From Myceligenerans pegani (GTDB lineage: Bacteria > Actinomycetota > Actinomycetes > Actinomycetales > Cellulomonadaceae): a stretch of DNA of 64,000 nt. This document shows positions 1 through 64,000 of this stretch, piece by piece; the stretch's first letter is position 1, and each line of letters starts with the position of its first letter. A program made the translations under genes and the position numbers. Below the pieces are notes generated by a model that was given only the letters and a program-made list of their open reading frames with translations, was not told where the DNA came from and made no database searches. Where the stretch lies: contig NZ_JADBGR010000046.1 of NCBI RefSeq assembly GCF_014892515.1, positions 1 through 64,000 of the forward strand. The letters are read 5' to 3'.

Positions 1-149
1 TCCTCAACCACCAACCAGATCGAGGGCGGCATCAACTCCGTACTACGTGACCTGCTCAAACGCCACCGTGGCATGACACCGGCTACGACACCACCGCCAC
101 GGCCGAAGAAAGACTCTGGGCCCGCAAGGGCTGGGCCGGACGACCATGA
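1..149 (+). pseudogene. Transposase remnant, 3' end only
   Basis: The frame open from base 1 reads SSTTNQIEGGINSVLRDLLK, which resembles the conserved C-terminal NxIEGGINxxLRxLLRxHRGM block of IS1249-like transposases (IS256-type, from memory). After HRGM the sensible reading shifts frame: the continuation ending ERLWARKGWAGRP and a TGA at 147-149 lies one base off. The piece is therefore either frameshifted or internally deleted. Its 5' part lies outside the window. No terminal inverted repeat or target duplication can be seen here. Family assignment is tentative; that it is a transposase tail is fairly safe. Confidence 0.55.
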
Positions 150-227
150 GCGACACGCCCGAAGCAGACACACATTTCTGCCGCTAACCCACTCCTGCGG
201 TGCCACCAGACCCCACCCGCAAATGAC

Positions 228-265
228 GAATGGCTCGAACCCACAAACGTGGGTTCGAGCCATTC
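228..265 (-). terminator. Terminator hairpin after the initiator tRNA
   Basis: Bases 228-244 and 249-265 form a perfect 17-bp inverted repeat around a 4-nt loop. It starts 24 nt past the 3' end of the tRNA on the minus strand. Only a short T-rich stretch follows, as is usual for actinobacterial hairpin terminators. Confidence 0.75.
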
Positions 266-288
266 TGATGTCCTGCGACATCACATGG

Positions 289-362
289 TAGCGGGGGGAG
301 GATTTGAACCTCCGACCTCTGGGTTATGAGCCCAGCGAGCTACCGAACTGCTCCACCCCGCG
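289..362 (-). tRNA. Initiator tRNA (fMet), anticodon CAT
   Basis: The 74-nt reverse complement starts CGCGGGGTGGAGCAG and folds as a full cloverleaf with anticodon CAT (CTCATAA loop). Two features mark it as the initiator rather than the elongator: three consecutive G-C pairs at the base of the anticodon stem (GGG/CCC), and no Watson-Crick pair at 1-72. Here that position is C1-U72, whereas E. coli has C1-A72. The T arm reads GTTCAAATC. The 3' end is CCCCGCTA, with no encoded CCA. Confidence 0.96.
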
Positions 363-374
363 TCGGTGATCCCT

Positions 375-404
375 ACATTACGCGACCGTAGCCACGAGCG
401 CAAA
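375..404 (-). promoter_or_regulatory. Promoter of the initiator tRNA
   Basis: On the minus strand a TAATGT -10 box (375-380) is separated by 18 nt from a TTTGCG -35-like box (399-404). The -10 lies 12 nt upstream of the mature tRNA 5' end, so the precursor would carry only a few leader bases. Confidence 0.55.
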
Positions 405-435
405 CCCGATCAGGCAGTGGAGACGCAGGTCACAC

Positions 436-1362
436 GTGATCGAACCGTTCCGACGTGTCAGGCTCCTGCTCATGCGCACCTGGGACGACAGCCGTGACCT
501 GGTCGACCTCCCGTCCTCGGACGCCGCCGACGCCGATACCGCGGATGCCCCCACCGCCCAGACCGCCGACGCCGTCGCCGAGCGCCTCGCCCGCCTCACC
601 GATGAGCTCGCCGCCCTCGCGTCGCTGACCCCGAGTCCCGACGTGAACCGCCTCTTCTCCGCGGTGGTGCGCACCGTCGTCACGACGCCCGTGACGATCG
701 CGCGCGAGGTCGGCGCCCGTCCAGGCGTCACCGCGCGCGCGGACGAGCTCCGCGACCTGAGTGCCCGCGGCGAGGCCCAGCTCGAGGCCCACTGGTCGCG
801 GCGCGTCGCCGACGCCGCGGACCCGGTCGCCGAGCTCGGCCGCTTCCCCTACCGGGACAACTACCGCGACCTCGTCGCCATGGAGCTGCGCCTGCTCCGC
901 CGTCACCTGGACCGTCGCGCGCCCCGCTCCGTCGTCGTCCTCGGTTGCGGTCCGCTGCCGCTCACCGCGACCGGATACGCCCGCGGCCTCGGCGCCCGGA
1001 CGGTCGCCGTCGACCGCGATCCCGCCGCCGTCGCGGCAGCGCGCGGGTTCCTCGCGGCGACCCGCGACCCCGGGACCGTCGTCGTGCACGACGACGCCGT
1101 TCGCGTCCCCCTGCACGAGTACGACGTCGTCGTCCTGGCGGCACTTGTCGGGACGACGACGACGGCCAAGGCCGCGCTTCTGCGCTCGCTCGCCGAACGG
1201 ATGCGGCCCGGCGCGCTCCTGCTCGCCCGCAGCGCCCACGGGCTGCGCGCGCTGCTGTACCCGGAGATCGACACGGCCACGATGGCCGGGTTCGACGTGC
1301 TGGACGTGAAACACCCGGCGGGCGACGTCATCAACTCGATGATCGTCGCCCGCCGGGTGTAG
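436..1362 (+). CDS. Nicotianamine synthase-like protein (SAM-dependent metallophore enzyme)
   Basis: This 308-residue protein carries the hallmarks of the nicotianamine synthase family: FPYRDNY (137-143), the SAM-binding LGCGPLPLT (169-177), AALVG (235-239), LLARSAHGLRALLYP (262-276) and DVINSMIVAR (297-306). Family members transfer aminobutyrate units from S-adenosylmethionine to make nicotianamine or, in bacteria, staphylopine-type intermediates for metal uptake or trafficking. No opine dehydrogenase, metallophore exporter or ABC importer lies within reach, so the product and partner are unknown. The GTG at 436 was chosen as the longest start; ATG 472 (MRTWDD) is possible. It sits between an initiator tRNA and a convergent vanY-like gene, beside a transposase scar, which suggests an accessory acquisition. 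The family call is firm; the exact product is inferred. Confidence 0.85.
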   Translation: MIEPFRRVRLLLMRTWDDSRDLVDLPSSDAADADTADAPTAQTADAVAERLARLTDELAALASLTPSPDVNRLFSAVVRTVVTTPVTIAREVGARPGVTARADELRDLSARGEAQLEAHWSRRVADAADPVAELGRFPYRDNYRDLVAMELRLLRRHLDRRAPRSVVVLGCGPLPLTATGYARGLGARTVAVDRDPAAVAAARGFLAATRDPGTVVVHDDAVRVPLHEYDVVVLAALVGTTTTAKAALLRSLAERMRPGALLLARSAHGLRALLYPEIDTATMAGFDVLDVKHPAGDVINSMIVARRV

Positions 1363-2189
1363 CGGGCCGTCGGTCCACCCCTGGTGCTCGGCGCCAGGCG
1401 TGCCGGGTAGTCGCCGCCGGGGACGTCGAAGACCTCCTCGAGGCTGTCGATCCCGGTCGCGGCCATGTGCGCGGCGAGGCCCCGGCCTACCCAGCGCAGG
1501 TGCCAGGGCTCGGGGCCGTAGCCGGTGACATCCTGGTTGGCGGCGGTGTACCGGACGAGGAAGCCGAACTCGCCCGCGTGCCGGGCGACCCACCGCCCTT
1601 CCTCGGTGTCGGCGAGGCAGGGCTCGAAGTCGCAGCCGGGGCGGGTGGAACTCCCGACGTCGACGGCCAGGCCCGTCTGGTGCTCGCTGTGACCCGGCCG
1701 GGCCGAGATCTCGTCGGCCCGGTCGCGGCCGAGGGAGGCGACCCATCCGTCGTAGACGGCCGCCTGCTTGCCCCAGCTCCGGTAGGCCGAGCGCAGGGTC
1801 AGGTCGACGCCGTCGTGGTGCGCGGCCCCGAGCATGGACTCCAGGTCGCGGGCGATCTCCGGCCTGACGAGGTAACCACGCACGACGGTCAGCCGCGGCA
1901 CGTCGTCCCGTTCCAGCGGACGGCGCTTGTTCACCACCACCCAGGGGCTCGCCGGGTCCGTGACCGAATGACGTGACAGGTCGAACGACGACGACTCCGA
2001 CGGACTCGGGCTCGGGGCCGGCGACGCCCGGCCGACGTCGATCCGCACGCTCGGGGAGCCGGACTGGCGAGCGGGCGCCGTGCCGGCGTCCGCGGCGGGC
2101 CCGTGGGAAACGACGGGGGCGCAGGACGCCACGCCCAGCAGGACCACGGTCACGCCCCCGGCGCTCAGGAGGCTTCGGAGGTGCTTCAC
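903..2189 (-). CDS. VanY-family D-alanyl-D-alanine carboxypeptidase lipoprotein with run-on C-terminus
   Basis: A signal peptide with lipobox GVASC is followed by a Ser/Pro-rich linker and a peptidase M15B (VanY) domain. Zinc and catalytic motifs are visible: SAYRSWGKQ, GHSEHQTGLAVDVG (His and Asp ligands) and EPWHLRW (last His). It should trim the terminal D-Ala from peptidoglycan stem peptides outside the membrane. The recognisable domain ends near base 1395 (EVFDVPGGDYPARL). No stop follows, so the frame continues about 160 codons to base 903, antisense to the synthase gene. The tail is low-complexity Arg/Ser/Thr-rich sequence with no domain look. Either the protein really has this overlap tail or a frameshift hides the true stop. 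The ATG at 2189 fits the signal peptide. Confidence 0.85.
   Translation of the reverse strand: MKHLRSLLSAGGVTVVLLGVASCAPVVSHGPAADAGTAPARQSGSPSVRIDVGRASPAPSPSPSESSSFDLSRHSVTDPASPWVVVNKRRPLERDDVPRLTVVRGYLVRPEIARDLESMLGAAHHDGVDLTLRSAYRSWGKQAAVYDGWVASLGRDRADEISARPGHSEHQTGLAVDVGSSTRPGCDFEPCLADTEEGRWVARHAGEFGFLVRYTAANQDVTGYGPEPWHLRWVGRGLAAHMAATGIDSLEEVFDVPGGDYPARLAPSTRGGPTARYTRRATIIELMTSPAGCFTSSTSNPAIVAVSISGYSSARSPWALRASRSAPGRIRSASERRSAALAVVVVPTSAARTTTSYSCRGTRTASSCTTTVPGSRVAARNPRAAATAAGSRSTATVRAPRPRAYPVAVSGSGPQPRTTTERGARRSR
1311..1360. terminator. Bidirectional terminator hairpin inside the 3' end of the synthase gene
   Basis: Bases 1311-1326 and 1345-1360 are a perfect 16-bp, GC-rich inverted repeat with an 18-nt loop. 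It encodes the conserved DVINSMIVARRV end of the synthase and touches its stop codon. It lies between the convergent synthase and vanY-like genes, so it may end transcription from both sides. There is no T-tract. Confidence 0.6.
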
Positions 2190-2341
2190 GCTGGTGGAGG
2201 TGTCCGTCGCGGGCGCGTCCCTGACTGTGATCCACGCGACGGGCAGCGGCTGTCAGGGCGAGCGCCGTGCCGGACACTCGCACTGGTAGAACGGGCCGTC
2301 CACCCGGCGAGCGCCCGGCGCGACGGTCCACCCGGAAAACT

Positions 2342-2355
2342 AGGAGGCCACCCTG
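2342..2355 (+). promoter_or_regulatory. Strong Shine-Dalgarno deciding a CTG start
   Basis: AGGAGG at 2342-2347 is followed after 5 nt by CTG at 2353. An in-frame TAG at 2341-2343 rules out any start further upstream. No ATG, GTG or TTG lies in frame until GTG 2422, which has no ribosome-binding site and would cut into sigma region 2. Confidence 0.6.
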
Positions 2356-2874
2356 ACACCGGAGTCGTCGACGGCGCCCACGGTCGCGCTCGAGGCACTG
2401 GTCCGTGAGCACGCCCATGTCGTGCACCGGTACGCCCGCGTCTACCTCGACCCGGAGGACGCCGAGGAGGTGGCCGCGGAGGTCTTCGCCGTGGCATGGC
2501 GGCGCGGCGACGAGGCGCCCGACCATCCTCGCGCATGGCTGCTGGGCGTGGCCCGCCGGGTCGTCGCGAACCACGTGCGCGGCCGACGCCGGAGGCTGGC
2601 GCTGCTCGACCGGGTCGGACGGGCCCGGGAGCCGGCGCGTGCGGAGCAGACGGCGCTGCTCGAGGAGCTCGATGCGCTCCGTGCCGCCCTCGCCCGGCTG
2701 CGCCCGGCGGACCGCCAGGTGATCGCGTTGCTCGGGGCCGAGGAACTGACCACCGGGGAGATCGCCCGTGTGCTCGGCATCTCCCCGGACGCGGCGGCTG
2801 CGCGGGTGTCCCGTGCCCGGCGCCGGCTGCGTGCCGTGTATCAACCCGACCACGAGGGGAACGGCCATGAATGA
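2353..2874 (+). CDS. ECF (sigma-70 family) RNA polymerase sigma factor
   Basis: The protein is 173 residues from the CTG at 2353, or 150 from GTG 2422. Region 2 reads VALEALVREHAHVVHRYARV then DPEDAEEVAAEVFAVAWRR, the usual ECF pattern; starting at 2422 would lose the first half-helix. Region 4 is LRPADRQVIALLGAEELTTG then EIARVLGISPDAAAARVSRARRRLR, with a clear helix-turn-helix. It overlaps the next gene by 8 nt (ATGAATGA), so sigma factor and probable anti-sigma partner are translationally coupled. It is divergent from the vanY-like gene, which may be a target. No autoregulatory GGAAC-type promoter was recognised. Confidence 0.88.
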   Translation: MTPESSTAPTVALEALVREHAHVVHRYARVYLDPEDAEEVAAEVFAVAWRRGDEAPDHPRAWLLGVARRVVANHVRGRRRRLALLDRVGRAREPARAEQTALLEELDALRAALARLRPADRQVIALLGAEELTTGEIARVLGISPDAAAARVSRARRRLRAVYQPDHEGNGHE

Positions 2875-3670
2875 GCTCGACCACGTCCGCCGCGTACTGC
2901 ACGGGGTCGACGACGAGGTGGATCCACGGCACCTGCTCGACCGGGTCCGGGCGCGTGCGGCCTCCGGCAAGGTGCTCCGGGTCCCGCTGTCACCTGCCGA
3001 GGACACCCCGGCACGGCGATCACCGCGCCGGGCCCTCGTCGCCGCGGCGGTCGCGGCGGCGTTCGCCGCCGGCGCCGCCGGCCTGGCGCAGTTCCTGACG
3101 CCGGTGCCGATGCCCGCCGGCCCCACGGCCTCCGACGACGTCACCGCGTCCCCACCGCCGGCCCCCAGCACCCCCGTCCCCACCCTCGACGACCGTCACC
3201 TGGTGGACCGCGTGGCGAAGGCGATGATCGGGCCGGTGGCATGCGCCGAGGCGGGCTCGGGCGGGGACACCCGCCGCTACCTCATCCACACCACCGACGG
3301 AACCTGGTCGAACGCGACGGAAGACATCGACACGGTTGAGCGCGAGGAGGACGTCCAGCGCCTCGCGCTCGACGAGTTGCTGCGGCTCGCCGCGCACCCG
3401 GGCACGGGCCGGGGAGCCACCGACCGGGACGGCGGCACGGGACCGCTCCTGCTGGAGATCACGCCGGCCACCGACTCCGGCCTGGCCGAGATGACGCTGA
3501 CGGTCGACCCCGCGACATGGCTGCCCACCACGGTCGCCGTGCTGGCCGCCGACGGCCCGGGGACGAGGGCGGTGCTGGAGCTCGCCTGGGACGACAAGTG
3601 CCACGGTCCCGCGTCGTCGGGCACAGGGGCGACGGTCTCCGGAAACGGGAGCGCGACGCCCGGGTCGTAG
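2867..3670 (+). CDS. Single-pass membrane protein, probable anti-sigma partner
   Basis: This 267-residue protein starts at ATG 2867 inside the sigma gene. The short N-terminal cytoplasmic part (HVRRVLHGVDDEVDPRHLL) precedes one membrane segment near residues 49-66 (Ala-rich, ending AGLAQFL), a Pro/Ser/Thr linker, and an extracytoplasmic domain of about 150 residues. It resembles the CU044_5270-type proteins that sit beside actinobacterial ECF sigma factors. There is no HxxxCxxC zinc anti-sigma motif, so the anti-sigma role rests on gene order and topology only. Confidence 0.6.
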   Translation: MNELDHVRRVLHGVDDEVDPRHLLDRVRARAASGKVLRVPLSPAEDTPARRSPRRALVAAAVAAAFAAGAAGLAQFLTPVPMPAGPTASDDVTASPPPAPSTPVPTLDDRHLVDRVAKAMIGPVACAEAGSGGDTRRYLIHTTDGTWSNATEDIDTVEREEDVQRLALDELLRLAAHPGTGRGATDRDGGTGPLLLEITPATDSGLAEMTLTVDPATWLPTTVAVLAADGPGTRAVLELAWDDKCHGPASSGTGATVSGNGSATPGS

Positions 3671-3736
3671 ATTCCCGCGTCCCCCGCGGCCGCGGTCGGC
3701 GCCCACCGCGCCGTCCTCGCCGCCGCGCCCGACACC

Positions 3737-4273
3737 TCAGGCCGAACCCCTGCGCCGGAAGATCACCCACCGCAGCGCGCTGTACATGAACGCCGCCTCG
3801 CACAGACCCGCGAGGATGCGCGACAGCTGGTAGCTCACGCCCAGCTCGGTGAGCCCCGCGCCGACGCCGAGCACGAAGGCGGCGTAGTTGATCGCGACGG
3901 CCACGACGTAGAGCACGGCCTGGCGGCCCACCGGCGCGTGGGAGCGGAAGTTGAACACGCGATTCACGACGAACGCCAGGGTGAGCGCGCACCCGTACGC
4001 CAGCGTGACCGACAGCGCGACGGGCAGTCCCAGCCCGCCGTGCAGTGCCGTGAGGAGCAACAGGTCGAAGCCGAACGTGCTGCCGTTGATCAGCGCGAAA
4101 CCGAGCAGGGTCGGCGGCACGATGCCCGAGAGCCCGAACGGCAACCGACGCACGACGGCGGCGCAGAACCGCGCGAACCCGTCGGCGACGGCGGAGCTCC
4201 GGGTCGGCCGCCGGGTCGCGGAGGGCTCGGCGGCGCCAGCCGTCGTGCCCTCCGCGTCACCCGTGGTCATCAC
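3737..4273 (-). CDS. GtrA-family membrane protein
   Basis: This is a 178-residue protein with four predicted transmembrane helices, beginning LLGFALINGSTFGFDLLLLT and followed by the family landmarks FVVNRVFNFRS and FMYSALRWVIFRRR. GtrA proteins are thought to flip or present polyprenyl-linked sugars during cell-envelope glycosylation. The cytoplasmic N-terminus is about 50 residues and rich in Ala/Thr/Arg. It lies 36 nt downstream of the UPF0182 gene on the same strand and is probably co-transcribed. No glycosyltransferase is adjacent, so the glycan is unknown. Confidence 0.8.
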   Translation of the reverse strand: MMTTGDAEGTTAGAAEPSATRRPTRSSAVADGFARFCAAVVRRLPFGLSGIVPPTLLGFALINGSTFGFDLLLLTALHGGLGLPVALSVTLAYGCALTLAFVVNRVFNFRSHAPVGRQAVLYVVAVAINYAAFVLGVGAGLTELGVSYQLSRILAGLCEAAFMYSALRWVIFRRRGSA

Positions 4274-4309
4274 GTCGACGATCGGCGCTACCAGGTACTC
4301 ACGCGTCCC

Positions 4310-7300
4310 TTACTCGGCGCCGGTGCCCGCCGCCTCCGCCGCGATCGCGTCCTCGATGGCCTGCTGGAGTTCCTCCTGGGCCTCGCCGTAGGCCGCCCAG
4401 TCGCCCTCCTGCTGCGCCTGGCGGGCGTCCTCCATGGCGTTGGAGGCGCGCTGCAGGGCCTCCTCGAGGTCGCCGCTCGGCACGGCCGGCTCCTCACCCG
4501 GGTCCGCGGTGGGCTCGTCGCCCGGCTCCTCCGCGCCGGGATCCTCGGGCACGGCCGGTTCCTCACCGTCGACCGGGGCCTCTGGCGCCTCACCCTCCGT
4601 GGCTCCCTCGGCATCGCCCGCCTCGGCCCCCGCGTCACCGCCGAAGACCTGGTCGAGCGCCTCGGTGAGGGTGTCGGCGTACCCGACCTCGTCGCCGAAC
4701 GCCACCATCACCTTGTGCAGCAGCGGGATGCTCGTGCCCTCGGCCGACTGGATGTACACCGGCTGCACGTACACGAGACCGCCGCCCACCGGCAGGGTGA
4801 GCTGGTTGCCGAGCAGGACCGTCGAGCGGCCCTGCTCCAGGATGCGCAGTTGCTCGCCGGCCACCGGGTCGGAGTTGAAGATGTTCTGCACCTGCCCGGG
4901 GCCGGGCACCGTCGTGTCGCGTGGGAGTTCGAGCAGCCGCAGCGTGCCGTAGTCCTCGTCCTTCTGGCCCGCCGTGGACCCGGCATCGGCATCGGCGGCG
5001 AGGAATCCGGTCAGGATCTGTCTCGGCGTGTTACCGCCCGGGATGAACGTCGACGTCAGCGAGAACGACGACTCCTCCTGCCCCGGCATCTGCAGCGTGA
5101 GGTAGTACGGCGGCTGCAGCGGGCTCACCGTGGCGTCCGATGTCGGGTCCTCCGGGTTGTTCCAGAAGTCGTTGCCCGAGAAGAAGTCGCGTGCGTCGGT
5201 GACGTGGTACTCGGTGAGCAGGCTGCGCTGCACCTTGAACATGTCCTCCGGGTAGCGCACGTGGCTCATCAGCTCGCCGGACATCTCCTCCAGCGGCTTC
5301 ACCGAACCGGGGAACACGTTCTCCCAGGTCTGGAGCACCGGATCCTCCGGCTCCCACGCGTACAGGTCCACGGAACCGTCGTAGGCGTCGACCGTGGCCT
5401 TGACCGAGTTGCGGATGTAGTTCACCTCGGCCGGCAGGTTCACGGGCGCTCCCTCCTGCTGCAGGGTGAGCGTGTCCGTGGTGGCCTCCTGCATCTGCAT
5501 GAATGCCGAGTAAGGGTACTGGTCCGTCGTCGTGTAGGCGTCCACGATCCACTTCACGCGCCCGTCCACGACCGCCGGGTACACCCGGTTGTCGAGCGTC
5601 AGCCACGGCGCGACCTTGGCCACGCGCTGCTGCGGGTCACGGTCGTACAGGATCTGCGACTCCTCGGTCACGCGGTCGGAGAGCAGCAGCTGCTCCTCCC
5701 CGAACTTCAGCGCGTAGAGCAGCTTGCTGCCGAACGAGCCGATGCTCGGCCCGCCGTCACCCTCGAACGTCGTCCTGACCTGGTCCCCGCCGTCGGCGTC
5801 GTCGGCCGGGTAGTCGAGTTCCCACGGCTCGCGGCCGTCGTCCGGCTTGCCCACCACGGAGTAGTTCACGGTGGACGGGGAGAAGTAGATGCGCGGCTCG
5901 TACTCGCCCTCGAGCTCGGTGATCGCGCCCTCCGACGGGATGCCTCCCTCGAAGAACGCCGGCTGACCGCCCGGCCCGAGCTGGTTGCCGTACGCGGCCA
6001 CCACGCCGTACCCGTGCGTGTACACGGTGTGGTCGTTCACCCAGTTGCGCTGATCGCTGCCCAGGCCGTCCTGGTTCAGCTCGCGCACGGCGATGACCGT
6101 GTCCCGGCTCTCCCCGTCGATCTCGTACCGGTCCACTGAGAGCGAGTCGCTGAAGTTGTAGTACTGCTTGTTCTGCTGCAGCTGCCGGAACGACGGCGAC
6201 ACGATCTCCGGGTCGAGCAGGCGGATCGACGCCGTCGTGTCGGCGTCCTCGCGCAGGGCGCCCTCCTCGGCCTCGGTCGTCGCGTTGTAGTTCTGCGTCT
6301 CGATGTCCTTGATGTCGAACGCGGCGAGCGTCGCGTCGATGTTGCGCTGGATGAACGGCTGCTCCAGTTCCTGCGCGTTCGGGGTGACCTGGAAGCGTTG
6401 CACGACGGCCGGGTAGATCCCGCCGATCACGATCGCGGACACCACCATGAGGCCGACGCCGATCGCCGGCAGCTGCCAGTTGCCGCGGAACGCGGCCACC
6501 AGGAACAGGACCGCGACCAGCAGGGCCACGACCGCGAGAATCCCCTTGGCGGGGATCACGGCGTGGATGTCGGAGTAGGAGGCGCCGTCGAAACGATCGC
6601 CGGCGCTCGCCAGGATCGAGTAGCGGTCGAGCCAGTAGTTGGCGGCGAACAGGAGCATCAGCACCGTGCCGATGACGGCGATGTGGACGCGCGCGGCGGT
6701 CGTGGTGCGCGGGAGGTTGCCCTGCGCCGGCCCGACCCGCAGACCGCCGTACAGGTAGTGGGTCACGACGCCCGCGATACCGGAGATGATGACCACGGCC
6801 ATGAGGAACCCGACGATGCTGCGCAGCGCGGGAAGCAGGAAGACGTAGAACGAGAGGTCCGTCTGGAACTCGGGGTCGACCTGGCCGAACGACTCGGCGT
6901 TCATGGCCATCAGCACCGTCTGCCACTGGGCCGACGCCGCGATGCCGGCGAAGAACCCGACCAGCACCGGGGCCGCGAACGTCACGACCCGGCGCAGCGG
7001 CTCGATCGCCTCGCGGTACTGCTCCAGCGTGGCCTGCTCGGCGGAGGGGACGTACATGGGGCGCGCGCGGTAGGCGACGGCGAACGACGCGAACACCGCG
7101 CCGCCCATGACCAGGAAGCCCAGCACGAACAGCAGTCCACGGGTGATCCACTCGGTCCAGATGACCCGGGAGAACCCGATCTGCTCGAACCAGAGGATCT
7201 CGGTCCAGAACTGAGCCATCAACAGGAGGGCGACCACCACGACGGCGACCGCCACGATCGCCGCCCCCAACGGACTCCGTCGGCGAGCGGGGGGAGCGCC

Positions 7301-7333
7301 ACCCTGCCGGGGACGCGGTACGGCGAAGGACAC
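4310..7333 (-). CDS. UPF0182 family membrane protein
   Basis: This 1007-residue protein has the length and layout of UPF0182: about seven transmembrane helices in the first third (for example AAIVAVAVVVVALLLMAQFW), then a large exported region (VNYSVVGKPDDGREPWELDY, FGSKLLYALKFGEEQLLLSD). It ends in an acidic Glu/Pro/Ala-rich tail and a final helix rich in Gln/Ala/Glu. Function is unknown. The start is GTG 7333, with GAGG about 10 nt upstream. It is placed as in other actinobacteria, next to the PDZ protease gene. Confidence 0.9.
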   Translation of the reverse strand: MSFAVPRPRQGGAPPARRRSPLGAAIVAVAVVVVALLLMAQFWTEILWFEQIGFSRVIWTEWITRGLLFVLGFLVMGGAVFASFAVAYRARPMYVPSAEQATLEQYREAIEPLRRVVTFAAPVLVGFFAGIAASAQWQTVLMAMNAESFGQVDPEFQTDLSFYVFLLPALRSIVGFLMAVVIISGIAGVVTHYLYGGLRVGPAQGNLPRTTTAARVHIAVIGTVLMLLFAANYWLDRYSILASAGDRFDGASYSDIHAVIPAKGILAVVALLVAVLFLVAAFRGNWQLPAIGVGLMVVSAIVIGGIYPAVVQRFQVTPNAQELEQPFIQRNIDATLAAFDIKDIETQNYNATTEAEEGALREDADTTASIRLLDPEIVSPSFRQLQQNKQYYNFSDSLSVDRYEIDGESRDTVIAVRELNQDGLGSDQRNWVNDHTVYTHGYGVVAAYGNQLGPGGQPAFFEGGIPSEGAITELEGEYEPRIYFSPSTVNYSVVGKPDDGREPWELDYPADDADGGDQVRTTFEGDGGPSIGSFGSKLLYALKFGEEQLLLSDRVTEESQILYDRDPQQRVAKVAPWLTLDNRVYPAVVDGRVKWIVDAYTTTDQYPYSAFMQMQEATTDTLTLQQEGAPVNLPAEVNYIRNSVKATVDAYDGSVDLYAWEPEDPVLQTWENVFPGSVKPLEEMSGELMSHVRYPEDMFKVQRSLLTEYHVTDARDFFSGNDFWNNPEDPTSDATVSPLQPPYYLTLQMPGQEESSFSLTSTFIPGGNTPRQILTGFLAADADAGSTAGQKDEDYGTLRLLELPRDTTVPGPGQVQNIFNSDPVAGEQLRILEQGRSTVLLGNQLTLPVGGGLVYVQPVYIQSAEGTSIPLLHKVMVAFGDEVGYADTLTEALDQVFGGDAGAEAGDAEGATEGEAPEAPVDGEEPAVPEDPGAEEPGDEPTADPGEEPAVPSGDLEEALQRASNAMEDARQAQQEGDWAAYGEAQEELQQAIEDAIAAEAAGTGAE

Positions 7334-7415
7334 GGCGTTGTTACCTCACTGCTCTCGTCGGACTGTCGGTACCTACCCAGGGGCAACGGGCGAGGCGATC
7401 ACAAGGTTCCCACAT

Positions 7416-8630
7416 CTACGACGACGCCGAGCAGGTGGGAAGTTCCGCGCCCGCGCCGGCCCCGATCGCCTCCATCGCCTCGCGGGCGTCGTGCAGCGTC
7501 TCGACCCGCACCACGCGGAGCCCGTCGGGCACGTTGCCTACCACCTCGGCGCAGTTCCCCGCGGGTGCCAGGAACCAGGTGGCGCCGTCGCGCAACGCCC
7601 CGTACAGCTTCTGCTCGATGCCGCCGATCGGGCCGACGAGCCCCTCCGGGCTCATCGTCCCCGTGCCCGCGATGACCTCCCCGTTCGCCTCGTCCTCGGC
7701 CGTGAGCTTGTCGATGATGCCGAGCGCGAACATCATTCCCGCGCTGGGGCCGCCGATGTCCTCGATCTGGATCGACACGTCGATCGGGAACTCGTACCGC
7801 GGGTCGATGTACACCCCCATCACGGCGCGGTCCTCACCCTCGACACCGCCCGTGGTGATGGTCAGGTCGCGTGTCTCGCCGCCGCGCCGCACGCCGAGAA
7901 CGACGTCGGACCCCGGCTCGGTCTCCGCGAGACCGGCGATGAGCTGCTCGTACGTCTCGACCGGCGCACCCTCGAAGGAGACGATGACGTCACCCTCGGC
8001 GACGACGCCGTCCGCGCCGGTCCCCGGCTCGGCGCCCGCGACCTCGAGCGTGGCCGGCACGTCCTCGCCGAGCTCGGTGAGCGCCGCCGCCGTGGCCGAC
8101 TCCTGAGAGCTGACCATCTCCGCCTGGCTCACCTCCTGCTGCTCCTCCGCGGTGGTCTCCTCGGGGAAGATCGCCTCGACCGGCACCACCGAACGGGTCG
8201 GGTCCAGCCACGCCTGGACCACCTGCCCGGCGCTGACCGGATAGCCCGGGCCGCCGGAGACGGAGACCGTCGTGAGCCGCAGCTCCCCCGTCGACTCGTA
8301 GGTCCGCGACCCCTCGATCGCGATGAGCGGCGCCTCGTCCTGCTCGCCCAGCGTGTTCTCGGTGGGGCCGGGCGCGCGCACCGCGTAGGGCACGGGCAGC
8401 ACCAGGGCGACGGCGGCCAGGGCCGCCGTCAGCAGCAACGTGATGCCGAGCGTGACGGTCCGGCGCGTGACCGGCGGTGCGTCCAGGTCCGCGCCGGCGT
8501 CCTGGACCTCCCCTCCGTCCACGGCATCACCGCCCGGGGAACTCGCTGAGCCGGCCCCGGAGGCGGACGCCCGGCCGGACGGCATGGGGTTCTCGAGATC
8601 GCTCGACGTCACCGCCTCATCATCCCCCAT
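7416..8630 (-). CDS. PDZ domain, Lon-type (S16) serine protease, YlbL-like
   Basis: The protein is about 404 residues from ATG 8630 (MGDDEAVTSS); ATG 8585 (MPSGRAS) is an alternative. It has a cytoplasmic N-terminus, one membrane anchor (TLGITLLLTAALAAVALVLP), a PDZ domain (GVVAEGDVIVSFEGAPV) and a Lon proteolytic domain with the catalytic Ser in GGPSAGMMFALGIID and Lys in GGIEQKLYGA. Such proteins act on the outer face of the membrane. They are paired with UPF0182 and DUF2342 genes in actinobacteria, as here. It is divergent from the DUF2342 gene. Confidence 0.88.
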   Translation of the reverse strand: MGDDEAVTSSDLENPMPSGRASASGAGSASSPGGDAVDGGEVQDAGADLDAPPVTRRTVTLGITLLLTAALAAVALVLPVPYAVRAPGPTENTLGEQDEAPLIAIEGSRTYESTGELRLTTVSVSGGPGYPVSAGQVVQAWLDPTRSVVPVEAIFPEETTAEEQQEVSQAEMVSSQESATAAALTELGEDVPATLEVAGAEPGTGADGVVAEGDVIVSFEGAPVETYEQLIAGLAETEPGSDVVLGVRRGGETRDLTITTGGVEGEDRAVMGVYIDPRYEFPIDVSIQIEDIGGPSAGMMFALGIIDKLTAEDEANGEVIAGTGTMSPEGLVGPIGGIEQKLYGALRDGATWFLAPAGNCAEVVGNVPDGLRVVRVETLHDAREAMEAIGAGAGAELPTCSASS

Positions 8631-8814
8631 TCGCCTGGACGGTCCCTGCGCACGCGTCCGTGGGCGCCGCGGGCCGTTTGTGCGCCGAGAGCGAAGTCGG
8701 GAACCCGCCCTGTGGTCCCCGGAGTTGATCGCACGTGGATACGGTGGCCACTGGGGTCGTCCCCAGCGGCCCAGGGAGGCTCGCGGGCGTCCCGCCGAAC
8801 GAACGAGGAGCAAG

Positions 8815-10257
8815 ATGACCGAGAACCCCAGCCACGGCGACCAGCCGTGGGAGGAGATGCTCCGTTCCATGCTCGGTGACGGCGCCGACGAGGTGCTCGC
8901 CGAGATGCGTGCGCGCGGCTTCGACCCGTCGACGATGTCCGGTGCCCAGGACCCGATGATGATGCAGTTCGCGCTCTCCCAGGTGCAGCGGATGCTCGCC
9001 GAACCGGGCACGGGCCCGGTCAACTCCGACGTCGCGCACGACGTCGCCCGCCAGGTCGCCGTCGCCGAGGGCGACCCGTCCCTCACCGGCGGTCAGGCCA
9101 AGGCGGCCACCGACGCGCTGTCCGTCGCCGAGCTCTGGCTGGACGCCGTCACGGACCTGCCGCCGTCGGTCGGGACGGCCCGGGCCTGGTCCCGTTCGGA
9201 ATGGGTCGAGGCGACGCTGCCCGCGTGGAACAAGCTGGCCGCCCCCGTGGCGGCGTCGGTCGCCGACGCCCTCGCCACCGTGCTCGCGGACCAGCTCCCG
9301 GACGGCGTGGACGACGGCGTCGCGATGCCCGGCATGCCGGCCGGCGCCCTGGCGGGCCTCGGCATGGACCCCGCGCAGATGATGCGCCGGCTCGGTTCGG
9401 CCGTGTTCGGCATGCAGGTGGGGCAGGCCGCGGGCACGCTCTCGCGCGAGGTCTTCGGCGCCACGGACATCGGCCTCCCGCTGCTCGACGACGCGCACAC
9501 CGTGCTCCTGCCGACCAACGTCGACGGGTTCGCGCAGGGGCTCGACGCCCCGCAGGAGGAGGTGCGCCTCTTCCTCGCGCTGCGCGAGGCCGCGCACACG
9601 CGCCTGTTCACGCACGTCACCTGGCTGCGCGGACATCTGCTGGGGATCGTGGAGCAGTACGCGCGCGGCATCACCATCGACCTGGACGTGCTGGAGTCCC
9701 AGGTGCGCGACATCGACATGTCCGATCCGGACGCCCTGCGCGGCGCGCTGTCCGGCGGCGTGTTCGGGCTGCAGAACACCGAGGAGCAGAAGGCGGTCCT
9801 ACTCCGGCTGGAGACGACGCTCGCGCTGGTGGAGGGCTGGGTCGACGAGGTGACGGCGGCCGCGGCGCTGCCTCACCTGCCGCACTCTGTCGCGCTGCGC
9901 GAGATGATCCGCAGGCGTCGCGCCGCGGGCGGACCGGCCGAGCACACGTTCGCCACGCTCGTCGGGCTGGAGCTCCGCCCGCGCCGCTCGCGCGACGCGG
10001 CCAGGCTGTTCCAGATCCTGATGAACGACGGCGGTCAGGCGGCGCGCGACAGCGTCTGGGACCACCCCGACCTCCTGCCGGTCACGGGCGACCTGGACGA
10101 CCCGGCAGGCTACCCGGCGCGCCGGGCCTCCACGGCCGAGGAGCACGCCGACGTCGACGCCGCGTTGCGGGAGATCTTCGGCGACGAGGCAGACGCGGCC
10201 GGCGAGGACGGCAGGTCCGGCGAAGCCGACGGTTCCGACGGGGCCGACAAGAGCTGA
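8815..10257 (+). CDS. DUF2342 zinc-dependent metalloprotease-like protein
   Basis: This 480-residue protein starts at ATG 8815 after a GAGGAG site. The signature LREAAHTRLFTHVTWLRG gives the two His candidates for zinc, in the order typical of DUF2342 proteins annotated as zinc-dependent metalloproteases or hydrolases. A Met-rich N-terminus (DPMMMQFALSQVQRM) and an acidic C-terminal tail flank it. It is cytoplasmic by composition. The family is conserved next to PDZ protease genes; the substrate is unknown. Confidence 0.85.
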   Translation: MTENPSHGDQPWEEMLRSMLGDGADEVLAEMRARGFDPSTMSGAQDPMMMQFALSQVQRMLAEPGTGPVNSDVAHDVARQVAVAEGDPSLTGGQAKAATDALSVAELWLDAVTDLPPSVGTARAWSRSEWVEATLPAWNKLAAPVAASVADALATVLADQLPDGVDDGVAMPGMPAGALAGLGMDPAQMMRRLGSAVFGMQVGQAAGTLSREVFGATDIGLPLLDDAHTVLLPTNVDGFAQGLDAPQEEVRLFLALREAAHTRLFTHVTWLRGHLLGIVEQYARGITIDLDVLESQVRDIDMSDPDALRGALSGGVFGLQNTEEQKAVLLRLETTLALVEGWVDEVTAAAALPHLPHSVALREMIRRRRAAGGPAEHTFATLVGLELRPRRSRDAARLFQILMNDGGQAARDSVWDHPDLLPVTGDLDDPAGYPARRASTAEEHADVDAALREIFGDEADAAGEDGRSGEADGSDGADKS

Positions 10258-10282
10258 CGCGGCGCGGGATGTCTCACGCCGG

Positions 10283-10822
10283 TCAGTCCTCTTCGTCCGA
10301 GGTGGGGGCGCCCACGTCGTCCTGCGCGTAGGAGGCGCCCTCGAGGAAGCCCCGGGCCCGCTCCGTCTTCGGGTAGGCCTCGAGGATCTTCCAGAACGTC
10401 GGGCCGTGGCCCGCGTGCAGCAGGTGGGCGAGCTCGTGCAGCAGCACGTAGTCGAGGACCCAGCCGGGCATCCCCTGCACGCGCGTGGAGATCCGGATCG
10501 ACCCGTCCAGCAGGGTGCACGAGCCCCACCGCCGGCCCTGGTTCGACGCCCAGCGGACACTGGAGGGCACGGCCCGCCCGCCGAGATACTTGTCGGAGAG
10601 GAACTCCGCCCGGGACAGCAGTTCGTCGTCGGACGGTTTACGGCGCCGTTCCTTGTCCTCGAGCCGGGCGAGCATCTTGGCCACCCACTCTCGCTCCTGG
10701 GCCCTCGAGAAGCGCGCCGGAATGGCGACGATGGTTCGGTCACCGTCGCGATACGCGCTCACCGTGGCGGTACGACGACGGCTCCGGCGCACCTCCACGG
10801 ACGTCGGATCGTCGTGGGCCAC
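10283..10822 (-). CDS. YgjP/SprT-like metallopeptidase (M48-related)
   Basis: This 179-residue protein has zinc motif LLHELAHLLHAGHGPTFW (HExxH plus a third His) preceded by RWGSCTLLDGSIRIS, the standard WGSC element of the YgjP/DUF45 group. The GTG at 10822 is supported by a TACCGT -10 hexamer six bases upstream, which implies a leaderless transcript. It converges with the DUF2342 gene, 25 nt away. Its role is unassigned in most bacteria. Confidence 0.85.
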   Translation of the reverse strand: MAHDDPTSVEVRRSRRRTATVSAYRDGDRTIVAIPARFSRAQEREWVAKMLARLEDKERRRKPSDDELLSRAEFLSDKYLGGRAVPSSVRWASNQGRRWGSCTLLDGSIRISTRVQGMPGWVLDYVLLHELAHLLHAGHGPTFWKILEAYPKTERARGFLEGASYAQDDVGAPTSDEED

Positions 10823-10828
10823 ACCATG

Positions 10829-10834
10829 ACGGTA
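10829..10834 (-). promoter_or_regulatory. -10 box of a leaderless metallopeptidase mRNA
   Basis: TACCGT on the minus strand ends 6 nt before the GTG at 10822, leaving no room for a ribosome-binding site. Confidence 0.5.
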
Positions 10835-10996
10835 GCGGTTATCGGCGTGCGATGGTCAAGAACACGCCCTGCGACGGAAAAATTCTCCCGGGCGTCGAGG
10901 GCTCGTGGCGCGAGACGGCCTGTGGACAGACGGCAGCCTTCGCGAGGTCCTGGCACGGTGGAGTCTCTCCCTTCGCACCGCCCCAGGAGTACACCC

Positions 10997-12055
10997 ATGA
11001 GCGCGCCAGCCGCCCACCCTTCGCCGACCGCGTCGCGGTCCGCGCTCCGCCTGCGCCCCGGGACACCGGTGGTCATGCGCTCGGGCGGTGCGGTGCAGTG
11101 CGGCACCGACCCGCGCTGGGCGCTCGTCCTGGACGGGCTCTCCCGCGCGGAGGCGTCCTGGCTGCGCGACCTGACTGACCGCCGGCACGTGACGCCCGCC
11201 CGGTCCGCGGCACGTCGGGGCGTGGCCCCGGAGCGCCGGGACCTCATCCTGGACGTCCTGGCCAACGCGGGGATGCTGGTGCCGCCGTCGCCCGCCGGGC
11301 GAACCGTCGTCGCGCCGGGTGACGGGACGGCGGACGCCCGGACCCTCGGCATGCTACGGGTCGACGGGGCGGGCCTGGTCACTCTCGCGGACCGCGCGGC
11401 CGCCACGGTGGCGCTGGCCGGACTCGGACGCATCGGCGCGGCGCTCGCCCTGATCCTCTCCGCCGCCGGAGTGGGCCACCTGGTCCTGCGCGACCCGCGG
11501 CCGGTGCAGACCACCGACGTCGGGCTCGGCGCGCACACCGAGCACGACGTGGGCGAGCCCCGGGACGTCGCGCTGGCGCGCCTGCTGGCGAGCCGGACGC
11601 CGGCACTCGACGTCCGGGTGGACGGCGACGGCGAGCCGGACGTCGCCGTGGTCGTGGAGTCGCGTGCCGCCCTGCCCGCCCGGTTCACCCGCATGATGAG
11701 CGCGGCCGTACCGCACCTGTCCGTCGTCGCGCGCGAGGCGGATGTCACCGTGGGGCCGCTCGTCCTGCCGGGCCGCAGCGCCTGCGTCGGCTGCCTCGAC
11801 GCGCTCCGCGCCGATCAGGACCGCGACTGGCACCTGGTCGCGGCGCAGCTGCGGCAGGCACCGGAGCAGCCGCACGAGGCGGCGCTCACTGCCCTGGCAG
11901 CGGCGACGGCCGCCTGCCAGGTGCTCGCCCAACTGGACGGGCACCGGCCGGCGGCCGTCGGCACCTGCCTGGAGATCGCACTACCGGACTGCCTGCCTCG
12001 CGTCCGGAGGTTCGATCCGCATCCGCGGTGCGGATGCCTCACCCTCGCCCCCTGA
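10997..12055 (+). CDS. ThiF/E1-like protein with zinc-binding cysteines
   Basis: This 352-residue protein starts at ATG 10997 with an AGGAG site. The N-terminal half resembles the leader-binding regions of actinobacterial TOMM-type ThiF proteins (FGLD-like WALVLDGLSRAEASWL). A Rossmann segment follows (ALAGLGRIGAALALILSAAG then VGHLVLRDPRPVQTTDVG). SACVGCLDALR and a C-terminal RCGC supply four Cys for structural zinc, as in E1-like enzymes. No YcaO, dehydrogenase or precursor peptide is nearby. The gene lies between the metallopeptidase and whiB7, so it is probably a conserved stand-alone member and not part of a peptide-modifying cluster. Whether it still adenylates anything cannot be told. 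Confidence 0.72.
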   Translation: MSAPAAHPSPTASRSALRLRPGTPVVMRSGGAVQCGTDPRWALVLDGLSRAEASWLRDLTDRRHVTPARSAARRGVAPERRDLILDVLANAGMLVPPSPAGRTVVAPGDGTADARTLGMLRVDGAGLVTLADRAAATVALAGLGRIGAALALILSAAGVGHLVLRDPRPVQTTDVGLGAHTEHDVGEPRDVALARLLASRTPALDVRVDGDGEPDVAVVVESRAALPARFTRMMSAAVPHLSVVAREADVTVGPLVLPGRSACVGCLDALRADQDRDWHLVAAQLRQAPEQPHEAALTALAAATAACQVLAQLDGHRPAAVGTCLEIALPDCLPRVRRFDPHPRCGCLTLAP

Positions 12056-12065
12056 CGCCTGCGGG

Positions 12066-12455
12066 TCACGCGGCCGCCGGAGCTCCGCCGGCCGCAGCGG
12101 TCTCCGACTTCCGGGGCCGGCCACGACCGCGCTTGCGCGCGACGACGGCGCCGTCGACGAAGACCTCGCCGCCCCAGACACCCCAGGGCTCACGGCGCTC
12201 GAGGGCGCCGGCGAGGCAGCCGTCGATCAGCGGGCACTCGCGGCAGAGCGTCTTCGCGCGCTCCACCTCGGCGGAGTGCTCGGCGAACCAGAGCTCGGGG
12301 TCGTTGGTACGGCACGGGAGCAGCGAGTCCATGATCCGGTTGAACTCGCGGGTGTCAGAGCCGCTTGTGGCAGCGCTGGCGGGAACATCGCTCGAAGGGT
12401 TCCAGGGGCCGGATCCGCCCTGGGGGAGGGTGTCGAGGAGCGCAGTGAGGCGCAC
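12066..12455 (-). CDS. whiB7: WhiB7-type iron-sulfur transcription regulator
   Basis: This 129-residue protein carries four cluster-binding Cys (48, 71, 74, 80), the WhiB turn GVWGGE (92-97) and a C-terminal AT-hook RGRGRP (109-114), which is diagnostic of WhiB7/WblC. WhiB7 binds the principal sigma factor and an AT-rich element upstream of the -35 box to switch on intrinsic antibiotic resistance genes. The GTG start at 12455 has a GGAGA site. It is preceded by a leader of over 400 nt with an upstream ORF and a terminator (see those entries). The uvrD2 gene lies further upstream on the same strand, as in mycobacteria. Confidence 0.93.
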   Translation of the reverse strand: MRLTALLDTLPQGGSGPWNPSSDVPASAATSGSDTREFNRIMDSLLPCRTNDPELWFAEHSAEVERAKTLCRECPLIDGCLAGALERREPWGVWGGEVFVDGAVVARKRGRGRPRKSETAAAGGAPAAA

Positions 12456-12566
12456 GGTTGTCTCCTGTGATCCTGTTACGTGAACGTCGTCGGTGAACGT
12501 CGGGTGATGCAGGACCCAGGGCTGGGTGTTCCTCCAGCCGGCCTGGTGAGGCCGGGATCTGCCTGG

Positions 12567-12608
12567 AAAAACCTCAGGCCGCGGGTCCCGGGTGGACTCC
12601 GCGGCCTG
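12567..12608 (-). terminator. Intrinsic terminator (attenuator) in the whiB7 leader
   Basis: On the minus strand a perfect 10-bp stem (12599-12608 with 12575-12584) encloses a 14-nt loop and runs straight into TTTTT (12567-12571). It sits between the upstream ORF and whiB7, about 112 nt before the start codon, so read-through is needed for expression. Confidence 0.85.
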
Positions 12609-12653
12609 GATGCGCCGGTCGATCTAGACCGGATGCGCTCCTGAAGCGGAGTC
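12595..12653 (-). promoter_or_regulatory. Competing structures between upstream ORF and attenuator
   Basis: Two alternatives can form ahead of the terminator. Hairpin A pairs CCGGTC with GACCGG (12615-12632) and contains the stop codon of the upstream ORF. A longer-range pairing joins GACTCCGC in the ORF tail (12646-12653) to GCGGAGTC (12595-12602). The latter covers the last four bases of the terminator's 5' arm and would act as an antiterminator. Which one wins could depend on where ribosomes sit on the upstream ORF. Confidence 0.55.
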
Positions 12654-12815
12654 GGGGGCGAGGATGGCGTTCGGGAAGCTTCCGCCTTCGCCGCGCAGAC
12701 GCGGCGTGTGGACAGAGATATCCGCGCGCGCAGAGACGGGCCGGACCGCGTACGACGGCACACCGGTGCCGCACAGCGTCTCCGTCCACGTCTGGACCTG
12801 CTTCATGATCTCCAT
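12624..12815 (-). CDS. Upstream ORF in the whiB7 leader (candidate sensor peptide)
   Basis: This 63-codon frame starts at ATG 12815 (MEIMKQVQTWTETLCGTGVP) with a GAGGAGG site 11-12 nt upstream. It ends at a TAG inside hairpin A, just before the attenuator. Known actinobacterial whiB7/wblC genes are controlled by leader ORFs whose stalled or slowed translation, caused by ribosome-targeting drugs, prevents termination. Position, ribosome-binding site and the structures around its stop fit that role. The peptide itself shows no domain. Confidence 0.6.
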   Translation of the reverse strand: MEIMKQVQTWTETLCGTGVPSYAVRPVSARADISVHTPRLRGEGGSFPNAILAPDSASGAHPV

Positions 12816-12888
12816 CAGGCTTCCCACCTCCTCGCGCACTCGGGGCTCGGCCTTCTCGGCTCCGCCCGCTCTTTCAAGGACAACATGC

Positions 12889-12926
12889 AGACTATGTCGC
12901 CTGCCTCGCGGACTCCAACTCTTTTT
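12889..12926 (-). promoter_or_regulatory. whiB7 promoter with AT-rich WhiB7-type element
   Basis: On the minus strand GGAAAAAGAG lies directly upstream of a TTGGAG -35 (12913-12918). A TAGTCT -10 (12889-12894) follows after 18 nt. An A-tract next to the -35 box is the known signature of promoters activated by WhiB7, so autoregulation is likely. A second A-tract lies at 12931-12940. Confidence 0.6.
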
Positions 12927-13014
12927 CCAACTTTTTTTGCTGACAGTTTTCCGGGATCCGTCAAGGCTCGATGAAAGCGCTGTCCAGCCTGGGTCTCCCG
13001 GAATTCTTCGGGCT

Positions 13015-15072
13015 TCAGACACTCGGCGCGCTGCTCACGATCGACAGGATCGTCGGCCCGTAGCGGTCGATCTTCCCCGGGCCGATCCCGTTGACCCGCG
13101 CCAGCTCGGCGACCGAGCCGGGCCTCGACTCGGCGATCTCGGCCAGGCTCGCGTCCGTGAGGATCGTGTAGGCGGGCTTGTCGGCCTCCTGCGCCACCTC
13201 CAGGCGCCACTCGCGCAGCGCGTCGAAGAGCGCGACGTCGTGCTCGCCCGTCAGCAACGCCCGGGCCTTCCCCTGGCCGCCGCGGGGGCGGCGGGGACCA
13301 CGCGGCTCGCCGTCGGGCCAGATGCCGTCGAGAAAGCGGGTGCGCTTCCGGGTGGCCCGCCCGCCGGGGTTGCGGCTGCGCGCGAAGGACACCTCCAGCC
13401 GCTCCCGAGCCCGCGTGATCCCCACGTAGAGCAGGCGGCGCTCCTCGTGCACGGCCTCGTCGGTCTCGGCCAGGGAGATCGGCATGAGGCCCTCGCTCAT
13501 CCCGGCCAGGAACACTGCGTCCCACTCCAGACCCTTCGCCGCGTGCAACGACGCCAGCGTCACGCCCTCGACCGTGGGCGCGTGCTGCGCCTTGGCCCGC
13601 TCGGTGAGCTCGTCCACGAGAGTCGCGATCGTCGCAGGCGCCTCCTCGGTCGCCGACGCGGCCAGGTCGTCCGCGAGCGCCACGAGCGCCTGCATCGAGT
13701 CCCAGCGTTCGCGTGCGGCGCCGCGGGCGGCGGGGGGTTCGGCGGCCCATCCGGCGGCGGCGAGGACGTCGCGCACCTGTTCGGGCATGGTCTGTTCCGG
13801 GTCGGCGGAGCGGGCGGCGCCGCGGAGCAGGACGATGGCGTCGCGCACCTCCTTGCGCTGGAAGAAGCGTTCGCCGCCGCGCACGAGGTAGCCGACGCCG
13901 GCGTCGGCGAACGCGGACTCGAATGCCTCGGACTGCGCGTTTGTGCGGTAGAGGACGGCGATCTCGCTGGCGGGGACGCCCGATTCGATGAGCCGGGAGG
14001 CCCGGGTGGCGATAGCGGTGGCCTCGGTCTCGTCGTCGTCGTGGGTGGTGAAGGTGACGGGCGGCCCGGGATCGCGCTGGGCGACGAGTTCGAGCGCCTG
14101 TGCGGCGCCGCGGCCGGCGCGGCGCAGGAGGTCGTTGGCGAGGCCGACGACCTGCGGTGTGGACCGGTAGTCGCGGACGAGGCGGATCTCGGTGGCGTTC
14201 CGGAAGCGGCGCCGGAAGTCGAGCAGGTAGCGCGGGGTGGCGCCGGTGAAGGAGTAGATGGTCTGGGACGGGTCGCCGACGACGCACAGTTCCTCGCGGC
14301 CGCCGAGCCACTGGTCGAGCAGGAACTGCTGGAGAGGTGAGACGTCCTGGTACTCGTCGACGACGAAGTGCCGGTACTGACCTCGGACCTCGTCGGCGAT
14401 GGCCTTGTGGCTGTTCAGCATGTCGGAGAGCATGAGGAGGACGTCTTCGAAGTCGATGGCGTCGCGCTCGGTCTTGACGTCCTCGTACATGGTGATCAGG
14501 CGCGCGATCGTCTGGTGGTCGTAGCCCGACGGTGCCTCGCGGTCGCGGGCGGCGGCGACGCGCTCGTAGTCGTCGGCCGTGACGAGGCTGACCTTGGCCC
14601 ACTCGACCTCCGAGGACAGGTCACGCACGGCGACACGGTCGACGGAGAGCCCGAGCCGCCGGGCGGACTCGGCGACGAACTGTGCCTTGTGCTCGACCAG
14701 GCGGGGCGGCGCCCCGCCGACGACGCGCGGCCAGAAGTACGCCAGCTGGCGCAGTGCGGCGGCGTGGAAGGTGCGTGCCTGCACGCCCTGCACGCCGAGG
14801 CCGCGCAGGCGGGTGCGCATCTCCCCCGCCGCGCGGGCCGTGAAGGTGACCGCCAGGACGCTGTTCGGCTTGTAGACGCCGGTGCGCACGCCGTAGGCGA
14901 TGCGGTGGGTGAGGGCACGGGTCTTGCCGGTGCCGGCCCCGGCGAGCACGCAGACCGGCCCCCGCAGCGCGAGCGCCACCTCTCGCTGCTCGGGGTCGAG
15001 CGCGTCGAGGATCGAGTCGGGATGAACGGGACCCGTCGCGGAGTTGGAGAGAGCAGGCGCGTGCGTCACCAT
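13015..15072 (-). CDS. uvrD2: UvrD2-type superfamily 1 DNA helicase with HRDC domain
   Basis: This protein of about 685 residues starts at ATG 15072; GTG 15069 is also possible. Walker A is AGAGTGKTRALTHR (43-56), Walker B is FVVDEYQDVSPLQQ, and motif VI lies in LLYVGITRARERLEV. The last 75 residues (DVALFDALREWRLEVAQEAD then ELARVNGIGPGKIDRYG) are an HRDC domain. This is the architecture of mycobacterial UvrD2, a 3'-5' helicase. The tetracysteine module that I recall between motor and HRDC in mycobacteria is absent: the linker (PDGEPRGPRRPRGGQGKARA) has no Cys. It is divergent from mycoredoxin and lies upstream of the whiB7 leader, as in Mycobacterium. Confidence 0.9.
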   Translation of the reverse strand: MVTHAPALSNSATGPVHPDSILDALDPEQREVALALRGPVCVLAGAGTGKTRALTHRIAYGVRTGVYKPNSVLAVTFTARAAGEMRTRLRGLGVQGVQARTFHAAALRQLAYFWPRVVGGAPPRLVEHKAQFVAESARRLGLSVDRVAVRDLSSEVEWAKVSLVTADDYERVAAARDREAPSGYDHQTIARLITMYEDVKTERDAIDFEDVLLMLSDMLNSHKAIADEVRGQYRHFVVDEYQDVSPLQQFLLDQWLGGREELCVVGDPSQTIYSFTGATPRYLLDFRRRFRNATEIRLVRDYRSTPQVVGLANDLLRRAGRGAAQALELVAQRDPGPPVTFTTHDDDETEATAIATRASRLIESGVPASEIAVLYRTNAQSEAFESAFADAGVGYLVRGGERFFQRKEVRDAIVLLRGAARSADPEQTMPEQVRDVLAAAGWAAEPPAARGAARERWDSMQALVALADDLAASATEEAPATIATLVDELTERAKAQHAPTVEGVTLASLHAAKGLEWDAVFLAGMSEGLMPISLAETDEAVHEERRLLYVGITRARERLEVSFARSRNPGGRATRKRTRFLDGIWPDGEPRGPRRPRGGQGKARALLTGEHDVALFDALREWRLEVAQEADKPAYTILTDASLAEIAESRPGSVAELARVNGIGPGKIDRYGPTILSIVSSAPSV

Positions 15073-15169
15073 GGCCGAGATTCTGTCAGGAGACACCGAC
15101 ATCGACGACAGCACCGGCGGCGGCGCTCGCGACCGCCGTCGTGCAGCGTGCCGTGAAGGAGACGAAGAG

Positions 15170-15445
15170 ATGACCGAGATCGCCACGCCGGTCCCCGCGT
15201 CGGGGACCGTCCTCATGTACTCGACCGCGTGGTGCGGGTACTGCCGTCGGCTGCGGACGCAGCTCGACTCGGAGGGCATCGGCTACGAGGTGATCGACAT
15301 CGAGGAGCGTCCGGAGACGGCGGCGTTCGTCGAGAACGTCAACGGCGGGAACCGCACGGTGCCGACGGTGGTCTACCCGAACGGCTCGGCGGCGACGAAC
15401 CCGTCGCTGGCCGACGTGAAGCAGGCGCTGGCGCTCTCGAACTGA
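15170..15445 (+). CDS. mrx1: Mycoredoxin (glutaredoxin-fold mycothiol redoxin)
   Basis: This 91-residue protein starts at ATG 15170 after an AAGGAG site. The active site is WCGYC (Cys 22 and 25), with a cis-Pro loop TVPTVVYPNGS typical of glutaredoxins. In actinobacteria it reduces mycothiol mixed disulfides on proteins. The uvrD2-mrx1-nudC neighbourhood matches mycobacterial mrx1. It converges with nudC, 11 nt away. Confidence 0.9.
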   Translation: MTEIATPVPASGTVLMYSTAWCGYCRRLRTQLDSEGIGYEVIDIEERPETAAFVENVNGGNRTVPTVVYPNGSAATNPSLADVKQALALSN

Positions 15446-15456
15446 TCCGGCGCCGG

Positions 15457-16458
15457 TCAGGGGCCGATCGGGCGGCCGTACCATTCCTCGATCAGGACGC
15501 GGCCGATCAGGGCGCGGCTGGAGAGCTGAAGGTTGCCGTCCGCGAGGGCGGCCGCGAGTTCGGCGCGGGTGAACCAGCGCAGGTCGGTGACCTCGTCGCC
15601 GTCGGGCCGCAGCTCGGTGGTCTCGGCGCGGGCGCGGTACCCGAGCATGAGGGAGCGCGGCATCGGCCACGGCATGCTGCCCCGGTACTCGATCCGTCCG
15701 ACGACGATCCCGGCCTCCTCCATGGCCTCACGCGCCACGGCGTGCTCGGCGCTCTCCCCCGGTTCCACGAAGCCCGCCAGGACCGACATCCGGCCGGGCG
15801 GCCAGGACGTGCTGCGGCCGAGCAGCAGCCGGTCGTCGGCGTCGACGACGGCCATGATCACCGCGGGGTCCGTGCGCGGGTAGTGGATCAGGTCGTCGGC
15901 CGTGCACCGGCGGGCCCAGCCCGCCTCGCCGATCTCGGTCGGTTCACCGCAGCGCGGGCAGTGGGCGTGGTCGGCGTGCCAGTTGGCGAGCCCGACGGCC
16001 TCGACGGCGAGGCCGATGGCCAGCCTGACGCCGGGGGCGGGGCCGACCGGGGCGGTACCGGTGGTCTCGGCACCGCCCGTGGTGGCGGGTGGGGTGGCGG
16101 CGCCGGCCGCCTCCGCGGGGAGTGCGGGGTCGACGTCGGCCAGGTCGCGCGGAGTGCGCCAGGTGAGGTCGCCGGGCAGGGCGGGAGCGTCGTCGTCGGC
16201 CGTGGCGGGCAGGACGAGCGCGAGGTACGCGACGTCGTCGGACTCGCCGAGGAAGTAGTGCTCGGCGTCGCGGCCGACGACGGCGGCCTCCTCGGCGGAC
16301 AGCAACGCCGGGGTCCGCCCCGCGGTCGCCACCCGGCCCGAGCTCACCAGCACCACGCCGGTCTCGGGCCGGGCCAGCAACTCGTCGACGAGACCGGGCT
16401 TGGAGCGCCGGTGCGCGGCACGGTCGTGGGCGACGTACGCGAGGGGAAGATCCAGCAT
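15457..16458 (-). CDS. nudC: NADH pyrophosphatase NudC (NUDIX hydrolase)
   Basis: This 333-residue protein starts at ATG 16458, supported by a TACGGT -10 hexamer six bases upstream. Domains in order: an N-terminal NADH-PPase domain, a zinc ribbon (HCPRCGEPTEIG, ARRCTADD), and a NUDIX domain with the full box GFVEPGESAEHAVAREAMEE followed by AGI. A SQPWPxPxS-type specificity motif appears as SMPWPMPRSLM. It hydrolyses NAD(H) and may remove NAD caps from RNA. An Ala/Thr-rich insert (near residues 115-135) sits before the zinc ribbon. Confidence 0.9.
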   Translation of the reverse strand: MLDLPLAYVAHDRAAHRRSKPGLVDELLARPETGVVLVSSGRVATAGRTPALLSAEEAAVVGRDAEHYFLGESDDVAYLALVLPATADDDAPALPGDLTWRTPRDLADVDPALPAEAAGAATPPATTGGAETTGTAPVGPAPGVRLAIGLAVEAVGLANWHADHAHCPRCGEPTEIGEAGWARRCTADDLIHYPRTDPAVIMAVVDADDRLLLGRSTSWPPGRMSVLAGFVEPGESAEHAVAREAMEEAGIVVGRIEYRGSMPWPMPRSLMLGYRARAETTELRPDGDEVTDLRWFTRAELAAALADGNLQLSSRALIGRVLIEEWYGRPIGP

Positions 16459-16464
16459 GGATCG

Positions 16465-16470
16465 ACCGTA
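16465..16470 (-). promoter_or_regulatory. -10 box of leaderless nudC
   Basis: TACGGT on the minus strand ends 6 nt before the nudC ATG. No Shine-Dalgarno sequence precedes the start. Confidence 0.5.
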
Positions 16471-16500
16471 TCCCGTTGGCGGGCGGCACATGGTCGGCTC

Positions 16501-16590
16501 GACGTCGAACGATCGGCCGGATGTCGAACGGTCGGCCCGATGTCGCGAAGCCGGCCGCCCGGGGGACCGATCTCACGACATCCGGCCGAC
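16501..16590 (+). repeat. Three tandem 19-bp repeats plus an inverted copy
   Basis: Units at 16501-16519, 16520-16538 and 16539-16557 share GAYGTCGMRMRRYCGGCCS (for example GATGTCGAACGGTCGGCCC). An inverted partial copy, CGACATCCGGCCGAC, lies at 16576-16590. They fill the spacer between the divergent nudC and phosphotransferase promoters, so they could be protein-binding sites for one or both genes. Confidence 0.7.
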
Positions 16591-16650
16591 CACCCGACAG
16601 GAGACCGGCTTCGCCCGGCGCGCGTGGCACACCGCGGGGTCCGGGCGCAA

Positions 16651-16656
16651 TACCGT
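16651..16656 (+). promoter_or_regulatory. -10 box of the phosphotransferase gene
   Basis: TACCGT lies 6 nt before the GTG at 16663, with an AGGAG-like site in between that would be too close to the transcript start to be used. Confidence 0.45.
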
Positions 16657-16662
16657 AGGAGC

Positions 16663-17580
16663 GTGCCACGTACTCCGCTCGCGCTCGCCGCCCTGTCCAC
16701 GGCGGCCGTTCCCGGTCTGGAGGCCGCTTCCGTCCGGACCGACAACATGCCCGGCGACTACGACACCGCCATCGTGACCAGCCAGGACGACCAGGAATGG
16801 GTCGTCCGCGCGCCCCGCAGCACCGTCGCGGGCGCGGCGCTCGAGGCCGAGATGGAGTTGCTCGAGTCGCTGAAGCTGTACGTCGACACAGGAGTGCTGC
16901 CATTCGTCGTGCCGCAGATCGCCGGGTACGCGCTGCTGCCCGAGGGCGGGCGCGCCGTGGTGCACCGGCGGATCGTCGGCGAGTGGCTCGACGTCGAGGC
17001 CCTCGCCCCGGGGCCCGGCCTCGCGGCCGACCTCGGCCGGGCGATCGGCGCGATCCACGAGCTGCCCGCGTCGGTGGTGGAGGGCTGCGGGCTGCCCAGC
17101 TACGCCGCCGCCGACTACCGCGACCGCCGCATGTCGGAGATCGACGAGGCGGCGAAGACCGGACGCATCCCGCCGAGCCTGCTGCACCGCTGGGAGGCCG
17201 CCCTGGAGGACGTGTCGCTGTGGAAGTTCCAGCCCGTGGTGGTGCACGGCGACCTGGCCGCCGACCAGATGCTGGTGGACCGGGGCCGCGTCGTGGCGAT
17301 CTCCGGCTGGTCCGAGGCGAAGGTCGCCGACCCCGCCGACGATCTCGCCTGGCTGCTCGTCGCGGCGCCCGTCGAGGCCGCGGACTCGATCATGGAGGCC
17401 TACCAGCTGCGGCGCACCGAGCTCAGCGACCCGCGCCTGCAGGACCGCGCGCTGCTGGTGGGCGAGCTGGCGCTCGCGCGCTGGCTGCTGCACGGCGTGC
17501 GGCACAAGCTCCCCGAGGTGGTCGAGGACGCCACCACGATGCTGCAGGACCTGGACGAGGCCACCCGCGAGGAGGGCTGA
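16663..17580 (+). CDS. Aminoglycoside/macrolide phosphotransferase-like protein with altered active site
   Basis: This 305-residue protein starts at GTG 16663 and has the APH kinase-like fold: a small N-lobe (EWVVRAPRS), a catalytic-loop equivalent VVVHGDLAADQMLVD (192-206) and VVAISGWSEAKVADPADDLA (210-229). Two changes stand out. The Asn of HGDLxxxN is Gln 202, and the metal-binding Asp of the IDW motif is Gly 215 (ISGW). If the family alignment holds, it may be a pseudokinase or a variant enzyme. It lies beside repair and redox genes, not in a resistance locus, and converges with adnB. Confidence 0.75.
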   Translation: MPRTPLALAALSTAAVPGLEAASVRTDNMPGDYDTAIVTSQDDQEWVVRAPRSTVAGAALEAEMELLESLKLYVDTGVLPFVVPQIAGYALLPEGGRAVVHRRIVGEWLDVEALAPGPGLAADLGRAIGAIHELPASVVEGCGLPSYAAADYRDRRMSEIDEAAKTGRIPPSLLHRWEAALEDVSLWKFQPVVVHGDLAADQMLVDRGRVVAISGWSEAKVADPADDLAWLLVAAPVEAADSIMEAYQLRRTELSDPRLQDRALLVGELALARWLLHGVRHKLPEVVEDATTMLQDLDEATREEG

Positions 17581-17606
17581 GCCCAGCCCGGTGGCATGCC
17601 GCCGGC

Positions 17607-17632
17607 ACGGACCCGTGCGCTCGTGGGTCCGT
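17607..17632. terminator. Hairpin between convergent genes
   Basis: ACGGACCC (17607-17614) pairs with GGGTCCGT (17625-17632) around a 10-nt loop, between the ends of the phosphotransferase and adnB genes. There is no T-tract. Confidence 0.4.
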
Positions 17633-17672
17633 CGTGTCATCGACAGGTCGAGCTGCCGATGGCACGACGAAC

Positions 17673-20600
17673 TCACGAGTTCGGCGGAGCGTCGAGCTCG
17701 CCGCGGATCAGCGCCTCCAGCTCCGGCTCGGTGAGCAGGCGTTCCGGCCGCACCGTCGTGTCGGAGCCCAGGTAGCAGAAGGCCGCGCTCACCTTCTCCA
17801 GCGGCAGTCCCGTCCAGCGCGACCACGCCAACCGGTAGACCGCCAGCTGCACCTCTCGCGCCGCGCGCGCGACGGGGTCGTGAGGCTCCCGGCCGGTCTT
17901 CCAGTCCACGACGACGACGCTGCCCGGCTCCCCCTCGGGATCCGGGAAGACGGCGTCCATCCGGCAGCGCAGCATGACCCCGGCGACCGGCGTCTCGACG
18001 TCGGCCTCGACGGCGATCGGCGTGCGCGACGCCCACTCCGAGCGCAGGAACGTCTCCCGGAGTTTCGCCAGGTCGGCGTCCGCAGGCAGGTCGTCGCCCT
18101 CCGCGCCTGGCAGGTCGTCGACGTCGAGCAGCGACGCCGACCGGTAGAACTGCTCCACCCACGCGTGCAGCTGGGTACCGCGCCGCGCGTGCACCGTGGG
18201 CTGCGTCGGGACGGGACGCCGGAGCTGCAGCGTGAAGTCGTCGCGATCGGCCGCGAGACGCACCAGGCCCGACGCCGACACGTGCGCCGGGAACTCCACG
18301 AGCCCCTCGTCGCGCTCCGCGCGCTCGGCCAGCAGCATGGCCGCGAGCTCGACGAGATCGTGCCCGGCGGCGTCGCGCAGAACGCCGGCCGGAGCGGTCA
18401 GGATGCTCGACGGCGATCCGACCGCCGAATCCTCGGCCCGCGCCACCGACTCCCGCCCGACCAGCGTGGCCGTGGCACGCAGGATCTCGCGGGCCGACGG
18501 CGCCCCGGCCAGGGCCGCCGTCAGCTCACGGGCGCCTACCACGGCCTCGCCCGACACCCCCGCCCCGCGCTGCTCGCCGAGCCTATCCGGCTCCTCGGCC
18601 CTGCCGGGCTCCACGACCCCGGGCGAGGCGCCGGAGACGGTCTCCCCGTCCCGCGCCGGCCAGACGGCCGTCTCCGTGACCAGGTCGCGCGGGTTCTCGG
18701 CGTCCGGGTCCGGCGGGACGACCCAGCCGTCCGTGGACACGAGGCCGGACTCGGCCAGCTCCTCCAGGAACACGGAGACCGCACGCGGACGGCTCGCGGT
18801 ACCCCACCAGGAGCCGGTCAGCATGAGGTCGCGACGCGCCCGCGTGAACGCGACGTACGCGAGCCGCCGCTCCTCCGCCAGCCGGTGGGCGCCGCAGTCC
18901 TCCCGGAACTCCTCGCGCAGGGCCACGAGCTCCTTCGTGTCGGACGCCGCCTCCCACCGGAACGCCGGCAGGTCCTCGGCGTCGCCACGCAGGTGGTAGG
19001 GAAGCTCCCCGAGGCCGCTCAGCCAGCCGCTCGACTTCTCGCCCGAGCGCGAGCTGCGGTCCCACGCCGGGAAGACGCCACCGACCAGTCCCGGTACCGC
19101 CACCACGTCCCACTCCAGCCCCTTGGCCGCGTGCGCCGTGATGATCTGAACCGCGTCCGGATCAGGCTCCCGCACCGGCATGTCGAGCCCGTTCTCCCGG
19201 GAGCTCGCCACGCCCAGCCAGGCGAGGAACGCGCCGAGCGTGGCCACGTCCGCCGACTGCGCGAACGACGCGGCGACGTCCCGGAACGCGTCCAGGTGCT
19301 CCCGCCCCCGGTCGCTCACCGCGCCTGCGGCGCCCGCGCCGGTGAGCGCGGCCGCGGTGACCGCCTCCACGTCCAGGCCCAGGGCCCGCTCGGCCTGCAC
19401 CACCAGCTCCGGCAGCGACAGGTACGTCAGGCCGCGCAGGCCGCGCAGCACCTCCGCGAGCGCCGTGAGCCGCGCGTGTCCCTCGGGGGTGAGCGTCCGG
19501 CCGTCGCGTGCGGGCTGCCCGGGTTCGGGCAGGTCGTCGAGCGCGTCGATGATGGAGCGGTGGTCGACGACGTCGCCCTCGACCACGGTCACGTCGTCGG
19601 GCCCGGCGTCGTCGGGCCCCGAACCGGCAGACGCTCCGGTCCCCGAGCCGGTCGGACCGGTGTGCGATCCGTCGCCGGAGACCCGTTCGCCGGTGCGGCG
19701 GGGGTCGTCCTCGCGGGCGATGTCCGCCGCCCACGACCCCAGGGCGTGCAGGTCCGCGGCGCCGAGGTGGACGCGCGGACCGGTGAGGAGGCGCAGCAGC
19801 GAGTCGCCGCGGGACGGGTCGTGCGCGGCCTCCAGGAGCGCGACGACGTCGACGACCTCGGGTGTGGTGAGGAGTCCGCCGAGGCCCACCACCTCGACGG
19901 GCAGGCCCGCCGAGCGCAGGGCGACCTCGACGGCGGTGAACTGCGACCGTGCCCGGCACAGGACCGCCGCCGTGACGCGTCCGCCCGGGGCGGTCCCGGG
20001 GCGCCAGCGCTCGGCCACCCATTCGGCGACGGCGGCGGCCTCCTCCTCGATCGTGGCGGCGACATGGGCGTCCACCCGGCCGTGTCCGGCGCCGGGACGC
20101 AGGTCGAGCGGCGGGACGTGCACGGCGGGTCCCGGCCCGCCGACCGCCGTCGTACCGGATCCGCCGGTGCCGCGCAGCGGTGCGGCGACGACGTTCGCAG
20201 CGGCGAGCACGGCGGCGTCGTTGCGCCACGAGGTGGAGAGGTAGTGGACGCGTGCGGCGACGCCGTCGTCCCGCCGGAACCGGTCCGGGAACCGGGCGAG
20301 GCCGGAGGCGGACGCGCCGCGCCAGCCGTAGATGGACTGGTGCGGGTCGCCGACGGCGATCACCGGGTGGCCGCCGCCGAACAGGCCGGCGAGCAGTTCC
20401 ACCTGTGCGTACGACGTGTCCTGGTACTCGTCGAGCAGGACGACGGCGAACCGGGCGCGCTCGGCCGCGCCGACGGCGGGGACCGAGCGGGCGAGCTCGG
20501 CGGCGAACGCGACCTGGTCACCGAAGTCCAGGGTCTCCGCGATCCGCTTGCGGCGCCGGTACTCCACGACGAGGTCGATGAGGCGGGCGCGCTCGGCCAC

Positions 20601-21392
20601 CGAGCCGATGAGCTGCTCGACGTCCTTGGTGCGCTTGCGCTGTCTGTCGCCGAGCGGGATCGACTCCAGGTGGTCCGCCATGGCGCCGAGCCGGGCGCGG
20701 GCGTCGGCGGGGTCGAGGAGGTGCTCGCCCAGCGCCCCGGACAGCGCGACCACCGCCGCGGTCACGGTGCTGACCGCCTTGTCGGTACTCAGGTCCTCGT
20801 CCCACGACTCGACGACCTGCGACGCGAGCTGCCACTGCTCCGCCTCGCCGAGCAGCCGCGCGCTGGGTTCGACGCCCAGCCGCAGGCCGTGGTCGCCCAC
20901 GAGACCGGCCGCGTAGGCGTTGTAGGTGGCGATGGTGGGCCGGTCGATCGCGAGGTCGCCCGCGCCGGGCAGGGCCTCGCCGGACTCCTCTCCGAGCGCG
21001 CGGGCGAGTTGCGCGAGACGGGTCCGGACGCGCTGGGAGAGCTCACCCGCGGCCTTGCGGGTGAAGGTCAGGCCGAGCACCTCCTCGGGTGAGACCAGCC
21101 GGTTCGCGATGAGCCAGACGACGCGTGCCGCCATCGTCTCCGTCTTGCCGGATCCGGCGCCGGCGACCACGAGGCCGGGCTCCAGCGGGGCCTCGATGAC
21201 GGCCGCCTGCTCGTCCGTGGGCTCGGGCCGGCCGAGCAGCCGTGCAATGGCGCGCGCGGAGAGCCTGGGGCGTCCGGCCTCGGACAGCGCCCGGTCCTGG
21301 GTCCGCCGCAGGTCACCGGCCCGGTCGTCGCCACTCGTCAGGTATTCGTCGTCGATGACGAGGTCGTCACCGAACAGGGCGTCCTGGCTCAC
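17673..21392 (-). CDS. adnB: AdnB subunit of the AdnAB helicase-nuclease
   Basis: This protein has 1239 residues from GTG 21392, which overlaps the adnA stop by 4 nt (GTGA), so the two are translationally coupled. It has an SF1A motor (Walker A AGAGSGKTETMAA at about 78-90, Walker B VVLLDEYQDTSYAQVELLAG, motif VI AYVAFTRARRDLML) and a C-terminal RecB-like nuclease with the catalytic VVVVDWKTGRE motif. AdnAB resects double-strand breaks in mycobacteria and, by gene content, in most actinobacteria in place of RecBCD. The Gly/Ser/Thr/Pro-rich inserts (for example near bases 19600-19690) are longer than usual. Confidence 0.92.
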   Translation of the reverse strand: MSQDALFGDDLVIDDEYLTSGDDRAGDLRRTQDRALSEAGRPRLSARAIARLLGRPEPTDEQAAVIEAPLEPGLVVAGAGSGKTETMAARVVWLIANRLVSPEEVLGLTFTRKAAGELSQRVRTRLAQLARALGEESGEALPGAGDLAIDRPTIATYNAYAAGLVGDHGLRLGVEPSARLLGEAEQWQLASQVVESWDEDLSTDKAVSTVTAAVVALSGALGEHLLDPADARARLGAMADHLESIPLGDRQRKRTKDVEQLIGSVAERARLIDLVVEYRRRKRIAETLDFGDQVAFAAELARSVPAVGAAERARFAVVLLDEYQDTSYAQVELLAGLFGGGHPVIAVGDPHQSIYGWRGASASGLARFPDRFRRDDGVAARVHYLSTSWRNDAAVLAAANVVAAPLRGTGGSGTTAVGGPGPAVHVPPLDLRPGAGHGRVDAHVAATIEEEAAAVAEWVAERWRPGTAPGGRVTAAVLCRARSQFTAVEVALRSAGLPVEVVGLGGLLTTPEVVDVVALLEAAHDPSRGDSLLRLLTGPRVHLGAADLHALGSWAADIAREDDPRRTGERVSGDGSHTGPTGSGTGASAGSGPDDAGPDDVTVVEGDVVDHRSIIDALDDLPEPGQPARDGRTLTPEGHARLTALAEVLRGLRGLTYLSLPELVVQAERALGLDVEAVTAAALTGAGAAGAVSDRGREHLDAFRDVAASFAQSADVATLGAFLAWLGVASSRENGLDMPVREPDPDAVQIITAHAAKGLEWDVVAVPGLVGGVFPAWDRSSRSGEKSSGWLSGLGELPYHLRGDAEDLPAFRWEAASDTKELVALREEFREDCGAHRLAEERRLAYVAFTRARRDLMLTGSWWGTASRPRAVSVFLEELAESGLVSTDGWVVPPDPDAENPRDLVTETAVWPARDGETVSGASPGVVEPGRAEEPDRLGEQRGAGVSGEAVVGARELTAALAGAPSAREILRATATLVGRESVARAEDSAVGSPSSILTAPAGVLRDAAGHDLVELAAMLLAERAERDEGLVEFPAHVSASGLVRLAADRDDFTLQLRRPVPTQPTVHARRGTQLHAWVEQFYRSASLLDVDDLPGAEGDDLPADADLAKLRETFLRSEWASRTPIAVEADVETPVAGVMLRCRMDAVFPDPEGEPGSVVVVDWKTGREPHDPVARAAREVQLAVYRLAWSRWTGLPLEKVSAAFCYLGSDTTVRPERLLTEPELEALIRGELDAPPNS

Positions 21393-24300
21393 TCGACCAC
21401 CTTGCGCCCTTCGGGCTGCAGCGGACAGGAGCGACGCACCGCGCACATCTCGCACAGCTTGTTGCGCTGCGCCGCGAAGCTGTCGGCCGCCATGGTGTCC
21501 GCCGCCCGCTCGACGACGTCCCGTGCCCACGAGTCGCCGTCCGGCCCGGGCTCGAGCGCCGGCTGGTCCCGGACGGTCGCACCGGCGGTCGGCGTGCCGA
21601 CGTAGACGAGGCTCGCGCCTTTGCTGACGGTGCCCTCGGGCAGGCCGAGCGCGTCCTGCTCCACCGCGAGCTGGTAGGCACCGAGCTGCGGGTTCTCGGC
21701 CGCCTCCGCCTTGGTCTGGGCCGACTTTCCGGTCTTCAGGTCGGCGACCCGCACCGCGCCGTCGCCGGCGTCCTCCACCCGGTCGATCTGGCCGCGCAGC
21801 CGCGCCCGCCCGACGCGCACGTCGAAGTCCGCCTCGACAAGCAGCGGTTCGCCGGATCCCGCCAGGTAGGCGGCGAGGCGCTCGATCATCTGCTCGGCCC
21901 GCCCCCGGAGCTGCCGGGACGGCCAGCCCTCGGGCAGAGCGAGCTCCGGCCAGCGGCGGTCCAGCTCGGCCTTGAGGTCGTGCAGGGAGCCCTGCGGCAT
22001 GTCCTGCGCGATGGAGTGCAGCAGCGTGCCGAGGCTCTGGTGGGTGGCGTCCGGCGCGGTACCCCCGGCCGCCTCGAACACCCAGCGCAGGGCGCACGTC
22101 GTCACCGTCTCCACCTTCGACGGGGACACCGTCACCGTCTGACGCGGGCCCCACAGCGGCGCGTCGCTCGACGCCCCCGCCACGCCGTACCAGGTAGTGG
22201 GATCCGCCTCCGCGATCCCCGCGGCGGCGAGGTCGGCCAGCAATCTGGCGGCGGCCCGCGCGGAGGCGTCGACGACGGCGGAGTGCGATTCGGGGTCGCG
22301 AGGCTCCGCCGCATCGCGCCGCCGGGCCTCGCCCGCGACGACCGCGCGCACGAGCTCCGCGCGCGCGGCGGCGACGATCCCGCGCAGGTCGAGCGGCGGG
22401 CCGACGACGGTGCGGCGCGAGTCGGGTCCCTCGCCGTCGTCGTCCCGCGGGGAGATCAGGTCGCAGAAGACGCTCGGCGCGTCCTCCGCGTCCTCGACGG
22501 CGGTGACCAGCAGCCGTCGCCGGGCACGGGACGTGGCGACGGCGAACGCTCGCAGCTCGTCCGCGAGAACCTGACGGCGTGCCTCCGCCCCGTGGACGCG
22601 GGCGTCGTCGGCGCGCCCGGCGTGCAGTTCCACCAGCGCCTGCGAGCCCAGCAACGAATCCCGCAGTCGCAGGTCGGGCCAGACGCCGTCCTGCACCCCC
22701 GCCACCACGACGACGTCCCACTCCCGCCCGGCCGCGCCCGCCGGCGTGAGGGCCTCGACCGCGCCCGTCCCCGAGGCGGACGCGGCGAGGGAGTCGGCCG
22801 GCAGGTCCTGCGACTCCAGGTAGTCCACGAACGCCGACACCGGCGCGCCCGGCATCCGGTCCACGAACGTCTCCGCGGCGCGGAACAGCGCGAGCACGGC
22901 GTCCAGGTCCCGGTCGGCACGCAGCGCGCCGGGTCCGCCGCCCAGGGCGTACCTGCGCCAGCGCTCGGCGAGCCCGGACTCGGCCCACACCGCCCAGAGC
23001 ACCGTCTGGGCCGTCGCGCCGGGCTCGGCCGCCGCCGCGCGGCCCGCGGCGAGCACGCTCGCCACTCGCACCGGCGCCTGCCGCACCTGCTCGGGAAGCA
23101 GGCCCGCCCGGGCCGGGTCGCCGAGCACCTCGACGAGCAGCGCATCCGAGCTACGCCCGCCGCCCTCGGCCAGTTCCTCCGACCGCAGGGCGCGACGCAG
23201 CCGGCGCAGCGCCACGGCGTCGAGCCCGCCGATCGGGGACGTGAGCAGCAGAGCGGCCGTCTCCGGGTCGAGCGCACCGGTACCGGCGCCGTCGATCTCG
23301 GAGGCGATGAGTGCCTCCAGGCTGCCGCGGGGCGCGCCCGCCGCCACGCGGGCGGCCGCGAGCAGCGGCGCCACCGCGGGTTCGTCCCGCAGCGGCAGGT
23401 CCGAGCCGAGGAACGCCACCGGCACCGAGGCCGACGCGAGCTCCCGGCGCAGCGCCGCCAGCCGGGTGCCGCTTCGCGCGATCACCGCCATCCGCTCCCA
23501 CGGTGTGCCGTGCAGGAGATGCTCGGCCCGCAGTTCGCGTGCGATCCACGCGGCCTCCTGCGCCGCCCCCGGCAGGACCGCCACGCGCACCGCCTCGGGC
23601 GCGGAGTCCCGCGCCCCGTCACCGGCCTGCGTTCCGTCATCCGCCTGCGTTCCGCCTTCGGCCCGACGCTCGACGCCGACGTCGACCCGCCGACGCGCTC
23701 CGCCGTCGCCCTCCGGCTCGGCCGGTCGCGCCGCCGCGCGCCGGTGCAGCACGCTCGCGAGCACGGGGATGCGCCCCGTCACCGCGCGCGTCACCGCCCG
23801 CAGCTCGGCACCCTGCCGCCACGCCGTGCGGAGCACCACCGTCGCGGCGTCGAACGCCCCCACGGGCCCGGGACTCGCCGAAGCCCGCCCGACCAGGCCC
23901 GGGGCCGCACCCCGGAAGCCCTGCACCGCGCTGTCCGGATCGCCGAGGAGCACCACCCGGGCGCCGTCGCCGTGCAGCACGTGCAGGAACCGCGCGGTCG
24001 CCGCCGTCGCCTCCTGGTAGTCGTCCACCACGACCAGGTCCCACGTGGGACGCGGCAGCCCGGGCAGGTCCCGCTCCCAGGAACGCAACGCGTGCGTCGC
24101 CTCGTCCACGACGACCGCGGGGTCGTACCGGGCACCCGTGTCCGGCGTGCCCGACCGCAGCGTCATCACGTCGAGGTACTCCTCGTACAGCTTGGCCGCC
24201 ATGACCCACTCGGGCCGGTCGTGCGACCGGCCCAGCCGGTGCAGCTCCACCGGGCCGAGACCACGCTCGGCGGCACGCATCAGCAGGTCGCGCAGTTCCT

Positions 24301-24820
24301 GGCGGAGGCCGCGGAGCGACAGGGCGTCCGCCGGCAGGCCGGGGGGCAGCTCCAGCCCGGTACCCTCACCGGCGGCGTGCCCGGCCAGGAGCTCCGCCAG
24401 GATCAGGTCCTGCTCCGGCCCCGAGACCAGGGTCGGCGGCGGTGCGTCGAGCGCGAGCTCGCGGGTACGCAGCACGGAGAACGCCGCCGACGCCGCCGTG
24501 CGCACCATCGGCGCCCCGACTGTCCGGCCCGCCCGCGCCGCGACGTCGTCCCGCATCCGTGCCGCGGATCGCCGCGACGCCGCGAGCACCAGCACCCGCT
24601 CGGGCGGCGTGCCGGCCCGCAGCGCCTCGACCGCCACCTGTGCCGCGACCGTCGTCTTCCCCGTGCCCGGCGCGCCCGCCACGACCGTGACCGGCCGGGA
24701 CAGGGCGACCTCGACGGCCTCGGCCTGCGAGTCGTCGAGCGCGCGGACAGCGGCGCCGCGCCGATCCTGCCCGGGCGGCACCAGCCGGAGTCTCGGTAGT
24801 GCTGTCGTCACGCGCAGCAT
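21389..24820 (-). CDS. adnA: AdnA subunit of the AdnAB helicase-nuclease
   Basis: This protein has 1143 residues from ATG 24820 (MLRVTTALPRL). It carries a UvrD/Rep-like motor with Walker A VAGAPGTGKTTVAAQ and WDLVVVDDYQEATAATARFL as Walker B, where DDYQ replaces the usual DEYQ/DExQ. A C-terminal RecB-like nuclease has VRVADLKTGKSAQ. Cysteines in TTCALRW and CEMCAVRRSC make a four-Cys set like the iron-sulfur nuclease domains of AddB and Cas4. It is the first gene of the adnA-adnB pair. The ribosome-binding site is weak, so the exact start is uncertain. Confidence 0.9.
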   Translation of the reverse strand: MLRVTTALPRLRLVPPGQDRRGAAVRALDDSQAEAVEVALSRPVTVVAGAPGTGKTTVAAQVAVEALRAGTPPERVLVLAASRRSAARMRDDVAARAGRTVGAPMVRTAASAAFSVLRTRELALDAPPPTLVSGPEQDLILAELLAGHAAGEGTGLELPPGLPADALSLRGLRQELRDLLMRAAERGLGPVELHRLGRSHDRPEWVMAAKLYEEYLDVMTLRSGTPDTGARYDPAVVVDEATHALRSWERDLPGLPRPTWDLVVVDDYQEATAATARFLHVLHGDGARVVLLGDPDSAVQGFRGAAPGLVGRASASPGPVGAFDAATVVLRTAWRQGAELRAVTRAVTGRIPVLASVLHRRAAARPAEPEGDGGARRRVDVGVERRAEGGTQADDGTQAGDGARDSAPEAVRVAVLPGAAQEAAWIARELRAEHLLHGTPWERMAVIARSGTRLAALRRELASASVPVAFLGSDLPLRDEPAVAPLLAAARVAAGAPRGSLEALIASEIDGAGTGALDPETAALLLTSPIGGLDAVALRRLRRALRSEELAEGGGRSSDALLVEVLGDPARAGLLPEQVRQAPVRVASVLAAGRAAAAEPGATAQTVLWAVWAESGLAERWRRYALGGGPGALRADRDLDAVLALFRAAETFVDRMPGAPVSAFVDYLESQDLPADSLAASASGTGAVEALTPAGAAGREWDVVVVAGVQDGVWPDLRLRDSLLGSQALVELHAGRADDARVHGAEARRQVLADELRAFAVATSRARRRLLVTAVEDAEDAPSVFCDLISPRDDDGEGPDSRRTVVGPPLDLRGIVAAARAELVRAVVAGEARRRDAAEPRDPESHSAVVDASARAAARLLADLAAAGIAEADPTTWYGVAGASSDAPLWGPRQTVTVSPSKVETVTTCALRWVFEAAGGTAPDATHQSLGTLLHSIAQDMPQGSLHDLKAELDRRWPELALPEGWPSRQLRGRAEQMIERLAAYLAGSGEPLLVEADFDVRVGRARLRGQIDRVEDAGDGAVRVADLKTGKSAQTKAEAAENPQLGAYQLAVEQDALGLPEGTVSKGASLVYVGTPTAGATVRDQPALEPGPDGDSWARDVVERAADTMAADSFAAQRNKLCEMCAVRRSCPLQPEGRKVVE

Positions 24821-24964
24821 CCCATCACGAGACACTGACACTGCCCCGGCACCGCAGCCCGCGCGGCGTGTACCGGCCAGGCACGCCCCCGTGCCGCCCG
24901 CGAGCAAGGGCCGCGACGCGTCCGCGAGGCGGCCTCCCGGACGGATCGGCCCGGGCCGCGGAAC

Positions 24965-25897
24965 TCAGCCGCGACCCGGCGCCGGCCAGGGCTGGGGCCG
25001 GCAGCCCTGGGTCGACAGGGTCTGCTGGACCATCACCGTGGCGCGCTCACCCTTGCCCGTGCACTGGTCGTGCTGGTGCCCGAGCACGTGCCCCACCTCG
25101 TGGTTCACCAGGTACTGCCGGTACCGCGCGTCGCTCTCCCAGGCGTCCGAGCCGTGCACCCAGCGCCGGAAGTTCAGCACGGCGCTCCCGATGACCCCGC
25201 ACGAGAGCGTCCCACCCGTGTCCAGCGGATGACACAGCTCGTCGGTGGTCCGCGGGGAGGCCAGCACGACGCGGAAGTCGTAGTCGTCCGCGTCCGTGCG
25301 CGCGAACGTCACCCCGTCCACCGACGACCAGCCGCGCGGGTCGTTCAGCGTCGCCATGACGGCGTCCGCGAACACTCCCCGGTCGACCGGCAGTCCCTTC
25401 TCCACCGCGACCCGCACCCGCAGCACCTCGCCGTCGCCGGGCGCCCGCTCGCTGCCCCGGGCGGTCACCAGCTTTCCGGAGGCCTTCCGCGGCACCTCCA
25501 CGTCGTCGAGCAGCCCCGATCCCGCATCCGGCGTCGGGCTCGGGGCGGGGGCGCGGCGAGCCGCGCGCTCCGGAGGCAGCGTGCTTCGTCCCGTACCGGG
25601 CTCCGCGCCCCGTTCCGTACCTGGCTCCGTGCCCGGCTCGCCGCCCGTTCCCGCCCCGTCGGACGGCTCCGTGCCCGACGACGGAGCCCCCGCGGTGTCG
25701 ACGAGCGTGCCCTCCTCGTGGACGACCCCGGCATCCGACCCGACGATGCGGTCGAAGATCCCCTGCACGGCCGCCCGCGACTCCGCGGGACGCTGGTACG
25801 CCGTCGCCACCGCGCCCGCGCTCACACCGACCACCAGCACGAGCACCAGTGCCAGGGCGGACCGGCCGGGACGCGGAGCCTTCTGCACGAGGAACAT
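24965..25897 (-). CDS. DUF3152 membrane-anchored zincin-like protein
   Basis: This 310-residue protein has an N-terminal anchor (ALALVLVLVVGVSAGAVATA), then a low-complexity linker of Gly/Thr/Glu/Pro repeats (GTEPGTERGAEPGTG), then the DUF3152 domain. The zinc motif VNHEVGHVLGHQH is intact, with two Cys flanking (ELCHPL, SCGVIG). It is probably an extracytoplasmic metalloprotease of unknown substrate. It lies upstream of adnA on the same strand (144-nt gap) and divergent from the DUF3107 gene, as in mycobacteria. Confidence 0.85.
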   Translation of the reverse strand: MFLVQKAPRPGRSALALVLVLVVGVSAGAVATAYQRPAESRAAVQGIFDRIVGSDAGVVHEEGTLVDTAGAPSSGTEPSDGAGTGGEPGTEPGTERGAEPGTGRSTLPPERAARRAPAPSPTPDAGSGLLDDVEVPRKASGKLVTARGSERAPGDGEVLRVRVAVEKGLPVDRGVFADAVMATLNDPRGWSSVDGVTFARTDADDYDFRVVLASPRTTDELCHPLDTGGTLSCGVIGSAVLNFRRWVHGSDAWESDARYRQYLVNHEVGHVLGHQHDQCTGKGERATVMVQQTLSTQGCRPQPWPAPGRG

Positions 25898-26079
25898 CGT
25901 GCCACGAGGTCACGAATCGGTCACGCCCCGGAGATCTCCGCGATCACATCGCCCGCATCTGTTCCCGCATCGGCCCTCGGCGAAACCGCGCGGTCCCCGG
26001 CGCCGGCCGTGGTTAGGATCGCGACGAGCCGGGAATCCCCGGGGACCCGCCGCCCGTCCGGGCACGTGAAGGAGTGAAC

Positions 26080-26301
26080 GTGGAAGTCACCATCGGTGTG
26101 CAGCACCTGCCGCGCGAGGTCGTCGTCGAGACCGAGGAGGCGGCCGAGGCCGTCGCCGCGGCCGTGAAGAAGGCGTTGCCCGACGGCGTCCTGGAGCTCA
26201 CCGACACGCGCGGCCGCCGCGTGGTGATCCCCGCGCAGCACGTCGGCTACGTCGAGATCGGCACGGAGGAGCCCCGCAAGGTCGGCTTCGGCTCGCTCTG
26301 A
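26080..26301 (+). CDS. DUF3107 small protein
   Basis: This 73-residue protein starts at GTG 26080, placed by the AAGGAG site at 26069-26074; the GTG at 26074 would overlap that site. The sequence VEVTIGVQHLPREVVVETEE and the C-terminal YVEIGTEEPRKVGFG match the DUF3107 family, which is conserved in actinobacteria. A TAGGAT -10-like hexamer lies about 60 nt upstream. Function unknown. Confidence 0.88.
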   Translation: MEVTIGVQHLPREVVVETEEAAEAVAAAVKKALPDGVLELTDTRGRRVVIPAQHVGYVEIGTEEPRKVGFGSL

Positions 26302-26704
26302 CCGGTGTGCTCCCGCGCCGGCGAGGGATGCCGCGCAGGGTGGGCGCCGCGGATGTCGCGTCCACCCGGGGCGGGACCCGAGTCGGTGTCGGCAGGAGGT
26401 GTCGGCAGGAGGTGTCGGCAAGATCACGGCGGCCCGGCGCCCGTCGGGCCGAGCCCGGCGGCTCCGGAAGGCACCGCGAGAACACAAGGAAACGTCGACC
26501 GCGTACCATGAGGCAAGTAATCGGTTGCCCGGTCGTCCTGTTCACGACTTCCGACTCCGCGCTCCGGCCGTCCGGCCGCCCCGCGGGAATCGCAGCCCGC
26601 AGCGCCACGACGGCGCCGGGCCGCGACGAATATTCACGATCGGCTGCCGCACGAACGGCGCGTGCCGATCGCCCGCAGGGGGCCAGCCGCCGCGCCGACG
26701 AGAG
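26302..26704 (+). other. Long gene-free leader before the DEAD-box helicase
   Basis: About 400 nt hold no convincing gene. The stretch contains the 13-bp tandem repeat at 26385-26420, a TACCAT -10-like hexamer (26505-26510), and a GCGGG/CCCGC hairpin near 26582-26603. The AT-richer TGAGGCAAGTAATCGG is conspicuous at 26510-26525. DEAD-box helicase mRNAs often have long self-regulated leaders; transcription from about 26517 would give a leader near 190 nt. Confidence 0.4.
26385..26420 (+). repeat. 13-bp tandem repeat, 2.8 copies
   Basis: GGTGTCGGCAGGA occurs at 26385 and 26398, and a partial third copy (GGTGTCGGCA) begins at 26411, all head to tail. It lies between the DUF3107 and helicase genes, outside any gene. 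Confidence 0.85.
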
Positions 26705-28348
<1,644 letters not shown>

Positions 28349-28370
28349 CGCCCCCGACCACACGAAGAGC

Positions 28371-28397
28371 CCCTGGGACCACGCGAGCGGCCCAGGG
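28371..28397 (+). terminator. Hairpin after the helicase gene
   Basis: CCCTGGG (28371-28377) pairs with CCCAGGG (28391-28397) across a 13-nt loop, 22 nt past the helicase stop and just upstream of the next gene's -10 box. There is no T-tract. Confidence 0.4.
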
Positions 28398-28399
28398 CT

Positions 28400-28405
28400 T
28401 ACGAT
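28400..28405 (+). promoter_or_regulatory. -10 box of leaderless DUF1905 gene
   Basis: TACGAT is followed by 7 nt and then the GTG at 28413. The start codon lacks a Shine-Dalgarno sequence. Confidence 0.55.
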
Positions 28406-28412
28406 CCATTCC

Positions 28413-28709
28413 GTGCGTGCATCCTTCAGCGCTCCGCTGTGGCAGTGGGAGGCCCGGACCGAGAGCTGGTGGTTCGTCACCGTCCCGGCCGACGTGTCCG
28501 ACGACCTCGCCGACCTTCCCCTCCCGCCACGCGGGTTCGGCTCCATCCGCGTCAAGGTCACCGTGGGGTCGACAACCTGGCGGACCTCGGTCTTCCCGTC
28601 GGATCGCGAGGGCGGATACGTGCTGCCGATGAAGAAGGCGGTCCGCACCAGGGAGTCACTCACACCGGACGAGCCGGTCGCCGTCGTGCTGGAGACCGTG
28701 GACCACTGA
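28413..28709 (+). CDS. DUF1905 domain protein
   Basis: This 98-residue protein starts at GTG 28413. SFSAPLWQWEARTESWWFVT and the following VPADVSDDL, GFGSIRVKVTVG and LPMKKAVR match the DUF1905 beta-barrel fold. The YdeI-type companion domain is missing, so it is a stand-alone DUF1905. Function unknown. It converges with marC, 23 nt away. Confidence 0.85.
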   Translation: MRASFSAPLWQWEARTESWWFVTVPADVSDDLADLPLPPRGFGSIRVKVTVGSTTWRTSVFPSDREGGYVLPMKKAVRTRESLTPDEPVAVVLETVDH

Positions 28710-28732
28710 CGCCGGTCCGGAGCACGGCGGCG

Positions 28733-29359
28733 TCAGTGCCCCGTCAGGATCTCCGGCGACGTGACGAACTGCGTCACGGCCGTCGCGATCATCTGCACGG
28801 CGATCGCCGCCAGCAGCACACCGGCGATGCGGGTGACCAGGGTGACGCCGTCGTCACGGAGGACGCGCTGGATGATGTTCGCGAACCGCATCGACAGCCA
28901 CACGCACACGTGCACCGCCACCACCCCGGCGCCGATCACGGCCCAGGACGCGAGGTCCGCGTGCTCCTCGACGAACACCATGGTGGCCACGATCGTGCCC
29001 GGCCCGGCGAGCAGCGGGGTGCCGAGCGGGACCATCGCGACGTTCGTGTTCGCCGCCGCCGACGGCTCCTCCGCCTTGCCCGTCAGCAGCTCCATCGCCA
29101 CGAAGAGCAGCAGCAGACCACCCGCCGCGCGCAGCGCCGGCAGCGAGATGCCCATGTAGGCCAGCACGTACTTGCCGAACACGGCGAAGATGACCACCAC
29201 CAGGAACGACACCAGGATCGCCTGGCGCGCGGCACGGTTGCGCCGCTTGTGGTCCATGCTGCTGGTCAGGCCCAGGAACACGGGCACCGTGCCCGGCGGG
29301 TCCATGATGACGAACAGCGTTACGAAGACAGTCGCGAACAGCGCGAGCAGCTCGTTCAT
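28733..29359 (-). CDS. marC: MarC-family integral membrane protein
   Basis: This 208-residue protein has six predicted helices. Landmarks are VTLFVIMDPPGTVPVFLGLT near the N-terminus and TPLLAGPGTIVATMVF in the middle, both standard for MarC/UPF0056. Despite its name the family has no proven role in antibiotic resistance. Its ATG overlaps the stop of the upstream PHP gene by 4 nt (ATGA), so the two are coupled. Confidence 0.9.
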   Translation of the reverse strand: MNELLALFATVFVTLFVIMDPPGTVPVFLGLTSSMDHKRRNRAARQAILVSFLVVVIFAVFGKYVLAYMGISLPALRAAGGLLLLFVAMELLTGKAEEPSAAANTNVAMVPLGTPLLAGPGTIVATMVFVEEHADLASWAVIGAGVVAVHVCVWLSMRFANIIQRVLRDDGVTLVTRIAGVLLAAIAVQMIATAVTQFVTSPEILTGH

Positions 29360-30258
29360 GCGCGCTCTCCCGCCGTCCCGTCCGGCGTGCCGGCCGCACC
29401 CGCGGCGCCCGGGCGGAGCACGGCGAGCGCACCCTGCCGCTCGATCTCGGCCAGCACCTCGGGCCTGGTCGTGTTCTCCCCGATCACGTTCAGCTTGCCG
29501 CGTCCGTGGTAGTCGCTCGAGCCGGTGACCAGCAGGCCCAGCTCGTCCGCCAGTGCTGCGAGCCGCCGTCGGGCGACCGCGTCGTGGTCGCGGTGGTCCA
29601 CCTCGAGCCCCGCGAGGCCGACGCCGGCGAGTTCCGCGATCGTCCGGTCGGGCACGATCCGCCCTCGGCCGTCCGCCCCGGGGTGCGCGAACACGGGGAC
29701 ACCGCCCGCGTCGCGCACGAGCCGGACGACGTCGGCCGCGTCCGGCGCGTAGTGAGGCACGTAGTACCGGCTCCCCGTGCGGAGCATGGTGGCGAACGCC
29801 TCGTCGCGATCGGCGACGGCGCCCGCGGCGACCAGGGCGTCGGCGAGGTGCGGCCGGCCGATCGTGGTCCCCGGTTCCGTCTGCGCCAGGACGTCCTCCC
29901 AGGTGATCGGGTAGTCCGCGGCCAGCAGGCCCGCCATCCGCTCCGCGCGCGTCGCGCGGGACTCACGCGTCCTCGTCAGTTCCGCGAGCAGTCCGGCGTG
30001 CTCGGGATCGTGCAGGTAGGCGAGCACGTGGACGCCCACGGGACGCCCGCCCACGAGCGCGTGCGCCGAGATCTCGATACCGCGCACGAGGGCCACGCCC
30101 TCGGTGGCCGCGGCCGTGGCCGCCTCGGCCCAGCCGGCGGTGGTGTCGTGGTCGGTCAGCGCGACGACGGCGAGACCCGCGGCGGCGGCGACCTTCACCA
30201 CCTGCGCCGGGGTATCGGTACCGTCCGACGCCGTGGAGTGGGTGTGGAGGTCGATCAC
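29356..30258 (-). CDS. PHP-domain phosphoesterase (TrpH/YciV-like)
   Basis: This 300-residue protein begins MIDLHTHSTASDGTDTP, the first metal-binding PHP motif, followed by ALTDHDTTAGW, HPGADGRG and a C-terminal GSSDYHGRGKLN. The family includes RNase AM/YciV-type 5'-3' exonucleases and nucleotide phosphatases that act on 3',5'-bisphosphates. The GTG at 30258 is preceded by a TAGACT -10 box at 6 nt. It forms an operon with marC. Confidence 0.88.
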   Translation of the reverse strand: MIDLHTHSTASDGTDTPAQVVKVAAAAGLAVVALTDHDTTAGWAEAATAAATEGVALVRGIEISAHALVGGRPVGVHVLAYLHDPEHAGLLAELTRTRESRATRAERMAGLLAADYPITWEDVLAQTEPGTTIGRPHLADALVAAGAVADRDEAFATMLRTGSRYYVPHYAPDAADVVRLVRDAGGVPVFAHPGADGRGRIVPDRTIAELAGVGLAGLEVDHRDHDAVARRRLAALADELGLLVTGSSDYHGRGKLNVIGENTTRPEVLAEIERQGALAVLRPGAAGAAGTPDGTAGERA

Positions 30259-30264
30259 GGATCG

Positions 30265-30270
30265 AGTCTA
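30265..30270 (-). promoter_or_regulatory. -10 box of leaderless PHP-marC operon
   Basis: TAGACT on the minus strand ends 6 nt before the GTG start of the PHP gene. Confidence 0.5.
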
Positions 30271-30418
30271 GAGAGATCCCGGCCGCCGCGGACCGCCGGG
30301 CCGGGTGACGTTCAGCACCACCCCGACACCGTCCCGGCGTCGCACACGCCCCAATCGCACCCGGTCTTCACCACCACCACTCCCGAGCGCCGCGTGCCGC
30401 GAGGGCCGGTAGCGCACC

Positions 30419-31243
30419 ATGGAGGCCATGGATTCTCAGCTCGCGCCTCCCGCCGTCGTCTTCGTGCACGGCATGCGCACGTCGTCGGCGATCTGGCGGG
30501 AGCAGCTGGCTCACGTCCGGCGCCTCGGCCACGACGCGACCGCCGTCGACCTCCCCGCGCACGGCGCGCGCCGCGAGGAGAGGTTCACGATGCCGCGGGC
30601 CTTCGAGGTGATCGACGACGCCGTCGCGGGCTTCGGGCCCGGCCGCCCCGTCGCCGTCGTCGGCCTCAGCCTCGGTGGTTACACGTCGCTCGCGTGGGCC
30701 GCCCGCGGAACCCCGCACACCGCGCGGCTCGCCGGCGTCATCGCGGCGGCCTGCACGTCCGACCCCAAGGGTAAGCCGGTCGCGCTGTACCGCGACCTCG
30801 CGCAGGGTTTCGTGGACGCCGGCGGCGGCGTGCGGGCTGCGATCTCCAAGGTGTCCGACGTCGTCCGTGGTGTCCCGCTGCCCGGGCGCCGGCCCGGGCG
30901 TTCGTCCACCTCCCCGGGCGGCGCCGACCTGCGGAAGGTCGCCGTGACACCCGACCAGAACGCCGAGCCGTACCGGCCGGGCTGGCACGTGGTGACCGAC
31001 GCGCTGACGCATCTGGCGGGGCGGTCGTCGCTCGATGCCCTGCGGCGCATCGACGCGCCGGTGTGGCTGGTCAACGGCGCGCGGGACCACATGCGGCTCG
31101 AGGAACGGCGGCATCTCAGGGCGGCGCGGGACGCGTCACTGGTGGTCCTCCCCGGGGCGGGGCACGACGTCAACACGGACGACCCGGTGTCGTTCAACCG
31201 CGTGCTGACCCGCGCCCTGACCTCGTTCTCCGCGGCGGCCTGA
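30419..31243 (+). CDS. Alpha/beta-fold hydrolase
   Basis: This 274-residue protein has the oxyanion-hole motif VVFVHGMRTSS, nucleophile elbow VVGLSLGGYTS, acid in VNGARDHMR and catalytic His in LPGAGHDVN: a complete Ser-Asp-His triad. The cap region (Gly/Arg-rich PGRRPGRSSTSPGG) is not diagnostic of a substrate. The ATG at 30419 is used; ATG 30428 is an alternative. It is divergent from the PHP-marC operon and 85 nt before pepP. Confidence 0.85.
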   Translation: MEAMDSQLAPPAVVFVHGMRTSSAIWREQLAHVRRLGHDATAVDLPAHGARREERFTMPRAFEVIDDAVAGFGPGRPVAVVGLSLGGYTSLAWAARGTPHTARLAGVIAAACTSDPKGKPVALYRDLAQGFVDAGGGVRAAISKVSDVVRGVPLPGRRPGRSSTSPGGADLRKVAVTPDQNAEPYRPGWHVVTDALTHLAGRSSLDALRRIDAPVWLVNGARDHMRLEERRHLRAARDASLVVLPGAGHDVNTDDPVSFNRVLTRALTSFSAAA

Positions 31244-31328
31244 GGTAGCGGGTGCGGGGATCCTCGGCAGGTGCGCGGGCTGACACGCCGAGTTCCGGGC
31301 GAGCCCGCCCGGGTGCGAGACTGATCGC

Positions 31329-32927
31329 ATGAGCGAGAACACCACCTCGTCCGACCAGTCCATCGAGGAGCGGGGATCCAACCGCTCGCAGCGCCCGGCC
31401 TCCCAGGCCTTCAAGAACTTCGTGATGTCGCAGTGGGCGCCGCGCGCGGACCTGGGCGTCACCGCGTCCCGTGCGGTGCCGTTCACGGCGAACCGCCGCG
31501 CCGCGCTCTCCGCGCGGCTGCCCGGCGCCCGTCTGGTGATCCCGGCCGGCCCGCTGCGCACCCGGTCCAACGACACGGACTACCGGTTCCGCCCGCACTC
31601 GGCGTTCGCCCACCTCACCGGCCTCGGTACGGACCAGGAGCCCGACGCCGTGCTGGTGCTGCACCCGGTCGAGGAGGGAACCGGTGATCCCGCGGCCGAC
31701 GGGACGCCGTCGAACCACCACGCCGTGCTCTACGTGCGGCCGCTGGCGCCGCGCGACAACGAGGAGTTCTTCGCGGACGCGCGCTACGGCGAGTTCTGGG
31801 TGGGCGCCCGGCCGACCCTGGCCGACGTCGAGACGCTCACGGGCATCGAGGCCCGGCACGTCGACGAGCTGAAGGACGCCCTCGCCAAGGACATCGGCGA
31901 CGGCGGCGTCGTCCTCCTGGTCGTCACCGGGGCCGACGAGGAGATCGAGACGCTGGTCGACGCGATCCGGGCCGAGGCCGGTCTCGATCTGGCCGAGCGC
32001 GCCGAGGCGGACGCGTCGGCCGCGACGGCGGAGCGGACGTCGTCGGACGCCCTGGGCGACGCCGCGCTCGTCGAGGCGGCCTCCGAGATCCGGCTGCTCA
32101 AGGACGAGCTCGAGATCGAGCACCTGCGCGAGGCCGTGGCCCGCACGATCGAGGGCTTCGAGGCCGTGGTCCGGGCGCTGCCCCGCGCCGTGGCGCACCG
32201 GCGCGGCGAACGCGTCATCGAGACGACGTTCGACGCGAACGCGCGCCTCGAGGGCAACGCGGTGGGCTACGAGACGATCGCGGCCGCCGGCGACCACGCG
32301 ACGACGCTGCACTGGATCCGCAACGACGGCGAGGTGCGCGAGGGCGAGCTGGTGCTGCTCGACGGCGGCGTCGAGGTGGATTCCCTGTACACGGCCGACG
32401 TGACGCGCACGCTGCCGGTGTCCGGCGAGTACAGCGACGTGCAGCGGCGCATCTACCAGGCCGTGCTGGACGCCGCCGACGCGGCGTTCGCAGTGGCCAG
32501 GCCGGGCGCGAAGTTCCGGGACGTGCACACCGCGGCCATGGAGGTCATCGCGGCGCGGCTGGAGGAGTGGGGCCTGCTGCCCGACGGCGTGACCGGGGCG
32601 GAGGCGCTCGGCGAGGACGGCCAGCAGCATCGGCGCTGGATGGTGCACGGCACGAGCCACCACCTCGGCCTGGACGTGCACGACTGCGCCCAGGCGCGGC
32701 GCGAGATGTATCTGGACGGCGAGCTCACGCCCGGGATGGTGTTCACCATCGAGCCGGGCCTGTACTTCAAGGCCGACGACCTCGCCGTGCCGGAGGAATA
32801 CCGCGGTATCGGCGTCCGCATCGAGGACGACGTGCTCATCACCGAGGACGGCAACGAGAACCTCTCGGCCGCGCTGCCGCGCGACCCGGACGCGGTGGAG
32901 CGGTGGATGGCGGGCCTGCGCGAGTGA
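31329..32927 (+). CDS. pepP: Xaa-Pro aminopeptidase (M24B)
   Basis: This 532-residue protein has an N-terminal AMP_N domain (FTANRRAALSARLPGARLVI, SAFAHLTGLG) and a C-terminal pita-bread metallopeptidase domain. The metal ligands are visible in LLDGGVEVDSLYTADVTRTL (two Asp), VHGTSHHLGLDVHD (His), TIEPGLYF (Glu) and GIGVRIEDDVLI (Glu). It cleaves N-terminal residues ahead of proline. The insert between the two domains (bases about 31990-32060) is Ala/Glu-rich. It converges with the stress-protein gene. Confidence 0.92.
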   Translation: MSENTTSSDQSIEERGSNRSQRPASQAFKNFVMSQWAPRADLGVTASRAVPFTANRRAALSARLPGARLVIPAGPLRTRSNDTDYRFRPHSAFAHLTGLGTDQEPDAVLVLHPVEEGTGDPAADGTPSNHHAVLYVRPLAPRDNEEFFADARYGEFWVGARPTLADVETLTGIEARHVDELKDALAKDIGDGGVVLLVVTGADEEIETLVDAIRAEAGLDLAERAEADASAATAERTSSDALGDAALVEAASEIRLLKDELEIEHLREAVARTIEGFEAVVRALPRAVAHRRGERVIETTFDANARLEGNAVGYETIAAAGDHATTLHWIRNDGEVREGELVLLDGGVEVDSLYTADVTRTLPVSGEYSDVQRRIYQAVLDAADAAFAVARPGAKFRDVHTAAMEVIAARLEEWGLLPDGVTGAEALGEDGQQHRRWMVHGTSHHLGLDVHDCAQARREMYLDGELTPGMVFTIEPGLYFKADDLAVPEEYRGIGVRIEDDVLITEDGNENLSAALPRDPDAVERWMAGLRE

Positions 32928-32961
32928 GGGGCCGTGTTGTGGTCGGGAAACGCCCTGAACC

Positions 32962-33708
32962 CTACGAATCCTGCGAGTCGTCGCTCTCCGGGCGCTTCTC
33001 GTCGGTCTCCGGGCGCATCGCCCCGTAGCGGGGCTTGCCCTCGGGGGTGACGAAGCGGGGGTCGGGCTTCCGCGGCGCCGGGGGCGCCTCACCCGGCGCC
33101 TGCTCGCCGCCGGACGCACCCGGCGCCGCGCCGGCACCGCCGTCGGACATCCCCTGGCCTACCGGGCTTACGGTGCCGAACCCGCGCCCGCCCCCCGGAA
33201 GCGCGCTCCCCGACGGCCGCCCCACGCCGCTCGGGGACTCCAGCAGCATCGACCGCGCGTCACCGGCGTGGTCGTGCGCGCAGAGGATCGCATACGTCGC
33301 GGCCACGATCTGGGACGACGACGTGAAGTCGCGCCGCCCGCCCGTGAACGCGTAGGACAGCACGCTGAACAGCAGCCCGAAGCCGGCGCCGAGCCCGATG
33401 CCCACGAACAGCACCCCGCCCCCGCCGTCGCCGGCGAAGAGGGTGAGCAGCAGGCCCACGAAGAGGCCGAACCACGCCCCGGACAGCACGCCCGCGAGCG
33501 CCACGCGGCCGTAGGTGAGGCGTCCGGTGACACGTTCGACCATGCGCAGGTCGGTGCCCACGATGGTGACGTTCTCGACGGGGAACTTGTTGTCGGACAG
33601 GTAGTCGACGGCCTGCTGTGCCTGGAGGTAGGTCGGGTATGCGGCGACCTCGTCTCCGGCGGGCAGGGTGGGGACCTTGGGGATCGCGCCCGGGCGGGAC
33701 ATGCTCAT
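32962..33708 (-). CDS. General stress protein-like membrane protein
   Basis: This 248-residue protein starts at ATG 33708; ATG 33702 is close by. The N-terminal domain (AAYPTYLQAQQAVDYLSDNK, VENVTIVGTDLRMVERVTGR) is the general-stress-protein-17M-like fold. Two adjacent membrane helices follow (LSGAWFGLFVGLLLTLF and VLFVGIGLGAGFGLLFSVLS) and then a Gly/Pro-rich disordered tail. It is next to the MgtE-N/CBS gene, as in mycobacteria, but on the other strand. Confidence 0.82.
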   Translation of the reverse strand: MSMSRPGAIPKVPTLPAGDEVAAYPTYLQAQQAVDYLSDNKFPVENVTIVGTDLRMVERVTGRLTYGRVALAGVLSGAWFGLFVGLLLTLFAGDGGGGVLFVGIGLGAGFGLLFSVLSYAFTGGRRDFTSSSQIVAATYAILCAHDHAGDARSMLLESPSGVGRPSGSALPGGGRGFGTVSPVGQGMSDGGAGAAPGASGGEQAPGEAPPAPRKPDPRFVTPEGKPRYGAMRPETDEKRPESDDSQDS

Positions 33709-33925
33709 CTGCACAGTTTCGCGTACTTCCCTGTGGATCGCGAGAAAGCCGGGCGCCGTCCGCCAGGGGCGGAACTCGACGGTCGGCCGGTCTCCGCCTC
33801 CCATCAGCGGAACGCCTCCCCGCCCTCGGCGCCGTCGGCTTCCACGAACCCGGTCACCAACCGGCCGCCATCCCCGCCGCCGGCGTGCCGGATCGCGGCC
33901 CCCGGCACGTGCGGCGGCCGCCGCG

Positions 33926-33931
33926 TAGCCT
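33926..33931 (+). promoter_or_regulatory. -10 box of leaderless MgtE-N/CBS gene
   Basis: TAGCCT is followed by 7 nt and then ATG 33939. There is no Shine-Dalgarno sequence. Confidence 0.5.
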
Positions 33932-33938
33932 GGCCCTC

Positions 33939-35312
33939 ATGAGCTCCTCGTCCCCGGTGTTCGTGGCGCGCCTGGCCGGTACGGCGGTCTTCGACCCGAT
34001 CGGGGACCAGGTGGGGCGGGTGCGCGACGTCGTCGTGCTGATGCGTACGAACCGGCCGCCGCGGGCGGTCGGGCTGGTCGTGGAGGTCCCGGGACGACGG
34101 CGGGTCTTCCTTCCCCTCACCAGGGTCACGAGCATCAACCCTGGTCAGGTGATCAGTACGGGCCTGGTGAACATGCGGCGGTTCGAGCAGCGGTCGATGG
34201 AGTCGCTGGTGCTGGGTGAGCTGCTCGACCGGCGCGTGCGGTTCACGGACGGGTCGGGGGAGGCGACGGTCGAGGACGTGGCGATCACGAAGCAGCGGAC
34301 GGGTGACTGGCTGGTGGACCAGTTGTTCGTGCGGCGGCGGCCGGAGCGGGTGGCGCCGTTGTCGCTGCGGCGTCGGGGGTCGACGCTGACCGTTCCGGTC
34401 GACGGCGTGACGGGGCTGGCGCGGACCGACGTCGATCAGGGAGCGGCGCGGCTGCTGGAGGCGTACGAGAACATGCGTGCCGCCGACCTGGCCGACGCGC
34501 TGCACGAGCTCGGCCCGGCCCGGCGTGTCGAGGTGGCGCGCGCGCTCGACGACGAGCGGCTCGCCGACGTGCTGGAGGAGATGCCGGAGGACGATCAGGT
34601 CGCCATTCTCACGGAGCTGGACGCGGGCCGTGCCGCGGACGTGCTGGAGGCGATGGAGCCGGACGACGCGGCGGACCTGCTCAATGAGCTGCCGGACGCG
34701 CAGGCGGACGATCTCCTGGCCCTCATGGAGCCCGAGGAGGCGGCGGACGTCCGCCGTCTGCTGACGTACGGCGAGGACACGGCCGGCGGTCTGATGACGA
34801 CGGAGCCGGTGATCCTGGGCGCGGACGACACGATCGCGATGGCCTTGGCGCAGCTCCGCCGGAAGGAGCTGCCGCCGGCACTGGCCGCGATGGTGTTCGT
34901 GGTGCGGCCACCGACGGAGACGCCGACGGGTCGCTTCCTCGGGGTCGCTCACTTCCAGCGGCTGCTGCGCGAGCCGCCGCACGCGGCGGTGGCGTCGGTG
35001 CTGGACTCGGACTCGCACTGGTGGCTGACGCCGGACGCGCCGGTGGGGCGGGTGACGCGGCTGATGGCCGCGTACGACTTCCTGGCGCTGCCGGTGCTGG
35101 ATCCGGAGCGCCGGCTGCTGGGGGTGGTGACGGTGGACGACGTGCTCGATCACATCCTGCCGGACGACTGGCGGGAGTCCCACGACGAGAGCTTGGCCGG
35201 AGAGCCGGACGGCACGGCGCGGGTGGGCTCGCGAAGCGAACGGTCGGGGCCGGCGCGGGACCACATGAAGCAGTCCGGGCAGGACGACGGCGGGAGCGTC
35301 TCCCATGGCTGA
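33939..35312 (+). CDS. PRC-barrel, MgtE-N and CBS domain protein without a membrane domain
   Basis: This 457-residue protein has a PRC-barrel-like N-terminus (VFDPIGDQVGRVRDVVVLMR) repeated around residues 90-135. A MgtE_N superhelix follows, with the repeated LADVLEEMPEDDQ, AADVLEAMEPDDAADLLNEL and ADDLLALMEPEEAADVRRLL. Two CBS domains complete it (LMTTEPVILGADDTIAMAL, LPVLDPERRLLGVVTVDDVL). This is the cytosolic Mg-sensing half of MgtE without the five-helix channel, so it is likely a regulator of a partner membrane protein. The DUF1003 gene overlaps it by 8 nt and is the obvious candidate. Confidence 0.88.
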   Translation: MSSSSPVFVARLAGTAVFDPIGDQVGRVRDVVVLMRTNRPPRAVGLVVEVPGRRRVFLPLTRVTSINPGQVISTGLVNMRRFEQRSMESLVLGELLDRRVRFTDGSGEATVEDVAITKQRTGDWLVDQLFVRRRPERVAPLSLRRRGSTLTVPVDGVTGLARTDVDQGAARLLEAYENMRAADLADALHELGPARRVEVARALDDERLADVLEEMPEDDQVAILTELDAGRAADVLEAMEPDDAADLLNELPDAQADDLLALMEPEEAADVRRLLTYGEDTAGGLMTTEPVILGADDTIAMALAQLRRKELPPALAAMVFVVRPPTETPTGRFLGVAHFQRLLREPPHAAVASVLDSDSHWWLTPDAPVGRVTRLMAAYDFLALPVLDPERRLLGVVTVDDVLDHILPDDWRESHDESLAGEPDGTARVGSRSERSGPARDHMKQSGQDDGGSVSHG

Positions 35313-35793
35313 TCGTCTCGACCGGCCGAAGGCCGCCGGCTTCCGCCGCCCGCGTCTGGACCCCGATCTCGTGGGCAAGGGCGCGGAGGCGTTCGCGCGG
35401 TTCATGGGGACCGGCCAGTTCCTCATGTGGATGACGCTGTTCGTCATCCTCTGGGTGACGCTCAACGTGGCCGCGCTGTGGGGCCTGAGATGGGACCCCT
35501 ACCCGTTCATCCTGCTCAACCTGTTCTTCTCGGTGCAGGCGTCGTACGCGGCGCCGCTGATCCTGCTCGCGCAGAACCGCCAGGACGACCGCGACCGTGT
35601 CCTCGCGGAGCAGGACCGCCGGCGCGGCGAGCGCAACCTCGCGGACACCGAGTACCTGGCGCGCGAGATGGCGTCGCTACGTATGCTCCTGAGCGAGGTC
35701 GCGACCCGCGACTACGTCCGCTCGGAACTCCGCACCCTCCTGGAAGAACTGGACGAGCGTGGGGCACGGGGACCGGAGACCGGTGGGCGATAG
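35305..35793 (+). CDS. DUF1003 membrane protein
   Basis: This 162-residue protein has two helices (FLMWMTLFVILWVTLNVAAL and DPYPFILLNLFFSVQASYAA) followed by the family motif APLILLAQNRQDDRDR. A charged C-terminal coiled coil comes last (REMASLRMLLSEVATRDYVR). The ATG at 35305 lies inside the end of the MgtE-N/CBS gene, so expression is coupled. Function is not established. Confidence 0.88.
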   Translation: MADRLDRPKAAGFRRPRLDPDLVGKGAEAFARFMGTGQFLMWMTLFVILWVTLNVAALWGLRWDPYPFILLNLFFSVQASYAAPLILLAQNRQDDRDRVLAEQDRRRGERNLADTEYLAREMASLRMLLSEVATRDYVRSELRTLLEELDERGARGPETGGR

Positions 35794-35824
35794 CGGCCTG
35801 AACTCCGCGGCGGCGACGGCGTCG

Positions 35825-36916
35825 TCACGCCGCGAGCAGCGGGACCACCTCCGAGATCGTGTCGACCAGGTGGAGGCTCGCGGACATGTCCCGGTCCGAC
35901 GCGAGGGCGCTCAGCAGGTCCCACGCCGGTAGCTCCCGGGTCCAGAAAGCTCTGCCGACCAGGATCATCGGGGCCACCGACGACGCGTCGGCGTAGTAGT
36001 TCTCACAGGCGTCCTGGAAGACCTCCTGCACCGTCCCGGCGGCGCCGGGGAGGAACACGATGCCGCCGTTCGCGCACTCGAGGAGCACCGCCTCCCGGAT
36101 CGCGTTGCTGAAGTACTTCGCGATCCGCGTCGCGAAGGGGTTCGGCGGCTCGTGCCCGTAGTGCCAGGTGGGGATACCGAAGCTGTCCGCGCCCTCGGGC
36201 CACGTGTCGAGCACGTCGAGCGCGGCGCCCACCCAGTCCTGGACCGACGGCGTGAACGACGGCGCCCGGGCCACCATCGCGAGCGCCTTGTCGAGGTCGG
36301 CCGGCTCGTGCGGCGCCAGGTACGCGCCGAGGTTCGCCGCCTCCATCGCGCCCGGCCCGCCGCCGGTCGCGACCGTGAGCCGCGCGCGGGTGAGTTCGTA
36401 CGCCAGCCGGGCGGCGTCGGCGTACGCGGCCGACCCGCGTGCGAGCGAGTGCCCGCCCATGATCCCGACGACCCTGCGGCCGGCGTGCCCGGTGGCGAGC
36501 GCGTCGTCGACGGCGTGGTCGTGCAGCGCCTGCGCGAGGGTCAGGTCACGCGAGCGCGGCTGCCGGGACCACGCGTAGGCGCGGGCGTCCAGGGTGGTCT
36601 CGTACCCGTCCTCGATGCCGTCGTACAGCTCCCTCGGGGTGTACAGCCCGGGCCGGTAGGAGTCGACGGGGCTTCCCGGCACCTGGGGAAAGACGAGTGC
36701 CCCGCGTTCCCGAACGGAGTCCTCGTCCGGCTTGTTCAGCGCGCAGCCGAGGAACAGCGCGCCGGCGACGTCGAGCGCGCGGATCGCCGCGGTCTGGCCG
36801 GTCAGGTCCAGGGACCGGAGATGCCACCCGTACATCGACCGCGCTCCAGCGGCGACGCGAGCGGTGAAGTCGTCGAGGGAGTCGACGTCGACCGTCTGAC
36901 CGTGACGTGGGCGCAT
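35825..36916 (-). CDS. LOG-family (lysine decarboxylase-like) Rossmann protein
   Basis: This 363-residue protein has the nucleotide-binding core VVGIMGGHSLARG, LTVATGGGPGAMEAANLGAY and IVFLPGAAGTVQEVFQDACE. The last corresponds to the PGGxGTxxE motif of LOG phosphoribohydrolases, but its second Gly is Ala. LOG enzymes split nucleotide monophosphates into base and ribose phosphate. The N-terminal extension of about 140 residues is longer than in cytokinin-activating LOG proteins. A TAGCGT -10 lies 6 nt upstream of ATG 36916. Confidence 0.82.
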   Translation of the reverse strand: MRPRHGQTVDVDSLDDFTARVAAGARSMYGWHLRSLDLTGQTAAIRALDVAGALFLGCALNKPDEDSVRERGALVFPQVPGSPVDSYRPGLYTPRELYDGIEDGYETTLDARAYAWSRQPRSRDLTLAQALHDHAVDDALATGHAGRRVVGIMGGHSLARGSAAYADAARLAYELTRARLTVATGGGPGAMEAANLGAYLAPHEPADLDKALAMVARAPSFTPSVQDWVGAALDVLDTWPEGADSFGIPTWHYGHEPPNPFATRIAKYFSNAIREAVLLECANGGIVFLPGAAGTVQEVFQDACENYYADASSVAPMILVGRAFWTRELPAWDLLSALASDRDMSASLHLVDTISEVVPLLAA

Positions 36917-36922
36917 GCCGGA

Positions 36923-36928
36923 ACGCTA
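36923..36928 (-). promoter_or_regulatory. -10 box of the leaderless LOG-family gene
   Basis: TAGCGT on the minus strand ends 6 nt before ATG 36916. Confidence 0.5.
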
Positions 36929-36946
36929 CCTGCTCGGTGCGACTCG

Positions 36947-37624
36947 TCACACCAGGTCGGCGTCGTGCACCATGATCGCGACCTGGACGCGGTTCTCGGC
37001 GTCCAGTTTCGTGAGGATGCGGCCCACGTGGGTCTTCACGGTGGACTCGCTCATGTACAGGTCGGCGGCGATCTGGGCGTTGGACAGTCCTCTTCCGACG
37101 GCGACCGCGACGTCCCGTTCGCGTTCGGTGAGTGCCGCGAGCCGGGCGGCGGCCCGGTCCGCGCGATCGTCCCGGGGTCGCGCGACCGAGGCGATGAGCT
37201 GTGCCGTGACGCTCGGTGAGAGCGTGGGCTGTCCCGCTGCCGCCGCCCGCACCGCCTCGACGAGCTTCTCGGGCGGCGTGTCCTTGAGGAGGAACCCGGC
37301 CGCGCCGGCCCGGAGCGCGTCCAGCACGAGTTCGTCGGTGTCAAAGGTGGTGAGGACGATGATGCGCGCCGAGGAGCCGCCGGCGACGAGCGTGCGTGTC
37401 GCGGTCAGTCCGTCGGTGCGTGGCATGCGGATGTCCATCAGCACCACGTCGGGCCGGAGCTGGTGCACGAGCTCGAGCCCGGCGGCGCCGTCGGACGCCT
37501 CGCCGACGACCTCGACGTCGGGCGCGCCGCCGAGGATCAGCTTGAGTCCGGCGCGGACCAGGGTCTCGTCGTCGACGAGGAGCACCCTGATCCGGGACGA
37601 CGGCGGTCCGTGGGCGCTCGTCAT
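36947..37624 (-). CDS. NarL/LuxR-type response regulator
   Basis: This 225-residue protein has a receiver domain with acidic pocket VLLVDDE, phospho-acceptor DVVLMDIRMPRTDG, Thr in IIVLTTFDTD and Lys in FLLKDTPPE. The C-terminal LuxR helix-turn-helix is LTERERDVAVAVGRGLSNAQ followed by IAADLYMSESTVKTHVGRIL. The ATG at 37624 overlaps the histidine kinase stop by 4 nt. It is the last gene of a three-gene operon and faces an ABC exporter that is probably among its targets. Confidence 0.93.
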   Translation of the reverse strand: MTSAHGPPSSRIRVLLVDDETLVRAGLKLILGGAPDVEVVGEASDGAAGLELVHQLRPDVVLMDIRMPRTDGLTATRTLVAGGSSARIIVLTTFDTDELVLDALRAGAAGFLLKDTPPEKLVEAVRAAAAGQPTLSPSVTAQLIASVARPRDDRADRAAARLAALTERERDVAVAVGRGLSNAQIAADLYMSESTVKTHVGRILTKLDAENRVQVAIMVHDADLV

Positions 37625-38919
37625 GATGCCGCCCACGGTAGCCATGCCCGCACCACGAAGCGACCGCCCTCCGTGCCGTATCGCAGGCGTCCGCCGCCGA
37701 GCTCGGCGCGCTCGGTCAGTCCCATGAGGCCCAGGCCCGAGGCGGGGAGCTCGTCCTGCGCGCCCTCCACGAGAGGGTTCGCGACGGTCACGTCGAGGCC
37801 GTCGCCGGGCATGCCGGAGACGGTCACGACCACCGGCTTGCCGGGGGCGTGCTTGCGCGCGTTGGTCAGCCCCTCCTGCACGATCCGGTACGCCGTGCGC
37901 GAGACGGCCTCGCCCGGGCCGGCAGCGCCCGCCGACCGGCCGTCGCCGGTCGCCCCGCCGTCCGTTGCCCGATCCTCCGTCGCCCGGTCGTCGTGGAAGG
38001 TGACATCGACGCCCGCCGACCGGCACTCGTCCACCAGCGCCGGTAGTTCCCGCAGCGTGGGTTGCGGCCGGTGCACGTCGTCGCCCTCCGTGCCGAGCAC
38101 CGCGCCGCCTTCGGGCAGGTGCCGCAGCACGCCGAGGATCTCCCGCAGCTCCTTCATCGCGGCGTGCGCGGAGTCGCGGATGGTCTCGGCGGCGGTCGTG
38201 ACCTCCTCCCGCGACAGGTCCGTGCGGTAGGCGAGCGCGCCGGCGTGCATCGAGACCAGCGAGATGCGGTGGGCGAGCACGTCGTGCATCTCCCGGGCGA
38301 TCCGGGCCCGCTCGTTCGCGCGCGCCTGGGCCACCCGTCCGGACTGCTCGCGCTCCGCCGTCTCCGCGCGCAGCACGAGCGACCGCAGGTGGTCCCGCCG
38401 CAGGCCGATGTAGGCGCCGATGGTGACGAGCAGGACGTAGTACATGGCACCGCCGATACCGACGTCGAACAGGCCGTTCCACACCGGGTCGCTCGCGTAC
38501 GGGAAGACGATCAGGTACACCGCGTAGGCGGCGACGTGCACGACGCCGACGATCCCGATCGGCCACCACCGCCGGCTCGTCGCCAGCGAGACGATGGCCA
38601 CCGACGCCGCTCCCATGGCGAAGGTGGACGCCGCCATGAAGCAAGTCAGGACGAGTGCGATCGTGAGCGGCCAGCGACGACGGAGGTGCATGAGCACGAG
38701 CGAGCCCAGCCCCAGGACGAGGTCCAGCGCGAGCAGCGCATCCGACCCGATGACCCGCTCCCCTACCTCCTCCTGCCAGGCGATGACGACCACGCCGAAG
38801 AACCCGTAGCTCGCGGCGGCCATCGTGCGCCAGGCCGCTCCCCAGACACGCCGCCCCCGGCTCTGCGCCAACGGGGCACCGGGCCGGACCACCGGCCGGT
38901 CGACCACGGCCGCCGTCAC
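37621..38919 (-). CDS. DesK/NarX-type sensor histidine kinase
   Basis: This 432-residue protein starts at GTG 38919, which overlaps the stop of the upstream gene (GTGA). Six or so membrane helices fill the first 190 residues (for example LTIALVLTCFMAASTFAMGA). A HisKA_3 domain follows (ERARIAREMHDVLAHRISLV, phospho-His in MHDVLAH) and an ATPase domain with EGLTNARKHAPG and GLGLMGLTERAELGGG. A Thr/Ala/Asp/Gly-rich insert between them repeats ATEDRATDGGATGDG. The signal is unknown; such kinases often report on membrane stress or envelope drugs. Confidence 0.92.
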   Translation of the reverse strand: MTAAVVDRPVVRPGAPLAQSRGRRVWGAAWRTMAAASYGFFGVVVIAWQEEVGERVIGSDALLALDLVLGLGSLVLMHLRRRWPLTIALVLTCFMAASTFAMGAASVAIVSLATSRRWWPIGIVGVVHVAAYAVYLIVFPYASDPVWNGLFDVGIGGAMYYVLLVTIGAYIGLRRDHLRSLVLRAETAEREQSGRVAQARANERARIAREMHDVLAHRISLVSMHAGALAYRTDLSREEVTTAAETIRDSAHAAMKELREILGVLRHLPEGGAVLGTEGDDVHRPQPTLRELPALVDECRSAGVDVTFHDDRATEDRATDGGATGDGRSAGAAGPGEAVSRTAYRIVQEGLTNARKHAPGKPVVVTVSGMPGDGLDVTVANPLVEGAQDELPASGLGLMGLTERAELGGGRLRYGTEGGRFVVRAWLPWAAS

Positions 38920-39644
38920 TGCAGGCGCCCGAACGCGTCCGCGGCGAGCAGGAAGCCCACGATGCCCAGGGTCCACGCCAGCAGGTCGCCGCTGCGCCGG
39001 GCGAACCAGTCGTTGATGCGGCCGAGCGCGGGTTCGACCATCCGGGCCGCCCCGACGCGCAGGCCGAGCAGCACGAGCGCGGGAGCAACCATCACCACGC
39101 AGTACGCCGCCAGCACCACGGCCCCGGTGATCACACCGACCCCGTTCGCGGTCAGGATCCCGATCGCCGCGAGGTACGGCAGCATCGAGGCCGCCTCGAC
39201 CAGCCCCGCGCCGACCGCCGTCGCGACCGCCGTGCCCGCCGACGCGTCCGGTCCCACGAGCCGGTCCTTCCAGCGCTGCATCACCGGCACCCGGCCGGAC
39301 CGCTCCCGGCGTTCCCGGCGCCACCTGCCGATGGGGCCGTCGAACAGGAAGCTCGCGAGGAACAACCCCACCCCCAGGACGAGCTGGACCCAGTCCACCG
39401 CCCGGGGGCTGCCCGCGTCCTCGAGGATCCGCAGGGCACCCCCCGCGCCGGCGTGCAACGCCACGCCGAGCACCCAGTAGAACAGGGCGATGGCGCCCAG
39501 GTAGGTGAGCACCGCCGACACCCGGATCCTCGGCTGCGCCAGCATGAACACCGGCAGGCCCAGCGTCCCGATGCTCGTGCTGTCCACGAGCGCGAGCCCC
39601 GCCAGCACCGCCAGCAGCGGCCCGGCAAGCGTCAGGCCTTCCAT
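38916..39644 (-). CDS. GAP/Sap-family membrane exporter
   Basis: This 242-residue protein starts at ATG 39644, with GAGGAG upstream. It has about six helices and the N-terminal LVDSTSIGTLGLPVFMLAQP landmark of the GAP (GPL-addressing, Sap) family, which moves lipids or small molecules across the membrane in actinobacteria. It is the first gene of the operon with the two-component system and overlaps the kinase gene by 4 nt, an arrangement that suggests a shared envelope function. Confidence 0.75.
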   Translation of the reverse strand: MEGLTLAGPLLAVLAGLALVDSTSIGTLGLPVFMLAQPRIRVSAVLTYLGAIALFYWVLGVALHAGAGGALRILEDAGSPRAVDWVQLVLGVGLFLASFLFDGPIGRWRRERRERSGRVPVMQRWKDRLVGPDASAGTAVATAVGAGLVEAASMLPYLAAIGILTANGVGVITGAVVLAAYCVVMVAPALVLLGLRVGAARMVEPALGRINDWFARRSGDLLAWTLGIVGFLLAADAFGRLQ

Positions 39645-39830
39645 CCCTCTCCTCGTCCCTCTCGTCCGCACAGGTGCGTCATGAAACTACCCGCCGCGGC
39701 CGGCGTCGGGCATCGTCCTTTCGGTTGACCCCGGGCACACCTTCGGACGACGCGGTCCGAGCCTTCCGGACCACCACGTCCGGGCCTTCGGCCGATGCGC
39801 CCGCCCGCCCCGGTCCGGGAGCGTGGAGCC

Positions 39831-40589
39831 ATGATCACCGCAGACCACCTCACCAGGAGATACGGCGACTTCACCGCCGTCGGCAACGTCACCTTCGAGG
39901 CCCGTCCGGGCCTCGTCACCGGCTTCCTCGGGCCCAACGGCGCCGGGAAGTCCACCACGATGCGTATGCTGTGCGGGCTCACGCCCGTCACCTCGGGCAC
40001 GGCCCACGTGCTCGGCATGCCGTTCCGCGAGCTGACCAACCCGGGACGCCGCGTGGGCGTGCTGCTCGACGCCTCCGCGCAGCACGCCGGGCGCACCGGG
40101 CGCGAGGCGCTCACGGTGTCGGCGATGCTCATGGGGGTCGGGCGACGCCGCGTCACCGAGGTCCTCGACCTCGTGGGTCTCACGCCCAAGGAGGCCGACC
40201 GCCGCGTCAGGGGCTACTCGCTCGGGATGCGACAGCGGCTCGGCATCGCGAACGCCCTGCTCGGCGAGCCCGAGGTGCTCATCCTCGACGAACCGGCGAA
40301 CGGGCTCGACCCCGCCGGCATCCGCTGGATGCGGGACCTGCTGCGCGACTTCGTGCGATCCGGCGGGACCGTCCTGCTCTCCTCGCACCTGCTGCACGAG
40401 GTGGAGAAGGTCGCCGACGAGATCGTCGTGATCGGCAACGGCCGCATCGTCGCCCAGGGATCCACCGAGTTCCTGCTGTCCCACTCCCAGCGCAGCCTCG
40501 AGGACCTCTTCCTCGATCTGACCGCCGACGTCTCGCGCGACGCCGCCGCACCCGCCACGCACGAATCCACCAGGGAGAACGCCCGATGA
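39831..40589 (+). CDS. ABC transporter ATP-binding protein
   Basis: This 252-residue protein has Walker A LGPNGAGKSTTM, Q-loop LLDASAQHAGRTG, signature YSLGMRQRLGIANALLG (SLGMR in place of LSGGQ), Walker B VLILDEPANGLDP and H-loop LLSSHLLHEVE. It is of the multidrug/bacitracin-type ABC-2 group. It is divergent from the GAP-kinase-regulator operon (186-nt spacer). The permease starts in its stop codon. Confidence 0.92.
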   Translation: MITADHLTRRYGDFTAVGNVTFEARPGLVTGFLGPNGAGKSTTMRMLCGLTPVTSGTAHVLGMPFRELTNPGRRVGVLLDASAQHAGRTGREALTVSAMLMGVGRRRVTEVLDLVGLTPKEADRRVRGYSLGMRQRLGIANALLGEPEVLILDEPANGLDPAGIRWMRDLLRDFVRSGGTVLLSSHLLHEVEKVADEIVVIGNGRIVAQGSTEFLLSHSQRSLEDLFLDLTADVSRDAAAPATHESTRENAR

Positions 40590-41335
40590 CCGCCATCCCC
40601 TTCACCCGCCTGACGCTGGTCGAGTGGCGCAAGCAGCTCGACACGCGGGCCGGGCTCTGGCTCCTGATCTCGATCGCCCTGATCACCGCGGCCGTCCTCG
40701 CGGTCATGGCGTTCATCGGGGAAGGTGCCACGAGCTTCGAGGCGCTCTACTTCGGCACCTCGACGCCGATCGGCCTGCTGCTGCCCGTCGTCGGGATCCT
40801 CGCCGCCACCTCCGAGTGGTCCCAGCGCACCGGTCTGATCACGTTCACGCTCGAACCGCGGCGCACCCGGGTGGGGCTGGCCAAGCTCGTCGCCGCGCTC
40901 GGCTCGGGGATCGCCTTCTTCGCGGTGGCGGTCGCCCTGGCCGCCGTCTTCCACCTCGCCGTGGTGGCGTTCACCGACGCGAGGGCCGCGTGGGAGATCT
41001 CCGCGGGCGCTCTCTGGGGCGGCCTGCTCCTCACCGTCATCTACATGGCGCAGGGCGTCGCGTTCGGTGCCCTCATCCAGAACACGGCGGGTGCGATCGT
41101 GGCGTTCTTCGCCCTGCCCACGTCGTTCTCGCTCGTGGGCTCCCTGGTCGGAGGCCTGCGGGATGTGATGCCGTGGATCGACCTCGGTACGGCCACGGAG
41201 CCTCTCCTGTTCGACGCCGGCGCCATGACCGGTGAGCAGTGGGCCCACGTGGCGACGTCGTCGGCGATCTGGCTCCTGCTCCCCCTCACCCTGGGCCTGA
41301 TCCGGATCGCCCGCTCGGAGATCAAGTCGGCCTGA
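40586..41335 (+). CDS. ABC-2 type permease
   Basis: This 249-residue protein has six predicted helices (for example LLISIALITAAVLAVMAFIG and FFAVAVALAAVFHLAVVAFT) and the motif SEWSQRTGLITFTLEPRR, common in ABC-2 permeases of this type. The ATG overlaps the ATPase stop by 4 nt. With the ATPase it should form a homodimeric or heterotetrameric exporter, probably regulated by the adjacent two-component system. Confidence 0.88.
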   Translation: MTAIPFTRLTLVEWRKQLDTRAGLWLLISIALITAAVLAVMAFIGEGATSFEALYFGTSTPIGLLLPVVGILAATSEWSQRTGLITFTLEPRRTRVGLAKLVAALGSGIAFFAVAVALAAVFHLAVVAFTDARAAWEISAGALWGGLLLTVIYMAQGVAFGALIQNTAGAIVAFFALPTSFSLVGSLVGGLRDVMPWIDLGTATEPLLFDAGAMTGEQWAHVATSSAIWLLLPLTLGLIRIARSEIKSA

Positions 41336-41347
41336 CCGGAGAATCCC

Positions 41348-41377
41348 GCGGGCCCGGCCGGCGACGGCCGGGCCCGC
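41348..41377. terminator. Bidirectional terminator hairpin
   Basis: A perfect 12-bp GC stem (41348-41359 with 41366-41377) has a 6-nt loop and lies between the convergent permease gene and the 667-residue protein gene. It touches the latter's stop codon. There is no T-tract. Confidence 0.65.
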
Positions 41378-43380
41378 TACGGCTCCATGTCGTCGTGGAG
41401 GACGACGCGGGACAGCTCGTAGCCGCCGCCCGGCAGGCGCCAGTAGTGCATCCGGCGCGCCGACGGCGTGTTGACCTGCAGCGACACGCGCCAGCAGGCG
41501 GCGCCGTCGTCCCTGACACGTTGCGGGTCGTCACCGCCGAGGCCCGAGCGCAGCGGATGCACCTGGAGCCCGTTCATCTCCGGGGCCCGCCCCGTCACCA
41601 CGTGCACGACCGTCCGCAGCACCTTGTCGCGCGAGATTCCCTCGACGGTCTCCAGCGACTCGAGGAACCGCGGCCCGAGCACGTACTCCTCGAGCGGCCA
41701 GCGATCCTTCTCGCCGGCCGGGACGATCTGCGCCCATGTCTGCGTGACCTCGAACCGGAACTGTTCGGCCGGGTCGGAGAAGTACCGCTCCGTCGTGACC
41801 TCGACGTCCCGCCCGAGCTCGCGCCGGTAGGCCGCCGACTTCGACTTCTCCGCCCGCAACTGCGCCCGTGACCGTTCGAGCTGCTGGTCGCGGCGGTCCA
41901 CCTGGTCGCGCAGGTCGGCCACGTACCGGCGCAGCTCGTCCAGCTCCACCTCGGCCCGGCGCTTCTCGACCTTGACCTCGATCAGGTCCTTCTCCAGCCG
42001 CTTGACCTGTGCCTTCTGCGCGTCGAGCGCGAGGCTGAGGTCCCGGACGGCCCCCTTGCCCCCGCCCGACGCCGGACCGCCGGCCCCCGGCGCCGGGATC
42101 GGGCGGCTGTCCTCGGGCGGAGCGGGCAGCGGGGAGTCGGCATCCCCCGCGATGCGCGCGGCGATGTCCCCGGGCGTGGGCCGCCGCCTTCTCTCGCCGT
42201 GCTCGGCCGGCGCCGCGCCGTAGGCGCCGTTCCGCGCTTCGTCGGGCGCCGCGGCGTCGCGCCCGTACTCCGGACCGCCTCGGGCGCCGGCCCTCGGCGA
42301 CGCGGCGCCGCGCCCGTTCGCCACCTCGGCGGGCGTCGGGATCCGGATCGGCCCGCTGCCCGCTTCCGGCTCCTGCAGCGACGGGTCGGGCGGGAGCAGC
42401 CACGGCGGCCCGCCGTCCAGCAGCGACAGGGCGGGCAGGGGCTCGTCGGACTCGTCCACGTCGTCGAGCCGCAGCGTGATGGCGTCGCCGGGCGCCTGCA
42501 CGACGCGGGCGAGCACCACCTCGCCGGGCGTGAAGAGGTCGTCGAGCGCGTCGAGGGCATTCCCGGTCACCCGCTCGCGCGGCACCCTGACGTGCACGGC
42601 GGGCGCGACGGCGATCGTGACGGCCGCCTCCGTCACGGCCTCCACCCGGCCGACCACGACTTTGCCTACTCTATAGTTATCCTTGACCGCCCGCCGCTGC
42701 GCGGCGTCGTCGGGCAGCATGCCGCGCGCGTCGAGCGTGCCGCGTCCGGCGTCGTACCGCCCGCGGACCTTCATGCCGCGCCGGAAGATGCTCTGCAGCG
42801 GGACGCCGGGGAGGGTGAGCTCCTCCGCGACGGACGCCTGGCCGCCGTCGTCCAGCTCGATCAGGGCGCGGGAGCCGAGCACGCCCTGCACCGTCCCGCG
42901 GACCTCGGCGGCTCCCCCGCCCGGTCCGCCCCCGCCGGCTCCGGCGGCCCCGGTGAGCCCGGCGCGCACCGCCGCCGAGAGGGCGTCGCTGACGAGCCGC
43001 TCGCGCACCTTGGGGCCGTCGGCCAGGGAATAGGCGAAGTGCAGCGGAGAACGGCGCAGGTCGTGGACCCAGTCGAGACCCGTGGGGTACACACGGGACG
43101 CGCCACCGTACACCTGCGTGTACTCGGGCATGCCACGCGAGAAGGCCCACGACACGTCGCCCGTCGGGATGACGACGACCTCGGCGAGCCCGGCGACGTC
43201 GTCGAGCACGCGCTGCGGGTCGACGTAGGGAGTGGTACGGCCCGCGGGGGTGGAGATCACGACCACGGGCCAGGCGCGGTGGGGGACCTGGAGAAAGCGA
43301 GCGAACTCGCGTGCTTCCTCCTCGCCGGCGATCTTGTGCAGGCCGGTGGGCACAGAGATGTTCACCGCCCCGTTCGCCAT
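41377..43380 (-). CDS. Unrecognised 667-residue protein with S1-like and coiled-coil regions
   Basis: I do not recognise this family. Residues 1-145 are an alpha/beta domain (RAWPVVVISTPAGRTTPYVD, VVVIPTGDVSWAF, YGGASRVYPTGLDW). Two OB/S1-like beta-barrels seem to follow, at 158-220 (EVRGTVQGVLGSRALIELDD) and 238-305 (VGKVVVGRVEAVTEAAVTIA). Then come a Pro/Gly-rich linker (330-445), a strongly charged coiled coil (446-520), and a C-terminal alpha/beta domain (530-665) with RVRDDGAACWRVSLQVNTPS and MHYWRLPGGGYELSR. An RNA- or nucleotide-binding role is inferred only from the S1-like segments. ATG 43380 has a GGGAGG site. Codons at 42661-42690 are unusually AT-rich. The gene stands alone, divergent from mrp. 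Confidence 0.7.
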   Translation of the reverse strand: MANGAVNISVPTGLHKIAGEEEAREFARFLQVPHRAWPVVVISTPAGRTTPYVDPQRVLDDVAGLAEVVVIPTGDVSWAFSRGMPEYTQVYGGASRVYPTGLDWVHDLRRSPLHFAYSLADGPKVRERLVSDALSAAVRAGLTGAAGAGGGGPGGGAAEVRGTVQGVLGSRALIELDDGGQASVAEELTLPGVPLQSIFRRGMKVRGRYDAGRGTLDARGMLPDDAAQRRAVKDNYRVGKVVVGRVEAVTEAAVTIAVAPAVHVRVPRERVTGNALDALDDLFTPGEVVLARVVQAPGDAITLRLDDVDESDEPLPALSLLDGGPPWLLPPDPSLQEPEAGSGPIRIPTPAEVANGRGAASPRAGARGGPEYGRDAAAPDEARNGAYGAAPAEHGERRRRPTPGDIAARIAGDADSPLPAPPEDSRPIPAPGAGGPASGGGKGAVRDLSLALDAQKAQVKRLEKDLIEVKVEKRRAEVELDELRRYVADLRDQVDRRDQQLERSRAQLRAEKSKSAAYRRELGRDVEVTTERYFSDPAEQFRFEVTQTWAQIVPAGEKDRWPLEEYVLGPRFLESLETVEGISRDKVLRTVVHVVTGRAPEMNGLQVHPLRSGLGGDDPQRVRDDGAACWRVSLQVNTPSARRMHYWRLPGGGYELSRVVLHDDMEP

Positions 43381-43407
43381 GCCACACCTCCCTGTCTGCG
43401 TTTCTTC

Positions 43408-43413
43408 ACCCTA
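43408..43413 (-). promoter_or_regulatory. -10 box for the 667-residue protein gene
   Basis: TAGGGT on the minus strand lies 27 nt before ATG 43380, giving a short leader that holds the GGGAGG ribosome-binding site. No clear -35 box is seen. Confidence 0.4.
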
Positions 43414-43509
43414 TCGGTCGTTACTGAGTATTTGCCTGACGCACGCCAGATCCGCAAGGTGCGATGTGATCCACCTCGCCTCGCGGACCCGCCACGCCCG
43501 CACGACCTC

Positions 43510-43515
43510 TACGAT
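43510..43515 (+). promoter_or_regulatory. -10 box of leaderless mrp
   Basis: TACGAT is followed by 6 nt and then GTG 43522. There is no Shine-Dalgarno sequence. Confidence 0.55.
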
Positions 43516-43521
43516 CGAAGA

Positions 43522-44685
43522 GTGACTGCCACCAGCCCCACGACCATCGAGACCCGTGTCCGCGAGGCACTCACGCGTGTCCTCGACCCCGAGATCCGCC
43601 GGCCGATCACGGAACTCGACATGGTCCGTTCGGTCACGGCGGACGACGGCGCGGCGGACGACGGCGCACCGGGCGCGCACGTCACCGTCGGCGTCGACCT
43701 CACCGTGGCCGGGTGCCCCATGAAGTCGACGCTGGTCAGGGACGTGACCGCCGCCGCGAGCGCCGTCGACGGCGTGGCCGCGGTGGACGTGGACCTGGGC
43801 GTGATGACGCCGGACCAGCGAGCGGCGTTGCGGTCGAGGCTGCGCGGGGGCACGGGCGATCCGGTGATCCCCTTCGCGCAGCCGGGTTCGCTGACGAAGG
43901 TGTACGCGGTCGCGTCGGGCAAGGGCGGGGTCGGCAAGTCCTCGGTGACGGCGAACCTGGCCGTGGCGATGGCGGCGGACGGGCTGCGCGTCGGCGTGAT
44001 CGACGCGGACATCTACGGGTTCTCGATCCCGCGGATGCTGGGGGTGGACCGGCAGCCGACGCGGGTGGACAACATGCTGCTGCCGCCGATCGCGCACGGG
44101 GTGAAGGTCGTGTCGATCGGCATGTTCGTGCCGGAGGGGCAGCCGGTGGTGTGGCGGGGTCCGATGCTGCACCGGGCGCTGGAGCAGTTCCTGGCCGACG
44201 TGTACTGGGGTGACCTGGACGTGCTGCTGCTGGACCTGCCGCCGGGGACGGGGGACATCGCGATCTCGGTGGGGCAGCTGCTGCCGCGCTCGGAGGTGCT
44301 GGTCGTGACGACGCCGCAGGCCGCGGCGGCGGAGGTGGCGGAGCGGGCCGGGTCGGTGGCGACGCAGACGTCCCAGGGCGTGGTGGGCGTGGTGGAGAAC
44401 ATGTCGTGGCTCACCCAGCCCGACGGGTCGCGTCTGCACCTGTTCGGTGAGGGCGGCGGCGAGCGCGTGTCGGCGCGGCTCGGGGAGCTGCTGGGGACGG
44501 ACGTGCCGCTGCTCGGCCAGATCCCGCTGGACGTCGCGGTGCGGGAGGGCGGGGATGCCGGGACACCGGTGGCGCTGTCGGACCCGGACTCGCCGGGCGC
44601 CGTCGTGCTGCGTGAGGTGGCGCGGGAGCTCGCGGCGCGCAAGCGCGGGCTGGCGGGGATGCAGCTCGGTGTGACGCCCGCCTAG
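43522..44685 (+). CDS. mrp: Mrp/ApbC-type iron-sulfur cluster carrier ATPase
   Basis: This 387-residue protein has an N-terminal MIP18/DUF59 domain (REALTRVLDPEIRRPITELD; GCPMKS) and a P-loop ATPase with the deviant Walker A VASGKGGVGKSSVTANLA. DADIYGFSIPRML, LLLDLPPGTGD and VVTTPQAAAAEVAERA follow. It should carry Fe-S clusters to apo-proteins. The CxxC dimer motif of Nbp35-type members is absent in the C-terminal part (VVENMSW continues TQPDGSRLHLFGEGGG, no Cys pair). GTG 43522 fits the leaderless promoter. Confidence 0.92.
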   Translation: MTATSPTTIETRVREALTRVLDPEIRRPITELDMVRSVTADDGAADDGAPGAHVTVGVDLTVAGCPMKSTLVRDVTAAASAVDGVAAVDVDLGVMTPDQRAALRSRLRGGTGDPVIPFAQPGSLTKVYAVASGKGGVGKSSVTANLAVAMAADGLRVGVIDADIYGFSIPRMLGVDRQPTRVDNMLLPPIAHGVKVVSIGMFVPEGQPVVWRGPMLHRALEQFLADVYWGDLDVLLLDLPPGTGDIAISVGQLLPRSEVLVVTTPQAAAAEVAERAGSVATQTSQGVVGVVENMSWLTQPDGSRLHLFGEGGGERVSARLGELLGTDVPLLGQIPLDVAVREGGDAGTPVALSDPDSPGAVVLREVARELAARKRGLAGMQLGVTPA

Positions 44686-44793
44686 TCGTCCCGGCGGGGT
44701 GTCCGGCGCCGCACGGTACGCCGACGCGTCGGCCGCCGTATCACCCGGCGAGTCATCCAGCGAGACGGCGCCGGACGGCGCAATCCCGCCGCA

Positions 44794-44799
44794 TAGGAT
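44794..44799 (+). promoter_or_regulatory. -10 box of leaderless galK
   Basis: TAGGAT is followed by 7 nt and then ATG 44807. There is no Shine-Dalgarno sequence. Confidence 0.55.
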
Positions 44800-44806
44800 C
44801 TGGGCC

Positions 44807-46042
<1,236 letters not shown>

Positions 46043-46168
46043 CGTCCCTCGCGACCGGGTGGCCGGGAGATTTCGGGGGAGGCACCGGATTCCGCTAAAT
46101 TGTGCGCACGCGGTGTCGCGGGGGCACCGCGAGTGCACCTCGGTGCACGACACGAGGGGACGGGACCA

Positions 46169-46660
46169 GTGCCACGGAGTGCACCGGCCGGAGAACACAA
46201 GCGTGGACCTACCACCATCGGCGTGGCACTGGCGGTGCTCGCCGCGGTCGTCCTGACGGGATGCGGGATCGGCGGAGCGGGATCGGGCGACGGCTTCGCC
46301 GCCGGCGACGAGTTCTCGTACATGGCGGAGGTCACCGAGGCCGAGGACGGCGCGACACGCTTCGGCCTGATCGCGGGCACCGTCGCGTCGAACGGCACGA
46401 TCACCGGGGAGCGCCGGCTCGTCGACGTCCGGGACGGCGCGATGCAGAACGACACGACCGAGTTCACCGGCGAGGCGCACGAGGACGGCACGGCGACGTT
46501 CCACGGCATCGGCCCGGACGGCGGCGACGTGACCGCGGCCCTGGAGGACTCCAAGTCGATCATGACGACGGATCAGGAGCCGGGGATCGCGGCCACGTCG
46601 TGGAACCGCGCGTCGCTCCCCGCGTTCAACAACGCGATCCAGGACGCCGTCCGCGGCTGA
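46169..46660 (+). CDS. Small secreted lipoprotein of unknown function
   Basis: This 163-residue protein starts at GTG 46169 with GAGGGGA upstream. A signal peptide (TTIGVALAVLAAVVLTGC) ends in lipobox LTGC, followed by a Gly/Ser linker and a compact acidic beta-rich domain (GDEFSYMAEVTEAEDGATRF, GLIAGTVASNGTITGERRLV). No family is recognised. A TAAATT -10-like box lies at 46096-46101, and small hairpins (46107-46130, 46134-46149) occupy the leader. Confidence 0.72.
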   Translation: MPRSAPAGEHKRGPTTIGVALAVLAAVVLTGCGIGGAGSGDGFAAGDEFSYMAEVTEAEDGATRFGLIAGTVASNGTITGERRLVDVRDGAMQNDTTEFTGEAHEDGTATFHGIGPDGGDVTAALEDSKSIMTTDQEPGIAATSWNRASLPAFNNAIQDAVRG

Positions 46661-46669
46661 ACGTCGTCG

Positions 46670-47491
46670 TCAGAGGTCGTAGACCGCGACCACCGCGGCA
46701 TGGTCGCTCCAGCGTTCCGCGTACGACGGCGCCCGGTCCACCTCGACCTTCCGGCACGCCGGGGCGAGGACCGGGTTCGCGTACTGGTAGTCGATGCGCC
46801 ATCCGGCGTCGTTGTCGAACGCCTTGCCGCGCCACGACCACCACGTGTACGGCCCGGGGCCGTCGCCGCCGTGCGCTCGGCCCAGGTCGGTCCAGCCGAG
46901 CTCGGCCCAGCGATCGAGGTGGGCGCGCTCGGCGGGGAGGAACCCGGCGCTGTTCAGGTTGCCCTTCCAGTTCTTGATGTCCGCGCGGGTGTGGGCGATG
47001 TTGATGTCGCCGGCGACGACGGCGGGAGCTGGGGCGACGGCGAGCTCCGCGAGGCGGGTCGTGGTCCGCTCCAGGTAGGCGTACTTCGCCTCCATCGTCG
47101 CCTCCTCGCCCGGCTTGGTGGAACCGGAGTGCTGGTAGGTCGAGACCGCGGTGAGGGTGCCCGCGTCACCGGGCAGCGTGATGTCGGCCTCGATCCAGCG
47201 GCCGGTGTCGACGTGGGCCTCCGCGCCGCCGCCGGGCACCGGCAGGCCGCGCCGGATACCGGCGATCGGGTGGCGCGAGGCGACGAGCACGCCGGCCCTG
47301 CCCTTGATCTCGCTGCCGAGGTTGGCCACGTGCCAGCCGTCGAGGTACTTCTCGACGACCTCCTGGGGTGCGCGGACCTCCTGCAGCAGCAGGACGTCCG
47401 GCGTGCGGGCGGCGATCCAGGTGTCCATCCCGCGCCGGAAGGCGGCGCGGATCCCGTTGACGTTGGCGGTGGCGACCATCAGCTCAGGCAC
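46670..47491 (-). CDS. xthA: Exodeoxyribonuclease III
   Basis: This 273-residue protein belongs to the EEP superfamily: MVATANVNGIRAAFRRGMD, LLLQEVRAP (metal Glu), VVAGDINIAHTRADIKNWKG (catalytic Asp/Asn), WRIDYQYAN, and the final ERWSDHAAVVAVYDL (Asp-His). It removes 3' blocking groups and cuts at abasic sites. GTG 47491 is favoured over ATG 47479 because a TAGAGT -10 box lies 7 nt upstream. It converges with the lipoprotein gene, 9 nt away. Confidence 0.92.
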   Translation of the reverse strand: MPELMVATANVNGIRAAFRRGMDTWIAARTPDVLLLQEVRAPQEVVEKYLDGWHVANLGSEIKGRAGVLVASRHPIAGIRRGLPVPGGGAEAHVDTGRWIEADITLPGDAGTLTAVSTYQHSGSTKPGEEATMEAKYAYLERTTTRLAELAVAPAPAVVAGDINIAHTRADIKNWKGNLNSAGFLPAERAHLDRWAELGWTDLGRAHGGDGPGPYTWWSWRGKAFDNDAGWRIDYQYANPVLAPACRKVEVDRAPSYAERWSDHAAVVAVYDL

Positions 47492-47498
47492 GCGGGCC

Positions 47499-47504
47499 AC
47501 TCTA
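47499..47504 (-). promoter_or_regulatory. -10 box of leaderless xthA
   Basis: TAGAGT on the minus strand ends 7 nt before GTG 47491. This decides the start over ATG 47479. Confidence 0.5.
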
Positions 47505-47727
47505 CGTGGGCCGCGGGTGTGGCGGGAGCGGCGGCGCCGGCCTGCGACTGAGGCGGGCTGAGGCACCTTAGGGGCCGTCCGGCGCGGGTGAGGCGGTCGT
47601 CTGAGGTGGGCCCGGGCGACAGGACTGGGCGATCGGCCGATGTGGCGGGTGGCGGCTCACGACGAGTGTCTTCCATGTCGCACCGGACGGGCAACGGGCC
47701 CGCCGGGCAGGACCATCGGAGGACATC

Positions 47728-47934
47728 ATGTCGCTGTGGGGCACCGCCATGGACGCGGAAGTGCAGTACCGCCGGGAGGAGCTGAAGAAGGCCTGGGGCG
47801 GCCGGACGAGGAAGGCGCCGAAGGACAAGCGGCGGGGTGGGGCGCGCACGCCGGCGGAGAAGCGGGGGACGCAGATCCGCCGGGGCCTGTCGGGCATGGG
47901 TCCCGAGCCGGCACACCGCGGCCTGTTCGCATGA
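47728..47934 (+). CDS. Small basic protein, unknown
   Basis: This 68-residue frame starts at ATG 47728 with a good GGAGG site six bases upstream. The sequence is hydrophilic and very basic (REELKKAWGGRTRKAPKDKR), with no membrane segment or Cys. The basic character could suit nucleic acid or ribosome binding, but nothing proves it. The ribosome-binding site and clean start argue that it is translated. Confidence 0.55.
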   Translation: MSLWGTAMDAEVQYRREELKKAWGGRTRKAPKDKRRGGARTPAEKRGTQIRRGLSGMGPEPAHRGLFA

Positions 47935-47977
47935 CGGGCGGCACGCACTCCGGCACCCCCGGCTCCGGCACCTCGGT

Positions 47978-48035
47978 CGTCAGCGGGACGGTGGCCGCCA
48001 CACCGCACGGTGTGGCGACGGCCGTCCCGCTGACG
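47978..48035 (+). repeat. 58-nt near-perfect inverted repeat
   Basis: Arms 47978-48005 and 48008-48035 are 28 nt each and match at about 25 positions (CGTCAGCGGGACGG then CGCCACACCG). They leave almost no loop. The element lies 43 nt past the small basic gene and 54 nt before the LuxR-type gene. With no T-tract it is either a strong rho-independent-like barrier or a regulatory structure. Confidence 0.8.
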
Positions 48036-48089
48036 GCTTCCCCCGCGTACGACGGCGGGAATGTCAGTGGCCGGTGGCACGATGTCCCC

Positions 48090-51074
48090 GTGAGGCGTTC
48101 CACGACCATTCCCTTGATCTCCCGGCAGGAGCAGGCCGGCGCACTCCTGCGGGCGGTCGAGCGCGCGTCGGCCGGGCGGCCCGGCCTCGTCCTCGTCGGC
48201 GGCGACGCCGGAGTGGGCAAGACCCGGCTGATCAGCCACGTCGCACAGGCGGCGGAGCAGGCCGGGGCGAGCACCGTCGTCGTGCACTGCGTCGACCTGG
48301 GTCAGGTGGGCATCCCCTACCTGCCGTTCACCGACGCCCTCGCCCAGCTCCAGGCCGGGGCCGCGGGGGCGGAGGCCGCCGAGCGGGTCGCCGGGCTCGT
48401 CGCCGAGCGGCCCGCCCTGTGGCGCCTGCTGGAGCCGGGTGGCGGCGCGGGCGCCGACCACGACGAGCGGCTCCAGCTCTTCGAGGGCATCGCGCGCAGC
48501 CTCGGCGAGGCCGGCGCGCCGGGCCGGCCCGTCCTGCTGGTCGTCGAGGACGTGCACTGGGCCGATGCCTCGACCCGCGACGTGCTGCGGTTCCTCGCGG
48601 CCCGCGCGCGCTCGGAGAACCTGCTCGTGGTCGTGACCTACCGCACCGACGACGTCGACCGGCGCCATCCGCTGCGCCCCGTGCTCGCCGAGCTGTCCCG
48701 GCTGGAGCACGTGGAGCGCATCGATCTCGAGCCGTTCGACGAGGCCGAGCTGCGCGAGTTCACGACGGCGCTGGCGGGCGGCCCGCTCAGCGCCGACGAG
48801 TTCGCAAGCGTGCTGGACCGGTCCGAGGGCAACGCCTTCTTCGCGGAGGAGCTCCTCGACGCCGGGCCCGAGCCCGGAGCACTGCCCTGGACGCTCACCG
48901 AGGTGCTGCGGACGCGGATCGAACAGCTCGATCCACACGTGCAGCAGGTGGTGCGCCTGGCCTCGGTGGCGGGCCGCCGCGTGCGCGAGGAACTACTGCG
49001 GGCGGCGGCCGCCCAGCGCGACCCGGCGGCGGGGATCGACGCCGCGCTGCGGGAGGCCGTGACCCATCAGGTCCTGATGGTGTCGGGCGGGCACCTCGAG
49101 TTCCGGCACGCGCTGCTGGCCGAGGTCCTGTACAACGACCTGCTCCCCGGCGAACGGTCCGAGATGCACCGCGCCTACCTCGGCGCCCTGGCTCAGAAGG
49201 GCGCCGACGGGCTGCCCCTGGGCGGCCCGGCCGAGCGGGCGCACCATGCCTTCGAGGCGCACGACCTGCCCGCCGCCCTCGTCACCTCGCACGAGGCGGC
49301 GCTCACGGCGCGCGGCCTGCTCGCCCCGGAGGAGGAACTACGGCACCACGAGCAGGTGCTGGCCCTGTGGGCGTCGGTCCCGGAGGCGGAGTCGCTGCTC
49401 GGCACGGACCGGGTCGCCGTCGCCGTCGCGGCGGGCGAGGCCGCGGCCAAGGCCGGGCACCCCGCCCGCGCCGTGCGCCTCATGCGCCGCGCGATCGACG
49501 AACTGGGGGACGACCCGCAGCGACGTGCCGCGCTGCAGCACGTCCTCGTGCGGCGCCAGCTCGAGCTGCCCGACTGGGGCGAGCACGCCGAGGACGACGC
49601 CCGGGAGCTGAGAGCGGCGCTGGACGTCCTGCCGGACGCGAGCGCCGACCGGGTGTGGAGCGACGCCCTGCTGGCGCGCATCGCGATGCAGATGGACCTG
49701 GACGACGAGGCACGCGAGCAGGCCGAGCGCGCCGCGGAGGGCGCGCGGGCGCTCGGCGAGCACGGCGCCCTGGCCGATGCCCTCGCGACGCTCGCCGTGC
49801 TCGACGTCGGCGAGGCCGACAAGGCGGCGCGCCTCCTCGACGAGGCGTGCGCGGCGGCGGTCCGGGCCGGGGACGTCCTCGCGGAGATGCGCTGCCTCCA
49901 CAACGTGGCGGCCAACCGCTTCTACGCCGGCCATCTCGCCGACGCGGAGCAGAAGGTGGCCCACGGGCTCGCCCGCGCCGAGGAGCTGGGCCTGGCCTGG
50001 AGCACCTACCCGGTGAACATGCGGATCCTGCAGGAGATCATGCAGTACTTCCGCGGCGACCTCGCGCCGCGGCCGGTCGGGGACGTGCCCCCGGCGTCGG
50101 TGCAGGTACTGAACGCCGCCACGATGTACGCGGCGGTCGCGCGCGGGGACCGCGAGGTGATCGCCCGCGGTGAGGCGCTGCTGGCGCACTGGCACGACGA
50201 CGGGATGATCGCGCTCCTCGGCGGCGGCTGCCTCGTGGACGCGCTCACCTGGGCGGGCCGGTACGACGAGGCGCTCACGCTCGCCGAGCGCGTCACCGCA
50301 CACCTCGTGGGCGTGTGGAACGAGCTGTTCCTCGGGGGGATCTGGCTGTCCGCGCTGGCGATCGCCGCGCTGGCCGACGCGGCGGAGGCGGACCGGTCGT
50401 CGGGCCGGGCCGGCTCCGGCGAGGCGGCCCGGGAACGGACGGCGGCCGAGCGGCTGGAGCGGGGCGACTCGCTCCTGGACCTCGCCCGGAACACGGCGGA
50501 GCGGGGGCGGCCGCGCGGCGGCGTGCTCGGGCCCGAGGGCAACGCCTGGCTGCAGCGGGCGGCGGCGGAGAACGCCCGGCTGCACGCCGTCGTCGGGAAC
50601 GGGTCCGCGCCGGAGGCGTCGTGGCGCGAGGCCGCGGACGCCTGGCAGGAGACCGTCAAGATCTTCGACTTCGGGTACCGCTACGAGGTGGCACGCTCGC
50701 GCTACCGGTGGGCCGAGGCCCTGCTGGGCGCGGGCGAGCGGGAGGCCGCCAAGGCGGCCGCGGCGGAGGCGCTGGCCGAGGCGGACGCCATGGGCGCCGT
50801 TCCCCTCGCCGAGGCGTTGCGCGCGCTCGCCAAGCGCGCGCGGTTGGACCTGCCCGGCGTGCGCCGCGCGACGGCGTCGACCCTCACCGAACGCGAGGAG
50901 GAGGTGCTCACCCTGGTGGCGCAGGGCCTGTCGAACCGGCAGATCGGCGAGCGCCTGTACATCTCGACCAAGACGGTGAGCGTGCACGTGTCGAACGTCA
51001 TGGCGAAACTCGGGGCGTCGGGACGGGCGGAGGCGGTGAGCCTGGCGCACCGGCGTGGCCTGCTGGAGGTCTGA
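48090..51074 (+). CDS. LAL-type LuxR-family transcription regulator with AAA ATPase domain
   Basis: This protein of about 994 residues starts at GTG 48090. An N-terminal AAA domain (Walker A LVGGDAGVGKTRLISHV; Walker B VLLVVEDVHWADASTRDVLR) is followed by a long alpha-helical TPR-like middle rich in Ala/Glu. The C-terminal LuxR helix-turn-helix is TLTEREEEVLTLVAQGLSNR then QIGERLYISTKTVSVHVSNV. Size and order fit the LAL (MalT-like) class, ATP-dependent activators of catabolic or secondary-metabolite genes. The target and ligand are unknown. A CACGAT hexamer sits 6 nt before the start, which would make it leaderless. Confidence 0.9.
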   Translation: MRRSTTIPLISRQEQAGALLRAVERASAGRPGLVLVGGDAGVGKTRLISHVAQAAEQAGASTVVVHCVDLGQVGIPYLPFTDALAQLQAGAAGAEAAERVAGLVAERPALWRLLEPGGGAGADHDERLQLFEGIARSLGEAGAPGRPVLLVVEDVHWADASTRDVLRFLAARARSENLLVVVTYRTDDVDRRHPLRPVLAELSRLEHVERIDLEPFDEAELREFTTALAGGPLSADEFASVLDRSEGNAFFAEELLDAGPEPGALPWTLTEVLRTRIEQLDPHVQQVVRLASVAGRRVREELLRAAAAQRDPAAGIDAALREAVTHQVLMVSGGHLEFRHALLAEVLYNDLLPGERSEMHRAYLGALAQKGADGLPLGGPAERAHHAFEAHDLPAALVTSHEAALTARGLLAPEEELRHHEQVLALWASVPEAESLLGTDRVAVAVAAGEAAAKAGHPARAVRLMRRAIDELGDDPQRRAALQHVLVRRQLELPDWGEHAEDDARELRAALDVLPDASADRVWSDALLARIAMQMDLDDEAREQAERAAEGARALGEHGALADALATLAVLDVGEADKAARLLDEACAAAVRAGDVLAEMRCLHNVAANRFYAGHLADAEQKVAHGLARAEELGLAWSTYPVNMRILQEIMQYFRGDLAPRPVGDVPPASVQVLNAATMYAAVARGDREVIARGEALLAHWHDDGMIALLGGGCLVDALTWAGRYDEALTLAERVTAHLVGVWNELFLGGIWLSALAIAALADAAEADRSSGRAGSGEAARERTAAERLERGDSLLDLARNTAERGRPRGGVLGPEGNAWLQRAAAENARLHAVVGNGSAPEASWREAADAWQETVKIFDFGYRYEVARSRYRWAEALLGAGEREAAKAAAAEALAEADAMGAVPLAEALRALAKRARLDLPGVRRATASTLTEREEEVLTLVAQGLSNRQIGERLYISTKTVSVHVSNVMAKLGASGRAEAVSLAHRRGLLEV

Positions 51075-51110
51075 CGGCGCCCACCGTCCTCCCGCCCGTC
51101 GGCACGGCGG

Positions 51111-51617
51111 TCAGGACGACGCCGGCGCCGGCTCCTCCTCGCCCGCGTAGGCCGCCTCCAGGGCGGCGACGTCGATCCTGCCCATCTTGAGCATCGCGTT
51201 CATGGCGCGCAGGTTCGCCTCGGTGGTGTAGTCGCCGCAGAGCTCGGCGAGCTGCTTCGGCAGCACCTGCCACGAGACCCCGAACTTGTCCTTGCACCAG
51301 CCGCACGGGCCGGGCTGGCCGCCGTCGCGGGTCAGGACCTCCCAGAGGTGGTCCACCTCCTCCTGGGTGTCCACCTCGACCATGATCGAGAACGCCTCGT
51401 CGAGGTTGAACTCCGGGCCGGCGTTCAGGCCGGTGTACTTCTGACCGCCCACGGTGAACTCGACGATGAACGGCTTGCCCGGCTCCGCTCCGGGGACGCC
51501 CTCGGGAGCGACGAGCACCTGGTCGACGCTGCTGCCGGGGATGTGCTCGGCGTAGTACTCGGCGGCCTCGTGGGCCCGGTTGTTCCCGAACCACAGGTGG
51601 GTGCGCACGGTGGTCAT
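51111..51617 (-). CDS. VOC-family (PhnB-like) protein
   Basis: This 168-residue protein starts at ATG 51617, chosen over ATG 51623 because GAGGAG then lies at the correct 6-nt spacing. VRTHLWFGNNRAHEAAEYYA, FIVEFTVGGQKYTGLNAGPE and KDKFGVSWQVLPKQLAEL are typical of the PhnB/3-demethylubiquinone-methyltransferase-like glyoxalase fold. The C-terminal MNAMLKMGRIDVAALEAAYA is the usual family tail. Substrate unknown. Confidence 0.85.
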   Translation of the reverse strand: MTTVRTHLWFGNNRAHEAAEYYAEHIPGSSVDQVLVAPEGVPGAEPGKPFIVEFTVGGQKYTGLNAGPEFNLDEAFSIMVEVDTQEEVDHLWEVLTRDGGQPGPCGWCKDKFGVSWQVLPKQLAELCGDYTTEANLRAMNAMLKMGRIDVAALEAAYAGEEEPAPASS

Positions 51618-51732
51618 GATCATCTCCTCGGACGGTGGACCCTCCGGGTGAGGATCCGCACGCCAGTTACGACGACGACACGGGGCACAACTCATCGCGG
51701 GACCACGCCGCGGGTTTGCCGGGTCGGTACAG

Positions 51733-52584
51733 CTAGCGCTCGGCCGCGGCGCTGAAGTTCTCCTGCCCGAGCACGGCCAGCAGGCGGAGCTTCTCCTCGG
51801 CCGCGCTGCCCGGTGCGGGCGTCAGCACGAGCAGCGCCTGCGACTGGTCCTCGGTGAGGAGGGCCTGGCAGTCGACCTCGATGGGGCCGAGCTCCGGATG
51901 GACGACCGTCTTGTGGTCCTCGAAACGCCAGGCGGCCTCGTGCCGCTCCCACAGTTCGCGGAACTCCTCCGACTCGCCCAGAAGGACCCGCACCAGCTCA
52001 CCCGCCCGCGACCTCTCCCCCGCCGCCCCGTGGGCGATGCGCAGCGACGAGACGAGACTGCGCGCCTGGCGGTCGTGGTCCTCGGCCGGGTACACGCGGC
52101 GCGACGACGGGTCGGTGAACCACCGGTACACGTCGCTGCGGTCCCAGCCGGTCGCCGTCGACCGGTCCCCGAAGATCGCCGTCGCGAGCCGGTTCGCCAC
52201 CAGCACCTCGCTCAGTGTGTTCAGGATCAGGGCGGGCGTGTCCTCCAGCCGGTCCAGGACCCGCAGCAGCGCGGGCGCGACGTGCGAGTCGGCGGGCGTG
52301 CGGCGGGGCACGTTGTGTCCGGCGAGGCGGTACAAGTGGTCGCGCTCGTCCACGGTGAGGCGCAGTGCCCGCGCCAGCGCCGCGAGCATCTGCTCGGACG
52401 GCTGCGGGCCCCGCTGCTGCTCGAGCCGCACGTAGTAGTCCACGGACATCCCGGTCAGGGCGGCGACCTCCTCGCGGCGCAGCCCGGGTGTCCGGCGGCG
52501 GGGCCCGGGCACCAGCCCGACGTCGGACGGGCGCAGCGCCTCGCGCCGACGGCGGAGGAAATCGGCCAGTGCGGGTCGGTTCAT
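51733..52584 (-). CDS. MmyB-like helix-turn-helix transcription regulator
   Basis: This 283-residue protein has an XRE-type DNA-binding domain (LADFLRRRREALRPSDVGL, TPGLRREEVAALTGMSVDYY) followed by an MmyB-like ligand-binding domain (PALILNTLSEVLVANRLATA, YRWFTDPSSRRVYPAEDHDR). Such regulators commonly control an adjacent short-chain reductase or epimerase gene; here the NAD-dependent epimerase lies 62 nt upstream on the same strand. Confidence 0.9.
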   Translation of the reverse strand: MNRPALADFLRRRREALRPSDVGLVPGPRRRTPGLRREEVAALTGMSVDYYVRLEQQRGPQPSEQMLAALARALRLTVDERDHLYRLAGHNVPRRTPADSHVAPALLRVLDRLEDTPALILNTLSEVLVANRLATAIFGDRSTATGWDRSDVYRWFTDPSSRRVYPAEDHDRQARSLVSSLRIAHGAAGERSRAGELVRVLLGESEEFRELWERHEAAWRFEDHKTVVHPELGPIEVDCQALLTEDQSQALLVLTPAPGSAAEEKLRLLAVLGQENFSAAAER

Positions 52585-52646
52585 GCCTCCATGGTGCGCC
52601 ACGCGGCCGGCCTCAGCCAGGGACCGTCGGTCCCCCCCGATCGCAC

Positions 52647-53633
52647 TCAGTGGACCGCGCCGAGCAGTTCCAGCTCCTCCGCCCGCGTCAGCCCGGTCAC
52701 CTTCGCGTCCGGTTCGGCGCGGAGCCAGGCGAGCGTGTCGCGCGCCGTCTCGCCGACGGGCCGGGTCCGCAGGCCGGCGTCGTACGACGGCGAGGCGTCG
52801 TGGGCAAGCATGCCGGACCAGTCCGGGTCGCCGATCCACAGCGGCAGGGAACGATCGCCGGACCACGGGGCGACGTCGTGCGCCTTGAGCACGTCGGCCG
52901 TGACCGGCACGAGCTCCGGAGCGGCGCCGACGCCGTCGGCCACCTGCTTCAGGATCTCGGACCGCGGCACGGGGTGGCCGACCCCGTCGAAGACGCCGGT
53001 GGTGCCCGCCTCGGCCCCGTCGACGATCCAGCGGGCGAGGTCGCGCACGTCGATGAGCTGGACCGGCTCGTCGACGGGCTCGGGTACGAGGACAGGGCCG
53101 CCGTCGGCGGCGGCCTCGGCCATCCGGGCGGGCCAGTAGGTGAACCTTCCGCTGGGATCCCCGGGCCCCGCGATGAGCCCGGGCCGGATGACCACCGAGG
53201 CCGCCGTTCCGGCCCGGACCGCGTGCTCGCAAGCCACCTTCATCCCCCCGTAGACCTCGGGGCCCGAGGCCGGGTCCTCGTCGGTCTCGATCGGGTCGAG
53301 CAGGGGCAGGGTCGCGGGCGTGCCGCCCGGGGTGGCGACGTCGTCGTACACGTTGATCGTCGAGACGAAGGTCCAGTGCGCGCCGGGGAACGCCGCGACG
53401 GCGCGGCGCACGTGGGAGGGGATCCGCGAGACGTCGACGACGGCGTCCGGCGCCGCGCCGGCCAGCTCGGCGGGGACCGGGTGGCCCCGGTCCCAGCGGG
53501 CCAGCGGCACGCCGTCGGGCACCGCGCCGCTCAGGCCGCGTGCCGCGCACAGCACGTCGTGACCGCGCGCGGCCGCCTCGGCGGCGACGGCGCGGGACAG
53601 GAAGACGGTTCCACCCAGGACGAGGAGCTTCAT
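52647..53633 (-). CDS. NAD-dependent epimerase/dehydratase (atypical SDR)
   Basis: This 328-residue protein has the dinucleotide motif LLVLGGTVFLSRAVAAEAAA, in which GGTxFLSR replaces the classic GxxGxxG. It also has FVSTINVYDD, and YGGMK as the catalytic Tyr-xxx-Lys. The C-terminal half is the substrate-binding part (SEILKQVADGVGAAPELVPV). It is of the extended SDR type that includes isoflavone-reductase-like and nucleotide-sugar-modifying proteins; the substrate is not evident. It is upstream of the MmyB-like regulator. Confidence 0.85.
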   Translation of the reverse strand: MKLLVLGGTVFLSRAVAAEAAARGHDVLCAARGLSGAVPDGVPLARWDRGHPVPAELAGAAPDAVVDVSRIPSHVRRAVAAFPGAHWTFVSTINVYDDVATPGGTPATLPLLDPIETDEDPASGPEVYGGMKVACEHAVRAGTAASVVIRPGLIAGPGDPSGRFTYWPARMAEAAADGGPVLVPEPVDEPVQLIDVRDLARWIVDGAEAGTTGVFDGVGHPVPRSEILKQVADGVGAAPELVPVTADVLKAHDVAPWSGDRSLPLWIGDPDWSGMLAHDASPSYDAGLRTRPVGETARDTLAWLRAEPDAKVTGLTRAEELELLGAVH

Positions 53634-53672
53634 GAGCCGAGTCCATCAGTCGGGCGCCGCCCGGCGCGAGTT

Positions 53673-53691
53673 CTTCTGCCGCCGGCAGAAG
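53673..53691. promoter_or_regulatory. Palindromic site upstream of the epimerase gene
   Basis: CTTCTGCCG and CGGCAGAAG form 9-bp arms around one base, 40 nt before the epimerase ATG and near its expected promoter. It could be an operator for the MmyB-like regulator; that link is only positional. Confidence 0.4.
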
Positions 53692-53761
53692 GGGCAGCAG
53701 CGGTGGGCGGAAGGGGCTCGCTCGCCGCGCTCCACCGCGCCGATCAGCGGCTGATACGCTT

Positions 53762-53880
53762 TCCGCGTCGCGACTGGCGCCAGCCGGCCGGGCCTCCGCG
53801 AGGCACGGTGGGACGAGGTGGAGCAACCACCGGGGAGCGACGTACTGTGCCGACGACGGGTCGTTCGCCTGGGCCCGGGG
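53762..53880 (+). promoter_or_regulatory. ZTP (pfl) riboswitch ahead of glyA-folD
   Basis: The conserved blocks of the ZTP aptamer appear in order: GTCGCGACTGGCG (53767-53779), a variable hairpin, CACCGGGGAGCGAC (53828-53841), a linker hairpin, and CGCCTGGGC (53866-53874). ZTP/ZMP riboswitches sense shortage of 10-formyl-tetrahydrofolate and turn on folate and one-carbon genes; glyA and folD are classic targets. About 97 nt then separate the aptamer from ATG 53978. They include a CACCTC-GC-AGGAGGTG hairpin (53882-53897) and the GAGGAG ribosome-binding site. The expression platform is not obvious. Confidence 0.88.
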
Positions 53881-53977
53881 TCACCTCGCAGGAGGTGCAC
53901 GCCCCGCCCGGTTGCCGGTCGCGGTGGCGGACCCGACGCGAGACCTGTGTCAGTCCAGCCAGAATCGAGGAGACGCA

Positions 53978-55270
53978 ATGAGCGCTCAGACTCCCGACCT
54001 TCCCGCCGACGTGATGAACGCGCCGCTCGCGCAGGTGGACCCCGAGATCGCCGCCGTGCTCGACGGCGAGCTGGCCCGCCAGCGCGACACGCTCGAGATG
54101 ATCGCGTCGGAGAACTTCGTCCCCGCCGCCGTGCTCGAGGCGCAGGGGTCGGTCCTGACGAACAAGTACGCCGAGGGCTATCCCGGCAAGCGCTACTACG
54201 GCGGCTGCGAGCAGGTGGACATCGCCGAGAACCTCGCCAAGGACCGCGCCCGGGCCCTGTTCGGCGCCGAGCACGTGAACGTCCAGCCGCACTCGGGCGC
54301 GCAGGCCAACGCGGCCGTGCTGCACGCGCTGATCCGCCCGGGCGACCGGATCCTGGGCCTCGAGCTCGCGCACGGCGGCCACCTCACGCACGGCATGAAG
54401 ATCAACTTCTCCGGCCGGCTGTACGACGTCGCCGGGTACGGCGTCGACCCCACCACCTACCGCATCGACATGGACGCCGTCCGCAAGGCGGCCCTGGAGC
54501 ACCGGCCGGACGTCATCATCGCCGGCTGGTCCGCCTACCCCCGCCAGCTCGACTTCCCCGCGTTCCGCGAGATCGCGGACGAGGTGGGGGCCAAGCTGTG
54601 GGTCGACATGGCGCACTTCGCCGGCCTCGTGGCCGCCGGCCTGCACCCGTCGCCGGTGCCGCACGCGGACGTGACGTCGTCGACCGTGCACAAGACCATC
54701 GGCGGCCCGCGCTCCGGCTTCATCCTGACGCGCGAGGAGTACGCGAAGAAGATCGACTCGGCGGTGTTCCCGGGCCAGCAAGGCGGCCCGCTCATGCACG
54801 TCATCGCGGCCAAGGCCGTCGCGTTCAAGATCGCGGCCTCCGAGGGCTTCACGGAGCGGCAGGAGCGGACCGTGCGGGGCGCGAAGATCATCGCGGACCG
54901 GCTCGCGCAGCCCGACGTGGCCGACGCCGGCGTCTCCGTGCTGACGGGCGGCACGGACGTGCATCTCACGCTGGTGGACCTGCGCGACTCCCAGCTCGAC
55001 GGCCAGCAGGCCGAGGACCTGCTGCACGACGCCGGGATCACCGTGAACCGCAACGCCGTGCCGTTCGACCCGCGCCCGCCGCGCGTCACCTCCGGCCTAC
55101 GGATCGGCACGCCGGCGCTGGCCACGCGCGGCTTCGGGGACACGGAGTTCACCGAGGTGGCGGACATCATCGCCACGGCGCTCAAGGACGGCGCGACGGC
55201 CGACGTCGACGCGCTGGCCGCCCGCGTCGCGAAGCTCACGGCGGACTTCCCGCTCTACCCGAACCTCTGA
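53978..55270 (+). CDS. glyA: Serine hydroxymethyltransferase
   Basis: This 430-residue protein starts at ATG 53978 with a GAGGAG site. It has [28 protein letters not shown] and the PLP-lysine motif [20 protein letters not shown], all invariant in bacterial SHMT, plus [18 protein letters not shown]. It interconverts serine and glycine and loads methylene-tetrahydrofolate. It is first in an operon with folD (9-nt gap) under the ZTP riboswitch. Confidence 0.97.
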
Positions 55271-55279
55271 GGAACGCCC

Positions 55280-56155
55280 ATGGCACAGATTCTCGACGGC
55301 AAGGCGACCGCCGCCGCGATCAAGGCGGAACTGACCGAGCGTGTCGCGACGCTGGCCGCGCGGGGCGTGACGCCCGGGCTCGGCACGCTGCTCGTGGGCG
55401 ACGACCCCGGCTCGCGGTGGTACGTGAACGGCAAGCACAAGGACTGCGCGGAGGTGGGCATCGCGTCGATCCGCGAGGAGTTGCCCGCCGACGCCTCGCA
55501 GGAGGAGATCGAGGCGGCCGTCCGCCGGCTGAACGAGGACCCGGCCTGCACGGGATACATCGTCCAGCTCCCGCTGCCGAAGGGCATCGACACCAACCGG
55601 ATCCTGGAGCTCGTCGACCCGGACAAGGACGCCGACGGGCTGCACCCCACCAACCTGGGACGCCTCGTGCTGCGGGTCAACGAGGAGATCACCTCACCGT
55701 TGCCGTGCACCCCGCGCGGGATCATCGACCTGATGCTGCGGCACGACGTCGACCTGAAGGGCAAGGAGGTCGTGGTGCTGGGCCGCGGGGTGACCGTGGG
55801 CCGGCCGATCGGCCTGCTCCTCACGCGGCGCTCGGTCAACGCGACCGTGACGCTGACCCACACCGGGACGCGGGACCTCGAGGACCTGGTGCGCCGGGCC
55901 GATGTCGTCGTCGCCGCGGCGGGGGTCAAGGACATCGTGTCGGCCGACATGGTCAAGCCCGGCGCCGTGCTCATCGACGTGGGCGTCTCCCGCGAGACGG
56001 ACCCCGCGACGGGCAGGTCCCGGGTGGTGGGCGACGTCGCGGTCGGGGCCCGCGAGAAGGCGTCGTGGTACTCCCCCAACCCGGGTGGCGTCGGCCCGAT
56101 GACCCGGGCCATGCTGCTGGCCAATGTCGTCGAGATGGCGGAGCGCTCCGCCTGA
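55280..56155 (+). CDS. folD: Bifunctional methylenetetrahydrofolate dehydrogenase/cyclohydrolase
   Basis: This 291-residue protein has the full FolD pattern: [14 protein letters not shown] (Tyr and catalytic Lys), [33 protein letters not shown] and [18 protein letters not shown] with an NADP-binding loop. It oxidises methylene-THF to formyl-THF, the next step after GlyA, which explains shared control by the formyl-THF-responsive riboswitch. It ends at a large hairpin. Confidence 0.96.
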
Positions 56156-56162
56156 CGGACCC

Positions 56163-56213
56163 ATGAGGCGATTCCCGGCGCAGGCGATCTCAGGCCTGCG
56201 CCGGGAACCTCAT
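56163..56213. terminator. Bidirectional terminator between folD and the sugar operon
   Basis: A 14-bp stem (56172-56185 with 56194-56207) is extended by ATGAGG/CCTCAT (56163-56168 with 56208-56213) across a 3-nt bulge. It lies between convergent folD and the DUF624 gene and includes the latter's stop codon. There is no T-tract. Confidence 0.7.
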
Positions 56214-56947
56214 GCCGCAGCGGGATCGGCGGCCGGACCGCGCAGCGCGAAGCGCGCCGCTCCCCACGCGGCGAAGAGCAGCGGCGCCGCGGCGAAGCCG
56301 AGGCCGACCGCCGGGCGTGTGGTGACGATCGATGCCAGGAGGGCAAGCACGAGCACGATGCCCGCGCTCAGGTACCAGCGCCGCGCGCCGAGGAACAGCC
56401 CGGCGCGCAGCAGGTCCCGGAGCCGGGCGCCGGGCTGCTCGGGGGTCAGGGTCAGCGCCAGGAACGCGGTCACCACGGTCCCGGCGGTGAGCGTCGCGAG
56501 CACCGGGATGACGACGGCGCCGGCAGGCCGTCCCCAGAAGAATGCGATGTCCACGACGAGCACGACCGAGACGCCCGTCGCCAGTGCGCCCAGGGCCAGG
56601 CCCCGGCGCAGGTGGCGGCGCCACACCCGGGCGAAGGTACGCACGGGCGTCGTCGTACCGCCCGCGCTGAACTCGCCGAAGACCGCGAAGGCGGCCGCCA
56701 GCGCCGGGCCGGCCAGGGGCGCGGTCACCACGAGCGCGGGCCACGTCCCGGCGATGTCGGTCGCCACCAGCAGGAACGCCGTCGGGAGGCAGGCGATCAC
56801 GAGCAGCATGTTCGTCGCCAGCCCGGTGTAGAGGGTGCCGAAGATCATCTCGTACGTCTCCGGACCGATCAGGCGTCGCCGGCGCGTGCCGGTGCCGGCC
56901 GCGCGGCGGGCCGTCGTCGTCCCCGACGTCACGCTCACGGCGCTCAC
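56210..56947 (-). CDS. DUF624 (YesL-like) membrane protein
   Basis: This 245-residue protein starts at GTG 56947, which overlaps the upstream permease stop (GTGA). It begins with a basic stretch, then YEMIFGTLYTGLATNMLLVI and four to five further helices (LALGALATGVSVVLVVDIAF). DUF624 proteins regularly close sugar ABC operons of the YesL/YesP type in Gram-positives, with unknown function. It is the last gene of the uptake operon. Confidence 0.85.
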   Translation of the reverse strand: MSAVSVTSGTTTARRAAGTGTRRRRLIGPETYEMIFGTLYTGLATNMLLVIACLPTAFLLVATDIAGTWPALVVTAPLAGPALAAAFAVFGEFSAGGTTTPVRTFARVWRRHLRRGLALGALATGVSVVLVVDIAFFWGRPAGAVVIPVLATLTAGTVVTAFLALTLTPEQPGARLRDLLRAGLFLGARRWYLSAGIVLVLALLASIVTTRPAVGLGFAAAPLLFAAWGAARFALRGPAADPAAA

Positions 56948-57783
56948 CCCTTGACACCCGTGGTCGCGATGCCCTGCACGAAGTACCGCTGGCCGAGCAG
57001 GAACACGATGGCGATCGGCAGGACCGACAGCACCGAGCCCGTCATGATCAGCGCGTGCTCGGCGTTGTAGTCGCCGACGAAACGCTGGAGACCGAGCTGG
57101 ATGGTCCACAGCTCGCGGTCGCGCAGGTAGATCAGCGGGCCGAGGTAGTCGTTCCAGGTCGTGACGAACGTGATGATCGTCAGCGACGCGAGGGCCGGCA
57201 CGGACAGCGGCAGCATGATGCGCCACCAGATGCCGTACTCGGACAGTCCGTCGATGCGGGCCGCCTCGCACAGCGAGTCGGGGATCGACTCGTAGTACTG
57301 CTTCATGAGGAACACGCCGAACGCGCCGAACGCCTGCAGCAGCATGATCGAGTAGAGGGTGTTCGCCAGTCCCCAGCTCGAGAGCATCTGGAACTGCGGG
57401 ATCATGTACGACGCCCAGGGCACCGCGATCGTGCCGATGTACAGCAGGAACAGCGCGTCGCGCCCCGGGAAGCGCGTCTTGGCGAAGCCGTAGGCGGCGA
57501 AGCTGCCGGTCACCACCTGGAGCAGGGTCACCACGACCGAGACGGTCATGGTGTTGCGCACCCAGGTGACCATGTCGCCCTTGATCCAGATGTCGACGTA
57601 GTTGCGCCACCGGAACGGGTCGGGGATCCATTCGATGGGTGCCGTGAAGACCTGGTTGTTGGTTTTGAGCGAGGAGATGACCATCCAGACGAAGGGCAGC
57701 AGGATGCCCGCTGCCGCGACGATCATCGCCAGGTACAGCAGCACGCGACCGGTCTTCCGGAGCGCGGTCGGACGGGCGGCCAT
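56944..57783 (-). CDS. Carbohydrate ABC transporter permease (MalG-like)
   Basis: This 279-residue protein has six helices (first LLYLAMIVAAAGILLPFVWM) and the EAA loop CEAARIDGLSEYGIWWRIML, which contacts the ATPase. The C-terminal QRYFVQGIATTGVKG is the usual CUT1 family ending. ATG 57783 overlaps the upstream permease stop by one base. No ATPase gene is in the operon, so a shared MsiK-type ATPase elsewhere is implied. Confidence 0.93.
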   Translation of the reverse strand: MAARPTALRKTGRVLLYLAMIVAAAGILLPFVWMVISSLKTNNQVFTAPIEWIPDPFRWRNYVDIWIKGDMVTWVRNTMTVSVVVTLLQVVTGSFAAYGFAKTRFPGRDALFLLYIGTIAVPWASYMIPQFQMLSSWGLANTLYSIMLLQAFGAFGVFLMKQYYESIPDSLCEAARIDGLSEYGIWWRIMLPLSVPALASLTIITFVTTWNDYLGPLIYLRDRELWTIQLGLQRFVGDYNAEHALIMTGSVLSVLPIAIVFLLGQRYFVQGIATTGVKG

Positions 57784-58733
57784 CACGCATCCCTCCGCTT
57801 GTTGTAGAGGAACTGCACCACGGTCACGCCGATGCAGATGAGGAACAGGACAACGGCGACGGACGAGGCGTACCCGAGCTCGAACTGCTCGAAGCCCTTC
57901 TGCCAGATGTACTGGCTCAGCACGAGGGTGGCCTGGCCCGGCCCGCCCTCGGTCATGACGAGGATCAGGTCGAAGACCTTGAAGCTCTCGATGGTCACCA
58001 TGACGGTCACCAGGAACATCGTGGGCCGCAGGCACGGCAGCGTCACGTTCCAGAACCGCTGCCACACGCCGGCGCCGTCGATCCGGGCGGCCTCGTGCAG
58101 CTCGGTCGGTACCGTCTGCAGCCCGGCGAGGAACAGCAGCATGTAGTAGCCCATGTAGCGCCACGTGCCCACGATGATGACCGCGGGCATGGCCCAGTCC
58201 TTGGAGACCGTCCAGCCCGGCAGCTCGCCGCCGACGAACATGCCGATGAACTGGTTGATCGGCCCGAACTCCGGGCTGAACAGCATGTTCCACACCACGG
58301 CGACCGCGACGATCGAGGTGACGTACGGGAAGAACGCCACCGTGCGGAAGAACGCCGCGCCGCGCAGCTTCTGGTTGAGCAGCAGCGCGAGCCCCAGCGA
58401 GGCCGCGATGGTCAACGGGATGTGGAACGCGGCGTAGTAGAACGTGTTGCCGAGCGCGATGTGGAAGCTCCGGTCACCGACCAGCCGCTGGTAGTTCTCG
58501 AGCCCCACCCAGTCCGCGTTGCCGAAGATGTTCCAGCTCGTCAGCGAGTAGTAGAACAGCAGCAGTACGGGGATCAGGGTGAGTACCGCGAACCCGGCGA
58601 AGTTCGGCAGGACGAACGTCCAGCCGACCAGGGCGTTGCGGACCTTGAGCGACGTCCTGGGCGCCCGCCGCCGCGGAGGGACTGGGTGCGGCAGCCCGAG
58701 GGCTCCCGGGTTGTCGACGACGGGTGTCGCCAT
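57783..58733 (-). CDS. Carbohydrate ABC transporter permease (MalF-like)
   Basis: This 316-residue protein starts at ATG 58733 with a GAGGAG site. It has six helices (for example FAGFAVLTLIPVLLLFYYSL) and EAA loop HEAARIDGAGVWQRFWNVTL. CUT1 group. It is preceded by an intercistronic hairpin that separates it from the binding-protein gene. Confidence 0.93.
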   Translation of the reverse strand: MATPVVDNPGALGLPHPVPPRRRAPRTSLKVRNALVGWTFVLPNFAGFAVLTLIPVLLLFYYSLTSWNIFGNADWVGLENYQRLVGDRSFHIALGNTFYYAAFHIPLTIAASLGLALLLNQKLRGAAFFRTVAFFPYVTSIVAVAVVWNMLFSPEFGPINQFIGMFVGGELPGWTVSKDWAMPAVIIVGTWRYMGYYMLLFLAGLQTVPTELHEAARIDGAGVWQRFWNVTLPCLRPTMFLVTVMVTIESFKVFDLILVMTEGGPGQATLVLSQYIWQKGFEQFELGYASSVAVVLFLICIGVTVVQFLYNKRRDA

Positions 58734-58768
58734 GGGTCGTTCTCCTCGTCGAGGGACTGGTGGGGCAT

Positions 58769-58806
58769 GCCCGCCGCGCGGTGGCGTGAGCCACCACGCG
58801 GCGGGC
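58769..58806 (-). terminator. Intercistronic hairpin after the sugar-binding protein gene
   Basis: A 17-bp stem with one mismatch (58769-58785 with 58790-58806) and a 4-nt loop sits between the binding-protein stop and the first permease. Such structures partly stop transcription or protect the upstream mRNA, giving more binding protein than permease. There is no T-tract. Confidence 0.65.
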
Positions 58807-58822
58807 GGTCGGTGTCCGGTGG

Positions 58823-60127
58823 TCAGCCGACCTCGTTGGCGACACGCTCCTGCGCGTCCGCGATGGCGTCGTCGACCGACTCCGACTCGGACATGACCGC
58901 CGAGTGGAGGTCGCCGAGGATCGTCTGGATCGCCGACGTGTTCGGGCCCACCGGGTTCTCCGGCAGGGTCTCGTGGGTCGTGTACGCGAACCGCGACAGG
59001 TCGTCCTGCGGCACGCCCTCGAGCCCGAAGACCGTGTCGGCGACGGTCTCGTCGATGAGCGCCGGCGTGATGCCGATCTCGGCCAGCGCGGCCGCGCCGT
59101 CCGGACCCGCCGCGAACGTCAGGAAGTCCTTCGCGGTGGCGATCTTCGCCTCGTCGATCCCGGCGTTGATGCCCATCGTCGTCGGGTCCCCGAAGGTGAC
59201 CGGGGTGTTGTCGGTGCCGGTCGTGGACTCGTCGAACTGCGGCGCGGGGGCGAGGCCCCACTCGAACTCGTCCGCGTCACCCGAGGCCTGCTCCGCCACC
59301 AGGGTGCCGATGTACCACGAGCCCATCACGGTCATCGCCGCCTTCTGGGTGCCGAACTGCGACTGGTAGGCGAGCTCGTTGGTGGTGACGGTGGCGTAGG
59401 TGGGCTGCGAGCCCTCGTCCTGCATCGCGAGCTGACGCTCGTAGTAGGGCGCGAGGAAGCTGAAGTCGCCGCCGTCCAGCGAGGCACCCGGGGTCTGCGC
59501 GAGCGCGAAGCCCTGCACCGTGGACTGCCAGCCGTGCAGGTAGGCGCCCGTCACGTCCTTCTCGCCGATCCCCTCGGTGAGCTCGGCCGCGGCGTCGGCG
59601 TAGTCGTCCCACGTCCACGAGCCGTCAGGGTGGTCCACCCCGGCCTGGTCGAACAGCTCCTTGTTGTAGTAGAGCAGCCACGAGTCCTGGCGGTACGGCA
59701 CGGCGTACGTCGCGCCGTCGACCGCCATCGGCTCGAGTCCGCCGGTGGCCGGGTCGAGCTCGGCGGCCACGTCGGAGATGTCGAGCAGTGTGCCGCCCTC
59801 CTGGAACGTGACGTAGTTCTTCAGGTTCTTCACGATGAAGACGTCCGGCGCGGTACCGGCGGCCAGGTCGGCCGTCAGCGCGGTGTCGTACTCCTCGCCC
59901 GCGGGATACTCCTTGAGCTCCACCGTGACGTCCGGGTTCTGGTCCTCGTAGGCCGTGGCCAGGGTCTCGAACTCCGGCGTGGAGGCGAAGTCCCATCCGG
60001 CCAGGCTGATGGTGACCGGACCCTCCGGTTCCTCGGCCTCGGACGGCGAGTCGCCCCCGCCGCAGCCGGCCAGGACGAGGGACGCCGCGGCGGCGGCCCC
60101 CATGGTCGTGATGATCTTGCGGTTCAT
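58823..60127 (-). CDS. Sugar-binding lipoprotein of the ABC importer
   Basis: This 434-residue protein has a signal peptide ending in lipobox SLVLAGC (Cys 22), then the CUT1 family-1 binding-protein fold: VTISLAGWDFASTPEFETLA, YKQDSW-like PYRQDSWLLYYNKELFDQAG and PTTMGINAGIDEAKIATAKDF. It should deliver an oligosaccharide to the two downstream permeases. ATG 60127 has an AGGAG site. The ligand is inferred from the neighbours to contain uronic acid. Confidence 0.93.
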   Translation of the reverse strand: MNRKIITTMGAAAAASLVLAGCGGGDSPSEAEEPEGPVTISLAGWDFASTPEFETLATAYEDQNPDVTVELKEYPAGEEYDTALTADLAAGTAPDVFIVKNLKNYVTFQEGGTLLDISDVAAELDPATGGLEPMAVDGATYAVPYRQDSWLLYYNKELFDQAGVDHPDGSWTWDDYADAAAELTEGIGEKDVTGAYLHGWQSTVQGFALAQTPGASLDGGDFSFLAPYYERQLAMQDEGSQPTYATVTTNELAYQSQFGTQKAAMTVMGSWYIGTLVAEQASGDADEFEWGLAPAPQFDESTTGTDNTPVTFGDPTTMGINAGIDEAKIATAKDFLTFAAGPDGAAALAEIGITPALIDETVADTVFGLEGVPQDDLSRFAYTTHETLPENPVGPNTSAIQTILGDLHSAVMSESESVDDAIADAQERVANEVG

Positions 60128-60183
60128 TGCGTACTCTCCTTCGAGTAGGGATCGCCCCCGCGTCGGGCGGGTGACGACGGTCT

Positions 60184-62214
60184 TCAGGCCTTGTCGGACC
60201 GTGGTTCCTGTGGTGGGAGGACGACGGCGGTCCGCGCGCCGTCCGGCCAGTGCACGACGACGTCGTCGCCGGCGTCGTCATGGGATTCGATCCTGGGCGC
60301 CGGCCCGGCTCCGGTGACGGCACCCTCCGGGGCCGTCGCACCCGCGAGCTCCACCGCGACCGCGAGCCACGTGCCGACGGGCACCGGGTCGCCGGGGGCC
60401 ACCCGTGCGAACGGCACCGCGGAGCGCGGGCCGAGCGGCGTCGCGTCCGGCAGTTCCCGCACGTCGGCCCGCAGCGCCTCGCTCAGGGGGACCAGCCGGG
60501 AGCGCATCCCGCGCGCGGTCGCCGTGCCGGCCGTGCCCCGCGCGATCTCGTCCCCGCTCACGGCCCAGCCGCTGATCTCCAGCGACCTGGCCGACGGGGC
60601 GCCGTCACCGCCGGGCGTGAGCACGTCGACACGGACACACCGTATCTCCCAGGCGCCCCGCACCACCGAGACGGTCGTGACCGTGCCGGCGGGGACGGCG
60701 GTGCCCGGCCGACCGGACCCGTGGTCGGGCGCGTCGAGATCGGCGTCGAGCCAGTGGGCCTCCGCGACGGAGGCGACCACGGCGGACGCGGGCCCAGTGG
60801 TGGCAGGCTCGGTGGTGGCGGGCACGAGCTCGGCCCGCAGCATCCGGAAGCCGGTGCGGTGCGTCGCGCGGCCGGCGTCGTCGAGCAGCACCACCGACTG
60901 GTCCGCGGGACGCGTCCAGGCCTGCGCATCGAGCAGCGGCGACGTCGCGGTCGAGTACCCGAGGCGGGCGTACAGCGGCGAATCGCCCGTGCCGACACCT
61001 TCGACGGCGTGGTCGGTGCCGTGGTTGACCACCCGCACCACGCCGTCGCCCGTCGTGGCCGACACCGCCCAGCCCGGCGCCTCCAGCACCGCCACCGTGT
61101 CCTCCCGCTCGACGGGCAGCAGCGGCTCGGCCGGCGCCGTCCACACCGGGTGGTCCGCGGGGAGCGCGAGCCCGAGCAGCCCCTTGGCGGCCCAGTACGG
61201 CGATCCGGTGCCGCTGTAGCGCTGTGCGATCGGTCGCCACGCGCCGTGCCAGCCGAGCGTGAGCAGCCCGTCCGGCCCGGGCACGTCGTGGTCCGCGAAG
61301 TGGCCCACGACGCGCGTCGCGGCCTGACGCAGCAGACCCGGCGAGGTGCTCGGGACGTCGGCGATCGCGCCCGCCCAGAACGGCGCGGCGGCCGCGAACC
61401 GGTAGGTCAGGGAGCGGCCCTGGACGAGCGGACCGCCGTCGGCGCCGATCAGCCCGATCGCGTCGCGCAGGTACCGGTCCAGGTGCGCGACGTCGCGTTC
61501 CCGGCGCCCGGCCGCCTCGACCGCGCCGGACATCCGCGCCCAGAGCACGGGGTACAGGTGCAGCGCCCAGCCGGCGTAGTGGTCGTAGGACCGCTCGTCG
61601 CCGTCGGCGAACCAGCCGCCGGCCCGGCGGAACGAGTCGTGGGCGGCGAGGTCCGCCGCGATGTCGTCGGACGACCACGGCCCGCCCACCGAGCGGAGGA
61701 ACGTCTCGACGACGATCCGGAACCACACCCAGTTGCAGTGCGGGTACGTGTCGTCCCCCACCACGGCGCTCAGGTAGTCGACCACCTGCTCCTGCACCAC
61801 GGGGGTGAGGCGGTCCCAGATCCAGGGCCGCGTCATGTCCAGGATCAGGGCGATCGACGCGGCCTCGACCTTCGCCTGCGCGTGCTCGGCGGGTGTCACC
61901 CAGCGCTCGGCGTGCTCCGGGTCCGTGCCCGCGGCCAGCCCGGCGGCATACCGCTCGGCCAGGTTGAGCGGGTCTGCCCCGCCCTCGCCCGCGAGGCGGA
62001 ACCCGGCTGCCAGGAACGTGCGCGCGTACCCCTCGAGCCCGTCGACCTCGGTCCCGTACCCGCCGGGCCGGCCCGGCAGGGTGACCAGACTGCCCGACGG
62101 CGACGCGTACTTCAGCGCTGCGGTCAGCAGCCCGTCGGCGTAGGCCGCGAGTTCCTCCCGCGTCATCCCGTCGCGCCCGTAGCGGGTGGCCGGGGCCGGC
62201 CGCGCGGCGCTCAT
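60184..62214 (-). CDS. DUF2264 protein, probable glycoside hydrolase
   Basis: This 676-residue protein matches DUF2264: an (alpha/alpha)-barrel first half (GLEGYARTFLAAGFRLAGEG, NWVWFRIVVETFLRSVGG, DHYAGWALHLYPVLWARMSG, PLVQGRSLTYRFAAAAPFWA) and a beta-rich second half (VRVVNHGTDHAVEG). As I recall, DUF2264 relates to CAZy family GH154, whose founding members are exo-beta-glucuronidases. There is no signal peptide, so it would act on imported oligosaccharides. The ATG overlaps the dehydrogenase stop by 4 nt. The substrate within the family is uncertain. Confidence 0.82.
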   Translation of the reverse strand: MSAARPAPATRYGRDGMTREELAAYADGLLTAALKYASPSGSLVTLPGRPGGYGTEVDGLEGYARTFLAAGFRLAGEGGADPLNLAERYAAGLAAGTDPEHAERWVTPAEHAQAKVEAASIALILDMTRPWIWDRLTPVVQEQVVDYLSAVVGDDTYPHCNWVWFRIVVETFLRSVGGPWSSDDIAADLAAHDSFRRAGGWFADGDERSYDHYAGWALHLYPVLWARMSGAVEAAGRRERDVAHLDRYLRDAIGLIGADGGPLVQGRSLTYRFAAAAPFWAGAIADVPSTSPGLLRQAATRVVGHFADHDVPGPDGLLTLGWHGAWRPIAQRYSGTGSPYWAAKGLLGLALPADHPVWTAPAEPLLPVEREDTVAVLEAPGWAVSATTGDGVVRVVNHGTDHAVEGVGTGDSPLYARLGYSTATSPLLDAQAWTRPADQSVVLLDDAGRATHRTGFRMLRAELVPATTEPATTGPASAVVASVAEAHWLDADLDAPDHGSGRPGTAVPAGTVTTVSVVRGAWEIRCVRVDVLTPGGDGAPSARSLEISGWAVSGDEIARGTAGTATARGMRSRLVPLSEALRADVRELPDATPLGPRSAVPFARVAPGDPVPVGTWLAVAVELAGATAPEGAVTGAGPAPRIESHDDAGDDVVVHWPDGARTAVVLPPQEPRSDKA

Positions 62215-63233
62215 GCGCTCGTCTCCAGGCTCTCGCGGGTGACCGGCGACACCGGCGCCTCGCCGCGCACGTACCGCTCCAGCTCGTCCAGCGCCGCGGC
62301 CGTCATCCTGCGTGTCTCGGTGCCCAGCGAGCCGGCGATGTGCGGCGTGATCATGACGTTCGGCAGGTCGTAGAGCACCGAGTCGGCCGGCAGCGGCTCC
62401 GGGTCGGTCACGTCGAGGACGGCGAAGAGCCGCCCGGTCTCGCACTCGGCCTCGAGCGCGGCCGTGTCCACGACCATGCCGCGGGCGGTGTTGATCAGGG
62501 TGGCGCCGTCGGGCATCAGGGCGAGCTCGCGCGCGCCGATCAGGTGACGGGTGCTCGGCAGGGCCGGCGCGTGCAGCGAGGTGATGTCGCTCGCGGCCAG
62601 CACCTCGTCGAGATCGGTGAGCCGGGCGCCCGCCGCCTTGACCTCGTCCCGGTCGGCGTACGGGTCGGAGACCAGCACCTCGCGCGTCTCGAGGGCCGCC
62701 AGGCGGTCCACGACGCGGCGCCCGGTGCGCGAGAACCCGACGATCCCGATGGTCCGGCCCTGGTTGGACAGATCGCCGAAGCCGCTGAGCGACCAGTCGT
62801 CCCGGGCGGTGCGGGCGCGCGCGGCGAGGAAAGGAGCGCGCTTGCCGGCCATGATGATCGCGGCGAACGTGAACTCGGCGACCGGAACGGCATTGGCGTC
62901 GACCGCGTTGGTCACCAGCAGGTTCCGGTCCCAGACAGCATCGGTCACCAGGGGCCGCACGGTTCCCGCGCAGTGGATCACGGCGCGGAGGTTTGGGGCG
63001 GCGTCCAGGATCTCGGCGGTGAGGGGAGGAGCGCCCCAGGAGGTGAGGAGCACCTCGACGCCGGCCAGGCGCTCACGCGCCGCGGGCTCGTCCAGGCTCG
63101 CCACCTGCACCGGCTCCCCGAGCGTGGCCAGTTCCGCGAGCCGCGCGCGCTCGGCCGGGCCGAACTGGGTGCGGTACGTGGCGTGCGACATGGCCAGCAG
63201 CGCCTCGGGTCGGTTCACCTGCACGCCCTCCAT
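62211..63233 (-). CDS. D-isomer 2-hydroxyacid dehydrogenase
   Basis: This 340-residue protein has the NAD-binding region RTIGIVGFSRTGRRVVDRLA, in which the GxGxxG second Gly is Phe-Ser, a variant common in this subgroup. It has the catalytic Arg in INTARGMVVD, Glu in DVTDPEPLP and His in TPHIAGSLGTE. It is first in the operon, so it may reduce or oxidise a keto-acid from uronate breakdown. ATG 63233 has GGAGA upstream; GTG 63218 is possible. Confidence 0.9.
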   Translation of the reverse strand: MEGVQVNRPEALLAMSHATYRTQFGPAERARLAELATLGEPVQVASLDEPAARERLAGVEVLLTSWGAPPLTAEILDAAPNLRAVIHCAGTVRPLVTDAVWDRNLLVTNAVDANAVPVAEFTFAAIIMAGKRAPFLAARARTARDDWSLSGFGDLSNQGRTIGIVGFSRTGRRVVDRLAALETREVLVSDPYADRDEVKAAGARLTDLDEVLAASDITSLHAPALPSTRHLIGARELALMPDGATLINTARGMVVDTAALEAECETGRLFAVLDVTDPEPLPADSVLYDLPNVMITPHIAGSLGTETRRMTAAALDELERYVRGEAPVSPVTRESLETSA

Positions 63234-63266
63234 AAGCTATCTCCGTTGATCGCCGATCGGTCAGCT

Positions 63267-63298
63267 TCGATCACTGACGATCGATGACGGACAGTCAA
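63267..63298 (-). promoter_or_regulatory. Promoter/operator of the sugar operon
   Basis: On the minus strand TTGACT (63293-63298) is followed after 17 nt by AGTGAT (63270-63275). The -10 region contains AGTGATC, the half-site also found in the palindrome at 63349-63362, so one regulator could cover both promoters. Confidence 0.5.
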
Positions 63299-63338
63299 AC
63301 GCATGAGGGACCGGATGCGCAAGTGCAGAACGACACAG

Positions 63339-63362
63339 TAGGATGACAGAAGTGATCACTTC
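63339..63362 (+). promoter_or_regulatory. Regulator promoter with overlapping palindromic operator
   Basis: A TAGGAT -10 (63339-63344) is followed by the perfect 14-bp palindrome GAAGTGATCACTTC (63349-63362), which covers the expected transcription start. This is the layout of an autorepressed gene. Confidence 0.65.
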
Positions 63363-63367
63363 CGATC

Positions 63368-63403
63368 ATCGTTCGGGCCCCGATGGCGACCGGCCCGAAC
63401 GAT
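63368..63403 (+). repeat. 12-bp hairpin in the regulator mRNA leader
   Basis: ATCGTTCGGGCC (63368-63379) pairs perfectly with GGCCCGAACGAT (63392-63403) around a 12-nt loop, 12 nt before the GAAGGAGG ribosome-binding site. It may affect mRNA stability or translation, or bind protein as DNA. Confidence 0.6.
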
Positions 63404-63428
63404 ACGACCACGAAGAAGGAGGTCAGCG

Positions 63429-64000
63429 ATGACCACCGAGCCCGCGGCCCTCCTACCGGCCGAACGACGCGCACGCCTCGTGCAGCGCCTGCACGACGAC
63501 GGATGGGCGCGCGTCGCCGATCTGGCCGCGGCGCTCGGCGTCACGCCGGTGACCGTGCGGCGCGACATCGCCCAGCTCGCCGAGGAGGGCGTGCTGGAAC
63601 GCGTGCACGGAGGGGCGCGGCTCGTGCCCGGTTCCGACCGCCCCGACCTGCCGGAGGGCACCGATGCCGCCGCTCGGACCGCCGTGCCGAACCGCTCGCT
63701 CGCCCGCAGGACGTCTGGCCCGGCCGGATCCGGACGGCCGGAGGCGGTGTGGGCGGGCCCGTCCGGCACGACGGCGGAGGCCAGGACCCTCACCATCGGC
63801 ATGGTCGTGCCAAGCCTCGACTACTACTACCCCGAGGTGATCCGCGGGGCGCGGGTCACCGCCGCGAACGCCGACGTCCGGATCATCCTGCGCAACGGCT
63901 CGTACGACGCCGACGAGGTGCGCCGCCAGGTCGCCGCGCTGGCGGCGTCCACGGACGGGCTGCTGGTCAGCCCGCCCGTGGACGCGCCGGAGGTGACCGA
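63429..64000 (+). CDS. DeoR-LacI hybrid transcription regulator (3' end outside window)
   Basis: At least 190 residues are visible from ATG 63429, with an AAGGAGG site six bases upstream. The N-terminus is a DeoR-type winged helix (RARLVQRLHDDGWARVADLA, VTPVTVRRDIAQLAEEGVLE, RVHGGARLV). After a Ser/Gly/Arg linker a LacI-type sugar-binding domain begins (TLTIGMVVPSLDYYYPEVIR, GLLVSPPVDAPEV). Such hybrids repress divergent sugar ABC operons and release DNA on binding the sugar. The gene runs off the window end. Confidence 0.88.
   Translation, partial: MTTEPAALLPAERRARLVQRLHDDGWARVADLAAALGVTPVTVRRDIAQLAEEGVLERVHGGARLVPGSDRPDLPEGTDAAARTAVPNRSLARRTSGPAGSGRPEAVWAGPSGTTAEARTLTIGMVVPSLDYYYPEVIRGARVTAANADVRIILRNGSYDADEVRRQVAALAASTDGLLVSPPVDAPEVT

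Follow-up and report, generated by a model that had tools for sequence, protein, structure and literature searches.

How a leader sets the expression of whiB7, a gene that in actinobacteria controls intrinsic resistance to many ribosome-targeting drugs, and whether the 63-codon upstream open reading frame (uORF) within such a leader acts through its peptide or through the ribosomes travelling along it, are the questions raised by this locus of the window (the whole stretch of 64,000 nucleotides analysed here). The gene itself (12066-12455, minus strand, GTG start at 12455) encodes a protein with a WhiB domain (Pfam Whib, 59.2 bits with a cut-off of 23.6) and a C-terminal AT-hook (Pfam AT_hook, residues 108-119, RGRGRPRK), the latter at 17.4 bits, which is exactly the gathering score of 17.4. 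Four cysteines and GVWGG are visible in the translation; four cysteines with a GVWGG turn are the hallmark of the WhiB Fe-S domain. An NCBIfam profile search assigned the product to no family at E<=1. The nearest named WhiB7 proteins are those of Promicromonospora (81% and 80%), and a WhiB7 match at E<=1e-20 was present in 142 of the 150 genomes of the family. The gene that adjoins whiB7 upstream (13015-15279, minus strand) encodes, according to Pfam, a UvrD-like helicase that includes an HRDC domain; in mycobacteria a uvrD2 gene likewise neighbours whiB7. A gene for a ThiF-family protein (10964-12055, plus strand) also adjoins whiB7, and one for a YgjP-like metallopeptidase (10283-10822, minus strand) lies near it, while elsewhere in the window a ZMP-ZTP riboswitch (42.6 bits, 53760-53881, plus strand) is found immediately upstream of a frame (53912-55270) that was labelled glyA-like from its translation by eye. 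All four own-genus genomes (L002, which is the genome analysed here, L009, L010 and L011) carry a further WhiB7-like gene, whose product has a tail resembling an AT-hook; a -10-like TACCTAGT stands a few bases upstream of the ATG, and the gene is apparently leaderless, no leader with Shine-Dalgarno (SD) sequence, uORF and terminator being seen before it by eye in these four genomes. Genomes that we take for Promicromonospora likewise carry two WhiB matches.

The preliminary description saw in the leader a complete uORF attenuator of whiB7, a claim that is backed by the anatomy of the region, its predicted folding and compensatory changes in relatives. The leader contains the elements of such a switch, these are conserved, some of them have changed in a compensatory manner, and the predicted folds are mutually exclusive. 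As far as the accessible parts of the papers go, uORF-mediated attenuation of whiB7/wblC has been called typical of actinobacterial whiB7 genes (PMC10727445), the same mechanism is described in three further reports (PMC11550727, PMC9618640, PMC13393426), and a mycobacterial whiB7 uORF and terminator were described with attenuation proposed (Dinan 2014, PMC4128351). Since the mechanism is published for whiB7/wblC, the attenuator interpretation is not new in kind, and it is almost certainly right. The wblC (whiB7) uORF attenuator of Streptomyces coelicolor was reportedly treated by Lee, Lee and Roe in 2022 (Mol Microbiol, doi 10.1111/mmi.14834), and the whiB7 leader of mycobacteria reportedly by Burian and Thompson in 2018; no paper combining whiB7 and Promicromonospora was found in the collection searched. 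We consider it very probable that in this soil-type, Promicromonospora-like actinobacterium the leader acts as a transcription attenuator of whiB7, with ribosome transit on the uORF deciding read-through.

The comparisons below draw on 131 family loci, made up of the leaders of 110 of the 142 matching genomes and those 21 of 80 named loci in a genome collection that were treated as family. Setting aside 10 loci without the motif and 13 identical to others gave 108 distinct switch regions; a rule requiring an SD and a start was satisfied in 104 of the 131 loci, of which 82 non-redundant leaders were kept. On the minus strand, the leader is preceded by a promoter-like site with the A-tract that had been claimed. 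GAAAAA (12922-12927) stands 3 nt upstream of a -35-like TTGGAG (12913-12918, read directly), which is followed at 18 nt by a -10-like TAGTCT (12889-12894; TANNNT), the match of the -35 and -10 being weak, and transcription probably starts near 12882. GAAAAA has five of the six letters of the WblC box GAAAWY at the published spacing, 3 bases upstream of the -35 according to a figure legend (PMC7157823). The T, the A and the last T of the -10 are each at least 90% conserved across 74 aligned leaders. An E. coli-type consensus scan of 12400-13050 called neither a promoter nor a terminator.

Between the probable transcription start and the SD of the uORF lies a 5'-UTR hairpin, GGGC-GCC-GAGAA-GGC-GCCC (12843-12867, minus strand), which to judge from the aligned leaders appears to be a further, covarying element. 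In alignment A1 (74 of the 82 leaders, with L042, L131, L162, L173, L176, L177, L178 and L198 left out by eye, a choice that may favour the hairpin), both-sided changes fell in 67 cells, compared with 27.6 +/- 3.9 in shuffled alignments (0 of 500 reaching the observed value) and 7-25 in slid versions of the hairpin, although the latter comparison favours the hairpin, its structure having been predicted from A1 itself. Paired cells made up 83.6%, versus 66.1% in shuffles. All five predicted pairs show both-sided change, a count that is unremarkable since 78 of 500 shuffles also reach five. The hairpin of Streptomyces at the corresponding place differs from that of the window, and there the SD lies between CGCC and GGCG (both by eye). 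In the accessible portions of the whiB7/wblC literature searched we found no description of the window's hairpin, and we do not claim it as unpublished. Functionally, the hairpin, together in Streptomyces with a small stem that contains the SD, would set the frequency of ribosome loading.

The leader ORF with ribosome-binding site had been correctly recognised. A strong SD, AGGAGGT (12826-12832, minus strand; its GAGG is invariant in the 74 aligned leaders), precedes a uORF of 63 codons and a stop (12624-12815, minus strand; ATG at 12815, TAG at 12624), which would encode MEIMKQVQ...APDSASGAHPV, so that an SD-preceded uORF is found between promoter and whiB7 as in other whiB7/wblC attenuators. 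The peptide matched nothing in NCBIfam at E<=1 or in Pfam at E<=0.01. Its description as longer than simple leader peptides does not set it apart, since 63 codons is mid-range among whiB7/wblC uORFs: the length was 23-97 codons in the 89 of 108 leaders in which the length rule found a uORF, where the minimum of 23 is probably a start-picking error (likely L131, with 51 codons by another rule) and the next-shortest has 34, and it was 100-108 codons in Streptomyces (n=29).

The switch itself includes a hairpin around the uORF stop, as had been proposed: a CCGGTC/GACCGG stem holds the UAG in its loop (CCGGTC-TAGATC-GACCGG, 12615-12632, minus strand, arms 12632-12627 with 12620-12615). The alternative pairing that was said to disrupt the terminator is equally present, as an 8-bp antiterminator between a 5' arm inside the uORF, GACTCCGC (12646-12653, minus strand), and its complement GCGGAGTC (12595-12602, minus strand), which overlaps the terminator 5' arm; uORF sequence would thereby pair with the terminator 5' arm, as in an attenuator. 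The U-tailed terminator was only partly borne out: from the sequence and its predicted fold there is a 14-bp hairpin with a 5-nt loop and one bulge (12575-12608, minus strand), but the U tail is weak, with a run of five T (12567-12571, minus strand) that starts 3 nt (AGG) after the stem, about 110 bases before the whiB7 GTG. Relatives, by eye, likewise have broken U tails. An Rfam search of the leader returned no family at the gathering threshold; two matches at E<=1, to a microRNA and a snoRNA family, lay far below that threshold and were rejected as chance.

In predicted folds, the 141-nt 3' part of the leader reaches -62 kcal/mol (z = -3.34), a stability attained by 0 of 200 shuffles. An RNA that ends in the terminator loop adopts the GACUCCGC:GCGGAGUC antiterminator with the stop hairpin inside it (-33.3), while the full RNA prefers the terminator (-49.5, versus -42.7 with the antiterminator forced). 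With the end of the uORF masked up to 12612 to mimic a ribosome, the predicted fold contains the terminator. The footprint of a terminating ribosome would cover the stop hairpin but not quite reach the antiterminator 5' arm, which makes the masking step a presumed one.

The same alternation is predicted across the relatives. Among the 104 of 108 leaders used for fold counts, the nascent RNA folds the antiterminator in 98 (4% with the arm shuffled) and lacks it in 6, and the full RNA folds the terminator in 96, with the antiterminator persisting in 7. When leaders are searched for the 8-mer that best complements the terminator core, the score is 7.8/8 or more in 82 of the 108 distinct leaders and in 1.5% of shuffles; picking the arm as the best complement makes such counts lean to pairing, for which this shuffle control allows. 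A perfect hairpin with a stem of at least 5 lies between the arms in 89 of the 95 leaders counted, where mononucleotide shuffles would give 14.7; that the stop falls within the loop of the relatives' hairpins was seen by eye and left uncounted. These figures bear on the sceptical view that a G+C-rich strand of about 320 nt merely happens to hold an ORF and hairpins. ORFs are indeed cheap here, with 48 of at least 20 aa in 10500-15000, but the layout is common to about 100 distinct leaders, the shuffle controls stand at 1.5% and 4%, and each of the four own-genus genomes has the exact terminator motif a single time; conservation already refutes chance as an explanation, and we give it a negligible probability.

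Covariation among relatives, which had been suggested as a check on the three pairings, gave a divided answer: some compensatory changes exist, but the arms hardly vary. In alignment A2 (56 of the 82 leaders, chosen by eye), 24 columns are invariant, 20 of them within the terminator and the other 4 within the antiterminator 5' arm, an almost frozen switch that fits a strand obliged to pair with two partners. RNAalifold on A2 showed both-sided change at 0 of 10 terminator pairs and saw the terminator as the only structure, because MAFFT splits the stop hairpins; the tighter alignment A4 (57 distinct leaders with an arm spacing of 50-55) was then used. There, both-sided changes in the whole structure fell in 23 cells (7.4 +/- 2.3 shuffled, 5-10 in slid controls), although 87.1% of cells are paired, hardly more than the 84.7% of shuffles. 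The antiterminator helix of A4 is paired in 98.9% of cells, with both-sided change at 2 of 8 pairs (5 cells, about 2 lineages), and, in MAFFT's alignment, pairs of the stop hairpin are intact in 41-78% of cells. Individual leaders illustrate the coupling: L140, L143 and L148 carry GACTCCAC/GTGGAGTC with a matching terminator GGCCGTGG...CCACGGCC, antiterminator and terminator having changed together, and AGCTCCG/CGGAGCC has likewise changed together in L118 and L119.

The frame of the uORF is tied to the same switch. With SD and start picked mechanically, which was achieved in 87 of 108 leaders, the first stop falls no more than 60 nt upstream of GCGGAGTC in 76 of 87; the shifted frames give 4 of 83 and 11 of 72. 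Eleven of the 87 frames picked by this rule stop early; nine of them are start-picking errors in which another start reaches the switch, leaving L140 and L148 as real exceptions. Both carry two short ORFs in place of a single uORF: the stop of the first and the ATG of the second share an ATGA, and the second ORF continues into the switch (that of L148 was read by eye from the sequence). In 66 of 89 leaders the stop follows the antiterminator arm at a distance of 27 or 30 bases. A second layout, with 7-16 bases counted from the first base of the arm and another frame, is seen in L036, L037, L153, L169, L178, L183, L193, L201 and L205, where a terminating ribosome would sit on the antiterminator arm itself. 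GC is highest at the third codon position in 80 of 81 uORFs (last 15 codons dropped) and follows the order 3>1>2 in 60 of 81, which is the signature of translated genes in such genomes. Shuffling the ORF body was a weak control, the stop still falling between the arms in 38.9% (frame kept) or 16.3% (random frame) of cases.

This arrangement also weighs on a different kind of regulation, of Rho or small-RNA type, in which the terminated leader RNA would be the regulator and the uORF incidental. An abundant terminated leader is to be expected here, and the U run of the terminator is weak, both of which would suit it. Nevertheless, the frame mostly ends at a fixed place relative to the arms, codon-position GC in the uORFs is that of translated genes, and changes in the antiterminator are accompanied by changes in the terminator; as a free small RNA needs none of these, we regard it as very unlikely.

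For the attenuator, the following course of events can be proposed. RNA polymerase would start near 12882 and make the leader. If the ribosome passes freely, its arrival at the stop codon would prevent the stop hairpin from closing and keep the flanking segments separate; with the antiterminator thereby blocked, the terminator (12608-12575) would form, and transcription would stop near 12567. If, on the other hand, a drug or a shortage of charged tRNA slows or halts the ribosome anywhere before the last ~10 codons, GACUCCGC would pair with GCGGAGUC in an extended hairpin, which the stop hairpin holds together; this would use up the terminator 5' arm, polymerase would read into whiB7, and WhiB7 would then boost its own promoter. 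The roles of the ribosome as sensor, of drugs and starvation as inducers and of WhiB7 as its own regulator in this host are put forward as probable.

Known systems agree with this arrangement in layout and differ in detail. In the accessible part of its description, S. coelicolor wblC has, like the window, a uORF with a strong SD, an antiterminator formed from uORF and terminator sequences, and a terminator upstream of whiB7. The Streptomyces leaders that we fetched share the layout of the window by eye, but their uORFs have 100-108 codons instead of 63 and their antiterminator arm contains TTCCGTGG (by eye) where the window has GACTCCGC. The part of the mycobacterial report at hand places a uORF about 10 nt after the SD and a terminator, with a T-rich tail, in the whiB7 leader (PMC4128351), much as in the window, whose U tail is weak. 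Leaders of Streptomyces, Mycobacterium and Rhodococcus have the window's layout in other letters, for example GTCCGTGG/CCACGGAC (by eye); in M. palustre, GTCCGTGG/CCACGGAC stand around the uORF end like the arms of the window, and the uORF is shorter (49 codons) and apparently alanine-rich (all by eye), whereas the family uORFs have alanine at background (0.144 vs 0.144).

What remains is the second question, whether the peptide matters. The preliminary description suggested that the sequence of the uORF may determine which antibiotics are sensed and proposed peptide conservation as a check, and this suggestion found no support: per site, amino-acid changes are about as frequent as synonymous ones in seven clades. 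By clade, pN/pS for the uORF was 0.81-0.98 in six and 2.05 in one. With the last 18 codons dropped, because the RNA switch constrains the letters there, the pooled pN/pS was 0.97 (bootstrap 0.81-1.17), which lacks the purifying selection expected of an erm-type arrest leader. The identical method gave 0.06-0.23 for whiB7 in nearly the same sequences, while shifted frames gave 0.65-2.73, overlapping the in-frame range of 0.81-2.05. These ratios come from pairwise counting in related sequences with clade labels that we assigned by sequence similarity, and RNA constraint may slow silent sites too; a control with the upstream gene (0.62-0.94) was unusable, the longest open frame having been taken, often possibly the wrong one. 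Sequence comparison thus detects no amino-acid-specific constraint on the uORF peptide, and the conserved C-terminal PDS motif is the antiterminator arm in frame (GAC TCC), so that no peptide signal is needed for it. As for the coding conservation on which the preliminary description had staked its case, it extends to the open frame, its start, the position of its stop and its codon-position GC, but not detectably to the peptide sequence.

The contrary proposal is that the leader encodes an erm-like, drug-dependent arrest peptide whose residue pattern sets the drug spectrum. Such erm leaders exist, as cited in the consulted part of PMC4128351, and in all four own-genus species the uORF peptide is similar, with pS at 0.208 and pN at 0.087 in its first third. 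For the own genus alone (four sequences), pN/pS was 0.60 with a wide range (0.23-1.94; last 18 codons dropped), and variable columns numbered 8, 7 and 6 by codon position, with few changes and no third-position excess. Apart from the pooled ratio, its overlap with shifted frames and the far lower values of whiB7, the proposal is countered by uORF lengths that range over the 89 leaders as given above and by the 9 of 76 leaders in which the antiterminator arm differs in its place and frame with respect to the stop. An arrest peptide is therefore improbable in our estimate. Whether antibiotics stall ribosomes within the whiB7 uORF is stated, in the available text of PMC12121999, as not yet tested.

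Compared with 32 long ORFs of the window, the 81 family uORFs are raised in Asn, Lys, Ile and Thr and lowered in Glu, Asp and Leu, with Glu at 0.32 of background; one idea is that low Glu may reflect avoidance of GAG codons able to pair with the CUCC of the antiterminator arm. Amino-acid sensing was considered and set aside, as composition yielded no readable signal from which start-region effects and RNA constraint could be separated. According to the part of PMC13236596 available, the ilvB1 attenuator of M. tuberculosis and other amino-acid attenuators likewise let the ribosome's position on a uORF pick terminator or antiterminator, but in those the signal comes from regulatory codons for one group of amino acids, and the family composition here shows no such readable signal.

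We conclude that the uORF is probably a gauge of ribosome transit and not the code for a drug-specific arrest peptide, and that most likely the peptide is irrelevant while ORF length, frame and stop position count. Taken as a whole, with the 5' hairpin included as the loading element, the reading of the uORF as a peptide-blind meter of ribosome transit is one towards which we lean, if only slightly. Selection would then keep a well-translated frame of some tens of codons that ends at a fixed switch point, and the amino acids would drift like silent sites. If this is true, what senses the drugs would be pictured no longer as a peptide recognising them but as a stretch of translation that is disturbed by any slowing, and the transit meter would explain why whiB7 is induced by so many drug classes and by amino-acid shortage; the absence of detectable peptide-level constraint in seven clades makes such multi-drug sensing testable with a recoded leader.
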